From contig NZ_PYHR01000002.1 of assembly GCF_003121705.1 (NCBI RefSeq), forward strand, positions 2,232,001 through 2,296,000: a stretch of DNA of 64,000 nt. Direction: 5' to 3'. Position numbers and translations under genes: made by a program. Source of the stretch: Serinibacter arcticus. Its GTDB lineage: Bacteria > Actinomycetota > Actinomycetes > Actinomycetales > Beutenbergiaceae. Positions 1 to 64,000 of the stretch are shown in pieces. The number at the start of each line of letters is the position of its first letter. Positions within the stretch are counted from its first letter, which is position 1. Below the pieces are notes generated by a model. That model was given only the letters and a program-made list of their open reading frames with translations, had not been told where the DNA came from and made no database searches.

Positions 1-2469
1 GTACTCCGCGATCCGGACCTTGAAGTACAGGTCGATCGACGACTCCTTCACCAGGACCGTGCCGTCGGCGTTCTGGATCGAGACCTGGCGGGAGTCCTCG
101 TCCCAGGTCGCGGTCAGGTTGCCGCGCAGGTTCTGCGAGGTGCCGGGCGTCACCGTGCCGGACGCGACGTTCTGGGGTGTCACGAACCCGACGAACTCCA
201 CACCGTCCGGGAGGGCGTCGGCGATCGGGCGGATCCGCACGCCGTGATAGCCACCGTGCGGGATGACCTTCACCCGGTAGACGAACTCGTCCTGGACGAG
301 GGACCCGTCGGGCTCGAGCCCGACCCGGAGGTTCTGCGTGTAGGTGTCGCGCTCGGCGTCGTACACCGTCTTGTTGACCTCGAGCTCGTCGCCGTAGGTC
401 GTGGCGCGGGTGGAGGACTCCGACCGGTAGACGTGCTCGAGGTCCTCCCCGCTCAGCTTTGCCGTGTTGGTGATCGTGATCGTCTGCTTGCCGACGATCG
501 GCCTCGTCTCCAGCGCCAGCGTCACCTCGAGCCGTTCGTCCGCGCGGAGGCCCTTCGAGGCGATCTCGGCGACGCCCGCGGCGTTGAGCTGGAGACGCAG
601 GTTGCCGTCGTCGTCGAGCGTGACGTCGAAGTGCGTGCCGGAGAGCGGGACCCACCAGCCGGCCGACGCCTGGATCGAGTCGCGGATGGCGTCGAGATCG
701 GCCTGGTCCGCGACCTGGAACACGGTGTGGTCGACCTCGTCCACGATCACGCGGCTCGCGAACGTCCCGGTCTCGGTGCCCGCCCCCACGACGAACGTGT
801 ACGGGACCCGGGTGCGGGCCCCCGGGGCGACCACGACCTCGGCCGGGCCGGACTTGCTGAACCTGGTCGGATCGACCACGCCACCCGACACGTCGATGGC
901 CTCGACCAGACGCACGTCGGTGCCGGCACGCTGCTCCTGGCCGTGGTCGAAGACCGCGGTGTTCCCCATCAGGTAGGTGTTGTTGGTGGGCAGGGGGTAC
1001 AGGGGCAGTCGGTGCAGCGTGGTGATGCTGGCCTTCGCGGTGACCGTGAGGACCGCGCGCTCGCGCCCGACGTTCACGGCCAGCGTGCGGCCCTCGACGC
1101 TGTAGGTGAAGGGCCCGGCAGCGACGACGCCGGCCTTGCCGCCGCTCACCAGGGTGAGCGGACGCGAGGTCCCGGCGCCGTCGACGACGGCGATGAAGCT
1201 CGGGTGGGCGGTCACCCACTCCGCCTGCTCGGGCAGGGTGTCCGTGATGATCACGTCCCGGTCGAGCGTGAAACGCGGCGTCGAGGCGTCCCACGGCGTC
1301 AGGTCCGCCGTCAGGACGTAGTCGACCGGGACGCCCTCGGTGAGGGCGCCGTTCTCCGTCGTGATCGGGATGCGGGGCGTCGGCGTGCTCTTCCGGAAGG
1401 CGCGGCTCGCGTCGGGGCCGGCCGGTGCGGCGGCGGAACCACCGATCCAGGTCGAGGTGGCGACGTCCTGCCCACCGATGACAGCGGCGTTGGTGAGCGT
1501 CGTGGAGTACTGGCCGCCGTTCCCCCCGAGCGCGTCGTAGGAGGCCTGGAGCTGCTGCCGCACGGTGTCGAGCGCCGCGGCGTCGGTGATCCGGGCCTGG
1601 TAGGTCAGCACGTAGCGCGACGCGGCGGGGAGGTCGACCGTGGCCGAGAACGAGGTCCCGGTGGCGGACGGCGCCGCGGCCGGAGCGGTGGTGCGGTTGA
1701 GCCCGTCGGCGTCCCAGGTCGTGAGCGTCGCGGCGAACGACCCGGGCACGAGGGTGAGACCGGCGCCCAGGGTGTCCTCGATGGTCACCGGGCCGGCCGC
1801 GGTGCGATTCACGTCGATCGTGTAGGGGATCGGGACCGTGAGGGCGCTGTCGTCGATGCGGACCACGCCGTCGACGACGCTGACCAGGGGCTGACCGTCA
1901 GCGCCGGTCCAGCCGACCCAGGCCGCGCTCTTGCCGGCCCCGTCGCGCACGTTCTCGAACTCGTCGCCGCGCTTCTTCACGATCACGTTCGTGGTCGTCG
2001 AGGTCCCGTCGACCTCCCACACCAGCTGCCTCGGCGTGCTCACGGTGACCTCGTCCACCCGGAACTTCAGCGCGATGATGCCCTGGTCGATGCCGACCGG
2101 GAACGGGTCCGCGAACCGGATCGCGATCGTCCCGTCGGGCTGGCGCGTGAGACCGGTGACGGCGGTGTTCCCCGGCGGCACGACCAGTGCCGAGTCGGGG
2201 ATGGTGACCCCGGGCGGGACGGTCAGCACGGCGGTGTGCCCGTCCGCGGTGCGGCCATAGCTGATGCGGATCTCGTAGTCGACGCCTGCCGTGAGCACCG
2301 GAAGACCGTCGTAGGTCTCCCCGCTGTGCGTGTAGCTGACGTTGATCGGGCTGTCTCCCGGCGCGGCGACCGCGGTGCCGACGAGGCCGACCGCTCCCGC
2401 CAGCACCAGCAGTGCCGAGACGACGACCGCGACGAGTGTCCGCCCCGCCGACCTCGCGCTCCCTGTCAT
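1..2469 (-). CDS. Large secreted surface protein/adhesin (C-terminus beyond the window)
   Basis: The frame stays open from an ATG at 2469 to the left edge, giving at least 823 residues. A Sec signal peptide occupies about residues 1-36 (basic start, long hydrophobic stretch, then TAVAAPGDS). The rest is rich in Thr, Val, Asp and Gly with almost no Cys, and contains repeated beta-sandwich-like segments such as VPIPYTIDVNRTAAGPVTI and VPYTFVVGAGTETGTFASRV. These resemble the DUF11/isopeptide-type modules of Gram-positive surface proteins. No sorting signal is visible because the C-terminus lies outside the window, so wall anchoring is inferred only. It is transcribed away from the LuxR-type regulator upstream on the same strand, with a 330-bp gap that should hold its promoter. 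Function is probably adhesion or surface-layer structure; the ligand is unknown. Confidence 0.72.
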   Translation of the reverse strand, partial: MTGSARSAGRTLVAVVVSALLVLAGAVGLVGTAVAAPGDSPINVSYTHSGETYDGLPVLTAGVDYEIRISYGRTADGHTAVLTVPPGVTIPDSALVVPPGNTAVTGLTRQPDGTIAIRFADPFPVGIDQGIIALKFRVDEVTVSTPRQLVWEVDGTSTTTNVIVKKRGDEFENVRDGAGKSAAWVGWTGADGQPLVSVVDGVVRIDDSALTVPIPYTIDVNRTAAGPVTIEDTLGAGLTLVPGSFAATLTTWDADGLNRTTAPAAAPSATGTSFSATVDLPAASRYVLTYQARITDAAALDTVRQQLQASYDALGGNGGQYSTTLTNAAVIGGQDVATSTWIGGSAAAPAGPDASRAFRKSTPTPRIPITTENGALTEGVPVDYVLTADLTPWDASTPRFTLDRDVIITDTLPEQAEWVTAHPSFIAVVDGAGTSRPLTLVSGGKAGVVAAGPFTYSVEGRTLAVNVGRERAVLTVTAKASITTLHRLPLYPLPTNNTYLMGNTAVFDHGQEQRAGTDVRLVEAIDVSGGVVDPTRFSKSGPAEVVVAPGARTRVPYTFVVGAGTETGTFASRVIVDEVDHTVFQVADQADLDAIRDSIQASAGWWVPLSGTHFDVTLDDDGNLRLQLNAAGVAEIASKGLRADERLEVTLALETRPIVGKQTITITNTAKLSGEDLEHVYRSESSTRATTYGDELEVNKTVYDAERDTYTQNLRVGLEPDGSLVQDEFVYRVKVIPHGGYHGVRIRPIADALPDGVEFVGFVTPQNVASGTVTPGTSQNLRGNLTATWDEDSRQVSIQNADGTVLVKESSIDLYFKVRIAEY

Positions 2470-2799
2470 CCCCCTGTGGCGTCCCTCGGACGCAATGACC
2501 GTGCTCACTCTCGTGTGGCTCCTCAGATGTCGCGACGGCGAGGACCGCCGCCGTGCGACGCGGCGAGGCCCCCTGGCCGTGCTGTCGCGGCGCCGCCGGG
2601 CATGCCTCCCGGTGGTCGCAGTGCGACGGCGTCCACGCTAGGGAGAGGCGGGGCGGTCGACGTCGCGACGGCCGTAGAACTACCCCACCTCCCCACCCGT
2701 ACCGTTCCGCGCCGAACGAAAGTCGACCGGTCGGTCGGTTGCGCGGCCGCGCGGCCGCGCCCTACGAGCACCCGAGCGCCCGCGCTGCGAGCCCGCGCG
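2470..2799. other. Intergenic region with GC palindrome (likely LuxR terminator and adhesin promoter)
   Basis: No convincing gene is seen in these 330 bases. A perfect 20-bp palindrome made of two overlapping GCGGCCGC units lies at 2741-2760, about 40 bp past the stop of the LuxR-type gene, and may end its transcript. The stretch next to 2469 must carry the adhesin promoter, but no clear -35/-10 pair could be picked out. Confidence 0.4.
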
Positions 2800-5370
2800 C
2801 TACACCTCGAGCCGGAGCGCGGCCTCGAGCGCCTCGTCGCGCGTCTTGGCCCCGAGCTTGCGATAGAGGTTCGCGCGGTGGAACTTCACGGTGTTGACCG
2901 AGACCGACATGATCTCGGCGATCACCGAGTTCGTGCGTGCCTCCCGGATGTGGCCTAGCAGCTCCCGCTCGCGATCGGAGAGCCGGAACCTCACCACGTG
3001 CGACCGCGGCCCCCCGGCGTATCCCCGTGCCGCGAGCGCCGGTGCGAGCAGGTCCGCGTCGGGGGCGGCCTCGACCGCCGCACACAGGCGTTCGATCTGG
3101 TCGCTCGAGGCGAGCGAGAGTCCCATCGGTGCCAGGGCACCGGCACCCTCCTCGCCGTAGACCCGGCGGAGGGCAGCGAGGGCGACCGCCTCACCGCCCT
3201 CCTCCCTCGTCGCCTCGACCGCGGCGGCCTGCAGCACGGTGCCACGCATCCGCAGCGACAGCTGGGCCAGGACGTCGGGCTCGGGGACGGCCGCGCCCGG
3301 AACGTCCTCCCCCGCGGTCCCGAGGAGGTTCACCACCGCGGTCACGAACGAGAAGCGCTGGTCGCGGGCGGCCGGAGCGCCCTCGGGCAGATCACGAGGC
3401 GCGACGCCGACGATCCGCGCGCTGAAGACCTCGAGGAACTCCGCCAGGGGGCCGGTCCGACGCGGGCCCAGCTGACGTGCGCGCCACGTCGGGGAGTCCA
3501 GCACGCGACGGCGGAGGAGCTCGGTCTGGGCGGCCCCTCCGGTCGCCGCGAGCGCGGCAAGGTGGACCAGCACCAGCACGGGCCAGCTCGCGACGCTCCT
3601 GACCGCCGCGAGTCCGTGACTCGTCAGAACCATCGCGTCCTGCAGCCGGCCCTCGTCCAGCGCCTGCCACCCGCGCGTCACGGCGACGAGCACGAGGTCG
3701 AGCTCACGCCCGGCCGCGAGCGGCACACCCTCGAGAGGGTCCCCGATCATCGGGAGGTGGGGTGCGCCCCCGACCGCGCCCGTCGCGAGCAGCCCCCGGT
3801 GAGCGTCCCGCTCCCAGCGCCGCGTGTCCTCCCCCACGCCGTCGAGCACCTCCAGCACGAATCGCCAGACGGTCCGCGCCTCCTCGTACCTGTCGAGCTG
3901 CACGAGGACCTGGCCGACGAGGAGGGCGCTGGACGCGATCGCCGTGCTGGGGTCGTCCACCAGGACGTGCCGGGTGTCGTCCATCAGCTCCAACCACCGG
4001 TCGACGGCGCCGTCCGCGAGAGCGAGGTCGCCCGCCTCGCACGCGACGAGAGCGCTGCGGGCGAGGGCGGCGAGCCGGGGGGCAGGGCGCGGGTCGGCGT
4101 GCTCGGCCATGCGACGCGCCAGGACTGCGGTGCGCGCGTCGTCCACCGGGTTGGGCTCGACCCCCCGACGGACGAACAGCTCCCGCAGGAGCCCGAGCGA
4201 CGGCGCCACCACGAGTCTGCTGGCCGGCACCCCGAGCAACGGATTCCACAGGTCGGCGTCGGCGGGCCCGACGAGATCCCAGAGCCGCGCGTGCGCCAGG
4301 GACTCGGCGGCCACGAGGTCACCGGCCCGGACGTGGCTCACGACGGCCAGCGCGTGGTCGCCGTGGCTCTCCGCCGAGGCGGCCAACGCCCGGCAGGCGT
4401 CTCGCAGGACAGCGTCGGGCAACCCCTCGACGATGCGGTGCCTGACCGTCGCGTCCCAGACGAACGTCAGCTCCCCGCCCGGGGGGGTCGAGAGTACGCC
4501 GAACCTCGCACGCCGGAGGCGGTCCACGTCGAGGTCCGGGCACACCTGACGAGCGATCGCGACCGGGACGCGCGGCGCCGGCACGACGGCGCTGATGCGA
4601 CGGGCCAGGGGCCCGAGCGGTGCCGGCGGGCTCGGGAACAGCGGTGCCGCCACCGTCCAGTCGACCGATTGCACCGCCTGCGTCCTGGTGACGAGCGCGT
4701 CGGCGCAGAGCCGGGGTGCCGAGTCCAGGACGGCGGCGACGGTGGCGGGGTGGCCGTCCGTCGCGCGGGCGAGCCTATCCGCGGCCTCGGGACGGGCGTC
4801 GAGCCCCAGCCGTTCGCACCGGAGACGGAGCAGCGTGGCCACCTCCGCCGTCGTGAACCACAGGTCGTCCTCGGTCAGGCGCTGGAACGGTGCGCCGTGA
4901 CCGCTCGCGAACGCGGCGAGCGGTCCGCCGTCGACGGTCGACGCGACGATCGCGAGGTGCGGAACCCGGCGGTGGAGCTCGGCCGCCGCCGGGATCATGA
5001 TCGCGTGCTGGATCAGGTCCCACTCCGGGAAGACCAGCGTGGCCGGCCCGTCCAGCGTCGCGAGCGCCCGGACGGCGAGCGGAAGCAGGTCCTCGTCGTC
5101 GGGCTGCCGGGCCAGGAGGGCGAGCGCGTCACGGTCGACCGGGGCCCCCACCGCCGCGAGTCGGGCCAGGGAGTGTGCCCAGAGCGCTGCGGGCGAGAGC
5201 TGGGCGGAGTCGAGGTCCACCATGGCGCGGTGACCGTCGGCGGGTCGGGCGGCCGCCACCCACTGCCGCAGCAGCGTGCGCCGCCCCGACCCGGGCACGC
5301 CCTCCACGATCGTCGCGAGGAAGGGCGCGTCGAGGCGCGCCAGAAGTCGGTCGCGTGTCAGCTCGGCCAT
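2800..5370 (-). CDS. LuxR family (LAL/MalT-like) transcriptional regulator
   Basis: The protein has 856 residues, within the range of large ATP-binding LuxR (LAL/STAND) regulators. Near the N-terminus, residues 24-32 read GVPGSGRRT, a P-loop-like motif in which the usual Walker A lysine is arginine. The long middle is Ala/Arg/Leu-rich and helical, as in MalT-type sensor regions. The last 60 residues form a typical LuxR helix-turn-helix, with LSDRERELLGHIREA followed by VSVNTVKFHRANLYRKL. The ATG at 5370 (MAELTRDR) was chosen because the P-loop follows at normal spacing; longer in-frame starts add low-complexity sequence running into the divergent moxR upstream region. It lies upstream of a surface adhesin on the same strand and is divergent from the moxR operon, either of which could be its target. 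Confidence 0.85.
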   Translation of the reverse strand: MAELTRDRLLARLDAPFLATIVEGVPGSGRRTLLRQWVAAARPADGHRAMVDLDSAQLSPAALWAHSLARLAAVGAPVDRDALALLARQPDDEDLLPLAVRALATLDGPATLVFPEWDLIQHAIMIPAAAELHRRVPHLAIVASTVDGGPLAAFASGHGAPFQRLTEDDLWFTTAEVATLLRLRCERLGLDARPEAADRLARATDGHPATVAAVLDSAPRLCADALVTRTQAVQSVDWTVAAPLFPSPPAPLGPLARRISAVVPAPRVPVAIARQVCPDLDVDRLRRARFGVLSTPPGGELTFVWDATVRHRIVEGLPDAVLRDACRALAASAESHGDHALAVVSHVRAGDLVAAESLAHARLWDLVGPADADLWNPLLGVPASRLVVAPSLGLLRELFVRRGVEPNPVDDARTAVLARRMAEHADPRPAPRLAALARSALVACEAGDLALADGAVDRWLELMDDTRHVLVDDPSTAIASSALLVGQVLVQLDRYEEARTVWRFVLEVLDGVGEDTRRWERDAHRGLLATGAVGGAPHLPMIGDPLEGVPLAAGRELDLVLVAVTRGWQALDEGRLQDAMVLTSHGLAAVRSVASWPVLVLVHLAALAATGGAAQTELLRRRVLDSPTWRARQLGPRRTGPLAEFLEVFSARIVGVAPRDLPEGAPAARDQRFSFVTAVVNLLGTAGEDVPGAAVPEPDVLAQLSLRMRGTVLQAAAVEATREEGGEAVALAALRRVYGEEGAGALAPMGLSLASSDQIERLCAAVEAAPDADLLAPALAARGYAGGPRSHVVRFRLSDRERELLGHIREARTNSVIAEIMSVSVNTVKFHRANLYRKLGAKTRDEALEAALRLEV

Positions 5371-5585
5371 AGCGCCCCCGCTATCGATCACCGTTGAAGT
5401 CCCGTTGCCTGGCGGGCCCTGCACCGGTGACCGCCGAGGATGAATGTCCCACGGCGGCGCCGACCTCGCCACCCAGACCCTCCGGAGCGCGGGGAGGGAG
5501 GACCCCCGCGTTAGCGCGCAGCCCCACCGCATGGGCACCTCTCCCCATCGATCCGTACAGGGGAGCCCCAGGCCCCGGTGGCACA

Positions 5586-6638
5586 ATGACTGGCGATCGC
5601 CATACCGCCGCACCGAACGGGGACCTCTTGTCCACCCACCTGGCACCCAAGACCAGTCCCATCTCCTACGACGACGGCCAGCGCGCCACCGAGCTCCTCG
5701 CGCGCCTCGCGTCCGTGTTCGAGCAGCGGATCGTCGGGCAGCACGGCCTCCGGACCGCCCTGATCACCTCGCTCCTCGCCGGCGGCCACGTGCTGCTGGA
5801 GTCGGTGCCCGGACTGGCCAAGACGCTGAGCGCCCAGACGCTCGCCTCCGGTGTGAGCGGCTCGTTCCACCGCATCCAGTGCACCCCCGACCTCATGCCG
5901 AACGACATCATCGGCACGCAGATCTACAACTACGCCACGGGCGAGTTCTCCACGCAGCTCGGTCCGGTGCACGCCAACCTCGTGCTGCTGGACGAGATCA
6001 ACCGCTCCAGCGCCAAGACGCAGTCGGCGATGCTCGAGGCGATGCAGGAGAAGCAGACGTCCATCGGTGGTGAGGTCTACCCGCTCCCGAAGCCGTTCAT
6101 GGTGCTCGCCACGCAGAACCCCATCGAGGAGGAGGGCACCTACGTGCTGCCCGAGGCCCAGATGGACCGCTTCCTCATGAAGGAGGTGCTGACCTACCCC
6201 GGACCCGAGGACGAGGTCGACATCCTCCAGCGGATGTCCAGCGGTTCGCTGACGGCGCCCCTCACGGCCGAGCCCATCTCGCTCGAGGACACCGTCTTCC
6301 TGCAGAAGCTCGTCGACAAGGTCTACGTCGACACGGCGATCAAGCAGTACATCGTCGCGATCATCAACACCACGCGCGGCGGCGGTCCGCGCCCGCTGCC
6401 CGGGTTCAACCAGCACGTGCGCGTCGGCGCGTCGCCGCGCGGCTCCATCGCGCTGATGCGCGTGGCCCAGGCGCTCGCGCTCCAGAACGGCCGCGCCTAC
6501 GTGGTGCCCGACGACGTGAAGCAGCTGCGCCACGCCGTCCTGCGCCACCGCATCGTGCGCACCTACGACGCGCTGGCCAACAACGTGCCGCCGGAGTCGC
6601 TCATCGACGCGGTGTTCGCGGCGGTCCCGAGCCCGTGA
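5586..6638 (+). CDS. moxR: MoxR family AAA+ ATPase
   Basis: A 350-residue AAA+ ATPase of the MoxR type, thought to act as a chaperone for proteins with VWA domains. Walker A is residues 72-80 (ESVPGLAKT), and Walker B is LVLLDEINRS at about 132-141. The MoxR-typical segments GTQIYNYATGEF, TQNPIEEEGTYVLPEAQ and GASPRGSIALMR are all present. The ATG at 5586 is preceded by a weak GGTGG; a TTG at 5628 is an alternative start. It is the first gene of a five-step coupled operon: the next gene starts at a GTG overlapping its stop codon. The order moxR-DUF58-membrane protein-VWA-VWA-TPR matches the Bat/aerotolerance-type clusters of many bacteria. Confidence 0.93.
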   Translation: MTGDRHTAAPNGDLLSTHLAPKTSPISYDDGQRATELLARLASVFEQRIVGQHGLRTALITSLLAGGHVLLESVPGLAKTLSAQTLASGVSGSFHRIQCTPDLMPNDIIGTQIYNYATGEFSTQLGPVHANLVLLDEINRSSAKTQSAMLEAMQEKQTSIGGEVYPLPKPFMVLATQNPIEEEGTYVLPEAQMDRFLMKEVLTYPGPEDEVDILQRMSSGSLTAPLTAEPISLEDTVFLQKLVDKVYVDTAIKQYIVAIINTTRGGGPRPLPGFNQHVRVGASPRGSIALMRVAQALALQNGRAYVVPDDVKQLRHAVLRHRIVRTYDALANNVPPESLIDAVFAAVPSP

Positions 6639-7567
6639 CCACCTCGCCCCTCGGGGGTGCCGGGGTCCCCGCCGCCACGAGATCCGCGCACTCGCGCCTG
6701 GCCGCCGTGCGCGCCAAGCTCGACCTGCCGCTCGTGCGGCGAGCCGCCGGCCTGCTCGACGGGCGTCACCGCTCGATCTTCTCCGGTCACGGTCAGGACT
6801 TCGACGAGATGGCGCTCTACGTGCCTGGCGACGACGTCGGCGACATCGACTGGAAGGCGTCCGCCAGCACGGGTCATCCCGTGATCCGCCGCTTCCAGCG
6901 CGAGTCGAACCTCGCGATGGTGCTCGCCGTCGACACCGGCCGCAACATGGCGGCGCTCGCGCCCGACGGCGGCACGAAGGCCGACATCGCGCGTTTCGTC
7001 AGCGACGTCATCGGCTACCTCGCGCGCGGCCGCGGCGACCTGCTCGCGCTGGTCGCCGGCGACTCCGAGCGCGTCGTGCAGATCCCGGCGCGCGGCGGGA
7101 CCGAGCACATGGAGATGCTGCTGCGCCGCATCGACACCATGTTCTCCCTCGACGCCCCGACGTCGAACATCACCCACGTGCTCGACCGCGTGCTGACGTG
7201 GTTCACGCGACGCAGCCTCGTCGTCGTCATCACGGACGAGGTCCGCCCGCCGCTCGAGTCGGAGCAGACGATCAAGCGGCTGCGCACCCGGCACGAGCTC
7301 ATGGTGATCCAGATCGCCGACGCCCTCCCGACGGCGTTCGGCGACGAGGCCGTCGAGGACGTCGACGCCCCGCTCGGCATCCCCGAGTTCCTCCGGGCCC
7401 GCTCGGACATGGCCACGGAGGCGCGCGACGCCGTCGCGCGCCGACGCTCCGACGTCGCCGCGATGCTGCGCCGCTACGGCGTCCAGACCGTCACCGTCGA
7501 GAGCGAGGTCGACGCCGTCGACCGCCTCATGGACCTGTTGCGGAGGAGCCGACGTGCCGGTCGCTGA
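6635..7567 (+). CDS. DUF58 domain-containing protein
   Basis: The 310-residue protein starts at a GTG that overlaps the moxR stop (GTGA). It carries the DUF58 core: LYVPGDDVGDIDWKASA followed by VIRRFQRESNLAMVLAVDTG. The second segment opens a VWA-like fold, and the C-terminal half (LVVVITDEVRPPLES) continues it. No signal peptide or membrane segment is apparent, so it is probably cytoplasmic. DUF58 proteins are regularly encoded after MoxR ATPases and are believed to be their partners or substrates. Its last 14 bases overlap the next gene, as expected for translational coupling. Confidence 0.92.
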   Translation: MTTSPLGGAGVPAATRSAHSRLAAVRAKLDLPLVRRAAGLLDGRHRSIFSGHGQDFDEMALYVPGDDVGDIDWKASASTGHPVIRRFQRESNLAMVLAVDTGRNMAALAPDGGTKADIARFVSDVIGYLARGRGDLLALVAGDSERVVQIPARGGTEHMEMLLRRIDTMFSLDAPTSNITHVLDRVLTWFTRRSLVVVITDEVRPPLESEQTIKRLRTRHELMVIQIADALPTAFGDEAVEDVDAPLGIPEFLRARSDMATEARDAVARRRSDVAAMLRRYGVQTVTVESEVDAVDRLMDLLRRSRRAGR

Positions 7568-8051
7568 CACGCTCCTCGCGCTCCCCGTGCTCGCCGTCCC
7601 CGCCGACCCGCAGCCGCCCGCGCAGTACTCGTGGTGGGTGTGGGGCATCGGCGTCCTCCTGCTGGTGGTCGTCGCCGCCTGGTACTGGTGGGTCTGGTGG
7701 ACGACGCGGCCGCGCACGGTCGAGCAGCGCCGCAGCCGGACCGATCCGTACGCGGCGATCCGCACGGAGCACCTCACCGCCGTCGACGAGGCGTACGCGC
7801 GCTACACGAGCGGCGAGTCCGACCTGCGCACGCTGCACCTCGACCTCAACCACCTCATCCGCGCGTTCGCGACCCAGCGCGCCGGCATCGACGTCTCCTC
7901 CCTCACGGTGAAGGAGCTCGGGCGCCTCGAGCACGGAGGCGCCATCCAGGAGCTCCTCGACGACTACCAGGAGCCCGCGTTCGCCGCCGCCTCCGACGGG
8001 CAGGCCCTCACGGCCTCCGACCAGGCGAGGGAGGTGATCCGCACGTGGTGA
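7554..8051 (+). CDS. Single-pass membrane protein of the MoxR/VWA operon (DUF4381-like)
   Basis: A 165-residue protein from a GTG at 7554, overlapping the DUF58 gene by 14 bases. It has a short extracytoplasmic N-terminus, one strong membrane segment at about residues 26-48 (WWVWGIGVLLLVVVAAWYWW), and a soluble C-terminal part with helices such as LRTLHLDLNHLIRAFAT. Size, topology and position between the DUF58 and VWA genes match the DUF4381-type member of these clusters. Family assignment rests mainly on context. It probably anchors or organises the VWA proteins encoded next. Confidence 0.75.
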   Translation: MPVADTLLALPVLAVPADPQPPAQYSWWVWGIGVLLLVVVAAWYWWVWWTTRPRTVEQRRSRTDPYAAIRTEHLTAVDEAYARYTSGESDLRTLHLDLNHLIRAFATQRAGIDVSSLTVKELGRLEHGGAIQELLDDYQEPAFAAASDGQALTASDQAREVIRTW

Positions 8052-9085
8052 GCAGCGCTTTGGAACGCCCGTGGATCCTCGTGGTCGCCGTCGTCGTGCT
8101 CCTCGCCGTCGCGGCGATCGGCTACGCGACCCGGACCGGTCCGCGCACCCCCGCGAACGTCCGGTGGGTCGCCAACGCCTCCTACCTGACGCAGCTCGCG
8201 TCGTTCCGCAGCCGGCTGGCGCGGTACCGGGTGGGGCTGGCCGGCGTCGCCGTCGTCGCGCTCACCGGCGGGATCGCCGCGGGTGTCCTGCTCGCGCGCC
8301 CCGTCGACAAGCAGGTCCTCAACTCGGAGCTCGCCACGCGCGACATCGTGCTGTGCCTCGACGTGTCGGGGTCGATGGTCGAGTACGACGCCGAGATCGT
8401 CTCGCGCTTCATCGACCTGGTGGAGGGGTTCGACGGCGAGCGCATCGCGCTGTCCATCTGGAACCAGACCTCGCGGACCGTCTTCCCGCTCACCGACGAC
8501 TACGGCCTGGTGACCGAGGAGCTCGAGCTCGCCCTCGCGGCGCTCGACTTCGACATGGACTCCTACATGAACGGCTCCTTCGACCCGGACGACCTCGACC
8601 GCATCCTGCGGTTCGTCGCCGGCACCGAGCTGTCCACGGAGATGTCGAGCTCGCTCATCGGCGACGGGCTGGCCAGCTGCGGCCGCCTGTTCGACGAGGC
8701 CGACACCGAGCGCTCGCGCACGATCATCCTCGCCTCGGACAACCAGGTGCTCGGCACGCCGATCTACACGCTCTCGGCCGGGGCCGACTTCGTCGCGGAG
8801 CGCGACATCGGCCTCATCGGGATCTACTCGGGCGAGTCCACCGACACCTCCGCCGGCGAGCAGAAGGAGTTCGAGGACGTCGTGGCCACCCACGACGGCC
8901 TGTACTTCGAGGCGTCCGACCCCTCCGCCGTCGACGCGATCATCGAGCGGATCCAGGACCAGCAGGCCGTGGACCTCGACGCGACGCCGGAGGTCGTGGT
9001 CTCCGACCGACCGGCCACGGCCGCCACCGTCCTCGTGATCGCGTTCGCCGGCCTGGTGCTCCTGCTCTGGAGGCTGCGCACATGA
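8045..9085 (+). CDS. VWA domain-containing membrane protein (BatA-like)
   Basis: A 346-residue protein with membrane segments at about 11-28 and 64-84 and at the C-terminus (about 324-341), enclosing a von Willebrand A domain. The metal-binding MIDAS motif is intact at 106-110 (DVSGS), with further VWA strands at GERIALSIWNQTSRTVFPL and RSRTIILASDN. The GTG at 8045 is preferred over the one at 8048 because AGGGAGG ends 10 bases upstream. Its 5' end overlaps the previous stop and its TGA overlaps the next ATG. In Bat-type operons such proteins are membrane-anchored with the VWA domain outside the cell, and they are presumed MoxR clients. Confidence 0.9.
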   Translation: MVSSALERPWILVVAVVVLLAVAAIGYATRTGPRTPANVRWVANASYLTQLASFRSRLARYRVGLAGVAVVALTGGIAAGVLLARPVDKQVLNSELATRDIVLCLDVSGSMVEYDAEIVSRFIDLVEGFDGERIALSIWNQTSRTVFPLTDDYGLVTEELELALAALDFDMDSYMNGSFDPDDLDRILRFVAGTELSTEMSSSLIGDGLASCGRLFDEADTERSRTIILASDNQVLGTPIYTLSAGADFVAERDIGLIGIYSGESTDTSAGEQKEFEDVVATHDGLYFEASDPSAVDAIIERIQDQQAVDLDATPEVVVSDRPATAATVLVIAFAGLVLLLWRLRT

Positions 9086-10197
9086 CGCTGCAACCGCTCT
9101 GGCCCCTGTGGGCGCTCGTGCTCGTCTGGGGCGGGCTGCTCGTGTTCTGCGCCGTCCACCTCGTGCGCCAGCGCCGCCACCGCGGGGCGTGGGCGCGCCG
9201 GACGGGTGCCGCGCTCGCGCTCGGCGTGCTGCTGCTCGGGCCCTCGCTCGTGGACCGCAACGGCACCACGATGCAGACGAACGCCGAGGTGTTCTTCGTC
9301 GTCGACCGCACCGGGTCGATGGCGGCCGAGGACTACGACGGCGCCCGGCCCCGCCTCGAGGGTGTGCGGTACGACATCCCCGCGATCGTCGACGCCTTCC
9401 CCGGCGGACGTTTCACCGTGATCGGCTGGGACTCCCAGGCCACCCGCCAGCTGCCGCTGACGACCGACGCGCGCGCCGTGAAGTCGTGGGCCGAGACCTT
9501 CCAGCAGGAGCTGACGTCCTACTCCGCCGGCTCCCAGGTGGACCGCCCGCTCGCCGCGCTCCAGGAGGCGCTCACCGGTGCCGCGGAGCGGAACCCCAAC
9601 AACGTGCGCATCGTGTACTTCCTGTCCGACGGCGAGAACACGGACGGCTCCGCGTCCTCCGCCGACGCCGAGCTCGCCTCGTTCGAGGCGCTCGCCCCGC
9701 TGGTCGACGGCGGGGCCGTGCTCGGGTACGGCACGTCCGAGGGCGGGAAGATGCGCACGTACGACGGCGTGACGCCCCTCGAGTCCGCGCCGTACATCCC
9801 CGATCCCACGCAGGGCGGCGCCGACGCCCTCTCGGTGATCGACGAGGTCACCCTGCGCACGATCGCCGAGCAGCTCGGCGTCACCTACGTCCACCGGATC
9901 ACCCCCGACACGGTCGAGGGCTTCACCTCCGGGATCGACCTCGAGGACATCGCCGGCGACGGCCGCCGCGAGGAGGTCGTCTACCGGCCCGTGCTCTGGC
10001 CGGCCGCCGCCGTCGCGCTCGGGCTCATCGCCTGGGAGCTGTTCGTCGTCGCCCGCGCCTACCCGACGCGTCTCGGCCCGGACGGCTTCGAGTCGCGACG
10101 GTCAGCGTTCGGCGGCCGGCGGGCACCCGCCCGGACCGCGACGCCGGGCGCCGGGTCCACCGAGCCGATCACCCCGACGAAGGCAGGTGTCCGATGA
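9082..10197 (+). CDS. VWA domain-containing membrane protein (BatB-like)
   Basis: The second VWA protein of the operon, 371 residues, starting at an ATG that shares ATGA with the previous stop. Membrane segments lie near residues 9-27 and 42-54 and again near the C-terminus (VLWPAAAVALGLIAWELF). The MIDAS motif at 75-79 reads DRTGS, with Thr in place of the usual first Ser; Thr is chemically conservative but differs from the paralogue just upstream. NVRIVYFLSDGENTDG supplies the later VWA acidic cluster. A basic tail of about 50 residues follows the last membrane segment. It is presumably a partner of the upstream VWA protein, and the next gene again overlaps by ATGA. Confidence 0.9.
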   Translation: MTLQPLWPLWALVLVWGGLLVFCAVHLVRQRRHRGAWARRTGAALALGVLLLGPSLVDRNGTTMQTNAEVFFVVDRTGSMAAEDYDGARPRLEGVRYDIPAIVDAFPGGRFTVIGWDSQATRQLPLTTDARAVKSWAETFQQELTSYSAGSQVDRPLAALQEALTGAAERNPNNVRIVYFLSDGENTDGSASSADAELASFEALAPLVDGGAVLGYGTSEGGKMRTYDGVTPLESAPYIPDPTQGGADALSVIDEVTLRTIAEQLGVTYVHRITPDTVEGFTSGIDLEDIAGDGRREEVVYRPVLWPAAAVALGLIAWELFVVARAYPTRLGPDGFESRRSAFGGRRAPARTATPGAGSTEPITPTKAGVR

Positions 10198-11072
10198 GCC
10201 CGACGCTGACGGAGCTCCCCGCGCCCGGGCAGTTCGAGACGGTCGAGCAGGCGCAGCAGGCCCGCGCCGTGGCGGAGGCGGGCGTGCGCCGTCGCAAGCT
10301 CCTGGTGTGGTCCTCCCCCGTCGTCGCGCTGCTGGTGCTCGCGGCGATCTACCTGCTGACGATCACGACGGTGGTGATCGTCGGCGAGCGGTCGTACGAG
10401 AACCGGAGCTACGCGACCGCGACGCGCCAGTTCTCCTGGCTGCAGAACGTGAACGCGCTGGAGACCTGGAAGCCGTACTACAACGCCGGCACGGCGCGGT
10501 ACGCCGGCGGCGGGTTCTTCCGCGCCTCGCAGGAGCTCGAGCAGGCGCTCGAGATCGTGCCGAAGGGCACCGACGGCGCGCGCGGGGCCGACGAGTGCAA
10601 GGTCGCGATGAACCTGTCGCTCGCCTACGAGGGGCTCGGCGACGAGGCCGCCCTCGCTGCCGACCCGGCGATGGCCCTGACCTACTACGCGCAGGCGCTC
10701 GCCCAGCTCGAGGGGTGCGGCAGCGGCAGCGGCGGCGACTCCGAGCAGGAGTCGGAGGCGCAGGAGAGCCAGGAGCGCCAGGAGGGCAAGCAGGGCGAGC
10801 AGGAGCAGGCCCAGGGCGGCGGCGAGGACCCGTCCGATCCGAGCGACCCGGCCGATCCGGGCGAGGACCCCGCCGACCCGACGGACCCGACCGACCCGGG
10901 TGAGGAGCCGCCGCCGACCGATCCGGGCGAGGACCAGACCGGCGCGTCCGAGGACCCCGACATGTCCGAGGAGGAGCGGGAGGTCGCGGAGCGCAACGCC
11001 GAGGCGGAGCGCGAGCGCCAGGAGCAGGAGCAGCAGGAGGGCGGCGGCTCGGGCGGCGGCCAGGGCTGGTAG
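10194..11072 (+). CDS. TPR-like membrane protein (BatC-like), last gene of the moxR operon
   Basis: A 292-residue protein with one membrane segment at about 42-63 (WSSPVVALLVLAAIYLLTI). A tetratricopeptide-like helical region follows: YNAGTARYAGGGFFRASQEL, MNLSLAYEGLGDEA and ALTYYAQALAQLEGC. The C-terminal 100 residues are low complexity, first Gln/Glu-rich and then repeats of DPSDPADPGEDP type, ending in an acidic Glu/Arg/Gln tail. The repeat register is clean, so the tail looks real. TPR proteins close comparable MoxR/VWA operons. It is followed within 25 bp by the first 74-bp repeat, which probably ends transcription. Confidence 0.85.
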   Translation: MSPTLTELPAPGQFETVEQAQQARAVAEAGVRRRKLLVWSSPVVALLVLAAIYLLTITTVVIVGERSYENRSYATATRQFSWLQNVNALETWKPYYNAGTARYAGGGFFRASQELEQALEIVPKGTDGARGADECKVAMNLSLAYEGLGDEAALAADPAMALTYYAQALAQLEGCGSGSGGDSEQESEAQESQERQEGKQGEQEQAQGGGEDPSDPSDPADPGEDPADPTDPTDPGEEPPPTDPGEDQTGASEDPDMSEEEREVAERNAEAERERQEQEQQEGGGSGGGQGW

Positions 11073-11093
11073 CCGGCGGCCTGCCGCCGGCCT

Positions 11094-11167
11094 GCCGCGG
11101 CCGCGTTGCGCGCGCGGATGGCCGCATGGGCCCGGCCGAAGCGGCCACCGGTGCGCACAACGCCGCC
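11094..11167. repeat. 74-bp hairpin-forming repeat, copy 1
   Basis: These 74 bases are identical to 18489-18562. The element is an extended imperfect palindrome: CGTTGCGCGC on the left pairs with GCGCACAACG on the right, and GGATGGCCGC pairs largely with GCGGCCACCG around a 15-base centre. This copy sits between the convergent ends of the TPR gene and the oligopeptide ABC ATPase gene, 12 bp past the latter's stop. That placement suits a bidirectional terminator or a REP-like element. Confidence 0.85.
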
Positions 11168-11179
11168 GAGCCGCCGCCG

Positions 11180-12838
11180 TCAGGCCGCCGACCGCGCCGC
11201 TCGGCGGCGGCGCTGCTCCACCGGGTCCGGCACCGGAGCAGCCAGCACGAGCTCCCGCGTGTAGTCACGGCGCGGCTGCCGAAGGACGTCGGCGACGTCG
11301 CCCTCCTCCACCACCTGCCCGTCCTTGAGGACCAGCACCCGGGTGCACAGGCCCTCCACCACAACGAGGTCGTGGCTGATGAACAGGCACGCGAAGCCGC
11401 GCTCGGCCTGCAGCCGCGCCAGCAGCTCGATCACCTGCGCCTGGATGGAGACGTCCAGCGCCGACGTCGGCTCGTCCGCGACCAGCACCGCCGGGTCGAG
11501 CGCGAGCGCCCGCGCAATCGCCACGCGCTGCTTCTGGCCGCCGGAGAGCTCGTGCGGGTAGCGCCTCAGCAGGTCCGCCGGCAGGTTGACCTGCTCGAGC
11601 AGCTCGGCCGCACGCTCGGTCACGGCGCGCCGGGGCTGCCGCTGCTGCGTCACGATCGGCTCGGCCACGGACTCCAGGACGGACAGCCGCGGGTTGAGCG
11701 ATCCGGCCGGGTCCTGGAACACCATCCCGACGCGCGCCGCCGCTTGTCGCCTCGCCGCGACGCGCCCCGACTCGAGGTGGACGCCGTCGAGCGTGATCGT
11801 GCCCCCCGTGACCGGGGCCAGCCCCAGGATGCTGCGCCCGATGCTGGACTTACCCGACCCTGACTCGCCCACCAGCCCGAGCATCTCGCCCGCGCCGATC
11901 GCGAAGCTCACGCCGCGGACGACGTCGGGCGTGCGCGAGAACCGGGTGCGGTAGTTGACCGACAGGTCGCGCACCTGGAGCACCGGCGCGGGGGCCGGCC
12001 CGACGCCGTCGCTCACCGTCACCGGCCCGAGCACCGCCGCACGATCACGCCCCCGCGGGACGGCCGCCAGCAGCGCCCGGGAGTATGCGTGCTGCGGCGC
12101 CTCGAAGAGCTGGACGGTGGGCGCGCGCTCGACCACCCGGCCGTCCTTCAGCACGACGACGCGGTCCGCCAGGTCCGCCACGACGCCCATGTCGTGGGTG
12201 ATGAGAAGGATCCCGAGGTCCTGCGTGCGGCGCAGCTCGTCGAGGAGGTCGAGGATCCCGAGCTGGACGGTGACGTCCAGCGCCGTCGTGGGCTCGTCCG
12301 CGATGAGCACCCGCGGACCGCCGGCCAGCGCCGTCGCGATCATCACGCGCTGGCGGAGCCCGCCCGAGAGCTGGTGGGGATGGACGTCCACCCGTGTCTC
12401 GGGCTCGGGGACCCCGACCGTGCGCAGCAGCTCGACGACCCGACGGCGGACGTCGGCCCGTGAGAGACCCGGCTGGTGCAGCCGCACCACCTCGGCCACC
12501 TGCGACCCGACGGTGAACACGGGGTCGAGCGCGAGGCCGGGGTCCTGGAAGATCAGCGCCACCTCGCCGCCGCGCAGCTCTCGCACCCGCGCCAGCTCGG
12601 CGTCGAGCACTTCCTCGCCGCGGTAGGTGATGGAGCCGGTCACCTCGGCGTCGCGCGGCAGGAGCCCGAGCACCGCGAGCGCGGACACCGACTTCCCCGA
12701 ACCCGACTCCCCCACCAGCGCGACGACCTCGCCCGCACGGACCTCGACGTCGATCCCGTCGACGGCCCGCACGTCGGCGCCCGGGAAGCGGACCCCCAGG
12801 TCGCGGACCGCCAGCAGCGGCGGGGAGACCTCAGCCAC
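11180..12838 (-). CDS. Oligopeptide ABC transporter, fused double ATP-binding protein (DppD-DppF type)
   Basis: The 552-residue protein holds two complete ABC ATPase domains in tandem, equivalent to DppD and DppF joined. Both Walker A motifs read GESGSGKS. The signature motifs are LSGGLRQR (first half) and LSGGQKQR (second half), and the Walker B regions are [11 protein letters not shown] and [11 protein letters not shown]. Each half ends with peptide-transporter features such as [14 protein letters not shown] and [13 protein letters not shown]. The GTG at 12838 (VAEVSPPLL) was chosen because it overlaps the end of the peptidase gene by 8 bp. It energises uptake through the two permeases encoded upstream; the substrate is probably short peptides. 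Confidence 0.93.
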
Positions 12839-14384
12839 GCTCGCTCCCGCCGTCGGCGAGGAACGCGTCGAGCCGGACGAGCGCGACCACGTACACCTCG
12901 AACGCGCGGAACAGCCCGTCGATCGAGGCGTACTCGTCCGGACCGTGCGGGCCGGCGTGCTCGCTGACGAACGACGGCCGCGCGGGCAGCCCCAGCTGCG
13001 CCACCAGATCGGGGTTGCGCCCGAAGCCGGGGCCGAACGTGATGGAGCGCGGCAGGTGGCGCGCGTGCGTCCCCCCACCCATCGCGAACGGCGTCTCGTC
13101 CACGTCGAGCACCTGGTTGAACGTGCCCTGGAGGAGGCGGACGAGGGCGTCGTCCTCGGGGACGTGGAACGGCGGCGCGTCCCGGACGGCGACGACGTGC
13201 CCGCCCCAGCCTGCCGCGAGGGCGGCGAGGCGGGCGGTGAGGTCTCCGCCGTCGCTCGCCACGGGGTAGCGGATGTCGAGCGCGAGGGTCACGCCGCCGT
13301 CGACCGGCTCGACGAGCCCGCCGTTCTGGGTCAGCGGACCGGTGACGTCGTCGCTGGTCGCGAGGCCCGAACCGTCGCCGTACGGGGTCGCGAGCGTCGT
13401 GGCGAGCGCGCGGGCGGCGGCGAGGTCGGCCGCGTCCAGCGAAGGCACCCGGACGAGCACCTCGGCGAGCACGAGGATCGCGTTCAGGGTCCGGTCGGGG
13501 AACGCGGCGTGCCCGGAGCGACCCCGCGCGTGGACGTGCGCCCCGCCGTCGGGTGTCGTGGTCACGGCGACCAGGTCGCGCCACTCCTCGCGGATCCCGG
13601 CGCGCGCCTCCTCGACCTCGGAGGTGGGCACCCCGGGCAGGGTGAGCTCCGCCGTCGCCGGCACGGCGTTCTCCGCGACGCCGGCGCGCAGGTGCGCCAG
13701 GACGGGGCCCGTCGGGACGTGCAGGCTGATGTTGAGGCCGCCCTTCTGGGCGTGGTTGACCGGGAACGGCCCGTCGGTGATGAGCGACTGGCGCGGCACC
13801 GGCGCGTGCTCGACGTAGTGGACGATGTCGGGCATCCCGACCTCCTCCGCGCCCCCGTAGATGATGCGGAGGCTGTGCCGGAGGGGAATCTCCAGATCGC
13901 GGAACGCCCGCAGCAGGTAGAGGTCGATCAGGGCCGCGCCCTTGTTGTCGGCGGAACCACGCCCCACGACGACGCCGTCGCGCTCGAACGGTTCGTAGGG
14001 TTCGTGCGTCCAGCCCTCGCCCGCCGGGACGACGTCGAGGTGCGACACGAGGCCGATCTCCTCCTCGCCGTCGCCCGAGGTCACCGACAACGCGAAGCCG
14101 TCGTGGGGGTGCGTGGCGAACCCCAGCTCGCGGGCGCGCCGCTCGACCAGGTCGATCACCTCCGCGACGGCCGGCCCGAAGGGCGCCCCCGGGGCGGCGA
14201 GGGTGGCGTCGGCGACGCTCGGGACTCGCACCCAGGCCAGGAGGTCGGCGACGTACTCCTCGCGGTGATCGTCGAGCCAGGCGCGGGCACGGACCACGAG
14301 TGCGCGCTCGACGTCGGACAGCGTGGTGGGGACGAGCGCGGTGGAGGGATCGGGGGTGACGGTGGTGGTGACGGACTCAGACAC
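12831..14384 (-). CDS. M20 family metallopeptidase (PepV/Sapep-like dipeptidase)
   Basis: A 517-residue cytoplasmic M20 peptidase. Metal and catalytic residues are visible: H115 and D117 in LVSHLDVVP, bridging D146 in GRGSADNKG, E180-E181 in GGAEEVGM, D204 in ITDGPFP, and a C-terminal His near 480 in PHGPDEY. The insertion between the two catalytic halves matches the lid/dimerisation domain of PepV-type dipeptidases. It lies inside an oligopeptide transport operon, overlapping both neighbours by 8 bp with the same start-stop arrangement (GTGNCTGA), so it probably hydrolyses the imported peptides. Confidence 0.9.
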   Translation of the reverse strand: MSESVTTTVTPDPSTALVPTTLSDVERALVVRARAWLDDHREEYVADLLAWVRVPSVADATLAAPGAPFGPAVAEVIDLVERRARELGFATHPHDGFALSVTSGDGEEEIGLVSHLDVVPAGEGWTHEPYEPFERDGVVVGRGSADNKGAALIDLYLLRAFRDLEIPLRHSLRIIYGGAEEVGMPDIVHYVEHAPVPRQSLITDGPFPVNHAQKGGLNISLHVPTGPVLAHLRAGVAENAVPATAELTLPGVPTSEVEEARAGIREEWRDLVAVTTTPDGGAHVHARGRSGHAAFPDRTLNAILVLAEVLVRVPSLDAADLAAARALATTLATPYGDGSGLATSDDVTGPLTQNGGLVEPVDGGVTLALDIRYPVASDGGDLTARLAALAAGWGGHVVAVRDAPPFHVPEDDALVRLLQGTFNQVLDVDETPFAMGGGTHARHLPRSITFGPGFGRNPDLVAQLGLPARPSFVSEHAGPHGPDEYASIDGLFRAFEVYVVALVRLDAFLADGGSERG

Positions 14385-15434
14385 GGGGGTCGTCCTCTCG
14401 GGGAGTCGGGGCGGGGGTGGTCTCGGGAGTGGTGTCGGGGGCCGGGGACGGGCTCCCCGGGCGACGCGACGGACGGCGGGGGCGACGCCACCCGGTCAGG
14501 GTGAGGTCGCGCAGCGGCTGGTGCGGGCGGGGGTTGAGCAGGCCGGAGAGGCCGTCGCCGACGAGGTAGACGGCGAGGACCATCGCGACGATCGCCACGC
14601 CCGGCGGGATCCAGAGCCACCACTCGTAGGTGAGCACGCGCAGGCTCTGCGCGGCGGAGAGCATGTTGCCCCAGCTCGGATCCGGCTGCTTGACGCCGAG
14701 ACCCAGGAAGCTCAGCGCCGCCTCCGCGAGCACCGCGCCGGCGACGGCGAGCGTGGCGTTCACCAGGATCGGTCCCGTGGTGTTGCGCAGCAGGTGCCTG
14801 GTGACGATGCGGGGGCCGGTACGCCGGAGGCGCGGGCGAACAGCACGAACTCGCGCTCCCGCAGCGAGAGCACCTCGGCCCGCACCAGCCGGGCGAGCCC
14901 GGTCCACGAGAGCAGCCCGATGATCAGCACGACGTTCCAGATGCTCGCCCCGAACAGTCCCGCGAGCGTCACGGCGATCGAGTAGAACGGGAAGCACATG
15001 AAGATCTCGGTGATCCGCATGAGCGTCGAGTCGACCCAGCCGCCGACGTAGCCGGAGACGGCACCGACCGTGACGCCCACGACGAGCTGCACCAGGGCTG
15101 CGGCCAGGCCGACCATGATCGACAGGCGCCCGCCGTGCAGGAGTCGGGCGAGCACGTCGCGGCCGAGGTCGTCGGTGCCGAGCACGTGCTCGGGCGACGG
15201 CGGTCGCTCCAGCTGGAGCAGGTCGATCTCGTTGGGGCCGTAGGGCAGCAGGAGCGGCCCGACGAGGGTCGCGAGGGCGACCACGGCCAGCACGGCGAGG
15301 CCCGTGACGAGCCGCGGCTCGCGGTACCAGACGCGGCCCGGCCGGCGACGGCGCGACGTGGCGCCGCTCGGTCGGCCGGGGCCGGGCGGATCGGGGGTGC
15401 GACGCTGCGCGGCGCGGGCATCCGTCGTCGTCAC
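14377..15434 (-). CDS. Oligopeptide ABC transporter permease, DppC type (frameshifted as sequenced)
   Basis: Residues from the GTG at 15434 show a normal DppC start: a basic Pro-rich N-terminus, a first membrane segment, then VLGTDDLGRDVLARLLHGGR and the permease helices. The frame breaks in the conserved cytoplasmic loop after FVLFARASGVPA. It resumes in another frame with RIVTRHLLRNTTGPILVNA and LSFLGLGVKQPDPSWGNML, both hallmark DppC sequences, down to the stop at 14377. One extra base in the GGGGG run at 14811-14815 (plus strand) would restore a 352-residue protein. Either the sequence lacks a base or the transporter is inactivated. The C-terminal 50 residues are a Pro/Thr-rich tail. Confidence 0.85.
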
Positions 15435-15436
15435 GG

Positions 15437-16402
15437 CTACCTCACCACCCGGATGCGGGGGTCGACGGCCGCGTAGAGGACGTCGGCGAGCAGGTTGGCA
15501 ATCAGGGTCACGACGGCCAGGAGGATCACGATTCCCATCAGGAGGCTGTAGTCGCGGTTGAGCACTGCCTCGTAGTTGAGCCGACCGAGTCCCGGCCAGC
15601 TGAAGACCGTCTCGGTGATCAGCGCGCCCGAGAGCAGCGCCGGGATCTCGAGGCTGAGGATGGTGACGAGCGGCTTGGCGGAGTTCCGTGCGAGGTGGCG
15701 CCAGACGACGGCGGAGCGCGGGAGCCCCTTGGCGAAGTGCGTCCGCACGAAGTCCGCGCCGATCAGCTCGTTCACGCTCGTGCGGAAGTACCGCGAGAAC
15801 ACGGCGAAGTTGATGCCCGCCAGGGTGACGGCCGGCAGCACCAGGTGTCTGGCGATGTCGGTGGCGAGCGCCGGTCCCGACAGGTCGGCGCCGACGGTGG
15901 TCATCCCGGAGGCGGGCAGCAGCGCCAGGTCGGCGGCGAACACCTTGATCAGGAGCATCCCGAAGAAGAAGGTCGGGATGCTCAGCAGCGCGAAGGCGAG
16001 GATCGTGAAGAGCCAGTCGCCGAGCGAGCCCTTCGCGAGGGCGCCGAACGCCCCGACGGGGACGGCGACCAGCAGCGAGAGCGCGAGCGCCGTGACCGTG
16101 AGGATGAGCGTGTTGCCCAGCCTGCTGCCGATGATCTCGGCAACGGGCGCGCCGTACTGGATGGAGTAGCCCAGGTCACCCGTGACGGCGCGGCCGGCCC
16201 ACTTGAGGTACTTGAGCCAGATCGGGTCGTAGTAGCCGACCCGCTGCAGCAGCGCCTCCTTCACCTCGGGCGGCGCCTGCGGGTCGATCATGCTGACGTA
16301 CGGGTCGCCCGGCTGCAGGTTGATCAGGGCGAAGACGAGGACGGAGATGCCGAGGAGGACCGGGAGGGCGATCAGCACCCGGCGCAGGATGTAGCGGGTC
16401 AC
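15437..16402 (-). CDS. Oligopeptide ABC transporter permease, DppB type
   Basis: A 321-residue permease with the standard DppB layout: an N-terminal membrane helix (MTRYILRRVLIALPVLLG), a periplasmic-side loop with QPGDPYVSMIDPQ, then five more membrane helices. The EAA-like cytoplasmic loop is NELIGADFVRTHFAKGLPRS, which contacts the ATPase. ALLSGALITETVFSWPGLG is the typical penultimate segment. The partner permease starts two bases after its stop. It forms half of the membrane channel for peptides. Confidence 0.93.
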   Translation of the reverse strand: MTRYILRRVLIALPVLLGISVLVFALINLQPGDPYVSMIDPQAPPEVKEALLQRVGYYDPIWLKYLKWAGRAVTGDLGYSIQYGAPVAEIIGSRLGNTLILTVTALALSLLVAVPVGAFGALAKGSLGDWLFTILAFALLSIPTFFFGMLLIKVFAADLALLPASGMTTVGADLSGPALATDIARHLVLPAVTLAGINFAVFSRYFRTSVNELIGADFVRTHFAKGLPRSAVVWRHLARNSAKPLVTILSLEIPALLSGALITETVFSWPGLGRLNYEAVLNRDYSLLMGIVILLAVVTLIANLLADVLYAAVDPRIRVVR

Positions 16403-16439
16403 GAGGCTCCTTGCGGTGCGTGGGCGCGGTGGCCCCGCT

Positions 16440-16471
16440 CCGGCCCGACGACGCGGACGCCGTCGGGCCGG
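16440..16471. terminator. Intercistronic hairpin after the oligopeptide-binding protein gene
   Basis: A perfect 11-bp GC stem (16440-16450 with 16461-16471) around a 10-base loop lies 9 bp past the stop of the binding-protein gene and before the DppB gene. There is no U-run. Such hairpins in transport operons often act as partial terminators or mRNA stabilisers, allowing more binding protein than permease; that role is inferred. Confidence 0.6.
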
Positions 16472-16480
16472 AGGGCGGGG

Positions 16481-18139
16481 TCACTCGCCGACGTACCAGT
16501 TCTCGACGCCGAAGAACGGCTCGTAGGGGTAGGTCGCCACGCCCTGCACCTCGGGTCGCGACGCGTAGCCGCGGTTGGGGATGTAGAGCCAGACCCGGAA
16601 CGCCAGCTCGTTGACCTCGCGGAACCACGCGCTGACGGCCTCGGCGTAGGGCTCCGGCTCGACGGTGGAGACCACCGTGTCGTGCAGCGCGGTCAGCTCC
16701 GGGTCCTCGAACCGCTCCCACCAGAAGTTGTTGTCGTAGTTGCCTGGACGGAAGGTGCCTCCCATGAGGACACCGTCGTAGGGCACGGCCGGATCCTGGA
16801 GGATCGCGAGGGTGGAGTTGAAGTCGCCCGAGACCAGCTCGACGTCGAGGCCGATCTCCTGCAGGTTCTGCTGGATGATCGGCGCCGACTGCTCGCGCGT
16901 CTTGTTGCCGGTCGGGAAGTTGAGCACGAAGGTGAACGGCTCGCCGTCCTTCTCCACGACGCCGTCGCCGTCGGTGTCCACCCAGCCGGCCTCGGCGAGC
17001 AGGGCCGCGGCGGCCTCGGGGTCGTGGTCGTAGGTGTCGAGGTCGTCCGGGTAGGCGGGGTCGAGCGGGCTGCCGATCGTGTTCGAGACCGCACCGTGGC
17101 CGTACAGCAAGGAGTCCACGATGCCGGTGCGGTTGATCGCGGTGACGATCGCCTGCCGGACGCGGACGTCCTGGAGTCGCTCGTCGTTCGCATCGAGCGT
17201 CAGGGACTGCAACGAGGTCCCCGCCTGCTCGTCGACCCTGATCCCGGCGTCCTCGTAGGCGGTCAGCTCGGTCGGGTTCCAGCTCGAGAGCTCGGCGATG
17301 TCGAGCTCGCCGTTGACCAGTTGTGTCTGAACCGTCTCCGGCGAGGTCACCGTGAAGATGAGCTTCGCGGCCTTCGGGGCACCGTGGAGATATTCCTCGT
17401 TGCGCTCCAGCTCGACGTACTGGTCGGGGAGGAAGGTCACGAACTTGAAGGGGCCCGTGCCGACGGGGGTGCCGGCCTGCGGTGAGGTGTCCCAGTCCGC
17501 CACGGGGACGGTCTCCCAGATGTGCTTGGCGAGCACCGGGCGGTCGGCGAAGTGCGAGAGCGCGGCCGAGTACGGCTGGGTGAAGGTGAAGGAGACGGTG
17601 GTCGGGTCGATCACCTGGATGCCGGACACGGTCGCGGCCGCGCCGGAGTGGTACTCCTCGAAGCCCTCGACCTCGGTGATGAAGGCCGGGGTGTCACGCG
17701 GCCAGTCCGCGCTGCCCTGGATGCTGTAGGTGAAGGCGACGTCCTCGGCGGTGAAGGGCTCGCCGTCGTGCCACGTGACGTCGCCGGGCAGCGTGAAAGT
17801 GAGCGTGCGCCCGTCCTCCGACCACTCGTAACCCTCTGCCAGCTGCGGCGTGAAGCCCTGGTTCTCGTCCACGATCACGAGCCGGCTGTAGACGTTGAAG
17901 ACGATCGCGCGGTCGTAGTCGGTGAAGTAGGTCAACGGGTTGAACGTGCCGTTGGGGTTGCTCCACAGCGCGTAGCGGATGGTCGAGTCGCCCGGGTCGG
18001 CGACGTCGGTCGCCCCCTCGGCGGCGCTGGTGGACGACGACGTCTGCCCCGACGAGCCCACGGGCTCGGGGTTGGCGCACGCGGTCAGCAGCAGGGCTGC
18101 CGCGGCGAGGAGGGACGTGCCGGCAAGTGTTCGTCTCAC
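16481..18139 (-). CDS. Oligopeptide ABC transporter substrate-binding lipoprotein (SBP_bac_5)
   Basis: The 552-residue protein starts at a GTG at 18139, preceded by AAGGAG at good spacing. A lipoprotein signal peptide ends in LLTAC, so Cys is acylated at the membrane. A Ser/Thr-rich linker follows, then the family-5 binding fold: RTLTFTLPGDVTWHDGEPFT, TSPQAGTPVGTGPFKF and QDVRVRQAIVTAINR. A segment reading VDTDGDGVVEKDGEPF is typical of actinobacterial and archaeal-like members. It is the first gene of the operon SBP-DppB-DppC-M20-DppDF. The likely ligand is a peptide, inferred from the neighbouring dipeptidase. Confidence 0.93.
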   Translation of the reverse strand: MRRTLAGTSLLAAAALLLTACANPEPVGSSGQTSSSTSAAEGATDVADPGDSTIRYALWSNPNGTFNPLTYFTDYDRAIVFNVYSRLVIVDENQGFTPQLAEGYEWSEDGRTLTFTLPGDVTWHDGEPFTAEDVAFTYSIQGSADWPRDTPAFITEVEGFEEYHSGAAATVSGIQVIDPTTVSFTFTQPYSAALSHFADRPVLAKHIWETVPVADWDTSPQAGTPVGTGPFKFVTFLPDQYVELERNEEYLHGAPKAAKLIFTVTSPETVQTQLVNGELDIAELSSWNPTELTAYEDAGIRVDEQAGTSLQSLTLDANDERLQDVRVRQAIVTAINRTGIVDSLLYGHGAVSNTIGSPLDPAYPDDLDTYDHDPEAAAALLAEAGWVDTDGDGVVEKDGEPFTFVLNFPTGNKTREQSAPIIQQNLQEIGLDVELVSGDFNSTLAILQDPAVPYDGVLMGGTFRPGNYDNNFWWERFEDPELTALHDTVVSTVEPEPYAEAVSAWFREVNELAFRVWLYIPNRGYASRPEVQGVATYPYEPFFGVENWYVGE

Positions 18140-18488
18140 GGGGTGCTCCTTGGTCTCCGACCGGGCGCGCGCAGGGCGGACCGCGGCCGGAGGGCCTGTG
18201 TCAGGGGTGGTCGTCGGGGTCAAGCCGTCGACCCGCTCGGGCACCGGTCACGGACGTGCGTCCACGCGATGAGCGGCAGTCGGGGTCGACGCGATCGACG
18301 GTAGCGACGGGCGCCGAGGGGCTCCCGGGCGTCGGGAGCGTCTCACCTGGCGAGCTTTCCATCTCGTGGGACGGATTTCAGATCTGGCTGGAGCGCCCGG
18401 TGGCGTCCGCGTGGCGGGATCGGCGGGAGCGGACTTGCCGACACCGCTGCCGCCGGCCGAGGCTTCGCCCACCGTCAGCCGGCCGGCC
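18140..18488. other. Upstream region of the oligopeptide transporter operon
   Basis: About 350 bases with no supported gene. The region should contain the promoter of the binding-protein operon, but no operator-like palindrome was found. Base composition is slightly less GC-rich around 18350-18400. Confidence 0.4.
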
Positions 18489-18562
18489 GCCGCGGCCGCG
18501 TTGCGCGCGCGGATGGCCGCATGGGCCCGGCCGAAGCGGCCACCGGTGCGCACAACGCCGCC
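18489..18562. repeat. 74-bp hairpin-forming repeat, copy 2
   Basis: A perfect copy of 11094-11167 in the same orientation, 7,395 bp away. It lies 55 bp past the stop of the E2 acyltransferase gene. Both copies therefore sit just downstream of a minus-strand gene, which suits a terminator-like role. Together they also bracket the whole oligopeptide transporter operon as direct repeats. Confidence 0.85.
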
Positions 18563-18617
18563 CGCCGCGGGGAGCGGCGGGCGGCGTCGGCCGTGCAGAA
18601 GGGTGGGGGCGGGTGGG

Positions 18618-20042
18618 TCAGCCCCAGACGAGGGCGTGGGCCGGGTCCTCCAGCACGCGCGCGACGTCGGAGAGCACCCGGGCGCCGAGCTCGCCGTCGA
18701 CCAGGCGGTGGTCGAACGACAGCGCCAGCTGGGTGACCCAGCGCGGCTTGATCTTGCCCTTGTGGACCCACGGCCGCTCGGCGATCGCCCCGAACGCGAG
18801 GATCGCGGACTCGCCCGGGTTGAGGATCGGGGTGCCGGTGTCGGTGCCGAAGACCCCGACGTTCGTGATGGTGACGGTGCCGTCGCTCATCTCCGACGGC
18901 TGCGTCTTGCCGGCGCGCGCCGTGCTGGTGAGGTGGGCGATCTCCTGCGCGAGCTGGAGCAGCGGCATGCTGTGGACGTTCTTGATGTTCGGCACCACGA
19001 GACCGCGAGGCGTCGCCGCGGCGATCCCGAGGTTCACGTAGTGCTTGAAGACGATCTCCTGCCGCTCCTCGTCCCACGCCGCGCTGATCTCGGGGTGGCG
19101 ACGGATCGCCAGGATCAGCGCCTTGGCCGCGATCAGCAGGGGCGTCACGCGGACGTCGGCGAACTCGCGGTCCTCGCGGAGCGAGGCGACCAGCTTCATC
19201 GTGCGGCTGACGTCGACCGTCTGGAACACCGTCACGTGCGGCGCCGTGAACGCCGAGGCCACCATCGCCTCGGCCGTGCGACGGCGGACCGAGCGCACCG
19301 GCACCCGCGTCTGGCGGCCGTCGCCGGAGACGACGCCGTCCGTGAGCCACGGGGTGTCGTCACCCGGGTACGTGGCCAGCGTGCGGGCCTCGCCCTGACG
19401 CGAGCGCGCGATGACGTCGTCGCGCGTGATGATCCCGCCCGGGCCCGACGGCGTGACCGTCTCGAGCGCGATGCCGAGGTCCTTGGCGAGCTTGCGGACC
19501 GGGGGCTTGGCGAGCATCGGCGTGCCGTTGGCCGACGGCGTCGAGACCAGCGCGGCGGGCGAGGAGGCCGGGCGGGCGGCCACGGCGGCGGCAGCCGCCA
19601 CGGGAGCCGGGGCGGTGCCGCGGGCCGGCGTCGCGCTCGGGGCGGGCTCCGCCGTCGTGCGCCGCGGGCGACGCGTGGTGGAGGCGTGCGACGTGCCGTA
19701 GCCGACGAGCACGCCGCCCGAGGTGCCGGCGGCGCCGTGCTCGGCGGCCGGCGGGGCGACGGCGTCCTCGGACGTTCCGCCGTCGTCCTCACCGTCGGGG
19801 TCCGTGTCGACGACGACGATCGGCGTGCCGACGTCGACCGTCTGGCCCTCGTCGACGAGCAGCTGCGTGACGACGCCGTCCCACGGCGAGGGCAGCTCGA
19901 CCAGGGACTTCGCGGTCTCGATCTCGACGATGACCTGGTTCACGGTCACCGTGTCGCCGACGGCGACCCGCCACGAGACGATGTCGGCCTCGGTGAGGCC
20001 CTCACCCACGTCGGGGAGGGCGAAGTGCTGGAGCTGGGGCAC
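18618..20042 (-). CDS. bkdC: Dihydrolipoamide acyltransferase (E2) of a 2-oxoacid dehydrogenase complex
   Basis: The 474-residue E2 carries one lipoyl domain (residues 1-80, lipoylated K45 in IETAKSLVELP). A Thr/Ala/Pro-rich linker follows, then a peripheral-subunit-binding domain (VRKLAKDLGIALETVTPSG) and the catalytic acyltransferase domain ending in SFDHRLVDG, with His445 and Asp449. The start is a GTG at 20042. It transfers the acyl group made by E1 to CoA. A single lipoyl domain, and co-transcription with E1 alpha and E1 beta rather than with a one-piece AceE, favour a branched-chain 2-oxoacid dehydrogenase; an acetoin or pyruvate substrate is not excluded. No E3 gene is present in the window. 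Confidence 0.9.
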   Translation of the reverse strand: MPQLQHFALPDVGEGLTEADIVSWRVAVGDTVTVNQVIVEIETAKSLVELPSPWDGVVTQLLVDEGQTVDVGTPIVVVDTDPDGEDDGGTSEDAVAPPAAEHGAAGTSGGVLVGYGTSHASTTRRPRRTTAEPAPSATPARGTAPAPVAAAAAVAARPASSPAALVSTPSANGTPMLAKPPVRKLAKDLGIALETVTPSGPGGIITRDDVIARSRQGEARTLATYPGDDTPWLTDGVVSGDGRQTRVPVRSVRRRTAEAMVASAFTAPHVTVFQTVDVSRTMKLVASLREDREFADVRVTPLLIAAKALILAIRRHPEISAAWDEERQEIVFKHYVNLGIAAATPRGLVVPNIKNVHSMPLLQLAQEIAHLTSTARAGKTQPSEMSDGTVTITNVGVFGTDTGTPILNPGESAILAFGAIAERPWVHKGKIKPRWVTQLALSFDHRLVDGELGARVLSDVARVLEDPAHALVWG

Positions 20043-20071
20043 GAGGGACGTCCTTCGGTTCTGGTGCGGGT

Positions 20072-21151
20072 TCAGTACGCGAGCGAGCGGTCGACGGCGT
20101 CGAGCACCCGGTCGAGCGACGGCAGGTACTCGGCCTCGATCGAGGAGGCGGGGTAGGGCGTGTGGAAACCGCCGACGCGGAGCACGGGCGCCTCGAGCGC
20201 GTGGAAGCAGCGCTCGGTGATCCGGGCGGCGATCTCGGCGCCCGACCCGAAGAAGACGGGGGCCTCGTGCACGACGACGAGGTGCCCGGTCCGCATCACG
20301 GACTCCGTCAGCGTGTCGAAGTCGATCGGTGAGACCGAGCGCAGGTCGATGACCTCGACGTCGCGCCCCTCCTGCTCGGCCACCTGGGCGGCCGCGAGCG
20401 CCGTCGCGACGGTCGGACCGTACGCGGCGATGGTGAGGTCGCTGCCGGCGCGGACCGTGCGGGCCACGTGGAGCGAACGCCAGCCGTCGGGGCCGAGCTC
20501 GGTGGCGCCCTCGCGGAGGTCGACCTCGCCCTTGTCCCAGTAGCGGGACTTCGGCTCGAGGAAGATGACGGGGTCGGGCGAGGCGATGGCCTGCTGGATC
20601 ATCGTGTAGCCGTCGGCCGCGGTGGCCGGCGTGACGATCCGCAGGCCGGCGGTGTGCGCGAACAGGGCCTCCGGCGACTCGCTGTGGTGCTCGATCGCGC
20701 CGATGCTGCCGCCGTAGGGGATGCGGATGACGACGGGCATCTCGAGGCGCCCGCCGGTGCGGTAGCGCAGCTTCGCGAGCTGCGTGGTGATCTGGTCGAA
20801 CGCCGGGAAGACGAAGCCGTCGAACTGGATCTCGACGACGGGCCGGTAGCCGGCCATCGCCAGACCGATCGCGGTGCCGAGGATGCCGGACTCGGCCAGC
20901 GGGGAGTCGACCACGCGCTGCGTGCCGAACTCTGCCTGCAGCCCGTCGGTGACCCGGAAGACGCCGCCGAGGCGACCGATGTCCTCGCCCATGAGCATGA
21001 CGTGGTCGTCCGTGGCGAGGGCCCGGCGCAGGCCGGCGTTGATGGCGCGCGCGAGCGGGAGGCGCTGCTTGGTCTCGGCGGGCACGGTGGCGGCCGTCGT
21101 GGCGGCCGCGTCGGTGGGAGCCGCGTCGGCGGCGGTGTGCGTCGTGGTCAT
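20072..21151 (-). CDS. bkdB: 2-oxoacid dehydrogenase E1 component, beta subunit
   Basis: A 359-residue E1 beta subunit. After a Thr/Ala-rich N-terminal tail of about 30 residues comes the conserved start RLPLARAINAGLRRALATDD, then MLMGEDIGRLGGVFRVTDGL with the Glu that contacts thiamine diphosphate. VVDSPLAESGILGTAIGLA and GGSIGAIEHHSESPEALFAH are also typical. The ATG at 21151 has GGAGGAC just upstream, and the E1 alpha stop is 11 bp before it. With E1 alpha it decarboxylates the 2-oxoacid and acylates the lipoyl arm of E2. Confidence 0.93.
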   Translation of the reverse strand: MTTTHTAADAAPTDAAATTAATVPAETKQRLPLARAINAGLRRALATDDHVMLMGEDIGRLGGVFRVTDGLQAEFGTQRVVDSPLAESGILGTAIGLAMAGYRPVVEIQFDGFVFPAFDQITTQLAKLRYRTGGRLEMPVVIRIPYGGSIGAIEHHSESPEALFAHTAGLRIVTPATAADGYTMIQQAIASPDPVIFLEPKSRYWDKGEVDLREGATELGPDGWRSLHVARTVRAGSDLTIAAYGPTVATALAAAQVAEQEGRDVEVIDLRSVSPIDFDTLTESVMRTGHLVVVHEAPVFFGSGAEIAARITERCFHALEAPVLRVGGFHTPYPASSIEAEYLPSLDRVLDAVDRSLAY

Positions 21152-21162
21152 GGCGTCCTCCT

Positions 21163-22356
21163 TCAGGACCCGGCGGCGGCCTGCTCGAACGAGGACGCGT
21201 ACTGGCCGTACCAGGCGCGCTCCTCGTCGACGAGCGTGTGCTGCGCGGCGTAGACGTGGTCGAACATCGACTCGGCGGGCGGGGGCGTGAGGCTCCGGCA
21301 GTAGGCGCGGACGCCGGCGGTGAGCTCGGTCGCATCCGCGTCGATCCCGGCGAAGAACGCGTCGTCGACGAGGCCCTCGGCGCGCAGGAGGGCGCCGAGC
21401 CGCTCGATGGGGTCGCGCTGCGACCAGGCGTCCTCCTCGGCCCGCTCGCGGTAGCGGGTCGGGTCGTCGGACGTCGTGTGCGCGCCCATCCGGTAGGTCA
21501 CGGCCTCGATGAAGGTCGGGCCGCCGCCGGACCGGGCACGCTCGAGGGCTGCCTCGGTGACGGCCTTGACGGCGACGACGTCGTTCCCGTCGACCCTGAT
21601 GCTCGGGACACCGAAGCCGGCGCCGCGCTCGACGAGCGGGACCGTCGTCTGGACGGTCGTGGGCGCCGAGATGGCCCAGTGGTTGTTCTGACAGAAGAAG
21701 ACGACGGGAGCGTTGGTCGTGGCGGCGAACACGAGCGCCTCGTTGACGTCGCCCTGCGCGGTGGCACCGTCGCCGAAGTAGGCCACGACGGCGCGGTCGC
21801 GGTCGGTGCCCGTGCCGACGTCGCCGTCGCGCTGGATCCCCATCGCGTAGCCCGTGGCGTGCAGCGTGTGCGAGCCGATGACGAGCGTGTAGATGTGGAA
21901 GCCGTGGGCCGTCGGGTCCCAGCCACCGTGCTCCGTGCCGCGGAAGAGGTGGAGGATCTCGCGCAGGTCGAGTCCGCGCACGTGCGCCACCCCGTGCTCC
22001 CGGTAGGAGGGGAAGACGTGGTCTCGCGGCCGGAGCGCGTGGGCCGACCCGATCTGGGCGGCCTCCTGACCACGGCACTCCGGCCACAGGCCGAGCTCTC
22101 CCTGCCGCTGCAGGCTCGTGGCCTCGCGGTCGAAGGCACGCACCAGGACCATGTCGCGGTACATGGCGCGCAGCTCGTCGGGGGTGGTGCGGGCGGCGGC
22201 CGCCGCGTAGACGGCGTGACCGCTCAGGGCGACGGCGTCCTCGGACAGACGGCTGCCGTCCGGGGCCACCAGGCGGACGGTGCCGGCGATCTCGCACGGG
22301 TCGGGCCAGCTCAGCTCGTGATCGACGGGCGTTGCGGGGGTCTCGGTGCTGCTCAC
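21163..22356 (-). CDS. bkdA: 2-oxoacid dehydrogenase E1 component, alpha subunit
   Basis: The 397-residue subunit contains the thiamine-diphosphate motif beginning GDG at 195-197 and ending NN at 224-225 (FCQNNHWAIS). The regulatory-loop-like sequence YRMGAHTTSDDPTRYR is typical of branched-chain and acetoin-type E1 alpha. It starts at GTG 22356, with GAGGAG upstream. It is the first gene of the E1 alpha-E1 beta-E2 operon, and three tandem palindromic boxes lie 40-84 bp upstream of its start, so expression is probably controlled by a dedicated repressor. The adjacent aminotransferase gene fits an amino-acid catabolic setting. Confidence 0.93.
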   Translation of the reverse strand: MSSTETPATPVDHELSWPDPCEIAGTVRLVAPDGSRLSEDAVALSGHAVYAAAAARTTPDELRAMYRDMVLVRAFDREATSLQRQGELGLWPECRGQEAAQIGSAHALRPRDHVFPSYREHGVAHVRGLDLREILHLFRGTEHGGWDPTAHGFHIYTLVIGSHTLHATGYAMGIQRDGDVGTGTDRDRAVVAYFGDGATAQGDVNEALVFAATTNAPVVFFCQNNHWAISAPTTVQTTVPLVERGAGFGVPSIRVDGNDVVAVKAVTEAALERARSGGGPTFIEAVTYRMGAHTTSDDPTRYRERAEEDAWSQRDPIERLGALLRAEGLVDDAFFAGIDADATELTAGVRAYCRSLTPPPAESMFDHVYAAQHTLVDEERAWYGQYASSFEQAAAGS

Positions 22357-22395
22357 GCGGCTCCTCGGCGGGGTGTCGGTCGGGGTACGACAGAC

Positions 22396-22440
22396 CTACG
22401 CCGTCGTAACCTACGGATGCGTAGCCTACGGTAGCGTAAC
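22396..22440. promoter_or_regulatory. Three tandem 15-bp palindromic operator boxes upstream of the bkd operon
   Basis: Three direct repeats of exactly 15 bp stand head to tail: CTACGCCGTCGTAAC (22396), CTACGGATGCGTAGC (22411) and CTACGGTAGCGTAAC (22426). Each contains the inverted repeat CTACG-N4-CGTAR. They lie between the aminotransferase stop and the E1 alpha start, on the promoter side of E1 alpha. This is probably a cooperative operator for a TetR- or Lrp-type regulator; the regulator gene is not in the window. Confidence 0.75.
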
Positions 22441-22460
22441 TTGCGAGGAGGGGGTACCCC

Positions 22461-23548
22461 TCAGCGTCGCGGCCGCTCCGCGGCGTACTCCCCCGCGACG
22501 GCGATCACGACGTCGTTCGCCTCGCGGTCGCCCACAGAGATCCGCACGCCCTCACCCGCGAACGGGCGGACGAGCACGCCGGCGTCAGCGAACGCCCGGG
22601 CGAGCACGCCCGCCTGGTCGCCGACGGCGAGCCACACGAAGTTGCCCTGCGCGTCGGGCAGGTCCCAGCCCTGACGACGCAGCGCGGCGACCAGCCGCTC
22701 GCGCTCGACGACGAGGTCGTCGACCCGCGCCATCAGCTCGGGCCCGGCCTGCAGCGAGGCCACCGCAGCGACCTGCGCCAGCGCGTTCACCCCGAACGGG
22801 GTGGATGCCGCACGGATGCCGCCGACGAGCCGACCCCGACCCACCGCGTAGCCGACCCGGAGGCCGGCGAGACCGTAGGCCTTGGAGAACGTGCGCAGCA
22901 CGACGAGGCGGGGGTGGGTCGCGAGCAGCGGACCCGACTCGACGGCGTCGGGCGAACGGACGAACTCGATGTAGGCCTCGTCGAGCAGCACCAGGACGTC
23001 GGTCGGCGCCTCCTGGAGCACCCGCTCGACCTCGGCCTGCGTCAGCGTCGGCCCGGTCGGGTTGTTGGGCGAGCACAGCAGGATCGCCTTCGTGCGCTCG
23101 GTGACGGCGGCCAGCATGGCGTCGACGTCGTGTCGTCCGTCCGCGGTCAGCGGGACCGGCACGCTCGTGGCCCCCGTCACCGCGACGGCGATCGGGTACG
23201 CCTCGAAGGAGCGCCACGGGAAGACGACCTCGTCGCCCGCCTCGCACAGGGCGCGCAGGATCGCCTCGAGCACCGCCGTCGACCCGTTGCCGACGACGAT
23301 CTGCTCCGCCTCCACGCCGTGCAGCGCCGCCAGGTGATCGATCAGCTCGACCGAGGCCATGTCCGGGTAGCGGTTGAGGTCCGCCGCCGCGTCGGTGACC
23401 GCGGTCAGCACCCCGGGCAGCGGGGGAACGGGTTCTCGTTCGAGGAGAGCTTCTCGCTCATCGTGCCGCTCGGGCGAGCCCCGGGGACGTAGGCGGGAAG
23501 GGCGGTGACGCGGTCGCGGAGACGGACCTTGCGCGGGGTGGAGGCCAT
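22461..23548 (-). CDS. pat: HisC-like aminotransferase, probably aromatic amino acid aminotransferase (frameshifted as sequenced)
   Basis: The gene starts at ATG 23548 (MASTPRKVRLRDRV, then LSSNENPFP). The frame breaks there and resumes as PLPGVLTAVTDAAADLNRYP, continuing through a complete fold-type I aminotransferase. Landmarks are LLCSPNNPTGP, LLDEAYIEFV and the PLP-lysine segment RTFSKAYGLAGLRVG. VFPWRSFEAYPI is closer to actinobacterial Pat (HisC2) than to HisC. One extra base in the GGGGG run at 23422-23426 (plus strand) restores a 362-residue protein. It probably transaminates aromatic 2-oxoacids with PLP; histidinol-phosphate activity remains possible. Confidence 0.85.
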
Positions 23549-23592
23549 GGCACCAGCATGCCCGAGCCGGCCACGGGTGCGAGGATGGACCC

Positions 23593-23988
23593 ATGAAGGA
23601 GTTCCTCTGGCGTTCCGTGGTCTCGGCCGGTGCCGTGTGGGTGGCCGACCTCCTCATCCGTGGCATCCAGGTCACCGACGTCGCCGAGTGGTGGCAGCAG
23701 GTGCTGGTGTACCTCGTGGTCGGGGCGGTGCTCGCCCTGGTCCAGGCGATCATCAAGCCGATCGTCGCCGCCCTGACCTTCCTCCTGTACATCCTGACCT
23801 TCGGCCTGTTCGGCATCGTGGTCAACGCCCTGATGCTCATGCTGGTCAGCTGGGTGACGGACAACTTCGCGTGGGGACTGAGCGTGGACGGCTTCTGGCC
23901 GTCGGCGGTGCTCGGTGCGATCGTCGTGTCCGTCGCGGGGATGATCCTCAGCGCGGTCCTGCCGCGCCCCAGCCGCTCCGAGCGCTGA
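23593..23988 (+). CDS. Phage holin family 4-like small membrane protein
   Basis: A 131-residue protein with about four membrane segments: residues 8-22, 36-56 (VLVYLVVGAVLALVQAIIKP), 59-90 and 103-123. The pattern ALVQAIIKPIVAALTFLLYILTFGLFGIVVNA matches the PF04020-type family of small bacterial membrane proteins. Despite the family name these are ordinary chromosomal proteins of unknown function, and nothing phage-like surrounds this one. It is divergent from the aminotransferase gene, with 44 bp between starts, and convergent with the hydrolase gene. Confidence 0.85.
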   Translation: MKEFLWRSVVSAGAVWVADLLIRGIQVTDVAEWWQQVLVYLVVGAVLALVQAIIKPIVAALTFLLYILTFGLFGIVVNALMLMLVSWVTDNFAWGLSVDGFWPSAVLGAIVVSVAGMILSAVLPRPSRSER

Positions 23989-24013
23989 CGCGCCGCGGCG
24001 CCCGACGTCGCGC

Positions 24014-25285
24014 TCACCACCTCGACCCCCGGTAGGTGGTGGCGGTCACCGTGGCGCCCTCCTCCGCCAGCAGCGGGGTCACCGCCTCCTCCCAGTCGCC
24101 GAGCGCCGGGTGGTTCGACGCGTCGATGAGCTCCGCCGTCTCGACGTAGTGGTCCATCGAGTGCGACTCGGCCACGGGCAGGTCACCGACCTCCCGCGTG
24201 GCCCACACCTCCTCCGGCGCGGAGCCGCCCGGCCTCACACCGGTGTCGCCGCCGAGCGAGCCCACACCGTCCTCCGCGTGCTGGACGTTCATCGTGGGGA
24301 CGCCCGCGGGAGGCAGCTGCCCGACCGGCGAGCCGAACGTCGCGACACCGGCCACGGTGAACCGTCGGCGCACGGACGGGTTCGACGCGAGGTTGATCAG
24401 CGCCATACCGCCCTGCGAGTGGGCCGCGAGCACCACCGGGTCACCCGGCGGGATCCCGGCCTCCTCCATGGCCGCGAGCACGACGTCCTCCCCCGCGCTC
24501 GCGAGTCCGGCGTAGGCGTCGACGTTTCCCACCACCGAGAACGGTTGCCTCAGCGCGAAGAGCCCGTCCTTCGTGCCGTGGGTGGCGACGACCCAGGAGA
24601 CGGTGCCGTCGGTGTGCTCGATGCGCTGGATCTCGACCGTGGCGCTGCCGCCACCACCGTCGATGTTCGCCAGCCGCACCCGGTCCGCGAGATCGGCGAG
24701 CGACGACGCCGCCGGCGGGGCCAGCGGTGCGCCCGGAGGCTGCAGGGTGATCGACGCCCGCAACCGAGCGGCCGAGTACGGCGCCGCCGGCAGCATCTGC
24801 AGCACGCCGGCCGTCACATCGATCGGGACGGCCGACAGCACGGCCTGCACGCGAGATCCGGGAAGCAGCGGTGTGCCGTCGGCGAGCGACGTCACGGCCT
24901 CCCCCGCCGCCCCGCCCAGGATCGCGGCGGTCCGGGGAAGCACCGGCAGGGGGAGCCAGCTGAAGGCCGAGACGGGATCGGACTCGGCGCCGTCGTAGTC
25001 GCGCGACGCGAACCGCAGTGCGGCCGCCCTCGACGCGGCCCGGTCCCGCGCCTCGACCACGGCGGTGATCGCCGCCCCGACCGCGACGAGGGCGGTCGCC
25101 CGGGCCCCGTCGGGCGTCTCGGCCACCAGCACGAGCCGTCCGCGGGCGACGCGCAGCTCCAGGAGCGCGGCGTCCGCATGGGTCACCGCGTCGTCGAAGT
25201 CGGAGGCCAGGTCGTCGATCTCCGCGGTGTCGGTCGAGATCCAGAGGCCGCCGATCGCGGGCGTCCCCCGCGAGCCACCACTCAT
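24014..25285 (-). CDS. Alpha/beta hydrolase with N-terminal helical (WXG-like) region
   Basis: The 423-residue protein has an N-terminal helical part of about 100 residues (STDTAEIDDLASDFDDAVTH), resembling ESX/WXG-type secretion-target helices. A Gly/Pro/Ala-rich middle follows, then a lipase-like alpha/beta hydrolase domain from about residue 215. The nucleophile elbow is VVLAAHSQGG with Ser290, and a candidate catalytic His lies near 380 in SHSMDHYVET. It has no signal peptide. Its ATG overlaps the stop of a 126-residue partner gene upstream (TGATG), so the two are co-translated. The pair resembles type VII-exported enzymes with a helical chaperone or co-substrate; the substrate is unknown. 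Confidence 0.7.
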   Translation of the reverse strand: MSGGSRGTPAIGGLWISTDTAEIDDLASDFDDAVTHADAALLELRVARGRLVLVAETPDGARATALVAVGAAITAVVEARDRAASRAAALRFASRDYDGAESDPVSAFSWLPLPVLPRTAAILGGAAGEAVTSLADGTPLLPGSRVQAVLSAVPIDVTAGVLQMLPAAPYSAARLRASITLQPPGAPLAPPAASSLADLADRVRLANIDGGGGSATVEIQRIEHTDGTVSWVVATHGTKDGLFALRQPFSVVGNVDAYAGLASAGEDVVLAAMEEAGIPPGDPVVLAAHSQGGMALINLASNPSVRRRFTVAGVATFGSPVGQLPPAGVPTMNVQHAEDGVGSLGGDTGVRPGGSAPEEVWATREVGDLPVAESHSMDHYVETAELIDASNHPALGDWEEAVTPLLAEEGATVTATTYRGSRW

Positions 25286-25665
25286 CAGCGGTTCCCGGCC
25301 GTCGGGGGAAGCACCGGTGCCGTCGGCGACCAGGTGCTGCCGGCCGGATCGGCGGGCAGCCAGGGCGAGCCCGGCGCCGGAGCGACCCCGACGGGCAACG
25401 GAGCGCCTCCCCCGTAGGCGAGCTGTGCCGTCATCCGCGAGACCTGCAGGGCGGTCAGCGCCACGACCGCCTCGGAGACGCGCGTGACGGCGCGATCAGC
25501 GGCCGCGCGGTCCTTCTCGCGCAGCGCGTCGAAGCGTCGCGAGGCTCCCGACACCCACGCCTCGGGGACGGCGCGGCCGATGGCGGCGCTGATCGCGGCG
25601 ACGAGCGGGACGGCGTCGCCGACGGTGATCGGGATCGGTGGGACGGGGCACAGGGGCTGGCTCAT
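25285..25665 (-). CDS. Small helical protein, possible WXG100-like partner of the downstream hydrolase
   Basis: A 126-residue protein of no recognised family. The central region forms a predicted helix-turn-helix pair with a Trp-containing turn (AWVSGASRRFDALREKD), reminiscent of WXG100 proteins. A second helix (DRAVTRVSEAVVALTALQVS) and a Pro/Ala-rich tail of about 35 residues follow. Its stop overlaps the start of the hydrolase gene. Translational coupling and similar helical regions suggest that the two proteins interact, perhaps for export; this is inference. Confidence 0.55.
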   Translation of the reverse strand: MSQPLCPVPPIPITVGDAVPLVAAISAAIGRAVPEAWVSGASRRFDALREKDRAAADRAVTRVSEAVVALTALQVSRMTAQLAYGGGAPLPVGVAPAPGSPWLPADPAGSTWSPTAPVLPPTAGNR

Positions 25666-25817
25666 GGCGCGACGCTAGGGAGGCCGCCCCACCTCCGGAA
25701 GGGGGTGCGGTCGCTCTGGGGGCACAGGTCACGCACCCATCGGCTGGGGACAGGCCCCGCGCCAGCAGTGCCCGAGACGGAACTGCACCCACGCACGGCA
25801 TGCGGGAGAATCGGATC

Positions 25818-27260
25818 ATGTCCTCGACCACCCAGCCCTGGGTCACCCTCGCCGCCGACACCTCCATCGCCCTCGGTCCCCTCGACGGCCGGTACCGAGC
25901 GGACGTCGCTCCGCTCGTCGACCACCTGTCCGAGGCCGCGCTCAACCGCGCCCGGCTGCACGTCGAGGTCGAGTGGCTCATCCACCTGACGGCGGTCGGC
26001 GCGATTCCCGGCGCCCCCGAGCTCACGGAGTCCGAGGTCGCCTACCTGCGCGACGTCGTCGCCACGTTCGGTCCCGCCGAGATCGCCGAGATGGCCGCGA
26101 TCGAGGCCGAGACGCGGCATGACGTCAAGGCCGTGGAGTACTTCCTCAAGCGCCGCCTGGCGACGGCCGGCGACGTGCTCGGCGCGACGACGTCGCTCCC
26201 CGCCGCGAGCGAGCTCGTCCACATCTTCTGCACCAGCGAGGACATCAACAACCTCGCGTACGCGATCACGGTGCGCTCCGCCGTCCACGAGGTCTGGCTG
26301 CCCGCCGCCGCCGGGGTGGCCGACGCCGTCGCCGACCTCGCCCGCGACCAGGCCGCGACGCCGATGCTCGCGCGCACCCACGGCCAGCCGGCCACCCCCG
26401 TCACTCTGGGCAAGGAGCTCGCCGTCCTCGCGCACCGCCTGCGCCGCCAGCTCGCACGCATCGCGGCCGACGAGACGCTCGGGAAGATCAACGGCGCGAC
26501 CGGCACGTTCGGCGCCCACGCCGTCTCGGTGCCCGGCACGGACTGGGAGCAGGTCGCGCGCACGTTCGTCGAGGGCCTCGGTCTCACGTGGAACCCGCTG
26601 ACGACGCAGATCGAGAGCCACGACTGGCAGGCCGAGCTCTACTCCGACGTCGCCCGTTTCAACCGCGTCCTGCACAACCTGGCGACCGACGTGTGGACCT
26701 ACATCTCGCTCGGCTACTTCGCGCAGCGACTGTCGGCCCAGGGCTCGACCGGGTCCTCGACCATGCCGCACAAGGTGAACCCGATCCGGTTCGAGAACGC
26801 CGAGGCGAACCTCGAGGTCTCGAACGCGCTGCTCGACAACCTCTCGACCACGCTCGTCACCTCGCGCCTGCAGCGCGACCTCACCGACTCCTCCAGCCAG
26901 CGCACGATCGGCATCGCGTTCGGCCACTCGCTGCTCGCGATCGCGAACGTCACGCGCGGCCTGGCCGGACTCGACGTCGACGCCGCGGCGATGGCCCGCG
27001 ATCTCGACGGGAACTGGGAGGTGCTCGGCGAGGCCGTGCAGTCCGCGATGCGGGCCGCAGGGATCGCCGGGGCGTCGGGGATGGCCGACCCCTACGAGCG
27101 CCTCAAGGACCTCACGCGCGGGCGTCGCGTCGACGGCGACGGCATGCGTGCCTTCATCTCCGACCTCGGCCTGCCGGCCGACGTCCAGGCGCGACTGCTC
27201 GACCTGACCCCGGCGGGCTACACGGGGTACGCCGAGAAGCTCGTCGGCCACCTGGCCTGA
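25818..27260 (+). CDS. purB: Adenylosuccinate lyase
   Basis: The 480-residue enzyme acts twice in purine synthesis, releasing fumarate from SAICAR and from adenylosuccinate. The fumarase/lyase signature GSSTMPHKVNPIRFEN is intact and begins near residue 312, with the catalytic Ser in its flexible loop. LARTHGQPATPVTLGKE and TSEDINNLAYA are also conserved. LGPLDGRYRADVAPL and the overall length match the bacterial PurB type that carries a longer N-terminus. The ATG at 25818 has GGGAGA about eight bases upstream. It is monocistronic, divergent from the WXG-like pair and convergent with the methyltransferase gene. Confidence 0.96.
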   Translation: MSSTTQPWVTLAADTSIALGPLDGRYRADVAPLVDHLSEAALNRARLHVEVEWLIHLTAVGAIPGAPELTESEVAYLRDVVATFGPAEIAEMAAIEAETRHDVKAVEYFLKRRLATAGDVLGATTSLPAASELVHIFCTSEDINNLAYAITVRSAVHEVWLPAAAGVADAVADLARDQAATPMLARTHGQPATPVTLGKELAVLAHRLRRQLARIAADETLGKINGATGTFGAHAVSVPGTDWEQVARTFVEGLGLTWNPLTTQIESHDWQAELYSDVARFNRVLHNLATDVWTYISLGYFAQRLSAQGSTGSSTMPHKVNPIRFENAEANLEVSNALLDNLSTTLVTSRLQRDLTDSSSQRTIGIAFGHSLLAIANVTRGLAGLDVDAAAMARDLDGNWEVLGEAVQSAMRAAGIAGASGMADPYERLKDLTRGRRVDGDGMRAFISDLGLPADVQARLLDLTPAGYTGYAEKLVGHLA

Positions 27261-27367
27261 CCCGAACGGCCTCGCCACCCGACCCGAAAGGCCTCGCCAC
27301 CCGACCCGAAAGGCCTCGCCACCCGACCCGAAGGGCCTCGCGACCGCGCCCGAAAGGCCTCGCGACA
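27258..27367. repeat. Five tandem copies of a 22-bp unit between purB and a methyltransferase gene
   Basis: Five head-to-tail units of 22 bp begin inside the purB stop codon. The consensus is CGACCCGAAAGGCCTCGCCACC, shown here only as the unit starting at 27280 and with its last bases varying. Units 2 and 3 are identical, and units 1, 4 and 5 differ at one to four positions. Each contains the palindrome AGGCCT or GGCC. The array fills nearly the whole gap between two convergent genes and may influence transcript ends. Confidence 0.88.
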
Positions 27368-27373
27368 GGTGGG

Positions 27374-28450
27374 TCAGGCGCGCTCGAGGACGAACAGCCG
27401 CGGGCGGTGGCCCTTGGCGAAGAACTGCGGCCGGGCGCGCAGGTGCCAGCGCGGATCGGCGGCCAGCACGGCCTCGAAGCGTCGGATGTCGTGCGTCAGC
27501 ACACCTGCGCGCACGCGCGCCGAGCCCACGCGGTCGACGGCGTCGAGCAGCACGGCGTACAGGTCGGTGTTGGCGGCGTGCTCGCCGAGCAGCTCACCCC
27601 ACGGCGGATTGACCACGACGGCGTCGAAGCGGCCCGCGACGTCGTCGTCCTCCATCAGGTCGCGCACGTCCGCGACCCGCGTCACCACCCGACCGCGCAG
27701 CCGTGCGGCGCGCAGGTGCGCGGCCGTCGTCGCGATCGCGTCCGGGCTGACGTCGACGGCGAGGATCTCCTCCACGCCACCGCGCGCCAGCCGCTCGACC
27801 ACGAGCGTGCCCGAACCGCACATGAGGTCGACGAGACGCCCCGCGTCGGCGCCGTCCGGCGTCGCGCGGGCCAGCTCGCCCAGGACGGCGGCCGCGATGG
27901 TCGCGTTGAGCGCCCCCGGGTAGCGCTCCGTGCGCCAGGCGCGCGTGGCGAGCGGTCGCGCCGTCGTGCGCACGAGCAGCTCCCAGCCCGCACCGGAGCG
28001 GGCGCGCCGGGCGCGGACGACCAGGTCGCCGTCGTCGGGATCCACGGGGAGGCCGGCCACCTCGGCCAGCTCGGCCGCGACCCTCTGCATCTGGGGCGTG
28101 TGGGAGCCGGCGGCCTCGAACCGCAGGGCCGTGAACCGGACCCGGGGACGCTGCCGGGCGAGCAGCTCGAGGGTGGTGGCGAACGCGCGCAGCACCTCCG
28201 TCGCCGTCAGCCCGGTGGGGCGGGGCGCCGGGGAGTCGAGCACGATCCAGGCGGCGACGGCGGTCCGCAGGTCGGCCAGCGCCCGCAGCGAGGCGGGATC
28301 GGCCGCGACGGCGAGGGCGAGCTCCTCGTCGACGTCCGACGGGTCGCGGGGCCACGCATCGGGCAGTCCCGCCCGCTGCAGCTCACGTCCGAGCGCCGGC
28401 GCGACGCCGGGGAGGACCTGCAGGACGATCTCGAGCGTCGCGGCGGTCAT
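27374..28450 (-). CDS. Class I SAM-dependent methyltransferase (RlmL/THUMP-like)
   Basis: A 358-residue protein whose N-terminal half resembles a THUMP-type RNA-binding region (VLQVLPGVAPALGRELQRAG, VRFTALRFEAAGSH). The C-terminal half is a Rossmann methyltransferase: motif I is LVDLMCGSGTLVVERLA, an acidic SAM-ribose residue lies in ILAVDVSPDA, and the catalytic motif IV is VVVNPPWGE. An NPP(W/Y) motif with this N-terminus suggests guanine-N2 or related methylation of rRNA or tRNA. The exact target base cannot be told from sequence. Confidence 0.82.
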   Translation of the reverse strand: MTAATLEIVLQVLPGVAPALGRELQRAGLPDAWPRDPSDVDEELALAVAADPASLRALADLRTAVAAWIVLDSPAPRPTGLTATEVLRAFATTLELLARQRPRVRFTALRFEAAGSHTPQMQRVAAELAEVAGLPVDPDDGDLVVRARRARSGAGWELLVRTTARPLATRAWRTERYPGALNATIAAAVLGELARATPDGADAGRLVDLMCGSGTLVVERLARGGVEEILAVDVSPDAIATTAAHLRAARLRGRVVTRVADVRDLMEDDDVAGRFDAVVVNPPWGELLGEHAANTDLYAVLLDAVDRVGSARVRAGVLTHDIRRFEAVLAADPRWHLRARPQFFAKGHRPRLFVLERA

Positions 28451-28490
28451 CGGACCCGAACGCCGTCGGGACGGCTCAGACGTCGCGACA

Positions 28491-29576
28491 TCAGTCCTCG
28501 TAGCCGCGGTTCATCAGCCGCGAGGCGATGACCCCCAGCACCGCCACGAGCACCATGCCGCCGGCGACGAGGACGAGGCCGGCGGGGATCCCGAAGATGA
28601 TGCGTTCCACCCGGACGACCTCGGTGCCGGCGGAGATCGGCCCGTAGATCGAGGGGCCGAAACGGATGTCCTCGGTCATCTGACTGGTCTGGATGGTCGG
28701 CTGGTCCACCACCGTCATCACAGCCGTGCCGCCGTACGGCGCGAGCCAGTCGGTCAGGAGGGGGTCCGTCCCCGAGGTGATCGGACCCGAGTAGCGCACC
28801 GATGCGGAGGACGGCATGGAGGTGCGGTCGAGCCGCTCGGTGCCCAGCACGTAGGTGCTCAGGTCCAGCGGGAGCGCACCGCCCGCGTACAGCAGCATCG
28901 GGACGACCGCGTCCGGCGAGGCGAAGCTCAGGTCGAGAACCGGGGTGGAGCGGACGTCGGTCGACTCCTCACCCGGATCGATCCGCACCTCGGTGATGGC
29001 CCAGCCCCCGGCCGTGTAGGTCTGGAGCGCGAGCGTCGTCTCCTCGCCGACCGGGAAGCCCTGGCCCGCGTAGAAGCCGGCGATCTGCGCGCCCGACGCC
29101 GGCGCGTGCGTCGAGAGGCTGATCTCGGCCAGGGCCACCTCGGGCCGCAGCCAGGCGGGACGGTCGCCACCGCCGCCGAACGACTGCAGGTCCGGCCACC
29201 AGTGCTCCTCCTCGATCAGCTCGGGCGAGCCGGCGTCGACGAAGGACTGCATGACCGCGGGGTCCGCGACGGTGACCTGCGGGGGCGTCGGCGTCGCGAG
29301 GAGCAGCACCGCGCTCGCACCGGGGTCGGCGTTGCCCTCGAGGTCGAGCTCGATCAGCATCCGCTGCTGCCCGTCCACCCAGCTCACCACGGCACGCTGG
29401 GCGCTGATGTCCAGGTCGCCGGAGGACACCAGCACCGGACCGGCGGCCGAGGCCGGCGCGGCCATCCCGAGCGCGAGGCCCGTCATCGCGGCGGCGCTGC
29501 CGAGCATCGCGACGACGCGACGAGCGAGGTGGGTGCGGTGGGTGCGGGGTCCGTCGGTGGCGGATCGACCTGTCAT
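28491..29576 (-). CDS. DUF2330 domain-containing secreted/membrane protein, copy 1
   Basis: The 361-residue protein has a signal peptide (LGSAAAMTGLALGMAAPASAAG), a large extracytoplasmic DUF2330-type domain and one C-terminal membrane helix (IPAGLVLVAGGMVLVAVLGV) with a short basic end. Shared family landmarks are AVVSWVDGQQRMLIEL, LLATPTPPQVTVAD, WWPDL and PMLLYAGGALPLDLSTYVLG. Unlike copy 2 at 39278-40375, the mature protein lacks the N-terminal Cys cluster (CGCGGF). It follows the sortase gene by 75 bp on the same strand and may be co-transcribed with the pilus operon. Function is unknown. Confidence 0.78.
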   Translation of the reverse strand: MTGRSATDGPRTHRTHLARRVVAMLGSAAAMTGLALGMAAPASAAGPVLVSSGDLDISAQRAVVSWVDGQQRMLIELDLEGNADPGASAVLLLATPTPPQVTVADPAVMQSFVDAGSPELIEEEHWWPDLQSFGGGGDRPAWLRPEVALAEISLSTHAPASGAQIAGFYAGQGFPVGEETTLALQTYTAGGWAITEVRIDPGEESTDVRSTPVLDLSFASPDAVVPMLLYAGGALPLDLSTYVLGTERLDRTSMPSSASVRYSGPITSGTDPLLTDWLAPYGGTAVMTVVDQPTIQTSQMTEDIRFGPSIYGPISAGTEVVRVERIIFGIPAGLVLVAGGMVLVAVLGVIASRLMNRGYED

Positions 29577-29651
29577 GACTGACACCGTAGGCGGAGCGGA
29601 GCGTCGCTCCGGCATCCCGGGGCTGGTGATCACAAGATCGTCACGAACTCG

Positions 29652-30587
29652 TTATGCCCGGCCCTGGTCCGCGTCACGACGGCGGGGGCGCAGCAGGAGG
29701 TAGGTCCCCGTCCCGGCGCCGAGGAGGGCGGGTGCCCACCAGGGGAAGCCGGGGTCGGAGGCGTTGGCGTCGAACGAGCCGCCGCTCGGCTCGGCCCCTG
29801 CGGCCGGGGCGTCCACCCGGGTGCCGCGCACGAGGAGGCGGTGGGAGTTCACGCCGGTGGGCGTGCACGTGACGAGCGTGACGTGGTCCTCGCCCGCGAT
29901 CTGGCGCAGGTCGTCGGCGACGTTCGGCTCGACCATGCGGATCTGGTCCACCTGGTAGTAGAGGTCCTCCCCCAGCACGGTGACCGAGAAGAGTTCGCCG
30001 ACCTCGACGCGGTCGAGGTGGGTGAAGAGCGTCGCGCTCGGCAGCCCCGAGTGGGCCGTCAGGACGGCGTGGGTGCTCGGGCCGCCGATCGGCAGCCCGG
30101 TCCCGAAGAGGTGTCCGACGCCCTTGGTCAGGGTCGCCTCGTCGGTGCCGTGATAGATCGGCAGATCGACGTCGATCGTGGGGATCCGCACCCGCGCCAT
30201 GACCTCGCCCGGGCTGCCGGCGAGCTGGCGGAGGTAGTCCTCCTCGCCGTCGCGCAGGTCCACGACCTCGCCGGAGTCGTTGAGGATGTAGGGATCGCGG
30301 AGCGGTCCGGCCGGAAGGTTCGCGTTGTAGTCCCGGGCATCCGCCAGCTGCCTCTCGCGCTCGGCGTCGGCCAGCGAACCCGCGTAGTCCACGTAGCCCG
30401 AGACCTCGGTCGCGTGGACGCGCGCCGCGAACCACTCGGACGCCGTCGGGTAGAGCAGGACGCCGACCCCTCCTACGAGCACCAGGCCGGTGACGGCCTG
30501 CTGCCAGGTCCACGCCGCACGCGCGGGACGACGGCGACGGCGGACGTCGCGTCCGGGTGCCGGCGCCGGTGCCGCGGTGCTGGTCAT
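29652..30587 (-). CDS. Class C sortase (pilus polymerase)
   Basis: A 311-residue sortase with an N-terminal membrane anchor (about 31-46) and a C-terminal one (about 286-300), the two-anchor form of pilus sortases. The catalytic triad is clear: His179 in LTAHSG, Cys241 in LVTCTPTG and Arg250 in NSHRLLVRG. It directly follows the LPLTG shaft pilin gene and should join pilin subunits through the pilin Lys, then hand the polymer to a housekeeping sortase elsewhere. The ATG at 30587 lies downstream of a hairpin that could limit its expression relative to pilin. Confidence 0.94.
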   Translation of the reverse strand: MTSTAAPAPAPGRDVRRRRRPARAAWTWQQAVTGLVLVGGVGVLLYPTASEWFAARVHATEVSGYVDYAGSLADAERERQLADARDYNANLPAGPLRDPYILNDSGEVVDLRDGEEDYLRQLAGSPGEVMARVRIPTIDVDLPIYHGTDEATLTKGVGHLFGTGLPIGGPSTHAVLTAHSGLPSATLFTHLDRVEVGELFSVTVLGEDLYYQVDQIRMVEPNVADDLRQIAGEDHVTLVTCTPTGVNSHRLLVRGTRVDAPAAGAEPSGGSFDANASDPGFPWWAPALLGAGTGTYLLLRPRRRDADQGRA

Positions 30588-30635
30588 GGGGAACCTTTCC
30601 GTAGGAGGTGGCGTGCGGGCTGGAGCGGGAACGGC

Positions 30636-30667
30636 CGGCGGCCCCACCGCGGGGGGTGGGGCCGCCG
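30636..30667. terminator. Hairpin between shaft pilin and sortase genes
   Basis: A perfect 13-bp GC stem (30636-30648 with 30655-30667) with a 6-base loop lies 11 bp past the pilin stop codon. It has no U-run. The position between an abundant pilin and its sortase suggests partial termination or protection of the pilin mRNA. Confidence 0.65.
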
Positions 30668-30678
30668 ACCGGTGGTGA

Positions 30679-32226
30679 TCAGGCCTTGGCGCGGCGCGAA
30701 CGCACGGCCAGGACGAGACCGCCGACGACGATGAGCGCGCCGGCGAGGTACATCACCGAGGTGCCCACGCCACCCGTGAGGGGCAGCTGGAAGCCGGAGT
30801 TGGACGGCACGTTCTCGACGGTCACCGTCTGGGCGGTGGCCTGCGAGTTCACGACGAACGAGATCGGCTCGGGCAGCAGCTCGAAGTCGGCCGGGGCCTC
30901 GACCTCGACCAGCCAGTAGTAGACGTAGCCCGGCTGACCCGGCGCGACCGCGGCGTTGTTCGCCCAGGTCGAGTAGCGCAGACCCTCGATGACGACCTGC
31001 CCGTTCGTGCCCGACGTCCAGACCGAGCCGGTGAAGGCCGGGTCGGTGGGGGCGTTCGGGACGGTGACGACAGTGGCCGTCGCGACGTCGTTCGTCGACG
31101 AGGCGAGCACCTGGAACTTGGCGCCCGCGAGCGCGGTGTCGTCGGCGGCGTTCGTCTTGTTCAGCGTGATGCCACCGAACTTCGTGACGACGGGCGGGGA
31201 GACGGGCGGCTCGCCCGGCGTGCCCGGCGTCCAGGTGAAGGACGGCAGGTTCGGGTAGAGCGTGGCCTGGTTGACGATCTCACCGACCGCGTTGACGGTC
31301 GTGGTGACGGTGACGACGACCTTCGCGTCGGCGTTCGCCTTGAGCTTGACTCGGCCGGCGTCGGTGAAGACGATCTCGACGAGCGGACCACCGACGGTGG
31401 CCGTGGCGGGGGTGACGGTGTAGTCGGTGCCGGCGACCAGCGCGGTGCCGTTGGACAGCGTGGCCGTCGCGGAGACGAAGTCGACCTTCGGGTCCAGGTC
31501 GTCCGTGATCTTGTAGCCGTCGATCGGCACGTCGGCCGCGAGGTCGGGGATGTCACCGGTGATGGTGAAGACGATCTCGTCGCCGAGCTTGACGTCGGCC
31601 GCGTCGTCGACGGTCTTGACCGGCGGGGTCACGACCGAGTTCTTCGGGTAGACGTGCACGTCGTACAGCCAGGACGTGTTGTCGGCGTCGGTCAGCGGGA
31701 CCGAGACGAGGAACGGCGCGGCCGGCGTCGTTCCGGCCGGGAAGCCCGTCTCCGTCACGTAGTAGAGGCCGAACGCGAGGCCGGAGAACTGGGCCTCGGC
31801 ACCCTGGGTGGCGGTGCCGCCGGCGGTCGTCGCCGTGGCGGCGCCCGACAGGGTGGCCCCGGCAGCGGCGAGCTGCGTCGCGGTCGGGTTGCTGGTGTCG
31901 AGCGTGTCGTACAGCGCCTGGGCGGCGGCCCAGCCGGCGTTGGTCGACAGGTCGATCGGGGCGCCGCCGACGGACACGCGCTCGAGCGTGAACGTGACGC
32001 CGTTCAGGCCGGGGAGCGCGGGCTCGGTGGCGAGCTCGGTGCCGTCGTTGGTGGCGTCGGTCGGCGCACCGTTGTACTTGTGGACCGTCAGGGTCGACGA
32101 GCCGTTGCGGGCGGCGTCGGGCGTCGCCGCCATGGACGGGGCCGCGATGCCGAACGACGCGATCAGCGTGGTTGCGACGGCGGCGAGCGCGATGCGGATG
32201 CCGCGCTTGCGAGTGGTGGTGGTCAC
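30679..32226 (-). CDS. SpaH/EbpB-type LPXTG-anchored major (shaft) pilin
   Basis: A 515-residue pilin. It has a signal peptide (residues 1-34), the pilin motif with YPKN at 193-196 (Lys195 as the likely cross-linking residue), an E-box YYVTET with Glu159, and Ig-like domains that probably form isopeptide bonds. The sorting signal LPLTG at 481 is followed by a hydrophobic helix and the basic tail RSRRAKA. These are all the elements of a sortase-polymerised backbone pilin. The gene stands between the tip adhesin and the class C sortase, the usual order of a two-component pilus operon. Confidence 0.95.
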   Translation of the reverse strand: MTTTTRKRGIRIALAAVATTLIASFGIAAPSMAATPDAARNGSSTLTVHKYNGAPTDATNDGTELATEPALPGLNGVTFTLERVSVGGAPIDLSTNAGWAAAQALYDTLDTSNPTATQLAAAGATLSGAATATTAGGTATQGAEAQFSGLAFGLYYVTETGFPAGTTPAAPFLVSVPLTDADNTSWLYDVHVYPKNSVVTPPVKTVDDAADVKLGDEIVFTITGDIPDLAADVPIDGYKITDDLDPKVDFVSATATLSNGTALVAGTDYTVTPATATVGGPLVEIVFTDAGRVKLKANADAKVVVTVTTTVNAVGEIVNQATLYPNLPSFTWTPGTPGEPPVSPPVVTKFGGITLNKTNAADDTALAGAKFQVLASSTNDVATATVVTVPNAPTDPAFTGSVWTSGTNGQVVIEGLRYSTWANNAAVAPGQPGYVYYWLVEVEAPADFELLPEPISFVVNSQATAQTVTVENVPSNSGFQLPLTGGVGTSVMYLAGALIVVGGLVLAVRSRRAKA

Positions 32227-32262
32227 TTCGGAAACTCCCTCATTGCTTCGTGTGGTCCTGCG

Positions 32263-32288
32263 CCGGACGGCCCCCCTCGGGCGTCCGG
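32263..32288. terminator. Hairpin between tip adhesin and shaft pilin genes
   Basis: A 26-base inverted repeat (CCGGACG paired with CGTCCGG, stem extendable with one mismatch) lies in the 77-bp gap between the end of the tip adhesin gene and the start of the pilin gene. It may partly end the adhesin transcript or mark a processing site. There is no U-run. Confidence 0.45.
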
Positions 32289-32303
32289 GTCGTGCTGCCC
32301 CCT

Positions 32304-35300
32304 TCAGACCACCTCCCGCGAGGTCGACCGAAGACGCCTGGCGATCGCCAGCGCAAGTCCGAGTGCCGCGAGGCCCGCACCGGCGGCGTGCCAGGGCGCG
32401 ACGCCCGTGCCCCCGCCTCGGGCAGAGCCATCCGCGGGACGTCCTCGACGCGGATCGTGGGGACGCCGGGGTAGCCCGGGGCGTCCGTCACGACCGTGAT
32501 GTTGGTGCTGCCGCCGGCGCCGAGCGTGATCGACCCCGTCGCGGTGACGGTGAATGCCACGCGCTGCGGCAGCAGCTGGAAGCCGGCGAGCGCACGCGAC
32601 TCCTCGAGCCAGTAGGTGCCCGGCGCGAGCATCGTGGTGCGGAACAGTCCGGGCACGGGCGCGGCCGGGTACCCCGCCGTCGCACCGGGCACGGTCGCCA
32701 GGACGGCGGTCCCCCCGGTCGCGGCCGTCCAGATCGACCAGGCCGAGCCGTCCATCGGGACGACGGCGCCGGCGGCGTTCTCGCCGACCTTGAGGATCTG
32801 CAGCGGGCTGGGCGTGACGTTGGTGGTCGTGCACTCGTCGCCCACGGCGAACGGCGCGAACGACGCTGCCGACGGCGCCACCAGCCGTGACGTGCCCCCG
32901 GCGGGGGCGCAGGTGGCCGGGGGGTAGTCGCCGTGGCCGACCACGACGTTGCGCAGCTCGGCGCTCCACGCGTCGGCGTCCACCGTCACGCGGTAGCTGA
33001 GCACCGCCGTCGTCCCTGCAGGCAGGGTGAACACCGGGCTGGTCAGCGTGGCGCCGACCGGGGTCGCGACGGCGATCGGTGCCTGGGCACCGACGACCAG
33101 CTGGGCGGAGCCCGCGACGAACGTGGCGTCGTCGAGCACGCCGGACAGGTCGTCGACCAGCATGACGCCGGTGACGGGGTTGGCCGAGGCGTTGGTCGCC
33201 GTCACGCGGTAGGTCAGGACCTCGCCCGGCTGGACGGTCGCGCCGCGCGGGAGCTCGGCCGTGCCGCGCAGCGACGTCTTGACGACGCTCCACTGCGGCG
33301 GGACCGGGTTCGTCGTCGAGCACGTGGTGCAGGTGCCGACGCTCGAGGTGACGACGTTGCGGATCGAGGCGAGGCTCGGCTCCAGCGGCGAGGCGACGGT
33401 GACGGTGAACGTGCGCGTCGCCGTCGCACCGGCCACGACCGTGACGCTCTGCGTGCAGGACGTGCCGCCGACGGCGGGGGTGGCCGCGCAGGTCCAGCCC
33501 TGGCTCGCGGGACCCGTGTAGGTCGTCCCCGGAGGAACGGTCTCGGTCAGCAGGGTGGTGCCGGGCAGGCCACCGGTGTTGCTGACGGAGACCGTGTAGG
33601 CGAGCACGTCGGTGGGGGCGACGGTGTCGCCGACCTCGGGCGCCCAGGTCACGCCGCCGCGGGTGAGCTGCGTCAGGACCTTGCCCGTGGCGAGGCTCGC
33701 GGGCGGGGTGACGGGGTTGGTGACCTCGCACGTGGAGCACGTCCCGATCGAGCTGGTGACGACGTTGCGGATCTGCGTGAGCGTGGCGGGCAGCGGGGCG
33801 TCGGCCGTGACCGTGAAGGTCGAGGTGACCGTCGCGGCGGGGTTCACCGACACGGACCGCGTGCAGGTGGAGTTGGCGACGGCGGGCGTCGCGCAGACCC
33901 AGCCCTCGCCGGTGCCCGTGTATCGGGTCCCGGTCGGGACGGTCTCGGTGAGGACCGTGGTGCCGGCGACGCCGCCCGTGTTGGTGACGGCGACCGAGTA
34001 GCGCAGGACGTCGCCGGGCGTGATCGAGGTCGCCGACGTCGCGGTCGCGCCGTTCACCTGCGTGATCGTCTTCGTGGTGGCCAGCGCCGCGGGCGGCGGC
34101 ACCTGGCGGTTGTAGACGGTGCACTCGATGGCGGTGTTCACGGCGACCGGGAGCGTGGCGCCCGGGGTCGCCGCGGTGCCGGCGCCCGCGATCGCGACGG
34201 GGAGGTTCGTGTTCGTGTTGAGGCAGACGGCGTTCTGACCGTTGACCGGCTGGAGCTCGTACCCGGCCTTCTGCGTCTCCGTGAACGTGATGGGGCCGAC
34301 CGCCTGCGGTGTCGGGAACTTCAGCGGGACGGTCGCGTGGCCCTGGGCGTCCGTGGTCCACGGGCCGGCGGGCGTGCCGATGGACACCTGCGCCGGGTTG
34401 GCGCTGGTGGCGTTGAAGACCCACCCCGCGGCCGGGGCGGAGATCGCGTCGAGCTGCGCCTTCGTCGGGTTGGCCGGAACCTGGGCGGTGGCCGGGATGA
34501 CGCGCTTGACAACGTCGATCGAGCCCTCGCAGTTGCCCTTCGCCAGGGCGGCGAGGTAGGAGGCGGCAGCGTTGTAGTCGCCCGCCTGGAAGTAGTCGGT
34601 GCCCTGCTGAGGCCCCGAGATCGCGATGAGGTTGCGGTTCGAGTCGCCGCCCGCCCCGCCGCCCACGCCCACCGCCACGATGCGTGTGCCGGACGCCTTG
34701 ACGAGGTTGGCGGAGAAGACTCCGGCCTCGATGTCGCGCAGACGGTTGTCACCGTCCTGACTGGGGTTGTTCCCCGTTCCGAACGAGGTCGGGTTGCCGT
34801 CGGTCAGGACGACGAGCATGTCGTACCGGCGGTTCGTGGCGCCGCTCGCCTGCGCCTGCGCCACCTGGTAGAGGCCCGCGTCCCAGTTCGTCCCGGACCC
34901 CGTGCTCCACCCGGAGTACTGGTTCTTGAACGTCGTGGCCTCGGCGGTCGTCCGGACCGGAAGGAGGTTCGGGTGGTTCGCACCCCCGGAGGCCGGGCTC
35001 GTGAGGTCGAAGGAGAACACCGCCATCCTCGACGGCGTGCCGACGAAGGCGTTCGTGAACTGGTTCACCGCGGCCTTCGCCGTCGGGAGCGCGGAGCCGA
35101 TCGAACCGGAGAGGTCGAAGAGGACGGCGACGTCGAGCCCGCACTGCTGGAGAGCCGACGGGTTGTCGCGACGCACGGGCCAGTAGCCGGCGGACGTGGC
35201 CTCGTCGCCCTCGCTGCTGCTCGTGATCATGAAGTCCGACCTGGTGGTCGAGAGGTACGTCGCCCCGGACGACATCGAGCCGTCGAACCGGTACACCAGC

Positions 35301-35998
35301 GGACGCAGGTCGTCGCTGCCTCCGCTGCCCGACCCCGTGCGCAGCTGTGGGACGAGGCTGTACCCGGTCGGCGCGGAGATCTGGTGCACGTACGGCCGGA
35401 TGTTGCTCCGCATGGCCGCGGCATCCGACGTGCCCGAGGTCTTCAGCGGGATCACGAAGCTGCAGTCGCCGGCCGAGTCGGAGATGCAGGTCGCCCAGCC
35501 GAAGGAGGCCCAGCCCGACGGGTTGTTCGAGCCGTCGCTGAGCCGCAGCGTGACCCCGGCGACGCCGGTGGCGGAGATCCCGTTGCCGCCGATGCGGTCG
35601 CCACCGACCTTGACGTTGAGAACGGCCTGCCCTGAGCCGGGCGACGGCACGGCCATGGGAGAGACGAGGCTGTCCGCAGCCCGGGTGGCGTCCAGCTCCG
35701 GGGCGCGCTCCTGCGCTGCGACCTCCTCGACCTCGAGCGGCTCGACGACGGGCGCCTCGCTCGGGGCGACGGTGACCGCGGATGCGGGCTCCGACGTCGT
35801 CGGCGCTGTGGTCGGGTCGGGGACGACGGCGGTCGGCGCGCTCTCGGCCGAGCTCGCGGTCGCCTCGGCGGGGACGGGTGCGGCGGTGGCCGGAAGCGTC
35901 AGTCCGCCGGCGGCGACCAGGAGGCTGACGACTCCAGCCACGAGGCCGACGGATCGTCGACTCTCCTGGCGAGCTGCTCGGTGGCGCAAGTGATACAC
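32304..35998 (-). CDS. Pilus tip adhesin with VWA domain (frameshifted near the sorting signal as sequenced)
   Basis: About 1,230 residues from a GTG at 35998, which has an AGGGGGG ribosome-binding site; an ATG at 36040 is less likely. The order is a signal peptide, a Pro/Ala/Thr/Glu linker, a SpaA-like segment, and a VWA domain with intact MIDAS (FDLSGS), then a further Cys-containing region. Three repeated DUF11-type modules follow (for example GDVLRYSVAVTNTGG), then a C-terminal prealbumin-like domain. The frame breaks at LPEAG: as sequenced it runs past the membrane helix, while one extra base in the CCCCC run at 32410-32414 gives LPEAGGTG, a hydrophobic helix and RRLRSTSREVV, ending at 32304. 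LPEAG is an atypical sorting motif. It is the first gene of the pilus operon. Confidence 0.88.
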
Positions 35999-36194
35999 GT
36001 CGATGTCCCCCCTGTGGACGCGAGGGAGGCCCCGTCCCACCGCGATCAGCGAGGAGAGACGCGCGGCAGGAGTCCCTCAACTCCTGCAGCGGATCGACCA
36101 TAGGCGGCACCACCGGACCGTTTCGACCAGAACGACCCTTCCCGAACGTTCCCGAACAGGCCGAGTGGCGCGGGTCACCCGTCGCCCTCACCTG

Positions 36195-36211
36195 ATACCC
36201 CCTAGGGGTAT
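36195..36211. promoter_or_regulatory. CsoR operator upstream of csoR-copZ-copA
   Basis: ATACCCCCTAGGGGTAT is a perfect 7+3+7 inverted repeat of the type bound by actinobacterial CsoR repressors. It lies 27 bp before the csoR start codon, between the divergent pilus operon and the copper operon. Binding of Cu(I) to CsoR should release it. Confidence 0.85.
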
Positions 36212-36237
36212 AGTGGGGGCACGCGAAGGAGGTGGCC

Positions 36238-36519
36238 ATGCCCGGCTACTCAGGAACGAAGGACGACTACGCCCGCCGCATGCGTCGGATCGAGGGTCAG
36301 GTGCGCGGCATCGCCCGCATGATCGACGAGGACGCCTACTGCATCGACGTCCTCACCCAGGTCGCTGCGGTGACCAAGGCGCTGCAGGCGGTGAGTCTCG
36401 GCCTCGTCGAGGACCATCTCGGCCACTGCGTCGTCGACGCCGCCCGCACCTCCGACGAGGACGGTCGGGCGAAGGTCCGCGAGGCCGCCGACGCCATCGC
36501 CCGCCTCGTCCGCAGCTGA
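36238..36519 (+). CDS. csoR: Copper-sensing transcriptional repressor CsoR
   Basis: The 93-residue all-helical repressor has the Cu(I)-binding set Cys35 (AYCIDVL), His60 and Cys64 (DHLGHCVVD). RRIEGQVRGIARMI is the conserved first DNA-binding helix of the family. The ATG at 36238 is chosen because AAGGAGG ends five bases before it; the GTG at 36232 would overlap that site. It heads the csoR-copZ-copA operon and represses it through the palindrome upstream. The C-H-C residues argue for copper rather than formaldehyde or nickel sensing. Confidence 0.95.
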   Translation: MPGYSGTKDDYARRMRRIEGQVRGIARMIDEDAYCIDVLTQVAAVTKALQAVSLGLVEDHLGHCVVDAARTSDEDGRAKVREAADAIARLVRS

Positions 36520-36559
36520 TCGACCCCCCACTCCCCGAAGTTCGACAGAAGGAGCAGCC

Positions 36560-36901
36560 ATGACCACCCTCACCACCATCGACGTGACCGGGATGACCTG
36601 CGGCCACTGCGTGTCCGCCGTGACGACCGAGCTCGAGAAGGTCGCCGACGTCGAGCGCGTCTCCGTCGAGCTGCACGACGGCGGGACGTCGCACGTCACA
36701 GTCTTCTCCGACCACGAGCTGCCGGGCGACGCCCTCCGCGCCGCCGTCGACGAGGCCGGCTACGACGTCGTCGGGATCTCGAGCCACGGCGCGGCCGAGG
36801 AGTTCTCCAAGCTCGCCGAGGTGCGGGCCGAGGAGTACGGCACGGGCGGCGCGACCGGCGCCCCCGACGACGAGGGCGAGGGGGCGACCCCGCGGTCATG
36901 A
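36560..36901 (+). CDS. copZ: Copper chaperone with HMA domain (CopZ-like)
   Basis: Residues 1-66 form a heavy-metal-associated domain with the Cu(I) site in VTGMTCGHCVSAV. At 113 residues it is longer than the usual 68-70: about 45 acidic/Gly-rich residues (AAEEFSKLAEVRAEEYG and on) are added after the fold. It should carry Cu(I) to CopA, whose ATG overlaps its stop codon. A good AGAAGGAG site precedes the ATG at 36560. Confidence 0.9.
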   Translation: MTTLTTIDVTGMTCGHCVSAVTTELEKVADVERVSVELHDGGTSHVTVFSDHELPGDALRAAVDEAGYDVVGISSHGAAEEFSKLAEVRAEEYGTGGATGAPDDEGEGATPRS

Positions 36902-39321
36902 CCACCCCGCTGCAGGACCAGGCCCCCTCCCCCACCGAGCTCGACCTCGCCGTCGACGGGATGACGTGCGCGAGCTGCGTCGCCCGCGTCGAGCGCAAGC
37001 TCGGGCGGCTTCCGGGCGTCACCGCCGAGGTCAACCTCGCGCTCGAGCAGGCGCACGTCGTGCTCGCCGAGCCCACGACCGAGCAGGACCTCCTCGACGC
37101 CGTCGCGAGCGCGGGGTACACGGCGCGCGTCCTCGCGCGGCCCGGAGGTGGGGCGACCGCGGTTCCCCACGCGAACCACGACCCCGACGGCCACCCCGAC
37201 GTCGACGCCGAGCACGCCCTCTCGGGCCACGGTCACCACCCCGGCCACACGGGCGACGCCGACACGTCCGCCCCGACGGCCGACCGCGGGGCGGTGCTGC
37301 GCCGTCGCCTCGTCGTCGCGAGCATCCTCACGGTGCCGGTCGTCGTGCTGTCGATGATCCCCGCCACCCAGTTCCCGGGCTGGCAGTGGGTCGTCGCGGC
37401 GCTCGCGACGCCCGTCGTGACGTGGGCCTCCTGGCCCTTCCACACGGCGGCCTTCCGCGCGGCCCGCCACGGCTCGTCCACGATGGACACGCTCGTCTCG
37501 CTCGGCGTGATCGCCGCGTCCCTGTGGTCGCTGTGGGCCCTGCTGCTGGGCGGCGCGGGCGAGATCGGGATGCGGATGCAGCCCACGCTGATCCCTCGCC
37601 TCGGCGAGGACGCGGGCATGGGCCACTCCCTGCCGGAGCTCTACTTCGAGGTCGCCGCCGTCGTCGTGACCTTCCTCCTCGCGGGCCGGTACGCCGAGCA
37701 CCGCGCCCGCCGCTCGTCGGGCGACGCGCTGCGCAGCCTGCTCGAGCTCGGCGCGAAGGAGGCCGCGCTCGTCACGATCGACGACTCCGGGAGGCGCACC
37801 GAGCGTCGGGTCCCGGCCGCGGACCTGGCCGTCGGCGACCTGTTCGCCGTCCGTCCGGGCGAGAAGGTCGCCACGGACGGAGAGGTGGTCGAGGGCGTGT
37901 CCGCCGTCGACGCCTCGCTCCTGACGGGTGAGCCCGTGCCGGTCGACGTGGCCTTCGGCGACGCCGTCTCCGGCGCGACGATCAACACGTCCGGCGCGCT
38001 GCTCGTGCGCGCCACGCGCGTGGGCACCGACACCGCTCTGGCCCAGATCGCGCGGCTCGTCTCGCGCGCCCAGACCGGCAAGGCGCCGGTCCAGCGGCTG
38101 GCCGACCGGATCTCCGCCGTGTTCGTGCCGATCGTCATGGTGATCGCCGTCGCGACCCTCGGGGTCTGGCTCGCGATCGGCGCCTCGGGCGGCCTGACGA
38201 CGGGTGAGGTGCAGGCGGCGTTCACGGCCGCCGTCGCCGTCCTCATCATCGCGTGCCCGTGCGCCCTCGGGCTGGCGACGCCGACCGCGCTCCTCGTCGG
38301 CACCGGCCGCGGTGCGCGGCTGGGCATCCTCATCAAGGGCCCGGAGGTCCTCGAGACCACGCGTCGCGTCGACGTCGCCGTGCTCGACAAGACCGGCACG
38401 ATCACCGCCGGCCGGATGAGCGTGACCGAGGTCGTGGCGTCCGGCACCTCCCGCGAGGAGGTGCTCACCGTCGCGGGCGCGGTCGAGGGGCTCTCGGAGC
38501 ACCCGATCGCCCGGGCCGTGACCGACGCCGCTGCGGCGGCGGGGCGCCCGCTGCCGGTCGTGACGAACTTCGTGAGCGCTGCCGGCTTCGGCGTGAGCGC
38601 GCGGGTGGTGCGCGACGGCGGGGCCGCCCGCGTCGTCGTCGGCCGCCCGTCCTGGGTGGGCGAGCAGGCGAGCGTCCCCGCCGAGGTGGCCGACGCCGTC
38701 GCGCGCCTCGAGGCCACCGGCGCCACGACCGTCGTGCTGGCGGTGGAGCGGGGCTCCGGCCTCGTCGCCGTCGGGGTCGTCGCGCTGGCCGACGAGCTCA
38801 AGCCGACCTCGCGCGACGCCGTCGCGCAGCTGAGGGCCCTCGGCATCACGCCGGTGCTGCTCACCGGCGACCAGGAGGCCACGGCCCGGACGGTCGCCGC
38901 GCAGGTGGGGATCGACCGCGTCATCGCGGGCGTCCTGCCCGAGGGGAAGGTCGCCGAGGTCGAGCGGCTGCAGCGCGAGGGTCACGTGGTGGCGATGGTG
39001 GGCGACGGCGTGAACGACGCCGCGGCCCTGGCCCAGGCGGATCTCGGGCTCGCGATGGGCACGGGGACCGACGTCGCCATCGAGGCGAGCGACCTCACGC
39101 TCGTGCGCGGCGATCTCGTCAGCGCCCCGACGGCGATCGCGCTGTCGCGGCGCACGCTCCGCGTCATCAAGCAGAACCTGTTCTGGGCGTTCGCCTACAA
39201 CGTGGCGGCGATCCCGCTCGCCGCGCTGGGGCTGCTCAACCCGATGATCGCCGGGGCCGCGATGGCCGCCAGCTCGGTCATCGTGGTGACGAACTCACTG
39301 CGGCTGCGGAACGCGCCCTGA
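36898..39321 (+). CDS. copA: Copper-exporting P1B-type ATPase
   Basis: An 807-residue Cu(I)-exporting ATPase. The N-terminal HMA domain holds Cys24 and Cys27 (GMTCASC), and a His/Asp-rich stretch at about 88-120 contains GHGHHPGHTGD. The transmembrane metal site is CPC at 453-455, the phosphorylated Asp is D497 in DKTGT, the nucleotide-domain motif is SEHPIA, and the hinge is MVGDGVNDAAALAQADLG. It exports Cu(I) across the cytoplasmic membrane. It is coupled to copZ by ATGA. Its last 44 bases overlap the end of the convergent DUF2330 gene. Confidence 0.96.
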   Translation: MTTPLQDQAPSPTELDLAVDGMTCASCVARVERKLGRLPGVTAEVNLALEQAHVVLAEPTTEQDLLDAVASAGYTARVLARPGGGATAVPHANHDPDGHPDVDAEHALSGHGHHPGHTGDADTSAPTADRGAVLRRRLVVASILTVPVVVLSMIPATQFPGWQWVVAALATPVVTWASWPFHTAAFRAARHGSSTMDTLVSLGVIAASLWSLWALLLGGAGEIGMRMQPTLIPRLGEDAGMGHSLPELYFEVAAVVVTFLLAGRYAEHRARRSSGDALRSLLELGAKEAALVTIDDSGRRTERRVPAADLAVGDLFAVRPGEKVATDGEVVEGVSAVDASLLTGEPVPVDVAFGDAVSGATINTSGALLVRATRVGTDTALAQIARLVSRAQTGKAPVQRLADRISAVFVPIVMVIAVATLGVWLAIGASGGLTTGEVQAAFTAAVAVLIIACPCALGLATPTALLVGTGRGARLGILIKGPEVLETTRRVDVAVLDKTGTITAGRMSVTEVVASGTSREEVLTVAGAVEGLSEHPIARAVTDAAAAAGRPLPVVTNFVSAAGFGVSARVVRDGGAARVVVGRPSWVGEQASVPAEVADAVARLEATGATTVVLAVERGSGLVAVGVVALADELKPTSRDAVAQLRALGITPVLLTGDQEATARTVAAQVGIDRVIAGVLPEGKVAEVERLQREGHVVAMVGDGVNDAAALAQADLGLAMGTGTDVAIEASDLTLVRGDLVSAPTAIALSRRTLRVIKQNLFWAFAYNVAAIPLAALGLLNPMIAGAAMAASSVIVVTNSLRLRNAP

Positions 39322-40375
39322 CGCGGCTGGACCGTCGACGGTCCAGCCCGATCCACGTGGCGCCCGCGAGCGCCAGGCCGAGCACCACGAACGCCGGGCC
39401 CGCGTGGATCGGCCCGACCATCCGGTCCACCTCGACCCGGTAGGTGCGCCGGACGTCGGCCGCCCCGGAGGCCGCGAACGTGAAGTCCGCGACGACGTCG
39501 GTGGCCGGGTCGCCGAACCGCTGCTCGACCGCCGTGACGTAGGCGGCGTCGCCGAACGGCTGCGCCCAGTCGGCCAGCGCGGGCCACGCCCCGGCGTCGA
39601 GCGGGCCGGCGTACAGGGTCTCGGCGCCGCCGGCCTGGACGTCGGTGCGGTCCGTGCGCGAGTCGGCGACGACGTAGGTGCGGACGAGCTGCGCCGTCGT
39701 CGCGGCCGCGGACAGCCGCATCGGGTAGACGAGCGCGTCGGCGTCGAACGTCAGCTGGATCGGCGGGATCGCGCCGTCGAGCTCCTCCCCCTCGGGCGAG
39801 AGCTTGATCGCCACGAACGACCAGCCGTCGGTGACGTAGTCGGTCATCCCCGCCCGGAGCCCCGGCGACAGGGCGTACCCGCGCTCGTCCAGCCAGGTGA
39901 GCAGACCGTCGAGGTCGGCGGACGAGAGGCTGACGACCTCGAGCGGCCCCAGCACGACCTCCTGGTGGACGTCGACGGGGACCCCGGCGGGAGCTCCGCC
40001 GTCGCCCGCTCCCGAGCCCCACAGGCCCGGGAGGTCGGGCCACCACACCGACACCTCCTCCGCCTGCGGCGCGGAGACCTTCTGCAGCGCCTCGAACACC
40101 GCTGCCGAGCCGAGCTCCGCCGTCGCGGGCGTCGGCGTGGGGATGACGAGGGCGGCGTCGGGGGCGTCGGAGATCGCGTCGAGGGCGATCTGGACGCGCT
40201 CGGTGCCGTCGACCAGCGAGACGACCGCCTGCTCCCCGATGACGTCGAGGGACTGCGTGGACTCCTCCGCCGTCGCGAAGCCGCCGCACCCGCACGCCGC
40301 TGCGGGCGGCACGGTCACCAGACCGGCCGTGAGCACGAGGGCTGCGGCGGCGAGGGCGGCGGTGCGTCTGGTCAT
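39278..40375 (-). CDS. DUF2330 domain-containing secreted/membrane protein, copy 2
   Basis: A 365-residue protein with a signal peptide followed by the family's Cys cluster, ACGCGGF. The extracytoplasmic domain contains AVVSLVDGTERVQIAL, LVIPTPTPATAEL, WWPDLPGLWG and PMRLSAAATTAQLVRTYVVA. A C-terminal membrane helix (PAFVVLGLALAGATWIGL) and a basic tail follow. The start MTRRTAALAAAALVL at 40375 is at normal distance for a signal peptide. Its 3' end overlaps copA by 44 bp. The function of the family is unknown, though the CGCGG cluster could bind metal or a disulfide partner. Confidence 0.85.
   Translation of the reverse strand: MTRRTAALAAAALVLTAGLVTVPPAAACGCGGFATAEESTQSLDVIGEQAVVSLVDGTERVQIALDAISDAPDAALVIPTPTPATAELGSAAVFEALQKVSAPQAEEVSVWWPDLPGLWGSGAGDGGAPAGVPVDVHQEVVLGPLEVVSLSSADLDGLLTWLDERGYALSPGLRAGMTDYVTDGWSFVAIKLSPEGEELDGAIPPIQLTFDADALVYPMRLSAAATTAQLVRTYVVADSRTDRTDVQAGGAETLYAGPLDAGAWPALADWAQPFGDAAYVTAVEQRFGDPATDVVADFTFAASGAADVRRTYRVEVDRMVGPIHAGPAFVVLGLALAGATWIGLDRRRSSRVRARSAAAVSSSPR
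39325..39348. terminator. 24-bp perfect palindrome after copA, inside the opposing gene
   Basis: A perfect 24-bp palindrome (GGCTGGACCGTC and its complement) begins three bases after the copA stop. It lies within the C-terminal codons of the convergent DUF2330 gene. It could terminate the copper transcript, but is not placed to terminate the opposing one cleanly. Confidence 0.6.
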
Positions 40376-40475
40376 GCTGACTCCCTGGTCCGAGCCGGCG
40401 CGGTCCGGCAGGGCCCCCACGATGGCACCGGAGGTGCCTCGCGCGGGGATCGGGCACCGACGTGACCGCGGCGAG

Positions 40476-41288
40476 TCAGCGGAAGCGGCGACCCTGGTCG
40501 TTGCGGTAGGCGAGGAACGCCATCGCCGCGAAGACGGCAGTCCACACCAGGAACACGGGGATCGCGTAGGAGTAGCCGGGCGCGCCGGTGGTGGCGGCGA
40601 CCATGAGCTCCCTCGCGGCGCGGCTGGGCAGGAAGGTCGAGAACGTGTCGAGCCACCCCGGGAACATCTCCGGCGGCAGGAACAGACCGCCGGCGAAGGC
40701 GAGCGGGAACAGCACGACCTGCACGACGGCGATCGCGGCCTTCGAGGACATCGAGTAGCCGATCGCGAACCCGAGCAGCGTGAACGGCACGGCGACCGCC
40801 AGCACCGCGCCGATCGCGAGCACCAGGCGGCCGACCGGGATCGTCGCCGAGGTGAAGACGACCCCGACCAGGGCCAGCGGGACGACCGCCAGCACGGTGA
40901 AGAACAGCCCGATCATGACGCGCCCGATCATGCGGGGCCCGGCACCGGCCGGAAGGGTGCGGACGTACCCGTCGAAGGGCTGCGAGCGGTCGTCGGCGAC
41001 CCCCGTCCCGTGCGTGAACAGGCACGCCGACATCACTCCGAACACCCCGAGCTGGGCGAGTGCCTGCGTCGCCCCGACCGGGTCGCTGTTGACGGCCGGG
41101 TTCGGGACGACGAAGAAGAAGGCGGCGAGCGCCGGGAACATCGCCGAGCTGATGACGGCGATGGGGACGCGGATGTTCTCGAGGAACTGGGCGCGGACGT
41201 GGAGCGCGGTCAGCCGGAGGAACGGTGCCCGCGCGGGGCCGGGCCGGGCCGTGGAGTCGGTGGCTGCGGTGGCGGTCGAGGCGGACAT
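40476..41288 (-). CDS. ABC-2 type transporter permease
   Basis: The 270-residue permease has six membrane segments of the ABC-2 type, including AVISSAMFPALAAFFFVV, VVQVVLFPLAFAGGLFLP and FLVWTAVFAAMAFLAY. LFLPPEMFPGWLDTFSTFLP before the last helix is a common ABC-2 permease landmark. The ATG at 41288 has GGAG seven bases upstream and overlaps the expected ATPase stop (TGATG); an in-frame GTG at 41291 is possible. With the ATPase encoded just upstream it forms an exporter of unknown substrate, perhaps a drug, lipid or peptide. Confidence 0.87.
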   Translation of the reverse strand: MSASTATAATDSTARPGPARAPFLRLTALHVRAQFLENIRVPIAVISSAMFPALAAFFFVVPNPAVNSDPVGATQALAQLGVFGVMSACLFTHGTGVADDRSQPFDGYVRTLPAGAGPRMIGRVMIGLFFTVLAVVPLALVGVVFTSATIPVGRLVLAIGAVLAVAVPFTLLGFAIGYSMSSKAAIAVVQVVLFPLAFAGGLFLPPEMFPGWLDTFSTFLPSRAARELMVAATTGAPGYSYAIPVFLVWTAVFAAMAFLAYRNDQGRRFR

Positions 41289-42240
41289 CACATCGCTCCT
41301 TCGGTGAGGACGGGGGTGGTGCTGGGGCGGTGGCCGCGGTCGCCGCGGTCATCGCGAGGAACGCCTCCTCGAGGCTCGCTCCCCTGACCTCGAGGCCGGT
41401 GAAGGCGACGGCGCGACGGACGAGCTCGCGCACGGCGGCGTCGGAGTCCGTGGTGAGCACGGTGACGCGGTCGCCCTCGCGACTCACGTCGACGACGGCG
41501 GGCAGCCCTTGCAGGACGGACTCGTCGCCGTCGGGAAGCGTGAGCCGGACGTGACGAGCACCGACTCGCGCGAGGATCGTGGCCAGGTCGTCGTCCGCGA
41601 GGACGCGGCCGCCGTCGATCACCACGACGCGCTCGGCGAGCGCCTCGATCTCCTCGAGGTAGTGGCTCGTGACGACGATGCACGCACCGCTGGCGTGGTA
41701 GCCGCGGACCGCCTCCCACAGGATCCGGCGGGCGTCGACGTCGAGGCCGGTGGTGGGCTCGTCGAGCAGCACCAGGCGGGGGCGACCGACGATCGCGAGC
41801 GCGACGGCGAGGCGCCGCTTCTGCCCGCCGGACAGGCCGCCCGTCTGCCTCCTGGCGAGGTCCGTCAGCCCGAACATCTCCATCAGCTCGCCGGCGCCCA
41901 TCGGATCGGGGTAGTGCCCGGCCACGAAGTCGACGACCTCGCGGACCTTGAGGGTGGGCGGCAGGCCGGTCTCCTGCGGGGTCGTGCCGAGCCGCGTGCG
42001 GTTCGCGGGGTCGCGGGGGTCACCGCCGAACAGCCGGACGACCCCCTTCGAGGGGCGGCGGAGCCCGCTGACGAGGCTGAGGAGCGTGGACTTGCCGGCC
42101 CCGTTCGGGCCGAGCATCCCGATGAGCTGCCCCTCGTCCAGGGTGAGGGTGACGTCGTCGAGCGCCGTGACGGCGTCGAACGTGCGGGTCACGCCGGTGA
42201 GCGTGACGGCGTGGGGTGCCGTCGTGCTGGCGGTGATCAT
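41288..42240 (-). CDS. ABC transporter ATP-binding protein (frameshifted at its 3' end as sequenced)
   Basis: About 317 residues. Walker A is GPNGAGKST, the signature is LSGGQKRR, Walker B is LVLLDEPTTGLD, and the H-loop is VVTSHYLEE. The DrrA-type C-terminal segment ends EEAFLAMTAATAATA. As sequenced, the frame then runs on through the permease gene in a wrong frame. One extra base in the GGGGG run at 41312-41316 (plus strand) would give VLTEGAM and a TGA that overlaps the permease ATG, the coupling expected in this operon. The core enzyme is unaffected by the break. Confidence 0.88.
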
Positions 42241-42533
42241 GTGGTCCCTCCCAGGATCGAGGCGAGCGCGCTCCGGTAGCCCGTGAGTGCGGTTCGCCCG
42301 GTGTCGGACAGTGCGAGGTAGGTGACGGGGGTGCGCTTCTCGTGGGTCTTGGTGACGGCGACGTAGCCGGCATCCTCGAGCTTGCGCAGGTGGGTGGAGA
42401 GGTTTCCGGCGGTCATGTCGAGCTCCGATCGCAGCCGGGGGAAGGCGATCGCGTCGCCGCGGTCGAGCTGGGCGAGGACGACCATGATGCGGAGCCGCGC
42501 CGGCGCGTGGATGACGGTGTCCAGCTCGGTCAT
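42237..42533 (-). CDS. Winged-helix transcriptional regulator (HTH_34/ArsR-like)
   Basis: A 98-residue protein with one winged-helix domain: ARLRIMVVLAQLDRGDAIAF, then the recognition region ELDMTAGNLSTHLRKLEDAGYV and a wing with THEKRTPVTYLAL. It overlaps the membrane-protein gene upstream and the ABC ATPase gene downstream by ATGA at both ends. Regulators of this kind commonly control the operon that encodes them; the inverted repeat AGGTTTG-N5-CAAACCT just upstream of the operon is the probable binding site. Confidence 0.88.
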   Translation of the reverse strand: MTELDTVIHAPARLRIMVVLAQLDRGDAIAFPRLRSELDMTAGNLSTHLRKLEDAGYVAVTKTHEKRTPVTYLALSDTGRTALTGYRSALASILGGTT

Positions 42534-43180
42534 CGGCCGGCCCGCCTCCGGTGGCGCCCGACGACGTGGGCCGCGACCGCGCCGACTACCATCCCGCCGC
42601 CACCGGCGATCGCCATCACGAGGTAGGTGCGCGGCATCCCGACGGCGGAGGCGACCCCCGCGACGACGGCGATCCAGGCGCCCAGCACGAACCACGGCCA
42701 GTCGCGGTACATGGCCCCGCCTGCCATGTAGAGGACGCCGACGACGATGCACGGCAGCGCATTCGAGATCAGGCCCATCGTGGAGGGGGCGGCGTCGGTG
42801 GCGCCGATCGCGCCGATCACCACCCCGACGACGGTGAAGGAGACCGCCCAGGCCCAGCCGTACATCGCCCCGCTCGTCGCGCTGTCGCCGCGGAGGCCGC
42901 GCGAGCGGCGCAGGACGTGGACGATCGTGACGACGACGGCCACGGCCAGGAGGCCGTAGAAGAGCGCGAAGGCCCAGGGGGTGGGGAGGCCGGGGGTGGT
43001 GGCGGTGGTGGTCGCGGTCGCGGTGGTCCAGAGGGCGAGGTAGCCGATGAGCCAGGCGAGACCCCAGACGCCGTAGAGGAGTCGGGAGTCGGGGGCCAGG
43101 CGGACGCCGATCGAGGACGCCTCGCCGAGGATGCGGCGGGCGGTCTCGAGGTCGAGCTCGGAGGACTGGCTGTCGGTCAT
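42530..43180 (-). CDS. Multi-pass membrane protein encoded with an HTH regulator and ABC-2 exporter
   Basis: A 216-residue protein with a short helical N-terminus (LETARRILGEASSIGVRLA) and about six membrane segments, including WGLAWLIGYLALWT, FALFYGLLAVAVVVTIVHVL and YLVMAIAGGGGMVVGAVAAH. No family name can be given with certainty. It is the first gene of a four-gene coupled operon (membrane protein, winged-helix regulator, ATPase, permease) and may sense the signal that relieves repression. Confidence 0.75.
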   Translation of the reverse strand: MTDSQSSELDLETARRILGEASSIGVRLAPDSRLLYGVWGLAWLIGYLALWTTATATTTATTPGLPTPWAFALFYGLLAVAVVVTIVHVLRRSRGLRGDSATSGAMYGWAWAVSFTVVGVVIGAIGATDAAPSTMGLISNALPCIVVGVLYMAGGAMYRDWPWFVLGAWIAVVAGVASAVGMPRTYLVMAIAGGGGMVVGAVAAHVVGRHRRRAGR

Positions 43181-43186
43181 GCGTTG

Positions 43187-43205
43187 AGGTTTGCAGTTCA
43201 AACCT
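43187..43205. promoter_or_regulatory. Inverted repeat upstream of the HTH/ABC-2 operon
   Basis: AGGTTTG-CAGTT-CAAACCT is a perfect 7-bp inverted repeat with a 5-bp spacer, ending six bases before the first start codon of the operon. The position over or just after the promoter suits an autoregulatory operator for the small winged-helix protein encoded in the same operon. Confidence 0.7.
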
Positions 43206-43231
43206 GTTGGCGTCAAGGGTCAGTTGGTGGT

Positions 43232-44090
43232 GGCCACGTCAGCCTCGGGCAGACGCCCTCACGCCCGTACCCGCGGCCGACGACGACCGCACCTCCGACC
43301 AGCGGCGCGCCGACGCCCTCGAGGCGCTGGCGGGCAACGCCCTGTCGTCGGGCGCCTTCCGGTCGGGCTCACAGATCCGACCGCACCTGTCGGTCCTGGT
43401 TCCTGCCGACACCTGGCTGCTGCTCACCGTCCGGCGCCGGACCTGTGCACCTCGGCGAGCGACGAGACCGCCGGTCGGTCGTCCTCGGCCTTCCGCGCCA
43501 CGGGGCTGCCCGAGGAGCCGCCGCTGGCCGAGCTGCAGGACGGCACCCCGATCCCCTTCGCCGCGCTCGACGTCCTCGCCTGCGACGCTCTGATGCAGCG
43601 CGTCGTGCTCGACGCCGCGGGCTCACCCCTGGATGTCGGACGCACCGAGCGGACGTTCGAGGGTGCGCTGCGTCGGGCCATCCTCACGCGTGACCGCCAC
43701 TGCCAGTTCCCCGGCTGCACCCTGCGCGCCACCTGGTGCGAGGTGCACCACCTGAGGTTCTGGGCTGCCGACGGACCGACCTCGCTCGCGAACGGCATCA
43801 CCCTGTGCCGGCGCCACCACCACGCGGTCCACGACGACAACCTCACCGTCACGCCCGTCCCCGGCGGCTTCGCGTTCGCCGACGCCAGGGGTGAGCCACT
43901 CGGGACCACGTTCCGGCTGGCGGATCGGCTGCTGGTTCCACGGCGGCCGGATGCGGCGGGCGCAGCTCGACGCCCAGGTCAGGGGGCGGAACCAGTCGCG
44001 GGTCCCCCGACGGACGGAGGAGCCGACTCGGGCCCAGGCGGGGCGTCGGCGCGGGCGTCGGCGCGACGTCGACCTCGAGCGCCGCCTCGA
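43232..44090 (+). pseudogene. Remnant of a DUF222/HNH endonuclease (REP13E12-like) gene
   Basis: Only the C-terminal part of this family is present. The region begins without a start codon in the typical DRTSDQRRADALEALAGNAL segment and reads to RPHLSVLVPADTWLLLT. It changes frame near 43435 and continues as SPLDVGRTERTFEGALRRAI and the HNH nuclease CQFPGCTLRATWCEVHHL with a final CRRHHHAVHDDN. The N-terminal DUF222 portion is missing. No homopolymer explains the frame change, so this looks like real decay. DUF222-HNH genes are multi-copy in many actinobacteria and often recombine or degrade. Confidence 0.8.
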
Positions 44091-44163
44091 GCCGGGCGGT
44101 GCGCAGCCTCGGCGTCGGGCGAGATCTGCGAGGGCAGGTCACTCGCGATGCCGAGGGTGTGGG

Positions 44164-44200
44164 TGGCTGGTCCCCGGTTCGCCCCACCGGGGACCAGCCA
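44164..44200. terminator. Strong hairpin downstream of the DUF222/HNH remnant
   Basis: A perfect 15-bp stem (44164-44178 with 44186-44200) with a 7-base loop lies about 75 bp after the HNH remnant and 150 bp before the CPBP protease gene. It is the longest uninterrupted stem with a loop noticed in the window. It may be the original terminator of the decayed gene, or an element associated with that gene family. Confidence 0.6.
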
Positions 44201-44350
44201 GGAGATTGTCTACCACACACCGCGTCATACGCGGGCGAACCTTCACAAGCGAGGCCAGTTGCGCCTTCAACTACCGATGCGCGACCCGGGTCGAGGAAGC
44301 TGTCAGGAGCCGCACGGGTGCCGTGCAGGTTGCGGTGGTAGAACCGAGCG

Positions 44351-45187
44351 ATGACCGAGGGTTCTCCCGCTGCGGCGGGTCGCGATGCCGCCGACGAGCC
44401 GCGGGTGCCCGTGTCGGCGAGTGCGCGACGGCGACGGCTGACGTACGAGGTGTGGCTCGTCCTCGGGGTGACGGTGCTGGGGAGCGTGACGCTGGCCGTC
44501 CTCAACCTGGTCGACCGCTACACGATCGACGTCCCGCTCGCGCAGCAGTCGACCTCGCTCAACCCGTCCCAGAACGAGCGGCCCTGGCTGGATCTCCTCT
44601 ACCAGCTGCGCCGCTACGCCTTCCTCGCGCTGCCGGCGCTGCTCGCGCTGTACCTGCTCTCGACCAACGGCCGCAGCGCGGTCCGGCGGATCGGGCTCGA
44701 CCTGACCCGACCGGGTCGCGACCTGCTGCAGGGCCTCGGGCTGGCCGCCGCGGTGGGCATCCCCGGGCTGGGGGTGTACGCGCTCGGCCGGGCGCTCGGC
44801 GTCACGGTCGAGGTCCGCCCCGCCACGCTCGACGCCTTCTGGTGGACGATCCCGGTACTCATCCTCGGAGCGCTCGCGAACGGCTTCCTCGAGGAGGTCG
44901 TGGTGGTGGGGTACCTCGCCGAACGGCTGAAGGACCTGCGGTGGGGCGTGGCGGCGATCATCCTCGCGAGCGCGATCCTGCGGGGCAGCTACCACCTCTA
45001 CCAGGGGCCGGGGATGGCGATCGGCAACGTCGCGATGGGCGTGCTGTTCGCGTGGTTCTACCTCGTGCCGTCGTGGGGACGGCGGGTGATGCCGCTCGTC
45101 GTCGCCCACACCGTCATCGACGTCGTGGCGTTCGTCGGATACTCCCTCCTGCCCGAGGCGCTGCTCACCGCCCTCGGCGTGGGGTGA
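44351..45187 (+). CDS. CPBP family intramembrane metalloprotease
   Basis: A 278-residue protein with about seven to eight membrane segments. The CPBP (CAAX protease/bacteriocin-processing) motifs are visible: motif 1 as FLEEVVVVGYLAERL (EE followed by a Gly-Tyr variant instead of the common Arg), motif 2 as RGSYHLYQG with His, and motif 3 as VVAHTVIDVVAF. These residues bind the catalytic zinc or metal. The substrate is unknown. It is followed at 41 bp by the pseudokinase-flippase gene and may be co-expressed with it. Confidence 0.85.
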   Translation: MTEGSPAAAGRDAADEPRVPVSASARRRRLTYEVWLVLGVTVLGSVTLAVLNLVDRYTIDVPLAQQSTSLNPSQNERPWLDLLYQLRRYAFLALPALLALYLLSTNGRSAVRRIGLDLTRPGRDLLQGLGLAAAVGIPGLGVYALGRALGVTVEVRPATLDAFWWTIPVLILGALANGFLEEVVVVGYLAERLKDLRWGVAAIILASAILRGSYHLYQGPGMAIGNVAMGVLFAWFYLVPSWGRRVMPLVVAHTVIDVVAFVGYSLLPEALLTALGVG

Positions 45188-45228
45188 GCCTCCCCCGTCC
45201 GCGGACCACGGCGACCTAGACTCGAGCG

Positions 45229-48200
45229 GTGACCGACAGCCAGGGACCGGGTCCGGACGGTGCCACGTCCGACGTGCCCGGCTACCAGGCCACCGAACGC
45301 CTCGACCGCGCCGCTCTCGCCAGGGCCGCCGAGGCCGGCGCGCCGACTGAGCCCGGGACAGAGATCCCGGCGGCCGCAGCTCCCGCTGCTCCCCCGTCGA
45401 GGCCGGCCGAGCCCGCCCTGCCCGCAGCAACGACCGAGCCCGCCGCGCCCGCCGAGCCCGCGACGCCTGCCACACCGGTGACCCACGACACCGCCGAGAT
45501 CGCCGCCCGGCTCCCGACGCCCGCCCGTCGGAGCCTGTCGCCCACGCGTGAGGTCGAGATGGTCGACCTTCCCGTGTACCGGATCCGGCGGCCCGGTGAC
45601 CTCGTCACCGCCGTCGTCGCGTTTCTCGGGATCGCGCTCGTGCTCCTGCTCGCGGTCTTCGCCCACGCGACGACCGAGGGCGTGACCGAGGACGTCCAGA
45701 ACGCCATCCCCGGCACCCTGCAGAACATCCTGCTGGCGCCGGTGAACGTGCTCGAGGGCGTCGTGACGTTCCTGCTCCCGGTGATCATCGCCGTCGAGCG
45801 CCTGTTCCGCCGTCAGCCCCGGCTGGTGGGCGAGGCGATCCTCGCCTCGATCGCCGCCGCGGCCGTGACGTGGGGTGCGGTGTGGCTGCTGGACGCCGTC
45901 GGGCCCGACGTGCTGGTCGACGGGATCGCGACGATCGGCGGCACGACCCTGGTCCCGCTGATCGCCGGCCTCGCCGCCTTCCTCACGATCGTCGCCGCCA
46001 CCGACCGTCGCGGACTGGTCGCCTGGACCTGGAACCTGCTGTGGATCACGCTCGTGCTGCTGGTGCTGCGCGGCGGGATCTCCCTCCCCGGCGCGCTCGC
46101 CTCCGTGCTGCTCGGCCGCGTCGTCGGGCTGCTCGTGCGGTACGTGACCGGCGTCCTCGGCGACCGCGCCTACGGCGAGTCCCTCCTGCGGGCGCTGCGG
46201 CGCGCCGGGATCGACCCCGTGAACGTCACCCGCGTCGTCGACGGCAAGCCGCTCTCCGGCGTCGAGCCCGCCGTCCTGGTGACCGACGCCCCCATCGGCT
46301 ACCGCACCGAGTCCGACGCCGCGGCCGAGGCGGCCGACCCGACCGTGTGGCCCACGGCCGAGGACCCCGACCCGTCCGGCCCGACCGACCCACCCGCCCG
46401 GCCCACCCGGTCCGACGACCCGGTGGCTTTCCCGCACGCCACCTCCACCTCGCGCCTGACCACCCCGCGCCCGGCCGGGAAGGACGACTCTCGTCCCACC
46501 GCCACCTGGGAGTTCAGCGACGAGGACGCCCAGCGGCTGCGCCAGACGGCCGAGCGCCCCGCCGTGAAGCCCGAGAAGGCCGACCGGGCCGAGGGTCGCC
46601 CCGAGGTGCGCACCGCCTCCGCCGTCGTCGGTGAGGAGGAGGGCGAGAACCGTATCTACTCCGTGCGCGACGTCGAGGGCCGGGTGTGGGACGTCGGCGT
46701 GCTCGACGACGACCGCCAGGTGGTCGGCATGCTCGCCACCGCGTGGTCGGCGATCCGGCTCCGCGGCCTGCGACGCCGGACCGTCGTCTCCCTGCAGGCC
46801 TCCGTCGAGCGAGCGACGCTGCTGACCTACGCGGCCGAGGCCGCCGGCGTCCGCACCCCGCGACTGCGCGGACTCGCGACCGAGCAGGGCTCCGCCGTCC
46901 TCGTCTCGGAGCACGTGAGCGGCTCCCAGACGTTCGGCGACATCCAGACCCGACGCCTCACCGACCCCGTGCTCGACCGGATCTGGCGCCAGGTGCGGAC
47001 GGCGCACGACGCCGGCCTGGCCCACCGCGACCTCGACGAGACCACGATCCTCATCGACGGCGAGGACCGCGTCTGGCTGACCGGCTGGGTCGACGGCGAG
47101 ATCGCCTCGCCGTCGCTGGCGCGCCGCCTCGACCTGGCCCACGTTCTCGCGCTGCTGGCGCTGCGGGTCGGTTCCGAGCGCGCGATGGCCAGCGCGAACC
47201 GCAACCTCAACCAGTCGCAGCTGGCGTCGATCGCCCCGATCCTGCAGCCGGTCGCGCTCCCCTTCCGCACCCGCGCCGACGCGCGCCGCAACCGCACCGT
47301 GCTCAAGGAGGTGCAGGAGCTGCTCGTCCGGGTCATCCCGACGGCGGCCGACGTGCCCCCGATGCAGCTGCGGCGGTTCTCGGTCCGCACGATCATCACC
47401 GTCACCGTCGCGGCGGTCGCCGTCGTCGTGCTGGTCGGCTCGATCAACATCACCCAGATCGTCGACTACGTGCGCGACGCGAACCCCGTGTGGCTCGTGG
47501 CGGCCTTCCTGCTCGGGCTGTCGACCTACGTGGGCTCGGCGATGGGCCTCAAGGCCTTCTCCCCGTGACGCTCCCGCTGTGGCGGACCACGCTGGTCCAG
47601 ATCGCCGCCTCCGTGGTCGCGCTGGTCGCCCCGGCCGGGGTCGGACCCGCCGCGCTGAACCTGCGGTTCCTGCAGAAGCAGCGCCTGGACACCCCGATGG
47701 CGCTGGCGACGGTCGCGCTCGTGCAGATCTCGCAGTTCGTCACGACGATCCTGCTTCTGCTCGGCATCGCGCTGGTCACGGGCTCGTCCGGTGCGCTCGA
47801 CCAGCTGCCCTCCGGCGCGGTCATCATCGGCGTCGTCGTGCTGGTGGTGCTGGCCGGATCGGCTCTCGCGATCGGTCGCCTGCGCCGCTGGGTCTTCGCG
47901 AAGATCACGCCCACGCTCAAGCAGATCTGGCCCCGCCTGGTGTGGGTGGTCGGCCAGCCCGCCCGCCTGCTGATGGGCCTGCTCGGCAACGTCATCATGA
48001 CCGTCGGCTACATCGCCGCGTTCGGACTCACGCTGCACGCCTTCGGCGCGAGCGTCCCGCTGACCACGCTCGCGATCGTCTACCTGGTGAGCAACACCGC
48101 CGGGTCGGCCGTCCCGACCCCGGGTGGCGTCGGCGCCGTCGAGGGTGCGCTCACGGCAGGCCTGACCGCCGCGGGCGTGGCCACCGCCGCCTCGCTCGCC

Positions 48201-48293
48201 ACCGCCGTCGTCTTCCGTCTGCTGACGTTCTGGGGTCGGGTGCCCCTCGGCTGGTTCGCCCTCCGCTTCCTGCAGAAGCGCAATCTCGTCTAG
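45229..48293 (+). CDS. Pseudokinase fused to lysylphosphatidylglycerol synthase-type (MprF/UPF0104) flippase domain (frameshifted as sequenced)
   Basis: From GTG 45229: a Pro/Ala-rich N-terminus of about 110 residues, four or five membrane helices, an acidic linker, then a kinase-like domain. Its catalytic-loop equivalent is AHRDLDETTILI, while the DFG position reads LTGW, so it is probably inactive. The UPF0104/LPG-synthase membrane domain follows, from about residue 725. That domain is split: one frame stops at 47568 after MGLKAFSP, and the next continues VTLPLWRTTLVQIAASVVA through SNTAGSAVPTPGGVGAVEGA to 48293. One extra C at 47561-47564 would join them into about 1,021 residues. Alternatively a GTGA overlap makes two proteins. 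The likely role is envelope lipid or polymer flipping gated by the pseudokinase. Confidence 0.8.
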
Positions 48294-48312
48294 CGCAGCC
48301 GCGTGTAGGACA

Positions 48313-49590
48313 ATGATGCCCACCATGAACTCCTTCTCCTTCGCTGCGCTGACGGATGTCGGCACCGTGCGGACGAACAACGAGGACTCGGCGCTCGCCA
48401 GCGGCACGCTGCTGGCCCTGGCGGACGGGATGGGGGGCCACGCCGCCGGAGAGGTGGCCTCCGCCGTCGTCATGCACGCGCTCAGCCGCCTGCTCGCGCC
48501 GGGCGCGGAGATCACCACCGACGCCGTGCGCGACGCCGCGCGCGAAGCCCGTGGCGCGCTGCGCGGCATGTCGCTGGCCGACCACGAGATGGAGGGCATG
48601 GGGACCACGCTCGTCGGTCTCGGCGTCGGGCCCGACGGCATGGTGCTCACGCACGTCGGCGACTCGCGGCTCTACCGCGTGCGTGACGGCGAGGTCACGC
48701 AGATCACGACCGACCACACGCACGTGCAGCGGCTCGTGGACTCCGGCCGGCTGGACCCGAGCGAGGTGCGCACGCACCCGTACCGGTCGGTCATCCTGCG
48801 CTCCATCGACGACTCCAGCGACGACCTGCCCGACGTCGGCGTCACCGTCGACGTCCGGGCCGGCGACCGCGTGCTGCTGTGCAGCGACGGGCTGTCGGAC
48901 TACGTGACGCACGAGTCGCTGGTCGCCTCGCTGCTCCGGGGTTCTCCCCTGGACGCGGCCCGGAGTCTGCTGCGGGGAGCGCTGGACGCCGGTACCCGGG
49001 ACAACGTGACCGTGATCGTGGCCGACGTGCACGACCCCGAGGTCGAGGCGGACGCCTTCGTGCCCGAGCCGCCCGTCGTCGTCGGCGCCTCCCTCGGCCA
49101 GGCCCAGCTCACGCCGAGCGCCCGCGGCGTGCTCCTCGAGACCTTCCCGGACGCCGCCACCGTGCTCGACACGGTCCCGCGCACCCCGGTGGACGAGATC
49201 GACGAGGACACGCTGCCGCCGCGACGAGCCGCCGGCCCCGTGGAGGCTGCCGAGGTCGAGACGGTCGACGTGGACACGGTGCCCGTCGCGCCCGAGGAGA
49301 ACGGGAGCGACATCGCCCCGGAACCCGACAGCGAGCCCGTCGCGCTTCCCGAGCCCGTCGAGCCCGCGGAACCCACCGAGCCCGACGACCTCGAGCAGCG
49401 CTTCGGGCCGGTCACGCCGGCCGACGACGGCACCACCTCGACCTCGATCACGTCGGACGACTCCGACGCCGCACCGACCTCCGACCGACCCGAACGCCGT
49501 CGCGCCACGGTTTCCGACGTCATCTGGCTCGGTCTCGTGGTCGCGTCCTTCACCGTCGTGACCCTGACGGTGTGGTTCACGCAGTCCTGA
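48313..49590 (+). CDS. PP2C-type serine/threonine phosphatase with C-terminal membrane anchor
   Basis: Up to 425 residues; ATGs at 48313, 48316 and 48325 are all possible, and AGGA at 48307 favours one of the first two. The PPM metal-site motifs are complete: NNEDS, LADGMGGHAAGE, THVGDSRLYR, CSDGLSD and DNVTVIVAD. The C-terminal 180 residues are acidic and Pro-rich and end in a membrane helix (VIWLGLVVASFTVVTLTVWF). It dephosphorylates Ser/Thr-phosphorylated proteins, probably opposing a PknB-type kinase; one candidate kinase lies 3 kb downstream. It is 19 bp from the pseudokinase-flippase gene. Confidence 0.93.
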   Translation: MMPTMNSFSFAALTDVGTVRTNNEDSALASGTLLALADGMGGHAAGEVASAVVMHALSRLLAPGAEITTDAVRDAAREARGALRGMSLADHEMEGMGTTLVGLGVGPDGMVLTHVGDSRLYRVRDGEVTQITTDHTHVQRLVDSGRLDPSEVRTHPYRSVILRSIDDSSDDLPDVGVTVDVRAGDRVLLCSDGLSDYVTHESLVASLLRGSPLDAARSLLRGALDAGTRDNVTVIVADVHDPEVEADAFVPEPPVVVGASLGQAQLTPSARGVLLETFPDAATVLDTVPRTPVDEIDEDTLPPRRAAGPVEAAEVETVDVDTVPVAPEENGSDIAPEPDSEPVALPEPVEPAEPTEPDDLEQRFGPVTPADDGTTSTSITSDDSDAAPTSDRPERRRATVSDVIWLGLVVASFTVVTLTVWFTQS

Positions 49591-49645
49591 CTTGCCGGAA
49601 CCCGGGCGAGGGAGCACGCTAGACGTGGGGGCACGGAAGGACCAC

Positions 49646-50050
49646 ATGCACAAGCAATGGTCGGTTCGGGCAGGTGTTGACGGTGTGGCAGCCGCGCGGA
49701 GGCGCGCTGCCGACGCCTTCGCCGAGGCCGGACTGGGCAAGGAGGAGAGCCAGATCCTGGTTCTCCTGGTGAGCGAGCTCGTGACGAACGCGATCGTTCA
49801 CGCTCGACCACCGGTCGAGCTGTCGATCGACGTCGACCGGTGGCGCACACGCGTCGAGGTGTCGGACGCCGTCGGTCGGGTTCCGCACGCCCGCAGCGCC
49901 GACAGAGGCGCCTCCGGGGGTCGCGGCCTCGCGCTCGTCGAGCAGCTCTCCACCCAGTGGGGCACCACGATCGGCAGCCGCGGCAAGTCCGTCTGGCTCG
50001 AGCTGGCGCGCAGCGCCGACACCGCCAGGGTCCCGATCACCGCCGCCTGA
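49646..50050 (+). CDS. ATP-binding protein of the RsbW/HATPase_c_2 type (anti-sigma-like)
   Basis: The 134-residue single-domain protein has the GHKL fold. The N-box is LLVSELVTNAIVHA, with Glu44 and Asn48, and the G-boxes are VSDAVG and GGRGLALVEQLSTQWG. GGAAGGA precedes the ATG at 49646. Small HATPase_c_2 proteins of actinobacteria act as anti-sigma or protein kinases in partner-switching networks. Here the opposing gene, three bases away and convergent, encodes a SpoIIE phosphatase that could act in the same pathway. No anti-anti-sigma or sigma factor gene is visible in the window. Confidence 0.9.
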   Translation: MHKQWSVRAGVDGVAAARRRAADAFAEAGLGKEESQILVLLVSELVTNAIVHARPPVELSIDVDRWRTRVEVSDAVGRVPHARSADRGASGGRGLALVEQLSTQWGTTIGSRGKSVWLELARSADTARVPITAA

Positions 50051-50053
50051 GCG

Positions 50054-51295
50054 CTAGACCGGCAGCAGCGTCGTCGCGGTGAGCACGACGACGTCGTCGT
50101 CGCGCAGCTCCTTCGGCGCGAGGTGGGCGAGCAGCTCCTTCGGCGTGAGCAGACCCTCGCGCACCGCCATCGCCAGCCGGTCGATCCCGTGCGCCAGCGA
50201 CTCGGTCCGGCGCTCGATGAGACCGTCGGTGAACATCACGACCGTGTCGCCGGGGCCGAGGTCGAGCCAGCGGTCGGTCCGCGGGCACCCCGGGGTGAAG
50301 CCGAGCAGCGGGTCCGGTCGACCGCCCGGCACCTCGACCGTCCCGTCCGCCCGCGCGACCAGCGGGACGGGATGACCCGCCGAGGACCACAGCAGGCGCC
50401 GCGTGCCGGTGCCGCGATCCGGTTCGAGTCGCGCCAGCAGCGCCGTGCCCGAGGCCGCCAGGCCCGTCCCGATCGAGGCCTCGTCCAGCAGGCTGAGGAT
50501 CAGCGACGGCGGCTTGTCGTGCTCCCACCACAGGGCCCGCAGCATCGACCGCATCTGCCCCATGATCGCGGCGGCCTGGATGTCGTGCCCCGTGATGTCA
50601 CCGACGGCGAGCGCGATCCCGCCGTCCGCCAGCACCATCGCGTCGTACCAGTCACCGCCCACGTCCTCGGTGGCGACGGCGGGCGCGTAGACCGCGTCCA
50701 GCCGCACCCCGTCGGTGGCCGGCAGATCCGTGAGCATGGCCGCCTGCAGGGTGTGGGCGACCCCGCGCCGCTCCTCCAGCAGGGCCGAGGTGACGGCGTC
50801 GCTGCGCTCGGCGGCCTCGCGGGCCGCCTGGGCCTGCTCCTGCCGCTCGCGCAGCTGCACCTCGGTGGCGCACGCGGCCGCGAGGTCGCCGAGCACCTGG
50901 AGCGTCGCCTCGTCCCAGACGTGCGGGACGTAGTCGACGGCGCAGAGGGTGGCCACCAGCGTCCCCGACGAGCCGTGCACGGGGAAGCCCGCGTAGCTGA
51001 CCAGCCCGTAGTCGCGGACGGCGGGGTGGTCGGCCAGGCTCGGGTCGAGGCGGGCGTCGGAGACGGCGAGCGGCGCGTCGATCGCGATGACGCGCGTGCA
51101 CAGCGAGTGGTCGAGCGGGATCCAGCGCTGGTCCCTGAGGTTCGCCGGCAGGCCCACCGCCCCGGGGAAGACCTGGCGATCGCCCTCGACGAACCCGACC
51201 AGGGCGGTGGTCGCCCCCGTGAGCGCGCGGACGAGGCGGGCGTAGCGGTCGTACTCCGGCACCGGTCCGGCGGTGGCGACGTCCCCTGTCTGCAT
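50054..51295 (-). CDS. GAF domain SpoIIE-type (RsbU-like) protein phosphatase
   Basis: The 413-residue protein has an N-terminal GAF domain (about 20-150; QRWIPLDHSLCTRV, SYAGFPVHGSSG), a short coiled segment (QEQAQAAREAAERSD), and a PP2C/SpoIIE domain (about 185-413). Catalytic acidic residues appear in DVGGDWYDAMV, AVGDITGHD, MFTDGLIERR and DDDVVVL. It should dephosphorylate an anti-anti-sigma factor in response to a ligand or stress sensed by the GAF domain. It is convergent with the RsbW-like gene and divergent from the aldo/keto reductase gene. Confidence 0.93.
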   Translation of the reverse strand: MQTGDVATAGPVPEYDRYARLVRALTGATTALVGFVEGDRQVFPGAVGLPANLRDQRWIPLDHSLCTRVIAIDAPLAVSDARLDPSLADHPAVRDYGLVSYAGFPVHGSSGTLVATLCAVDYVPHVWDEATLQVLGDLAAACATEVQLRERQEQAQAAREAAERSDAVTSALLEERRGVAHTLQAAMLTDLPATDGVRLDAVYAPAVATEDVGGDWYDAMVLADGGIALAVGDITGHDIQAAAIMGQMRSMLRALWWEHDKPPSLILSLLDEASIGTGLAASGTALLARLEPDRGTGTRRLLWSSAGHPVPLVARADGTVEVPGGRPDPLLGFTPGCPRTDRWLDLGPGDTVVMFTDGLIERRTESLAHGIDRLAMAVREGLLTPKELLAHLAPKELRDDDVVVLTATTLLPV

Positions 51296-51350
51296 CTCAG
51301 CATGCTATCGGCGACCCCCGTCGGCGGGCCGACCCGCCTACGATCAGCAG

Positions 51351-52391
<1,041 letters not shown>

Positions 52392-52480
52392 CCCGGCGCC
52401 ACCTGCAGCACCACGGACGCTCGTCCTCCGACCCGGAGGGCGGGCGTCCGTCGTCGCCGCCTGCGCGGTAGCGTGCACCC

Positions 52481-54043
52481 ATGCCCGAGATCCCCGGAGT
52501 CGACCTCGGCGAGGTCATCGGCCGGGGCGGCAACGCCGTCGTGTACGCGGGGGTGCAGCGCGCCGTGCAGCGGCCCGTCGCCGTCAAGATCGACTCCCGG
52601 GCGGTGAGCCAGGAGCGCAACCAGCGCCGGTTCGTGCGCGAGGCGACGGCGGCCGGGCGGATCTCGAGCCACCCGCACGTGGTGTCGCTCATCGACGCCG
52701 GCACCACCTCCGACGACCACCCCTACCTCGTCATGGAGCTGTGCGAGCGCGGCTCCCTGGCCGACCTGCTGCGCCGCGACGGCGCGCTGCCCGCCGTCGA
52801 CGCGCTCGACATCGGGATCGCCGTGACCGGGGCGCTCGCCGCCGCGCACGAGGCCGGCATCCTGCACCGCGACGTCAAGCCGGGCAACATCCTCATCGAC
52901 GCCTACGGCACGCCCCGCCTGTCGGACTTCGGGCTCGCGGCCCGGCAGATCCTCGGCGACGAGGCCTTCTCCGCCACGCTCGAGGCCCTCACCCCGGCCT
53001 ACGCGCCGCCCGAGGTCTTCACCGGAGGGGTGCCGACGACGCGGTCGGACGTCTGGTCGATGGGGGCGACCGTGTACGCGATGCTCGTCGGTGGAGCCCC
53101 GCGGCGGCGGCCCGACGGCGGATCCCTCCCCCTCACCGAGATCGTGGCCTCGCTCCCGGAGCGACTGCCCGCGCCCGACGTGCCCGGGGCCGACGTCGTG
53201 ATGCCGGTCCTGTGGCGGGCGACCGCCTACGACGCCGCGAACCGCCACGCCTCGGCCGCCGAGCTGCGGTCCGACCTGCAGCGCGTGCGCGCCCTGCTCG
53301 GCCCGTCGACCGGACACGTCGGCGGTCCCGAGGTGACGGTCGTGACGGCGCCGCCCGCGGCGCTCGAGCTCTCGTTGCGCGGGTCGCCCGTCGCCGCGTC
53401 GACGGCGCACGGCGCGGTCGCGCCCGGCGCCGTGGCGTCGGGCGCCGTGGCGTCCGGTGCGGCGGCGTCCCGGCGACCCCGACGCTGGTTGCCGATCGCC
53501 CTGGCCGCGAGCGCCCTCGTGCTCGGCGGCACCGTCGGCTCGCTCGCCACCCGCGCCGGTCTCGACGGCGCGGCCGGGGCCGGTGCCGCCGAGTCGTCGT
53601 CGAGCGCGGAGCCCGGCGCGACGCCGGTGAGCGGGACGGCGTCGGACGCGACGCCCGACGCGACGCCCGTGGCCGAGACCCCCGAGGCCCCCGCCCCGCC
53701 CGTGGACGCCTGCTGGGGCGGCCTGGTCGTCATCGGCGGCAACGTGTCGGCCGATCCCCGCTCCTGCACGGAGCCGCACCGCTGGGAGAGCTACGCGACG
53801 GGCTACCTCGACGGGACCACCGAGTCGGCGCGGGTCGACGATGTCGCGGCCGATCCCGCCGTCGTCGCCGCCTGCACGCTCGAGGCGCTCGGGACCTACC
53901 TCGGGGCGCCCGCCGACCCCGCCGCCTGGCGGCTCGATGTCGTGCCGCCGTCGGAGGCCGCCTTCCTCGCGGGCGACCGCGGCTTCTCCTGCATCGTCGC
54001 GCCGGTCGACGGCGCCGAGCGCACCTCCTCGATCCTGGGCTAG
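52481..54043 (+). CDS. PknB-type membrane serine/threonine protein kinase
   Basis: A 520-residue receptor-like kinase. The kinase domain spans 8-275, with the Gly loop IGRGGNAVVY, ATP-binding Lys36 (VAVKID), catalytic Asp131 (LHRDVKPGNIL), DFG at 149-151 and APPEV as the APE motif. An Ala/Gly/Ser linker and one membrane helix (WLPIALAASALVLGGTVGSL) follow. The outside C-terminal domain has paired Cys and CTEPHRWESYATGYL, resembling septum-formation domains. It lacks PASTA repeats. It may be reversed by the PP2C phosphatase at 48313. A true ligand is unknown. Confidence 0.93.
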   Translation: MPEIPGVDLGEVIGRGGNAVVYAGVQRAVQRPVAVKIDSRAVSQERNQRRFVREATAAGRISSHPHVVSLIDAGTTSDDHPYLVMELCERGSLADLLRRDGALPAVDALDIGIAVTGALAAAHEAGILHRDVKPGNILIDAYGTPRLSDFGLAARQILGDEAFSATLEALTPAYAPPEVFTGGVPTTRSDVWSMGATVYAMLVGGAPRRRPDGGSLPLTEIVASLPERLPAPDVPGADVVMPVLWRATAYDAANRHASAAELRSDLQRVRALLGPSTGHVGGPEVTVVTAPPAALELSLRGSPVAASTAHGAVAPGAVASGAVASGAAASRRPRRWLPIALAASALVLGGTVGSLATRAGLDGAAGAGAAESSSSAEPGATPVSGTASDATPDATPVAETPEAPAPPVDACWGGLVVIGGNVSADPRSCTEPHRWESYATGYLDGTTESARVDDVAADPAVVAACTLEALGTYLGAPADPAAWRLDVVPPSEAAFLAGDRGFSCIVAPVDGAERTSSILG

Positions 54044-54088
54044 CGGCTGGTTCAGCCGACGCCCAGGTCGCGGTGTGACGATGGGGGG

Positions 54089-55423
54089 ATGACCGCACAG
54101 CTCGCCGACACCGTCACGACCTCGGGTGCGGGGCGGTGGCGCGGGCTGGCCGATCCCGCCGCCGGCGTCGTCCGGTACCGGAACCTGCGCTACGCGCGCG
54201 CCGACCGGTTCGCCGCCCCCGTCCTCGTCCCGCCCGGCGAGGAGGTCAACGACCCGTTCTCACCCGTGATCGCCTGCCCGCAGACGGCCGACCCCGTCGG
54301 GGACATGGCGACCGTGATGCGCGACGTGCGGCTGACCGAGGACTGCCAGGTCGCGACCGTCACCGTGCCGGACGACCTCGCGCCCGGGGAGCGCCTGCCC
54401 GTGATGGTGTGGATCCACGGCGGCTCGTACGTGTCCGGGGCGGGCGACCTGGCGATCTACGACGCCGCCGCCCTCGCGCGCGAGGGGCGCGTCGCCGTCG
54501 TGAACCTCACCTACCGGCTCGGGACGTTCGGTTTCCTCGGGGGCGACGGCCGGCCCGCGAATCTCGGGCTGCTCGACCTCGTGGTCGGGCTGCGGTGGGT
54601 GCAGGAGGCGATCGCCGAGCTCGGGGGCGACCCCGGCAACGTCACCGTCTTCGGGCAGTCCGCCGGCGCCGACGCCGCGGCGCACCTGATGGTGGCCGAC
54701 GGGACGGAGGGCCTGTTCCGGCGGCTCGTGCTCCAGAGCGGACCGTTCGGCATCCGCGGGCGGCGGGAGAAGCTGCTCCGCGCCGCGCGCGGCGTCGTGG
54801 GCGAGGTTCCCGTCGGGGCCACGACGGCGGACGTCCTCGCGCTCAAGGGTTCCGTCCAGCGCGCGGCCCTGCGCTTCGGGCTGCGCGCGGGGATGCCGTT
54901 CGCGCCCGAGTACGGCGCGGCGCCGCTCCCCGCCGAGGCGGAGGCGGAGGCCGAGTGGCGCCGTCGGGCCGACGAGGTCGAGGTGATGATCGGCTGGACG
55001 AGCGACGAGGCGGCGTTCTTCCTGGGCGGGCTGCCCGCCCAGGTGAAGCAGCGCCTCACGGGGACGCGCACCGGGGCCGCCGCCCGCCGGGTCCTGGTGC
55101 GGAGCCTCACGGACGCCATCTACCGCCGCCCGGGCGCGCGGTTCGCGGACCTGCTCGGCTCCGCCGTCGTCGCCCGGTACGAGGTGCAGTGGGTCCCTCC
55201 GGGCAACCGGGCGGGATCGATGCACGCGATCGAGCTGCCCCTGCTGTTCCCGGCGGCGCGGGCGTGGCGCGGGATGACGATGCTCGGCACGCTCGACACG
55301 GCGCGGCTGGTCGAGATCGGGGCGCCGCTGCGCGCGGCGTGGACCGCGTTCGCCCGCGGCGAGGGCGCACCGACCGGCGACATCACGCTGCCCGGCGGGG
55401 GTCGCGTCACCGTGACGCGGTAG
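54089..55423 (+). CDS. Carboxylesterase type B (COesterase)
   Basis: A 444-residue type-B carboxylesterase. The oxyanion segment is VMVWIHGGSYVSGAG, the nucleophile is Ser in VFGQSAGADAAAHL, the acid lies near TSDEAAFFLGG, and His is in SMHAIELPLLF. TEDCQVATVTVP is the usual early Cys segment. Length is at the short end for the family. No signal peptide is visible, so it is cytoplasmic. Its stop codon abuts the convergent ABC exporter stop with no base between. Confidence 0.92.
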   Translation: MTAQLADTVTTSGAGRWRGLADPAAGVVRYRNLRYARADRFAAPVLVPPGEEVNDPFSPVIACPQTADPVGDMATVMRDVRLTEDCQVATVTVPDDLAPGERLPVMVWIHGGSYVSGAGDLAIYDAAALAREGRVAVVNLTYRLGTFGFLGGDGRPANLGLLDLVVGLRWVQEAIAELGGDPGNVTVFGQSAGADAAAHLMVADGTEGLFRRLVLQSGPFGIRGRREKLLRAARGVVGEVPVGATTADVLALKGSVQRAALRFGLRAGMPFAPEYGAAPLPAEAEAEAEWRRRADEVEVMIGWTSDEAAFFLGGLPAQVKQRLTGTRTGAAARRVLVRSLTDAIYRRPGARFADLLGSAVVARYEVQWVPPGNRAGSMHAIELPLLFPAARAWRGMTMLGTLDTARLVEIGAPLRAAWTAFARGEGAPTGDITLPGGGRVTVTR

Positions 55424-57322
55424 TCAGGCCGCCAGCGTGCTGTCGACGGACTGCTCGACGGCGCCGGCGTCCCGCCACAGGCGAGCGTAGGCGCCGCCGG
55501 CGGCGAGCAGCTCGGTGTGCGTGCCCTGCTCGAGCACCTCTCCGCCGTCGAGCACCGCGATGACGTCGGCGTCGCGCACCGTGGTGAGGCGGTGGGCGAT
55601 GGTGATGGTCGTGCGGCCGCGGGCGACGACGTCGAGCGCCTCCTGCACGGCGCGCTCCGTCGTGTTGTCCAGGGCCGAGGTGGCCTCGTCCAGCACCAGC
55701 ACGCGCGGGTCGCGCAGCAGCGTCCGGGCGATCGCCACGCGCTGACGCTCGCCGCCGGAGAACCGGTGGCCGCGGGCGCCCACCAGCGTGTCGTACCCCT
55801 CGGGGAGGGCCATCACGACGTCGTGCAGCCGGGCCGCGCGGGCCGCCGCCTCGATCTCGGCGTCGGTCGCGTCGGGCCGGGCGGCGCGCAGGTTGTCCGC
55901 GACGCTCGCGTGGAGGAGGTAGGACTCCTGCGACACGACGCCGACGGCCGCGGCGAGGTCGGCGAGCGCGACGTCGCGGACGTCGACGCCGTCGATCCGC
56001 ACGGCGCCGCTCGTGACGTCGTGCAGACGCGGGACGAGCGAGGACAGGGTCGTCTTGCCGGAGCCGGTCGCGCCGACCAGGGCGAGGTGGCCGCCCGCCG
56101 GGACCCGGAGGGTGACGCCGCTGACGGCGTCCGTCTCGGCGCCCGGGTAGCGGAAGGTCACGTCGTCGAAGGCGACCTCGCCACGCACGTCGGCGAACGG
56201 GACGGGATCGGTCGGGTCGTCGATGAGCACGGGCAGGTCGAGATGCTCGAAGAGCCGGGAGAACAGGGCGGTCGAGGCGGTGAGCTGGACGCCGACGTCG
56301 AGCAGGCCCATCAGCGGGCGGAAGAGCCCGCCCTGGAGCGCGGTGAAGGCGACGAGCGTGCCGATCGTCATGCCGGCCGACGTGGCCGGGAGGCCGGCGG
56401 CGAGGTACAGGAGCGCGGGGATCGCGGCGAAGATGATCGACATCGTCGCCATCCGCCAGCGGCCGGCGAGCTGGGCGGCGACCTCGAGCGCGTACATGCC
56501 GCGCGACGTCGTCGTGAACCGGTCCGCGAGCGCCGGGCCGCTGCCGAGCGTCTTGGCCAGCGTGATGCCGCTGATCGAGAGCGACTCGTCGATCTGGCCG
56601 TGCAGGTCGGCGAGGGCGGTCTGCCGCCTGGCGGTCACCTCGCGGCGCATGTGGGCGACCTTGCGGCTGACCCAGATCGCGGGCGGGACGACGACGAGCG
56701 AGATGAGCGTGAGCCGCCAGCTGAGGGCGAGCATCGCCACGAGGGAGCCGACCACCGTGGTGACGTTGGCGGCGGCCGAGGTGGCCGAGCTGGTGACGAC
56801 GCCCTGCACGCCGGCGATGTCGTTGGTCAGGCGCGAGGTCACCTCACCGGCGCGGGTCCGGGTGAAGAAACCGAGGTCCTGGCGCTGCAGGTGGGCGAAC
56901 AGACGCGTGCGCAGGTCGTGCATGATCCGCTGGCCGACGCCGGTGGCGAGCCAGGTCTGCAGCACGCCGATCACGGCGGTGGCCGCGGCGACGGCGATCA
57001 GCAGCCCGACGCAGCGCAGCAGCAGCGCCACGTCCTGGTTCGGGAGCGCATGGTCGATGATCTCGCGGGTGAGGAACGGCGTCGCGAGCCCGATCGCGGA
57101 CGAGGAGACGATGAGGGAGACGACGACGAACAGGCGCCGCACGTGGGGCGCGAAGAGACCGCCGATGCGGCGGTAGGAGACGGGGTGCTCGGCGAGCTGG
57201 GCGACGTCGGCCGGGTCGCGGCGAGCGGGTTCGCCACGGCCGCCGGCCGGGCGGGGGGAGCGGGAGGGGCCGCCGGTCGCGGCGGGGGCGCGACGCGCGC
57301 CCGAAGTCTGGGTGGATGTCAT
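55424..57322 (-). CDS. ABCB/MsbA-type multidrug ABC transporter (membrane and ATPase domains fused)
   Basis: A 632-residue half-transporter with an N-terminal Pro/Arg-rich tail of about 45 residues and six membrane helices (about 60-350). The nucleotide-binding domain follows: Walker A is GATGSGKTT, the Q-loop is VVSQESYLLH, the signature is FSGGERQR, and Walker B is VLVLDEATSALD. It should work as a homodimer exporting hydrophobic compounds. It is divergent from a MarR regulator with overlapping palindromes between the start codons, so it is probably a MarR-controlled drug efflux pump. It stops directly against the esterase gene. Confidence 0.94.
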   Translation of the reverse strand: MTSTQTSGARRAPAATGGPSRSPRPAGGRGEPARRDPADVAQLAEHPVSYRRIGGLFAPHVRRLFVVVSLIVSSSAIGLATPFLTREIIDHALPNQDVALLLRCVGLLIAVAAATAVIGVLQTWLATGVGQRIMHDLRTRLFAHLQRQDLGFFTRTRAGEVTSRLTNDIAGVQGVVTSSATSAAANVTTVVGSLVAMLALSWRLTLISLVVVPPAIWVSRKVAHMRREVTARRQTALADLHGQIDESLSISGITLAKTLGSGPALADRFTTTSRGMYALEVAAQLAGRWRMATMSIIFAAIPALLYLAAGLPATSAGMTIGTLVAFTALQGGLFRPLMGLLDVGVQLTASTALFSRLFEHLDLPVLIDDPTDPVPFADVRGEVAFDDVTFRYPGAETDAVSGVTLRVPAGGHLALVGATGSGKTTLSSLVPRLHDVTSGAVRIDGVDVRDVALADLAAAVGVVSQESYLLHASVADNLRAARPDATDAEIEAAARAARLHDVVMALPEGYDTLVGARGHRFSGGERQRVAIARTLLRDPRVLVLDEATSALDNTTERAVQEALDVVARGRTTITIAHRLTTVRDADVIAVLDGGEVLEQGTHTELLAAGGAYARLWRDAGAVEQSVDSTLAA

Positions 57323-57349
57323 GGGTGACCTCTCTACTGGTTCATATGC

Positions 57350-57370
57350 TGAGGTTACCTCACAATGAGG
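57350..57370. promoter_or_regulatory. Overlapping palindromes between the MarR and ABC exporter genes
   Basis: TGAGGTTACCTCA (57350-57362) and CCTCACAATGAGG (57358-57370) are near-perfect to perfect inverted repeats sharing CCTCA. They lie in the 80-bp gap between two divergent start codons. A third half-site (GTGAGGT) occurs at about 57394. This is a probable MarR operator covering both promoters. Confidence 0.75.
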
Positions 57371-57402
57371 CAGCAGCGCTAGTGCGCGCTACTGTGAGGT
57401 GC

Positions 57403-57873
57403 ATGACAGAGCCCTCCCCCGCCGGGAATCGCGCCTTCGGTCGCACCGGCGTGCGCGAGGCCGACCTGATCCTCGAGGCCGCGCGAGGACTGCGCCGCAC
57501 CTGGGGCGACGGCCTGGCGGCGCACGACCTGTCCCCGCACGAGTCGCGCGCCCTGCGGGTGGTGGTGCGCTCCTGCGGGGGCGACGGGTCCGCCCCCCGC
57601 CTGGCCGACATCGCGACGGCGCTGCGCATCGCCCCGCGCTCGGCGACCGAGGTCGTCGACCGGCTCGTCGCGCGCGGCCTGGTGGAGCGGCGGCCGAGCG
57701 CGGGCGACCGGCGGGCCGTCGAGGTGGTGCCGACCCCGACCGGGCTCGAGGAGCACACCGCGGTCGAGCGGTCGTGGGGCGAGGCGGCCGTGCGCTTCCT
57801 CGAACCGCTGGACGACGGCGAGCGCGCCGCGCTCGCCTCGCTGCTCCTCCGTCTCGTCCGGGACGAGAGGTGA
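57403..57873 (+). CDS. MarR family transcriptional regulator
   Basis: A 156-residue MarR protein with helices ILEAARGLRRTWGDGLAAHDLSP (quoted to 20 or fewer: ILEAARGLRRTWGDGL), the recognition helix region ADIATALRIAPRSATEVVD, and the wing RLVARGLVERRPSAGDRRAV. LTPTGLEEH-like VPTPTGLEEHTAVE follows as in other family members. The ATG at 57403 was chosen, since earlier in-frame starts run into the operator. It probably represses itself and the divergent exporter until a ligand, such as an exported drug, binds. Confidence 0.92.
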   Translation: MTEPSPAGNRAFGRTGVREADLILEAARGLRRTWGDGLAAHDLSPHESRALRVVVRSCGGDGSAPRLADIATALRIAPRSATEVVDRLVARGLVERRPSAGDRRAVEVVPTPTGLEEHTAVERSWGEAAVRFLEPLDDGERAALASLLLRLVRDER

Positions 57874-57877
57874 CCGG

Positions 57878-58321
57878 TCAGCCGAGGACGGGCTGACCCG
57901 ACTCCGCGTCGAGGGAGACCGAGGTGTGCTCGTGGACGATGCGCCAGGCGTCACCGTCCCGCCGGAGCACCCAGGTGAGGCGGTTCCACATGCCGTAGCG
58001 CTCGGTGCCGTCCTGCCCGAGGATCCCGTAGCGGACGCGACCGAAGGCGGTGGCGAGGTCACCCGACGCGTGGATGGTGAGCGGCCCGATCCGGGCGACG
58101 TTGGTGTCCTCGGACGTCACGTCGCCGAACCAGTGGTCGACCTGGGCGCGCCACACGTCGATCCCGACGATCGGCTCGGGACTGAAGAGGTCGTGGACGA
58201 CGATCCCGTCGTCGTACAGCGCGATGAAGGCCGCCGCGTCGAGCGCGGCGGCCCTCTCGCCGTAGCTGCGGGCGATGTCGGCGATCGCCTCGGTGGGGTC
58301 GGCGTGCGTGGTGCCGGTCAT
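57878..58321 (-). CDS. SnoaL/NTF2-like (DUF4440-type) protein
   Basis: The 147-residue protein shows the NTF2-like cone fold: EAIADIARSYGERAAALDAA, IALYDDGIVVHDLFSPEPIVG, then strands ATAFGRVRYGILG and WNRLTWVLRRDGDAWRIVHE with the terminal HEHTSV. These proteins bind small molecules or act as isomerases or cyclases; here the ligand is unknown. It lies 12 bp after padR on the same strand and is probably co-transcribed with it. It is convergent with the MarR gene. Confidence 0.85.
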   Translation of the reverse strand: MTGTTHADPTEAIADIARSYGERAAALDAAAFIALYDDGIVVHDLFSPEPIVGIDVWRAQVDHWFGDVTSEDTNVARIGPLTIHASGDLATAFGRVRYGILGQDGTERYGMWNRLTWVLRRDGDAWRIVHEHTSVSLDAESGQPVLG

Positions 58322-58332
58322 GGCACCGGACC

Positions 58333-59018
58333 CTACTCGCCGAGCATGCGGTAGAGCTCGCGGCGCAGGTCGTCCATCTTGGTGGCCGCCGTCGCGCGCT
58401 GCTCGTCGGTGCCGTGGGCGGCGACCTGTCGGAGCACGTCCATCAGCTTGCGGCCGGCGAGCATCATGTCGCCCACCTCGGCCCACGTCTCGCCTGCGGG
58501 CGCCCACACCTTGGCCAGCTCCTCGGCGTGCTCGGTGACGTAGGTGCCGCCGGCCTCCGTGAGCGTGTACTCGGTGCCTCCGCCCGTGCCGCCCTCGACG
58601 GGGGCGATGAGACCCTCGTCGGCGAGCTGCGCGAGCGTCGGGTAGACGGAGCCGGGGCTGGTGCGCCAGACGCCGCCCGTCTTCTCCTCGATCGCCTTGA
58701 TCAGGCCGTAGCCGTTGGCGCTGCCCTCGGCGAGCAGCGCGAGGATGGCCTGGCGGACGTCACCGCGACGGGCGCGGCGTCCGCGACGGCCGGGGCCGCC
58801 GGGTCCGAAGCCCGGGCCGCCGGGGCCGAAGCCAGGACCGGGGCCGAAGCTCGCTCCGAATCCTGCGCCGAACCCTGCGCCGAACGGGCCGCGGTGACCT
58901 CGGCGGCCGGGGCCGGCCGGGGTGCTCGGGTCACCCGAGCGGTCATCCTCGCCGCGCCCCCAGGGGCCGCGGGGGCCCAGCGGGGCGAGAACCTGTCGTC
59001 GTCGTTCATGGATCGCAT
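58333..59018 (-). CDS. PadR family transcriptional regulator with Gly/Phe-rich N-terminus (frameshifted as sequenced)
   Basis: The C-terminal 140 residues are a clear PadR: RRGDVRQAILALLAEGSANG, YGLIKAIEEKTGGVW, SPGSVYPTLAQLADEGLI, then the coiled dimerisation helix. Before it is a repetitive Gly-Phe-Pro stretch (FGAGFGAGFGASFGPGPGFG). That frame has no start codon. ATG 59018, with AAGGAG upstream, encodes MRSMNDDDRFSPRW in the neighbouring frame, and one extra base in the GGGGG run at 58971-58975 (plus strand) would join the two into 228 residues. It probably represses itself through the inverted repeat upstream. GF-rich N-termini are seen in some actinobacterial PadR proteins. Confidence 0.82.
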
Positions 59019-59036
59019 GTCAGTCTCCTTGGTTGG

Positions 59037-59062
59037 TCACGATCGTTACAGATATATCGTGA
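59037..59062. promoter_or_regulatory. Inverted repeat upstream of padR
   Basis: TCACGAT (59037) and ATCGTGA (59056) form a perfect 7-bp inverted repeat with a 12-bp AT-richer spacer containing GATATAT. It lies 19 bp before the padR ATG. The size and ATATC-type core resemble known PadR operators, so autorepression is likely. Confidence 0.72.
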
Positions 59063-59520
59063 TCCTCTTGCGGGAGAATGTCAACGACCTATCGTTATCT
59101 TCTTCGGGAACGGCCGAGCGAGCGGCGGTGTCGCCGTAGGCGCTCTCGTTCTCGAGCGTCGTCGGCTCGATCAGCTCGGCCGGCACGTCGGTGTGACAGG
59201 TCAGGGCGGACACCGTCAGGGTCGGGTCGGGTCGGGTCGGGCGGGCACGCTGCGCCCGTCCGGAGACACGGAGGCCGGGACGGAGACCGCTACCCCGGCC
59301 GGGCAGGGGGACCGACACGACGACCGGGGTGCCGTTGACCGGGAACGCACGCTGCGTGGCGGACCTCCGCTTCATGGCCCGCATGGTGAGGATCAGGGCG
59401 AAGCCCCTGGAGCCGTCCTGGCCGGCAAGCACGGGCCGGCGGCGCACGACCAGGGTTGCGGAATGGGCCGGGCCCAAGAACACGGGGGAGACGGACGCTC
59501 GTCCGGGGTCGACGACGCTG
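59063..59520. other. Region without a supported gene; contains a G-tract repeat
   Basis: No gene can be supported in these about 460 bases. A minus-strand frame ending at 59046 reads through the region but lacks a credible start, ribosome site or known motif, and could be a decayed remnant. At 59219-59245 six GGG tracts occur with 1-2 base spacers (tandem GTCGG), a sequence able to form a G-quadruplex on the plus strand. Confidence 0.4.
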
Positions 59521-59961
59521 CTACCAGCCTCGCAGCTCCGGTGTCGCGTCCTGGTGGTGCAGGAAGTCGGCCCGCTCGGCGTCACCGAACGCCCGGGGCC
59601 GGCCGGTGGCGCGGTCGACCTGGACCATGCGCGATCGGGCGAGCAGGAGGGTGGCACCCTCGTGCGAGAGGACCTCGTAGCCGAAGTCGACCGATGACGC
59701 CCCGATCCGGGAGACCCAGACCTCCACGGTCACCGGCTCGGCCGTGAACGGAACTGCCGCGAGGTAGTCGATCTCGTGCTTCACGACGACGAGCACGGCG
59801 TCGGTGAGGCCGCCCGCGGCATCGACCCCCATCCGGGGGAACGTCGCGAACCGCGCGTCGTCGAGGAACCTGAGGAACGCGGCGTTGTTCACGTGCCCGA
59901 AGAGGTCGACGTCCGACCACCGCACCGGCATCTCGATCCTGGCCCTGCCCGCTCCGCTCAT
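59521..59961 (-). CDS. Acyl-CoA thioesterase (4HBT/YbgC-like hotdog fold)
   Basis: A 146-residue hotdog-fold thioesterase. VRWSDVDLFGHVNNAAFLRF contains the catalytic Asp and the conserved GHVNN turn. VVKHEIDYLAAVPFTAEPVT and YEVLSHEGATLLLARSRMV are the following strands. The ATG at 59961 is used; an ATG at 59970 would add three residues. Hydrolysis of an acyl-CoA is expected, but the acyl group is unknown. It is divergent from the small alpha/beta hydrolase gene, with 30 bp between starts. Confidence 0.9.
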   Translation of the reverse strand: MSGAGRARIEMPVRWSDVDLFGHVNNAAFLRFLDDARFATFPRMGVDAAGGLTDAVLVVVKHEIDYLAAVPFTAEPVTVEVWVSRIGASSVDFGYEVLSHEGATLLLARSRMVQVDRATGRPRAFGDAERADFLHHQDATPELRGW

Positions 59962-59991
59962 GGAGCCCATTCTCTCGCTACCGTCACCGGC

Positions 59992-60573
59992 ATGAGCCTT
60001 CACGCAGCACCGACACCGCTCGACCGGCGCCCGGCCGGCCTCGTCGTCCTGCCCGGCGCCGGCGGCGGGCGGGACAACCGCACGCTGGTCGCCCTCGAGC
60101 GCGGGCTCGGGGACGCCCTCCCGATCGTCCGCGCCGAGTTCCCCAACCGCACCGCGGGCCGGTCGGGGCCCGAACGACCGGCGGTCGCCGTCGCGCACGT
60201 GCGCGAGCTCGTGGTCGGGCTCGCCGCCGAGCTGGGCGTCCCGACGTCGCGCATCGCCGTCGGCGGACGGTCGTTCGGCGGTCGGATGGCCTCGATCGCC
60301 GTGGCCGACGGCCTCGAGGTGGCCGGGCTCGCCCTGCTCTCCTACCCCCTGCACCCGCCGGGCAGGCCAGGGACGCTCCGCACGGAACACCTCCCCCGGA
60401 TCACGGCGCCGACCCTCGCCGTCTCGGGCGAGCGCGACCCGTTCGGCAACCCGGCCGAGCTCGCCGAGCACCTGGCGGTCATCCCCGGCGGCTGCGGACT
60501 CGTGCTCGTCACGGGCAACCACTCGCCCGCCGACGGCCCCGTCGTCGCTGCGGTGCGCGACTGGCTCGGGTAG
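59992..60573 (+). CDS. Small alpha/beta hydrolase (KANL3/Tex30-like)
   Basis: The 193-residue protein has an alpha/beta hydrolase core: LVVLPGAGGGRDNRTLV, the nucleophile elbow AVGGRSFGGRMAS (Ser in G-R-S-F-G), LALLSYPLHPPGRPGTLR, and the terminal acid and His in SGERDPFG and TGNHSPADG. The YPLHPPG signature marks the KANL3/Tex30-like group (dienelactone hydrolase superfamily). The substrate is unknown. It ends just before a strong bidirectional terminator. Confidence 0.9.
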   Translation: MSLHAAPTPLDRRPAGLVVLPGAGGGRDNRTLVALERGLGDALPIVRAEFPNRTAGRSGPERPAVAVAHVRELVVGLAAELGVPTSRIAVGGRSFGGRMASIAVADGLEVAGLALLSYPLHPPGRPGTLRTEHLPRITAPTLAVSGERDPFGNPAELAEHLAVIPGGCGLVLVTGNHSPADGPVVAAVRDWLG

Positions 60574-60578
60574 CGGAA

Positions 60579-60610
60579 CGGGGGCGGGTGGCCGCTGCCA
60601 CCCACCCCCG
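60579..60610. terminator. Bidirectional GC-rich terminator hairpin
   Basis: A perfect 13-bp stem (CGGGGGCGGGTGG with CCACCCACCCCCG) around a 6-base loop lies between the convergent hydrolase and LPTTG-protein genes, six bases past the hydrolase stop. There is no T-run, which is usual for such high-GC genomes. Confidence 0.8.
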
Positions 60611-60646
60611 TCGGTCCGTCACCGGATCCGGCCGGTCACTCCCGCG

Positions 60647-62602
60647 TCAGTCCTGCACCCGACGACGGCGGACCAGCAGCGCCCCCGTCCCGGCGAGCAC
60701 GAGCCCACCGGCGACGGCGAGGCCGAGACGCGCGCCGTCGGCGCCCGTCGTCGGCAGCGTCGGCCGCGTCGGCGGGTGGGTCACGGTCGGTGCGACGCTC
60801 GGCGTGGCCGTCGCCGTCGGCGTCACCGTCGCGGTGGGCGACGGCGACGCCTCGAGGGCGACGAACCCGAAGTCGAGCGTCAGGTCGGAGTCGCCGTCGT
60901 TCGGCAGCGACAGCGACGTGGCGGACGACGTCGAGGAGTCGGCGTCGCGCGTCGTGGTCCCCGGCGTCGTGGCGACGTACCCCGCGGGCGGGGTGACGGT
61001 CACGGTGTAGCCACCGACGGCGAGCACGGGCAGGTTCGCGAACAGGTACTTCCCGCCGGCGTCCGTCGTCGTGGGCGGTACGAGCACGCCGTTGACGTCC
61101 GTGACCGGCTTCCCGTCGGGACCCGTGAGCGTGAGAGTGACGCCCGGGATCGGGCGCTCGCCGGCGTCCTGGACACCGTCGCGATTCGTGTCGAACCAGA
61201 CGTAGTCGCCGACCGAGACCTTCGCCGGGACGGCGGCCCGGGCGACGTTGGTCAGCGTGAGCACCGCGGTCGTGCCGCCGGCGGGCGTCAGCGACCACGT
61301 GCCGTCGCCGTTGTCGACGACCCCGTCACCTGCGACGGTGACCTCGCCCCAGGTGATGCCCGGAACGGCGGGAAGGTCGACCTCGCTCACCGTCAGGGTC
61401 GTGCCGACGGGGTAGTAGCCGGACTGCGCCAGGCCGCCGTTCACGACCGTGAGGGTGCGCGGATCGTGACCCGGGGCCGTGACCTCGACGGTGAACGTCG
61501 TGTCGTCGGGCACGGCCTCACCCGTCACCTGCTTGGTGATGCTGAAGTCCACGTAGCGCGAACCGTCACCGGCGCCACCGCCGTACGCCATCACGGTCGA
61601 GGTGGACGTGACGGCGTTACCGGCGATCTCCGCGTCGTTCTTGTACTTGTCGCCCGGGATGTAGACGCCGCCGATCGGGTCGGTGGTGTACTCGACGCGG
61701 TAGTAGTAGCCCGCCTCGAAGATGCTGCCCGTCGTCGAGATGGTGAAGCCGGTCGGCGCCGTCGCGGGCCCGCGGAAGCCGACCGTGAACAGGCTCGGGT
61801 CGACCTCCTGGGCGGTGCCCCAGGCGAAGCCGCCCCCGGCGTCGACCGCATAGCGCACGAACCGGAACGAGTCCGGGTCGATCGCGTGCGGCTTGAACTC
61901 CGGATCGTCGTTGACGAGGTCGTCGGAGATCGTGACGGTCGCCAGCCCACGCAGCTCGGCGGTCCGCGAGGACGGGATGGACAGGCCCCAGCTGATGTAC
62001 TCGTAGGACGTGTGGATGCCCGAGCCCTTGTCGAAGTCGTCGGGCTCCGACGGCCCGGTCGGGCCGGTACCGATCGTGCCCGTGAACGGCACGATGACGG
62101 TGTCGTTGACCTTGAAGGTCAGGTCGACCTCGCCCGGCTGGTTCTCGACCGCCGCGGTGAACCAGATCTTGCCGGCCCAGTCCTGGATCGGCTCGGCGTT
62201 CGTGAACGTGCAGACCAGATTCTGCGGGTCCGTGTCCGCCTGGTAGACGCACGTGGCCACCGCGGCACCCGCGGTGTCGGTCATCGTGAACGGTGCCGCC
62301 GAGACCAGGCGCAGCGCGGCCGGCAGCGTGACCGAGAAGGTGTCCCCGGCGCGGACGATGCTGCCGGGCGGCGTGGCCAGGTCGGCGTCGAACCGGAGCC
62401 ACTCACCGGGATCGAGCTCGCCGACGTCGTCGGACGAGCCGCGGAGCGTGGCGTTGGAGACCGCGATGGACACATCGGCTGCAGCCGCCGGACCGGCGAT
62501 CGCGACCGATCCGATCAGCGCGGCGGCTGCGGCGGTCAGGGCCGCTGCGACGCGACGCCGGGCGCTCGTGGTTGTGGGCTGTCGTACTCGTGGTGCACTC
62601 AT
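60647..62602 (-). CDS. LPXTG-anchored surface protein with SdrD B-like domain
   Basis: A 651-residue wall-anchored protein. The signal peptide ends GPAAAADVS at about 42. An N-terminal adhesin region of about 300 residues (Sgo0707/SpaA-like, two Cys) is followed by a DUF5979-like domain ([20 protein letters not shown]). An SdrD B-like calcium domain comes next ([30 protein letters not shown]), then a Thr/Pro wall-spanning linker. LPTTG at 616 is followed by a hydrophobic helix and RRRRVQD. It should be linked to the wall by a housekeeping sortase not encoded here. The role is presumably adhesion. Confidence 0.92.
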
Positions 62603-62787
62603 GAACTGCTCCCCCTGGGGCGGCGAGGGCGCCCCCTGTGTTGCTCTCTCGAGATGCGGAGGGACAGATCACGGATGCGACAGATGCACGCCGGCCCCCG
62701 ACCCGGGCAACCTAACAGGTCTACGGACGGCCGTGGGTGATCGACGTCGAGCCTGTGGACAGCGCGCACGAGCCGTTCAGAACCGCG

Positions 62788-63483
62788 TCACCTCGTGCCG
62801 AACAGCGCCGTTCCCACCCTCACCGTGGTCGCGCCCTCGGCGATCGCCGCCTCGAGATCGCCCGACATCCCCATCGAGAGCTCATCCATCCCTACCCCGT
62901 CCACGGCCTCACCGCGCACGCGCTCCGCGAGGGTCGCGAGCTCCCGGAAGCATCGCCGCGCCGCGTCGAGGTCGCCCCCTCGCGGGGCGATGGTCATGAG
63001 CCCGCGGACCCGCAGCCGGTCCAGCGGGGCGACGGCCCGCACGAGCTCCGTCAGGTCCCCCGGGGCCACCCCCGACTTCTCCGCCTCGCCCGAGGTGTTG
63101 ACCTGGACCAGCACGTCGAGGCTCCGGTCGACCATCTCGAGCCGGCGCTGCAGCGCGACGGCGAGCTCGAGCCGGTCGAGCGAGTGCAGCTCGTCGGCGT
63201 CCCTGGCGACGTCGCGCGCCTTGTTCGTCTGGACGGGTCCGAGGAAGACCCAGCGGGGCGACACGTCCGCGAGCTCGCGGACCTTGCCCGCGAGCTCCTG
63301 GGCCCGCGACTCCCCCAGGTCGTGGCAGCCCGCCTCGAACGCGAGGCGCACGACGGCGGCGGGCACCGTCTTGCTGACGGCGAGCAGCCGCACCGCGGCG
63401 GGATCGCGCCCGGCGGACCGGGCGGCGTCGTCGATCCGGCGCCGCACGGCGGCCAGCCGCTGCTCGAGCTCCTCGCGTCCCAC
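62788..63483 (-). CDS. yggS: YggS family pyridoxal phosphate-binding protein
   Basis: A 231-residue single-domain PLP protein of the alanine-racemase barrel fold. The PLP lysine is in RLLAVSKTVPAAVV. LGESRAQELAGKV, FLGPVQTNKARDV, VQVNTSGEAEKSGV, LMTIAP and LSMGMSGDLEAAI are the family landmarks, and VRVGTALFGTR closes it. These proteins control free PLP and amino-acid/2-oxoacid balance and have no known enzymatic reaction. In many actinobacteria yggS is in the cell-division cluster; here it stands alone, so this may be a relocated or second copy. Confidence 0.95.
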   Translation of the reverse strand: MGREELEQRLAAVRRRIDDAARSAGRDPAAVRLLAVSKTVPAAVVRLAFEAGCHDLGESRAQELAGKVRELADVSPRWVFLGPVQTNKARDVARDADELHSLDRLELAVALQRRLEMVDRSLDVLVQVNTSGEAEKSGVAPGDLTELVRAVAPLDRLRVRGLMTIAPRGGDLDAARRCFRELATLAERVRGEAVDGVGMDELSMGMSGDLEAAIAEGATTVRVGTALFGTR

Positions 63484-63532
63484 CGTCCCAGCCTGCCACG
63501 CCGACGAGGCGCCGAGCCCGCCGAGGCCGTAG

Positions 63533-63550
63533 AGTTTGGTGACCCGAACT
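63533..63550. promoter_or_regulatory. DtxR/MntR-like inverted repeat upstream of a metal-binding lipoprotein
   Basis: AGTTTGGTGACCCGAACT is an 18-bp inverted repeat (7+4+7, one mismatch) 28 bp before the GTG start of the metal-binding lipoprotein gene and 49 bp from the divergent yggS start. Its size and position suggest an operator for a metal-responsive repressor such as MntR or another DtxR-family protein; Zur is an alternative. Confidence 0.6.
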
Positions 63551-63578
63551 TTTCACATCGGCCAGCCTGGAGGATCGC

Positions 63579-64000
63579 GTGACCCGCCCCGTCCGACGCC
63601 CGCGCACCGCCGTCGCCCTGCTCACCCTCGGGGCCGGAGCGGCGCTGCTCGGCGGCTGCGGATCCGGCGCCCCGACGACCGCGGCGCCATCCGCCGTCGT
63701 CGACCGCGACGGGGACGGCGTCGACGACCGGCCCCTCGTGCTCTCCACGTTCACGGTGCTGGCCGACATCGCCGGGGCCGTCGCGGGCGACCACGTCCGC
63801 GTGGAGTCCCTCACCCGCGTCGGTGCCGAGATCCACGGCTACGAGCCCACGCCGCAGGACGTCGTCCGGGCGAGCGGCGCCGACCTCGTGCTGGACAACG
63901 GCCTCGGCCTCGAGGCGTGGTTCGCCGCCTTCCTGCTCGACTCCGACGCCCCGCACGTCACGCTCACCGATGCGGTCGAGGGCCTGCCGATCGCCGGGAG
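63579..64000 (+). CDS. Metal ABC transporter substrate-binding lipoprotein (cut by the right edge)
   Basis: The first 140 residues are visible. GTG 63579 has GGAGG six bases upstream. A lipoprotein signal peptide (TAVALLTLGAGAALLGGC) ends at Cys, followed by a Thr/Ala spacer and DRDGDGVDDRPL. The mature fold begins LVLSTFTVLADIAGAVAGDHV and VGAEIHGYEPTPQDVVRASG, the cluster A-I signature in which His (IHGYEP) is a metal ligand. LVLDNGLGLEAWFAAF follows. Mn(II), Zn(II) or Fe are possible; the GAEIHGYEP form is usual for manganese/zinc/iron importers of the ZnuA/MntA type. ATPase and permease genes are expected beyond the edge. Confidence 0.92.
   Translation, partial: MTRPVRRPRTAVALLTLGAGAALLGGCGSGAPTTAAPSAVVDRDGDGVDDRPLVLSTFTVLADIAGAVAGDHVRVESLTRVGAEIHGYEPTPQDVVRASGADLVLDNGLGLEAWFAAFLLDSDAPHVTLTDAVEGLPIAG

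Follow-up and report, generated by a model that had tools for sequence, protein, structure and literature searches.

The closest functional analogue of the protein described here is MviN of mycobacteria and corynebacteria, an actinobacterial chain in which a degenerate kinase fold (the pseudokinase ActPs3) is attached to the C-terminus of the lipid II flippase MurJ. All three catalytic motifs of this pseudokinase are lost; PknB phosphorylates it, and FhaA is recruited through a phospho-Thr tail (PMC12599244, PMC10166564). A homologous flippase domain (PF03706) occurs in MprF, the bifunctional lysyl/alanyl-phosphatidylglycerol synthase/scramblase. The Pseudomonas aeruginosa protein needs no energy source to scramble a wide range of lipids. 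Other soluble domains, often lipid-modifying enzymes, are frequently found fused to the transport domain of MprF, and selectivity through proximity has been proposed (PMC11980842). Bacterial lipid scrambling was shown only recently, for MprF, and the regulation and cargo supply of such transporters are at stake. The nearest kinase folds are those of the WaaP/KdkA sugar kinases and of Bud32/PRPK, which give weak profile matches but differ from the proteins of the host class (host family, order and class refer to the taxonomic ranks of the source genome) in that the latter lack the Lys, the catalytic Asp and the metal-binding Asp. ActPs1, linked to a PQQ domain, and ActPs2, often with C-terminal transmembrane regions, are likewise actinobacterial pseudokinases.

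The locus at 45229-48293 of the window (the whole 64,000-nt stretch studied) belongs to a widespread, Actinomycetota-wide protein family. We read it, with a probability of about 0.55, as the Serinibacter member of this family, in which a dead kinase would act as a binding or docking module on a lipid-moving domain and the interruption of the gene would be a sequencing error. The earlier note had described the locus as one protein, which fails for the sequence as assembled: its 3065 nt are not divisible by three and hence span more than one reading frame, ORF A ends at a TGA, and the remainder lies in another frame (Table 1). ORF A encodes, in this order, a disordered N-terminus, an N-terminal helical domain, a linker, the kinase-like domain and the first flippase helices; its TGA is the product of a frameshift and falls inside the membrane domain. 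The second piece enters the Pfam family LPG_synthase_TM (PF03706) at model position 64 (91 bits against a cut-off of 33.4, E=1.2e-25), so the break lies within that domain. Searched against its own genome, ORF A gave a single, 100% match.

Table 1. Features of the locus and its flanking genes, in window coordinates
Feature	Position	Strand	Remarks
CAAX-protease-like (CPBP/Rce1-like) membrane protein	44351..45187	+	PF02517 E=1.8e-14
ORF A	45229..47568	+	GTG start, 779 aa, TGA stop at 47566-47568
N-terminal helical membrane domain, residues 107-340	45547..46248	+	ortholog model, hydropathy; ~5-6 hydrophobic helices
Kinase-like (pseudokinase) domain, residues 457-716	46597..47376	+	AlphaFold2 pLDDT 86, VIA Z, dN/dS
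Gly490 at the beta-3 ATP-anchoring Lys position	46696..46698	+	intact homologs outside the host class have Lys
HRD catalytic-loop triplet	47023..47031	+	His invariant in the protein family, Asp not
LTGW at the DFG position	47077..47088	+	Gly for Asp; Trp invariant in 79/79 close orthologs
Single missing base	47560..47568	+	TCCCCGTGA; relatives one base longer
Rest of the MprF-type flippase domain (PF03706)	47565..48293	+	other frame, 242 aa
PP2C-type phosphatase with hydrophobic C-terminal segment	48313..49590	+	adjacency conserved in host family only

Structure prediction recovered a kinase fold for the kinase-like region. The AlphaFold2 model built from the window sequence and 57 relatives (pTM 0.84) was closest, among solved folds searched with VIA, to PRPK/Bud32 (Z 15.9), WaaP (13.9), the CurKC kinase domain (13.1) and PknB (12.7). 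Z was at least 8 for 998 of the 999 aligned top chains, and all chains among the matches listed were of kinase fold; the solved pseudokinase of MviN was not among these listed matches, which is no proof of its absence. The ortholog modelled at full length (pLDDT 81) suggests that a portion of the kinase N-lobe precedes a long disordered linker (model range ~205-583), a feature of the model only; for the window protein, the beta-1 strand may be encoded ahead of the linker.

The membrane part that follows is a PF03706 (PplT) domain, matched by 45/45 orthologs and present as a single copy in the window genome, in the protein studied. Residues 625-926 of the intact ortholog model were superposed on the MprF transport domain 9j8s_A with Z 20.9 over 272 aligned residues (rmsd 4.4). 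No aminoacyl-phosphatidylglycerol synthase domain, C-terminal in bifunctional MprF, was detected in the Pfam scan of the 45 orthologs; the flippase domain forms the protein end, and NF033480 gave 38.8 bits against a cut-off of 600. Instead of the synthase, the present family has N-terminal helices of its own and a kinase-fold domain. These helices matched no Pfam family, and are seen in the ortholog model and the hydropathy profile. The N-terminal helices, kinase-like domain and MprF-type membrane domain named by the earlier note were confirmed.

The three catalytic positions of the kinase-like domain are lost across the host class. When the family profile was compared by hhalign with the active kinase encoded in the window, the alignment covered the central part only, so motif positions were fixed from intact homologs found in the phylum outside the host class. 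At these positions the window protein has Gly at 490 (beta-3 Lys), Asp at 601 (HRD Asp) and Gly at 619 (DFG Asp), which confirms that LTGW occupies the DFG site. The beta-3 Lys was found in 1 of 160 homologs of the host class, the HRD Asp in 15 and the DFG Asp in 23, and all three together in none; beta-3 Arg occurred in 3/160 and Asn at the HRD Asp position in 38/160, and the hallmarks of ActPs2 (beta-3 Arg, HRN, a very long activation-loop insert; PMC12599244) are absent here. The His of HRD and the alpha-F Asp were present in all 160 homologs. These two residues hold the kinase fold together, and their invariance alongside the loss of the catalytic residues points to a skeleton that was retained and a chemistry that is gone. 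From these alignments, the reading of the domain as a pseudokinase throughout the host class, set on an MprF-type lipid transport domain as had been proposed, is well supported. The retention of HRD, also put forward earlier, holds for the window protein but does not extend to its family, given the few homologs that keep its Asp; the nearest relative of the window protein reads HRE, and by this comparison the HRD of the window is incidental.

Compared with either congener, the two gene halves show purifying selection. The dN/dS values were 0.11/0.46 for the N-terminal domain, 0.09/0.37 for the kinase-like domain and, with S. arcticus, 0.05/0.53 for the flippase remainder; the ratios against the two congeners were ~0.25 and 0.17 for the kinase-like domain and ~0.10 and 0.13 for the downstream flippase part.

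The family extends well beyond Serinibacter, the closest named relative of the intact protein being Serinibacter arcticus K3-2. For searches of many genomes the flippase piece was used as query in preference to the long, low-complexity P0001, which had no match in the genome contigs. It matched 164/297 genomes of the order and 157/246 of the class, counts that take in some shorter PF03706 proteins, with frames mostly of 800-1000 codons, and members seem to occur in streptomycete- and mycobacterium-like genomes. Rv0585c of M. tuberculosis is a candidate relative. In the phylum outside the host class, homologs had similar length and identical domain order, and 5 of 20 carried the complete K/HRD/N/DFG set, so that on motif evidence the family would hold dead and apparently active members. 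In a tree of the flippase alone, with motif columns excluded, class members all fell in degenerate groups and three state changes were counted, gain and loss not being distinguished. The kinase-flippase fusions of these other classes are encoded at loci L252-L262; five have fully intact motifs, and some of these genomes have several paralogs. With dead-kinase and intact-kinase members on one scaffold, nature has set up an experiment on the control of lipid transporters by kinase domains, to which a query matching more than half of the sampled order and class genomes gives breadth.

In the preferred reading, the N-terminal membrane helices, a cytosolic kinase-fold domain and an MprF-type lipid translocation domain would form one chain. 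The membrane domain would carry a phospholipid, or some molecule linked to a lipid, from one leaflet to the other, an idea suggested by analogy with the scrambling activity of P. aeruginosa MprF and the frequent fusion of its transport domain to soluble domains. The dead kinase domain would phosphorylate nothing itself and would gate transport or recruit partners; this regulatory or binding role is proposed because the pseudokinase of MviN, whose flippase is of another family, recruits FhaA and is a substrate of PknB. In MviN the pseudokinase comes after a MurJ flippase, whereas here it comes before a PF03706 domain, and no MurJ flippase domain was present in the window protein or in 45 orthologs, which had only PF03706, after the kinase-like domain. 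What is new compared with MviN is therefore the other flippase family, the reversed order and the intact-kinase cousins. No paper describing a kinase-flippase fusion of the PF03706 type was found in the open-access literature, bioRxiv lying outside this scope (a preprint on the PplT domain may mention such fusions). The system had been called little described, which stands, within the literature covered, for this fusion but not for the principle, already known from MviN (PMC12599244, PMC10166564).

The intact members raise the tentative, though on balance unlikely, alternative that the ancestor of the kinase-fold domain was a WaaP/Kdo-kinase-like enzyme acting on lipid headgroups or lipid-linked sugars, so that cargo was modified first and flipped afterwards. 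This modification would persist in active members, whereas dead ones would only bind cargo, selecting substrates by proximity. Active-looking members indeed keep K/HRDLRxAN/DFG (VKVLG, HRDLRLANLFLD and DFG in the intact homolog L252), and Kdo/WaaP was the commonest kinase-type Pfam match of the relatives (8/45 orthologs at E up to 0.01, best 4.1e-7), the PF06293 score being 12.9 bits for the window protein and 25.7 for one intact homolog against a cut-off of 21.3. WaaP also ranks high by fold, and the fusions of MprF transport domains to lipid-modifying enzymes fit the same idea. PRPK/Bud32, a protein-kinase-like ATPase, nevertheless outscores WaaP, the Pkinase profile matches intact members too (E=3.9e-7), and no lipid-biosynthesis genes were seen adjoining them. 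A machine that modifies and then flips, in which an active kinase would phosphorylate a lipid or lipid-linked headgroup for translocation by the MprF-type domain and which would have decayed in Actinomycetes to a cargo-binding or gating module, is likewise doubtful.

The PP2C gene is a neighbour of this locus in the host family only. Its product, whose gene starts 19 bp downstream as the earlier note had stated, matched PP2C_2 (56 bits against a cut-off of 24; NF033484 190.9 against 230), and a second PP2C with 42% identity to it is encoded elsewhere in the genome. The phosphatase gene lay downstream on the same strand at 21/21 host-family loci (20 under a strict distance rule) but at that place in 0/40 other loci of the order, and one of the further loci outside the host family had a PP2C gene 5.5 kb off. 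PP2C linkage is thus firm within the host family and missing beyond it, and the phosphatase cannot belong to the general mechanism of the family. The earlier note had also suggested phospho-controlled lipid transport, for which the adjacency within the host family speaks and the 40 other loci do not. A version in which the neighbouring PP2C, together with a Ser/Thr kinase of the cell, governs transport through reversible phosphorylation of the protein looks unlikely: the hydrophobic C-terminal tail of the phosphatase, a Ser/Thr kinase gene at 52481-54043 and one mycobacterium-like locus, where the homolog and a kinase gene that includes a solute-binding domain are divergently oriented, would fit it, yet neither a phosphosite nor an FHA partner was identified. 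The CAAX-protease-like gene upstream is more widely conserved than the PP2C gene. Neighbour families of class- and phylum-level homologs showed no consistent functional theme.

The broken frame itself is most likely a homopolymer-type sequencing or assembly error, given that the base is missing only here and that two more C/G-run deletions were found in the same genome. DNA alignments took in S. arcticus, another congener and six more relatives, each of which has an extra base relative to the window at TCTC-CCCGTG. The open frame was intact, with 918-1120 codons, in all 21 other host-family genomes carrying the gene; two host-family genomes had no match for it, and both assemblies are fragmented. 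For the error survey, the window and 200 kb around it (~264 kb in total) were compared with stretches of the two congeners; since the split-gene scan picks up overlapping or extended ORFs in every genome as well, only junctions checked by eye and by DNA alignment were counted. Single-base C/G-run deletions were found in an MrpA-type antiporter gene (G000:C2 ~2170455; intact in 23/23 other host-family genomes) and in a ZnuB-like permease gene (G000:C2 ~2297540; intact in both congeners), and homopolymer-type errors are probably present in the assembly. A genuine break, either as a recent pseudogene or bypassed by -1 slippage during translation at TCC CCG TGA, is improbable: it is present in the assembly, and -1 re-pairing from CCG to CCC would bring the frame back, but the site is unique to the window sequence, both halves are strongly constrained, and the two further deletions lie close by. 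The organism probably makes the full-length protein. Two other explanations were ruled out: an old pseudogene, against which the purifying selection on both halves argues, and programmed -1 frameshifting, no relative sharing the site.

That the domain is still catalytic by an unusual mechanism is very improbable, for although SidJ is a kinase-fold pseudokinase with another enzymatic activity and newly conserved residues such as VLDxDRQ and W620 could make a new site, the three catalytic positions drift freely across the class, unlike those of a re-purposed active site.

Several other genes were observed around these loci. The stretch right after the PP2C gene (49592-51295) holds two genes that face each other on opposite strands, one for an RsbW-like ATPase (HATPase_c_2), which comes first, and one for a GAF-SpoIIE phosphatase; they are a likely anti-sigma/phosphatase signalling pair. 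The Ser/Thr kinase encoded at 52481-54043 has intact motifs and a weak C-terminal match to Septum_form (E=2.1e-5, just under the cut-off), and what looks like a truncated remnant at 43191-44354 matches DUF222 and HNH endonuclease weakly. At the mycobacterium-like locus (L203, 1434-5817), the Ser/Thr kinase gene divergent from the homolog carries SBP_bac_3. A UvrD-type helicase gene adjoins the homolog in a streptomycete-like genome (L200, 2-2749) and in an intact-kinase genome (L260, 5080-7236).
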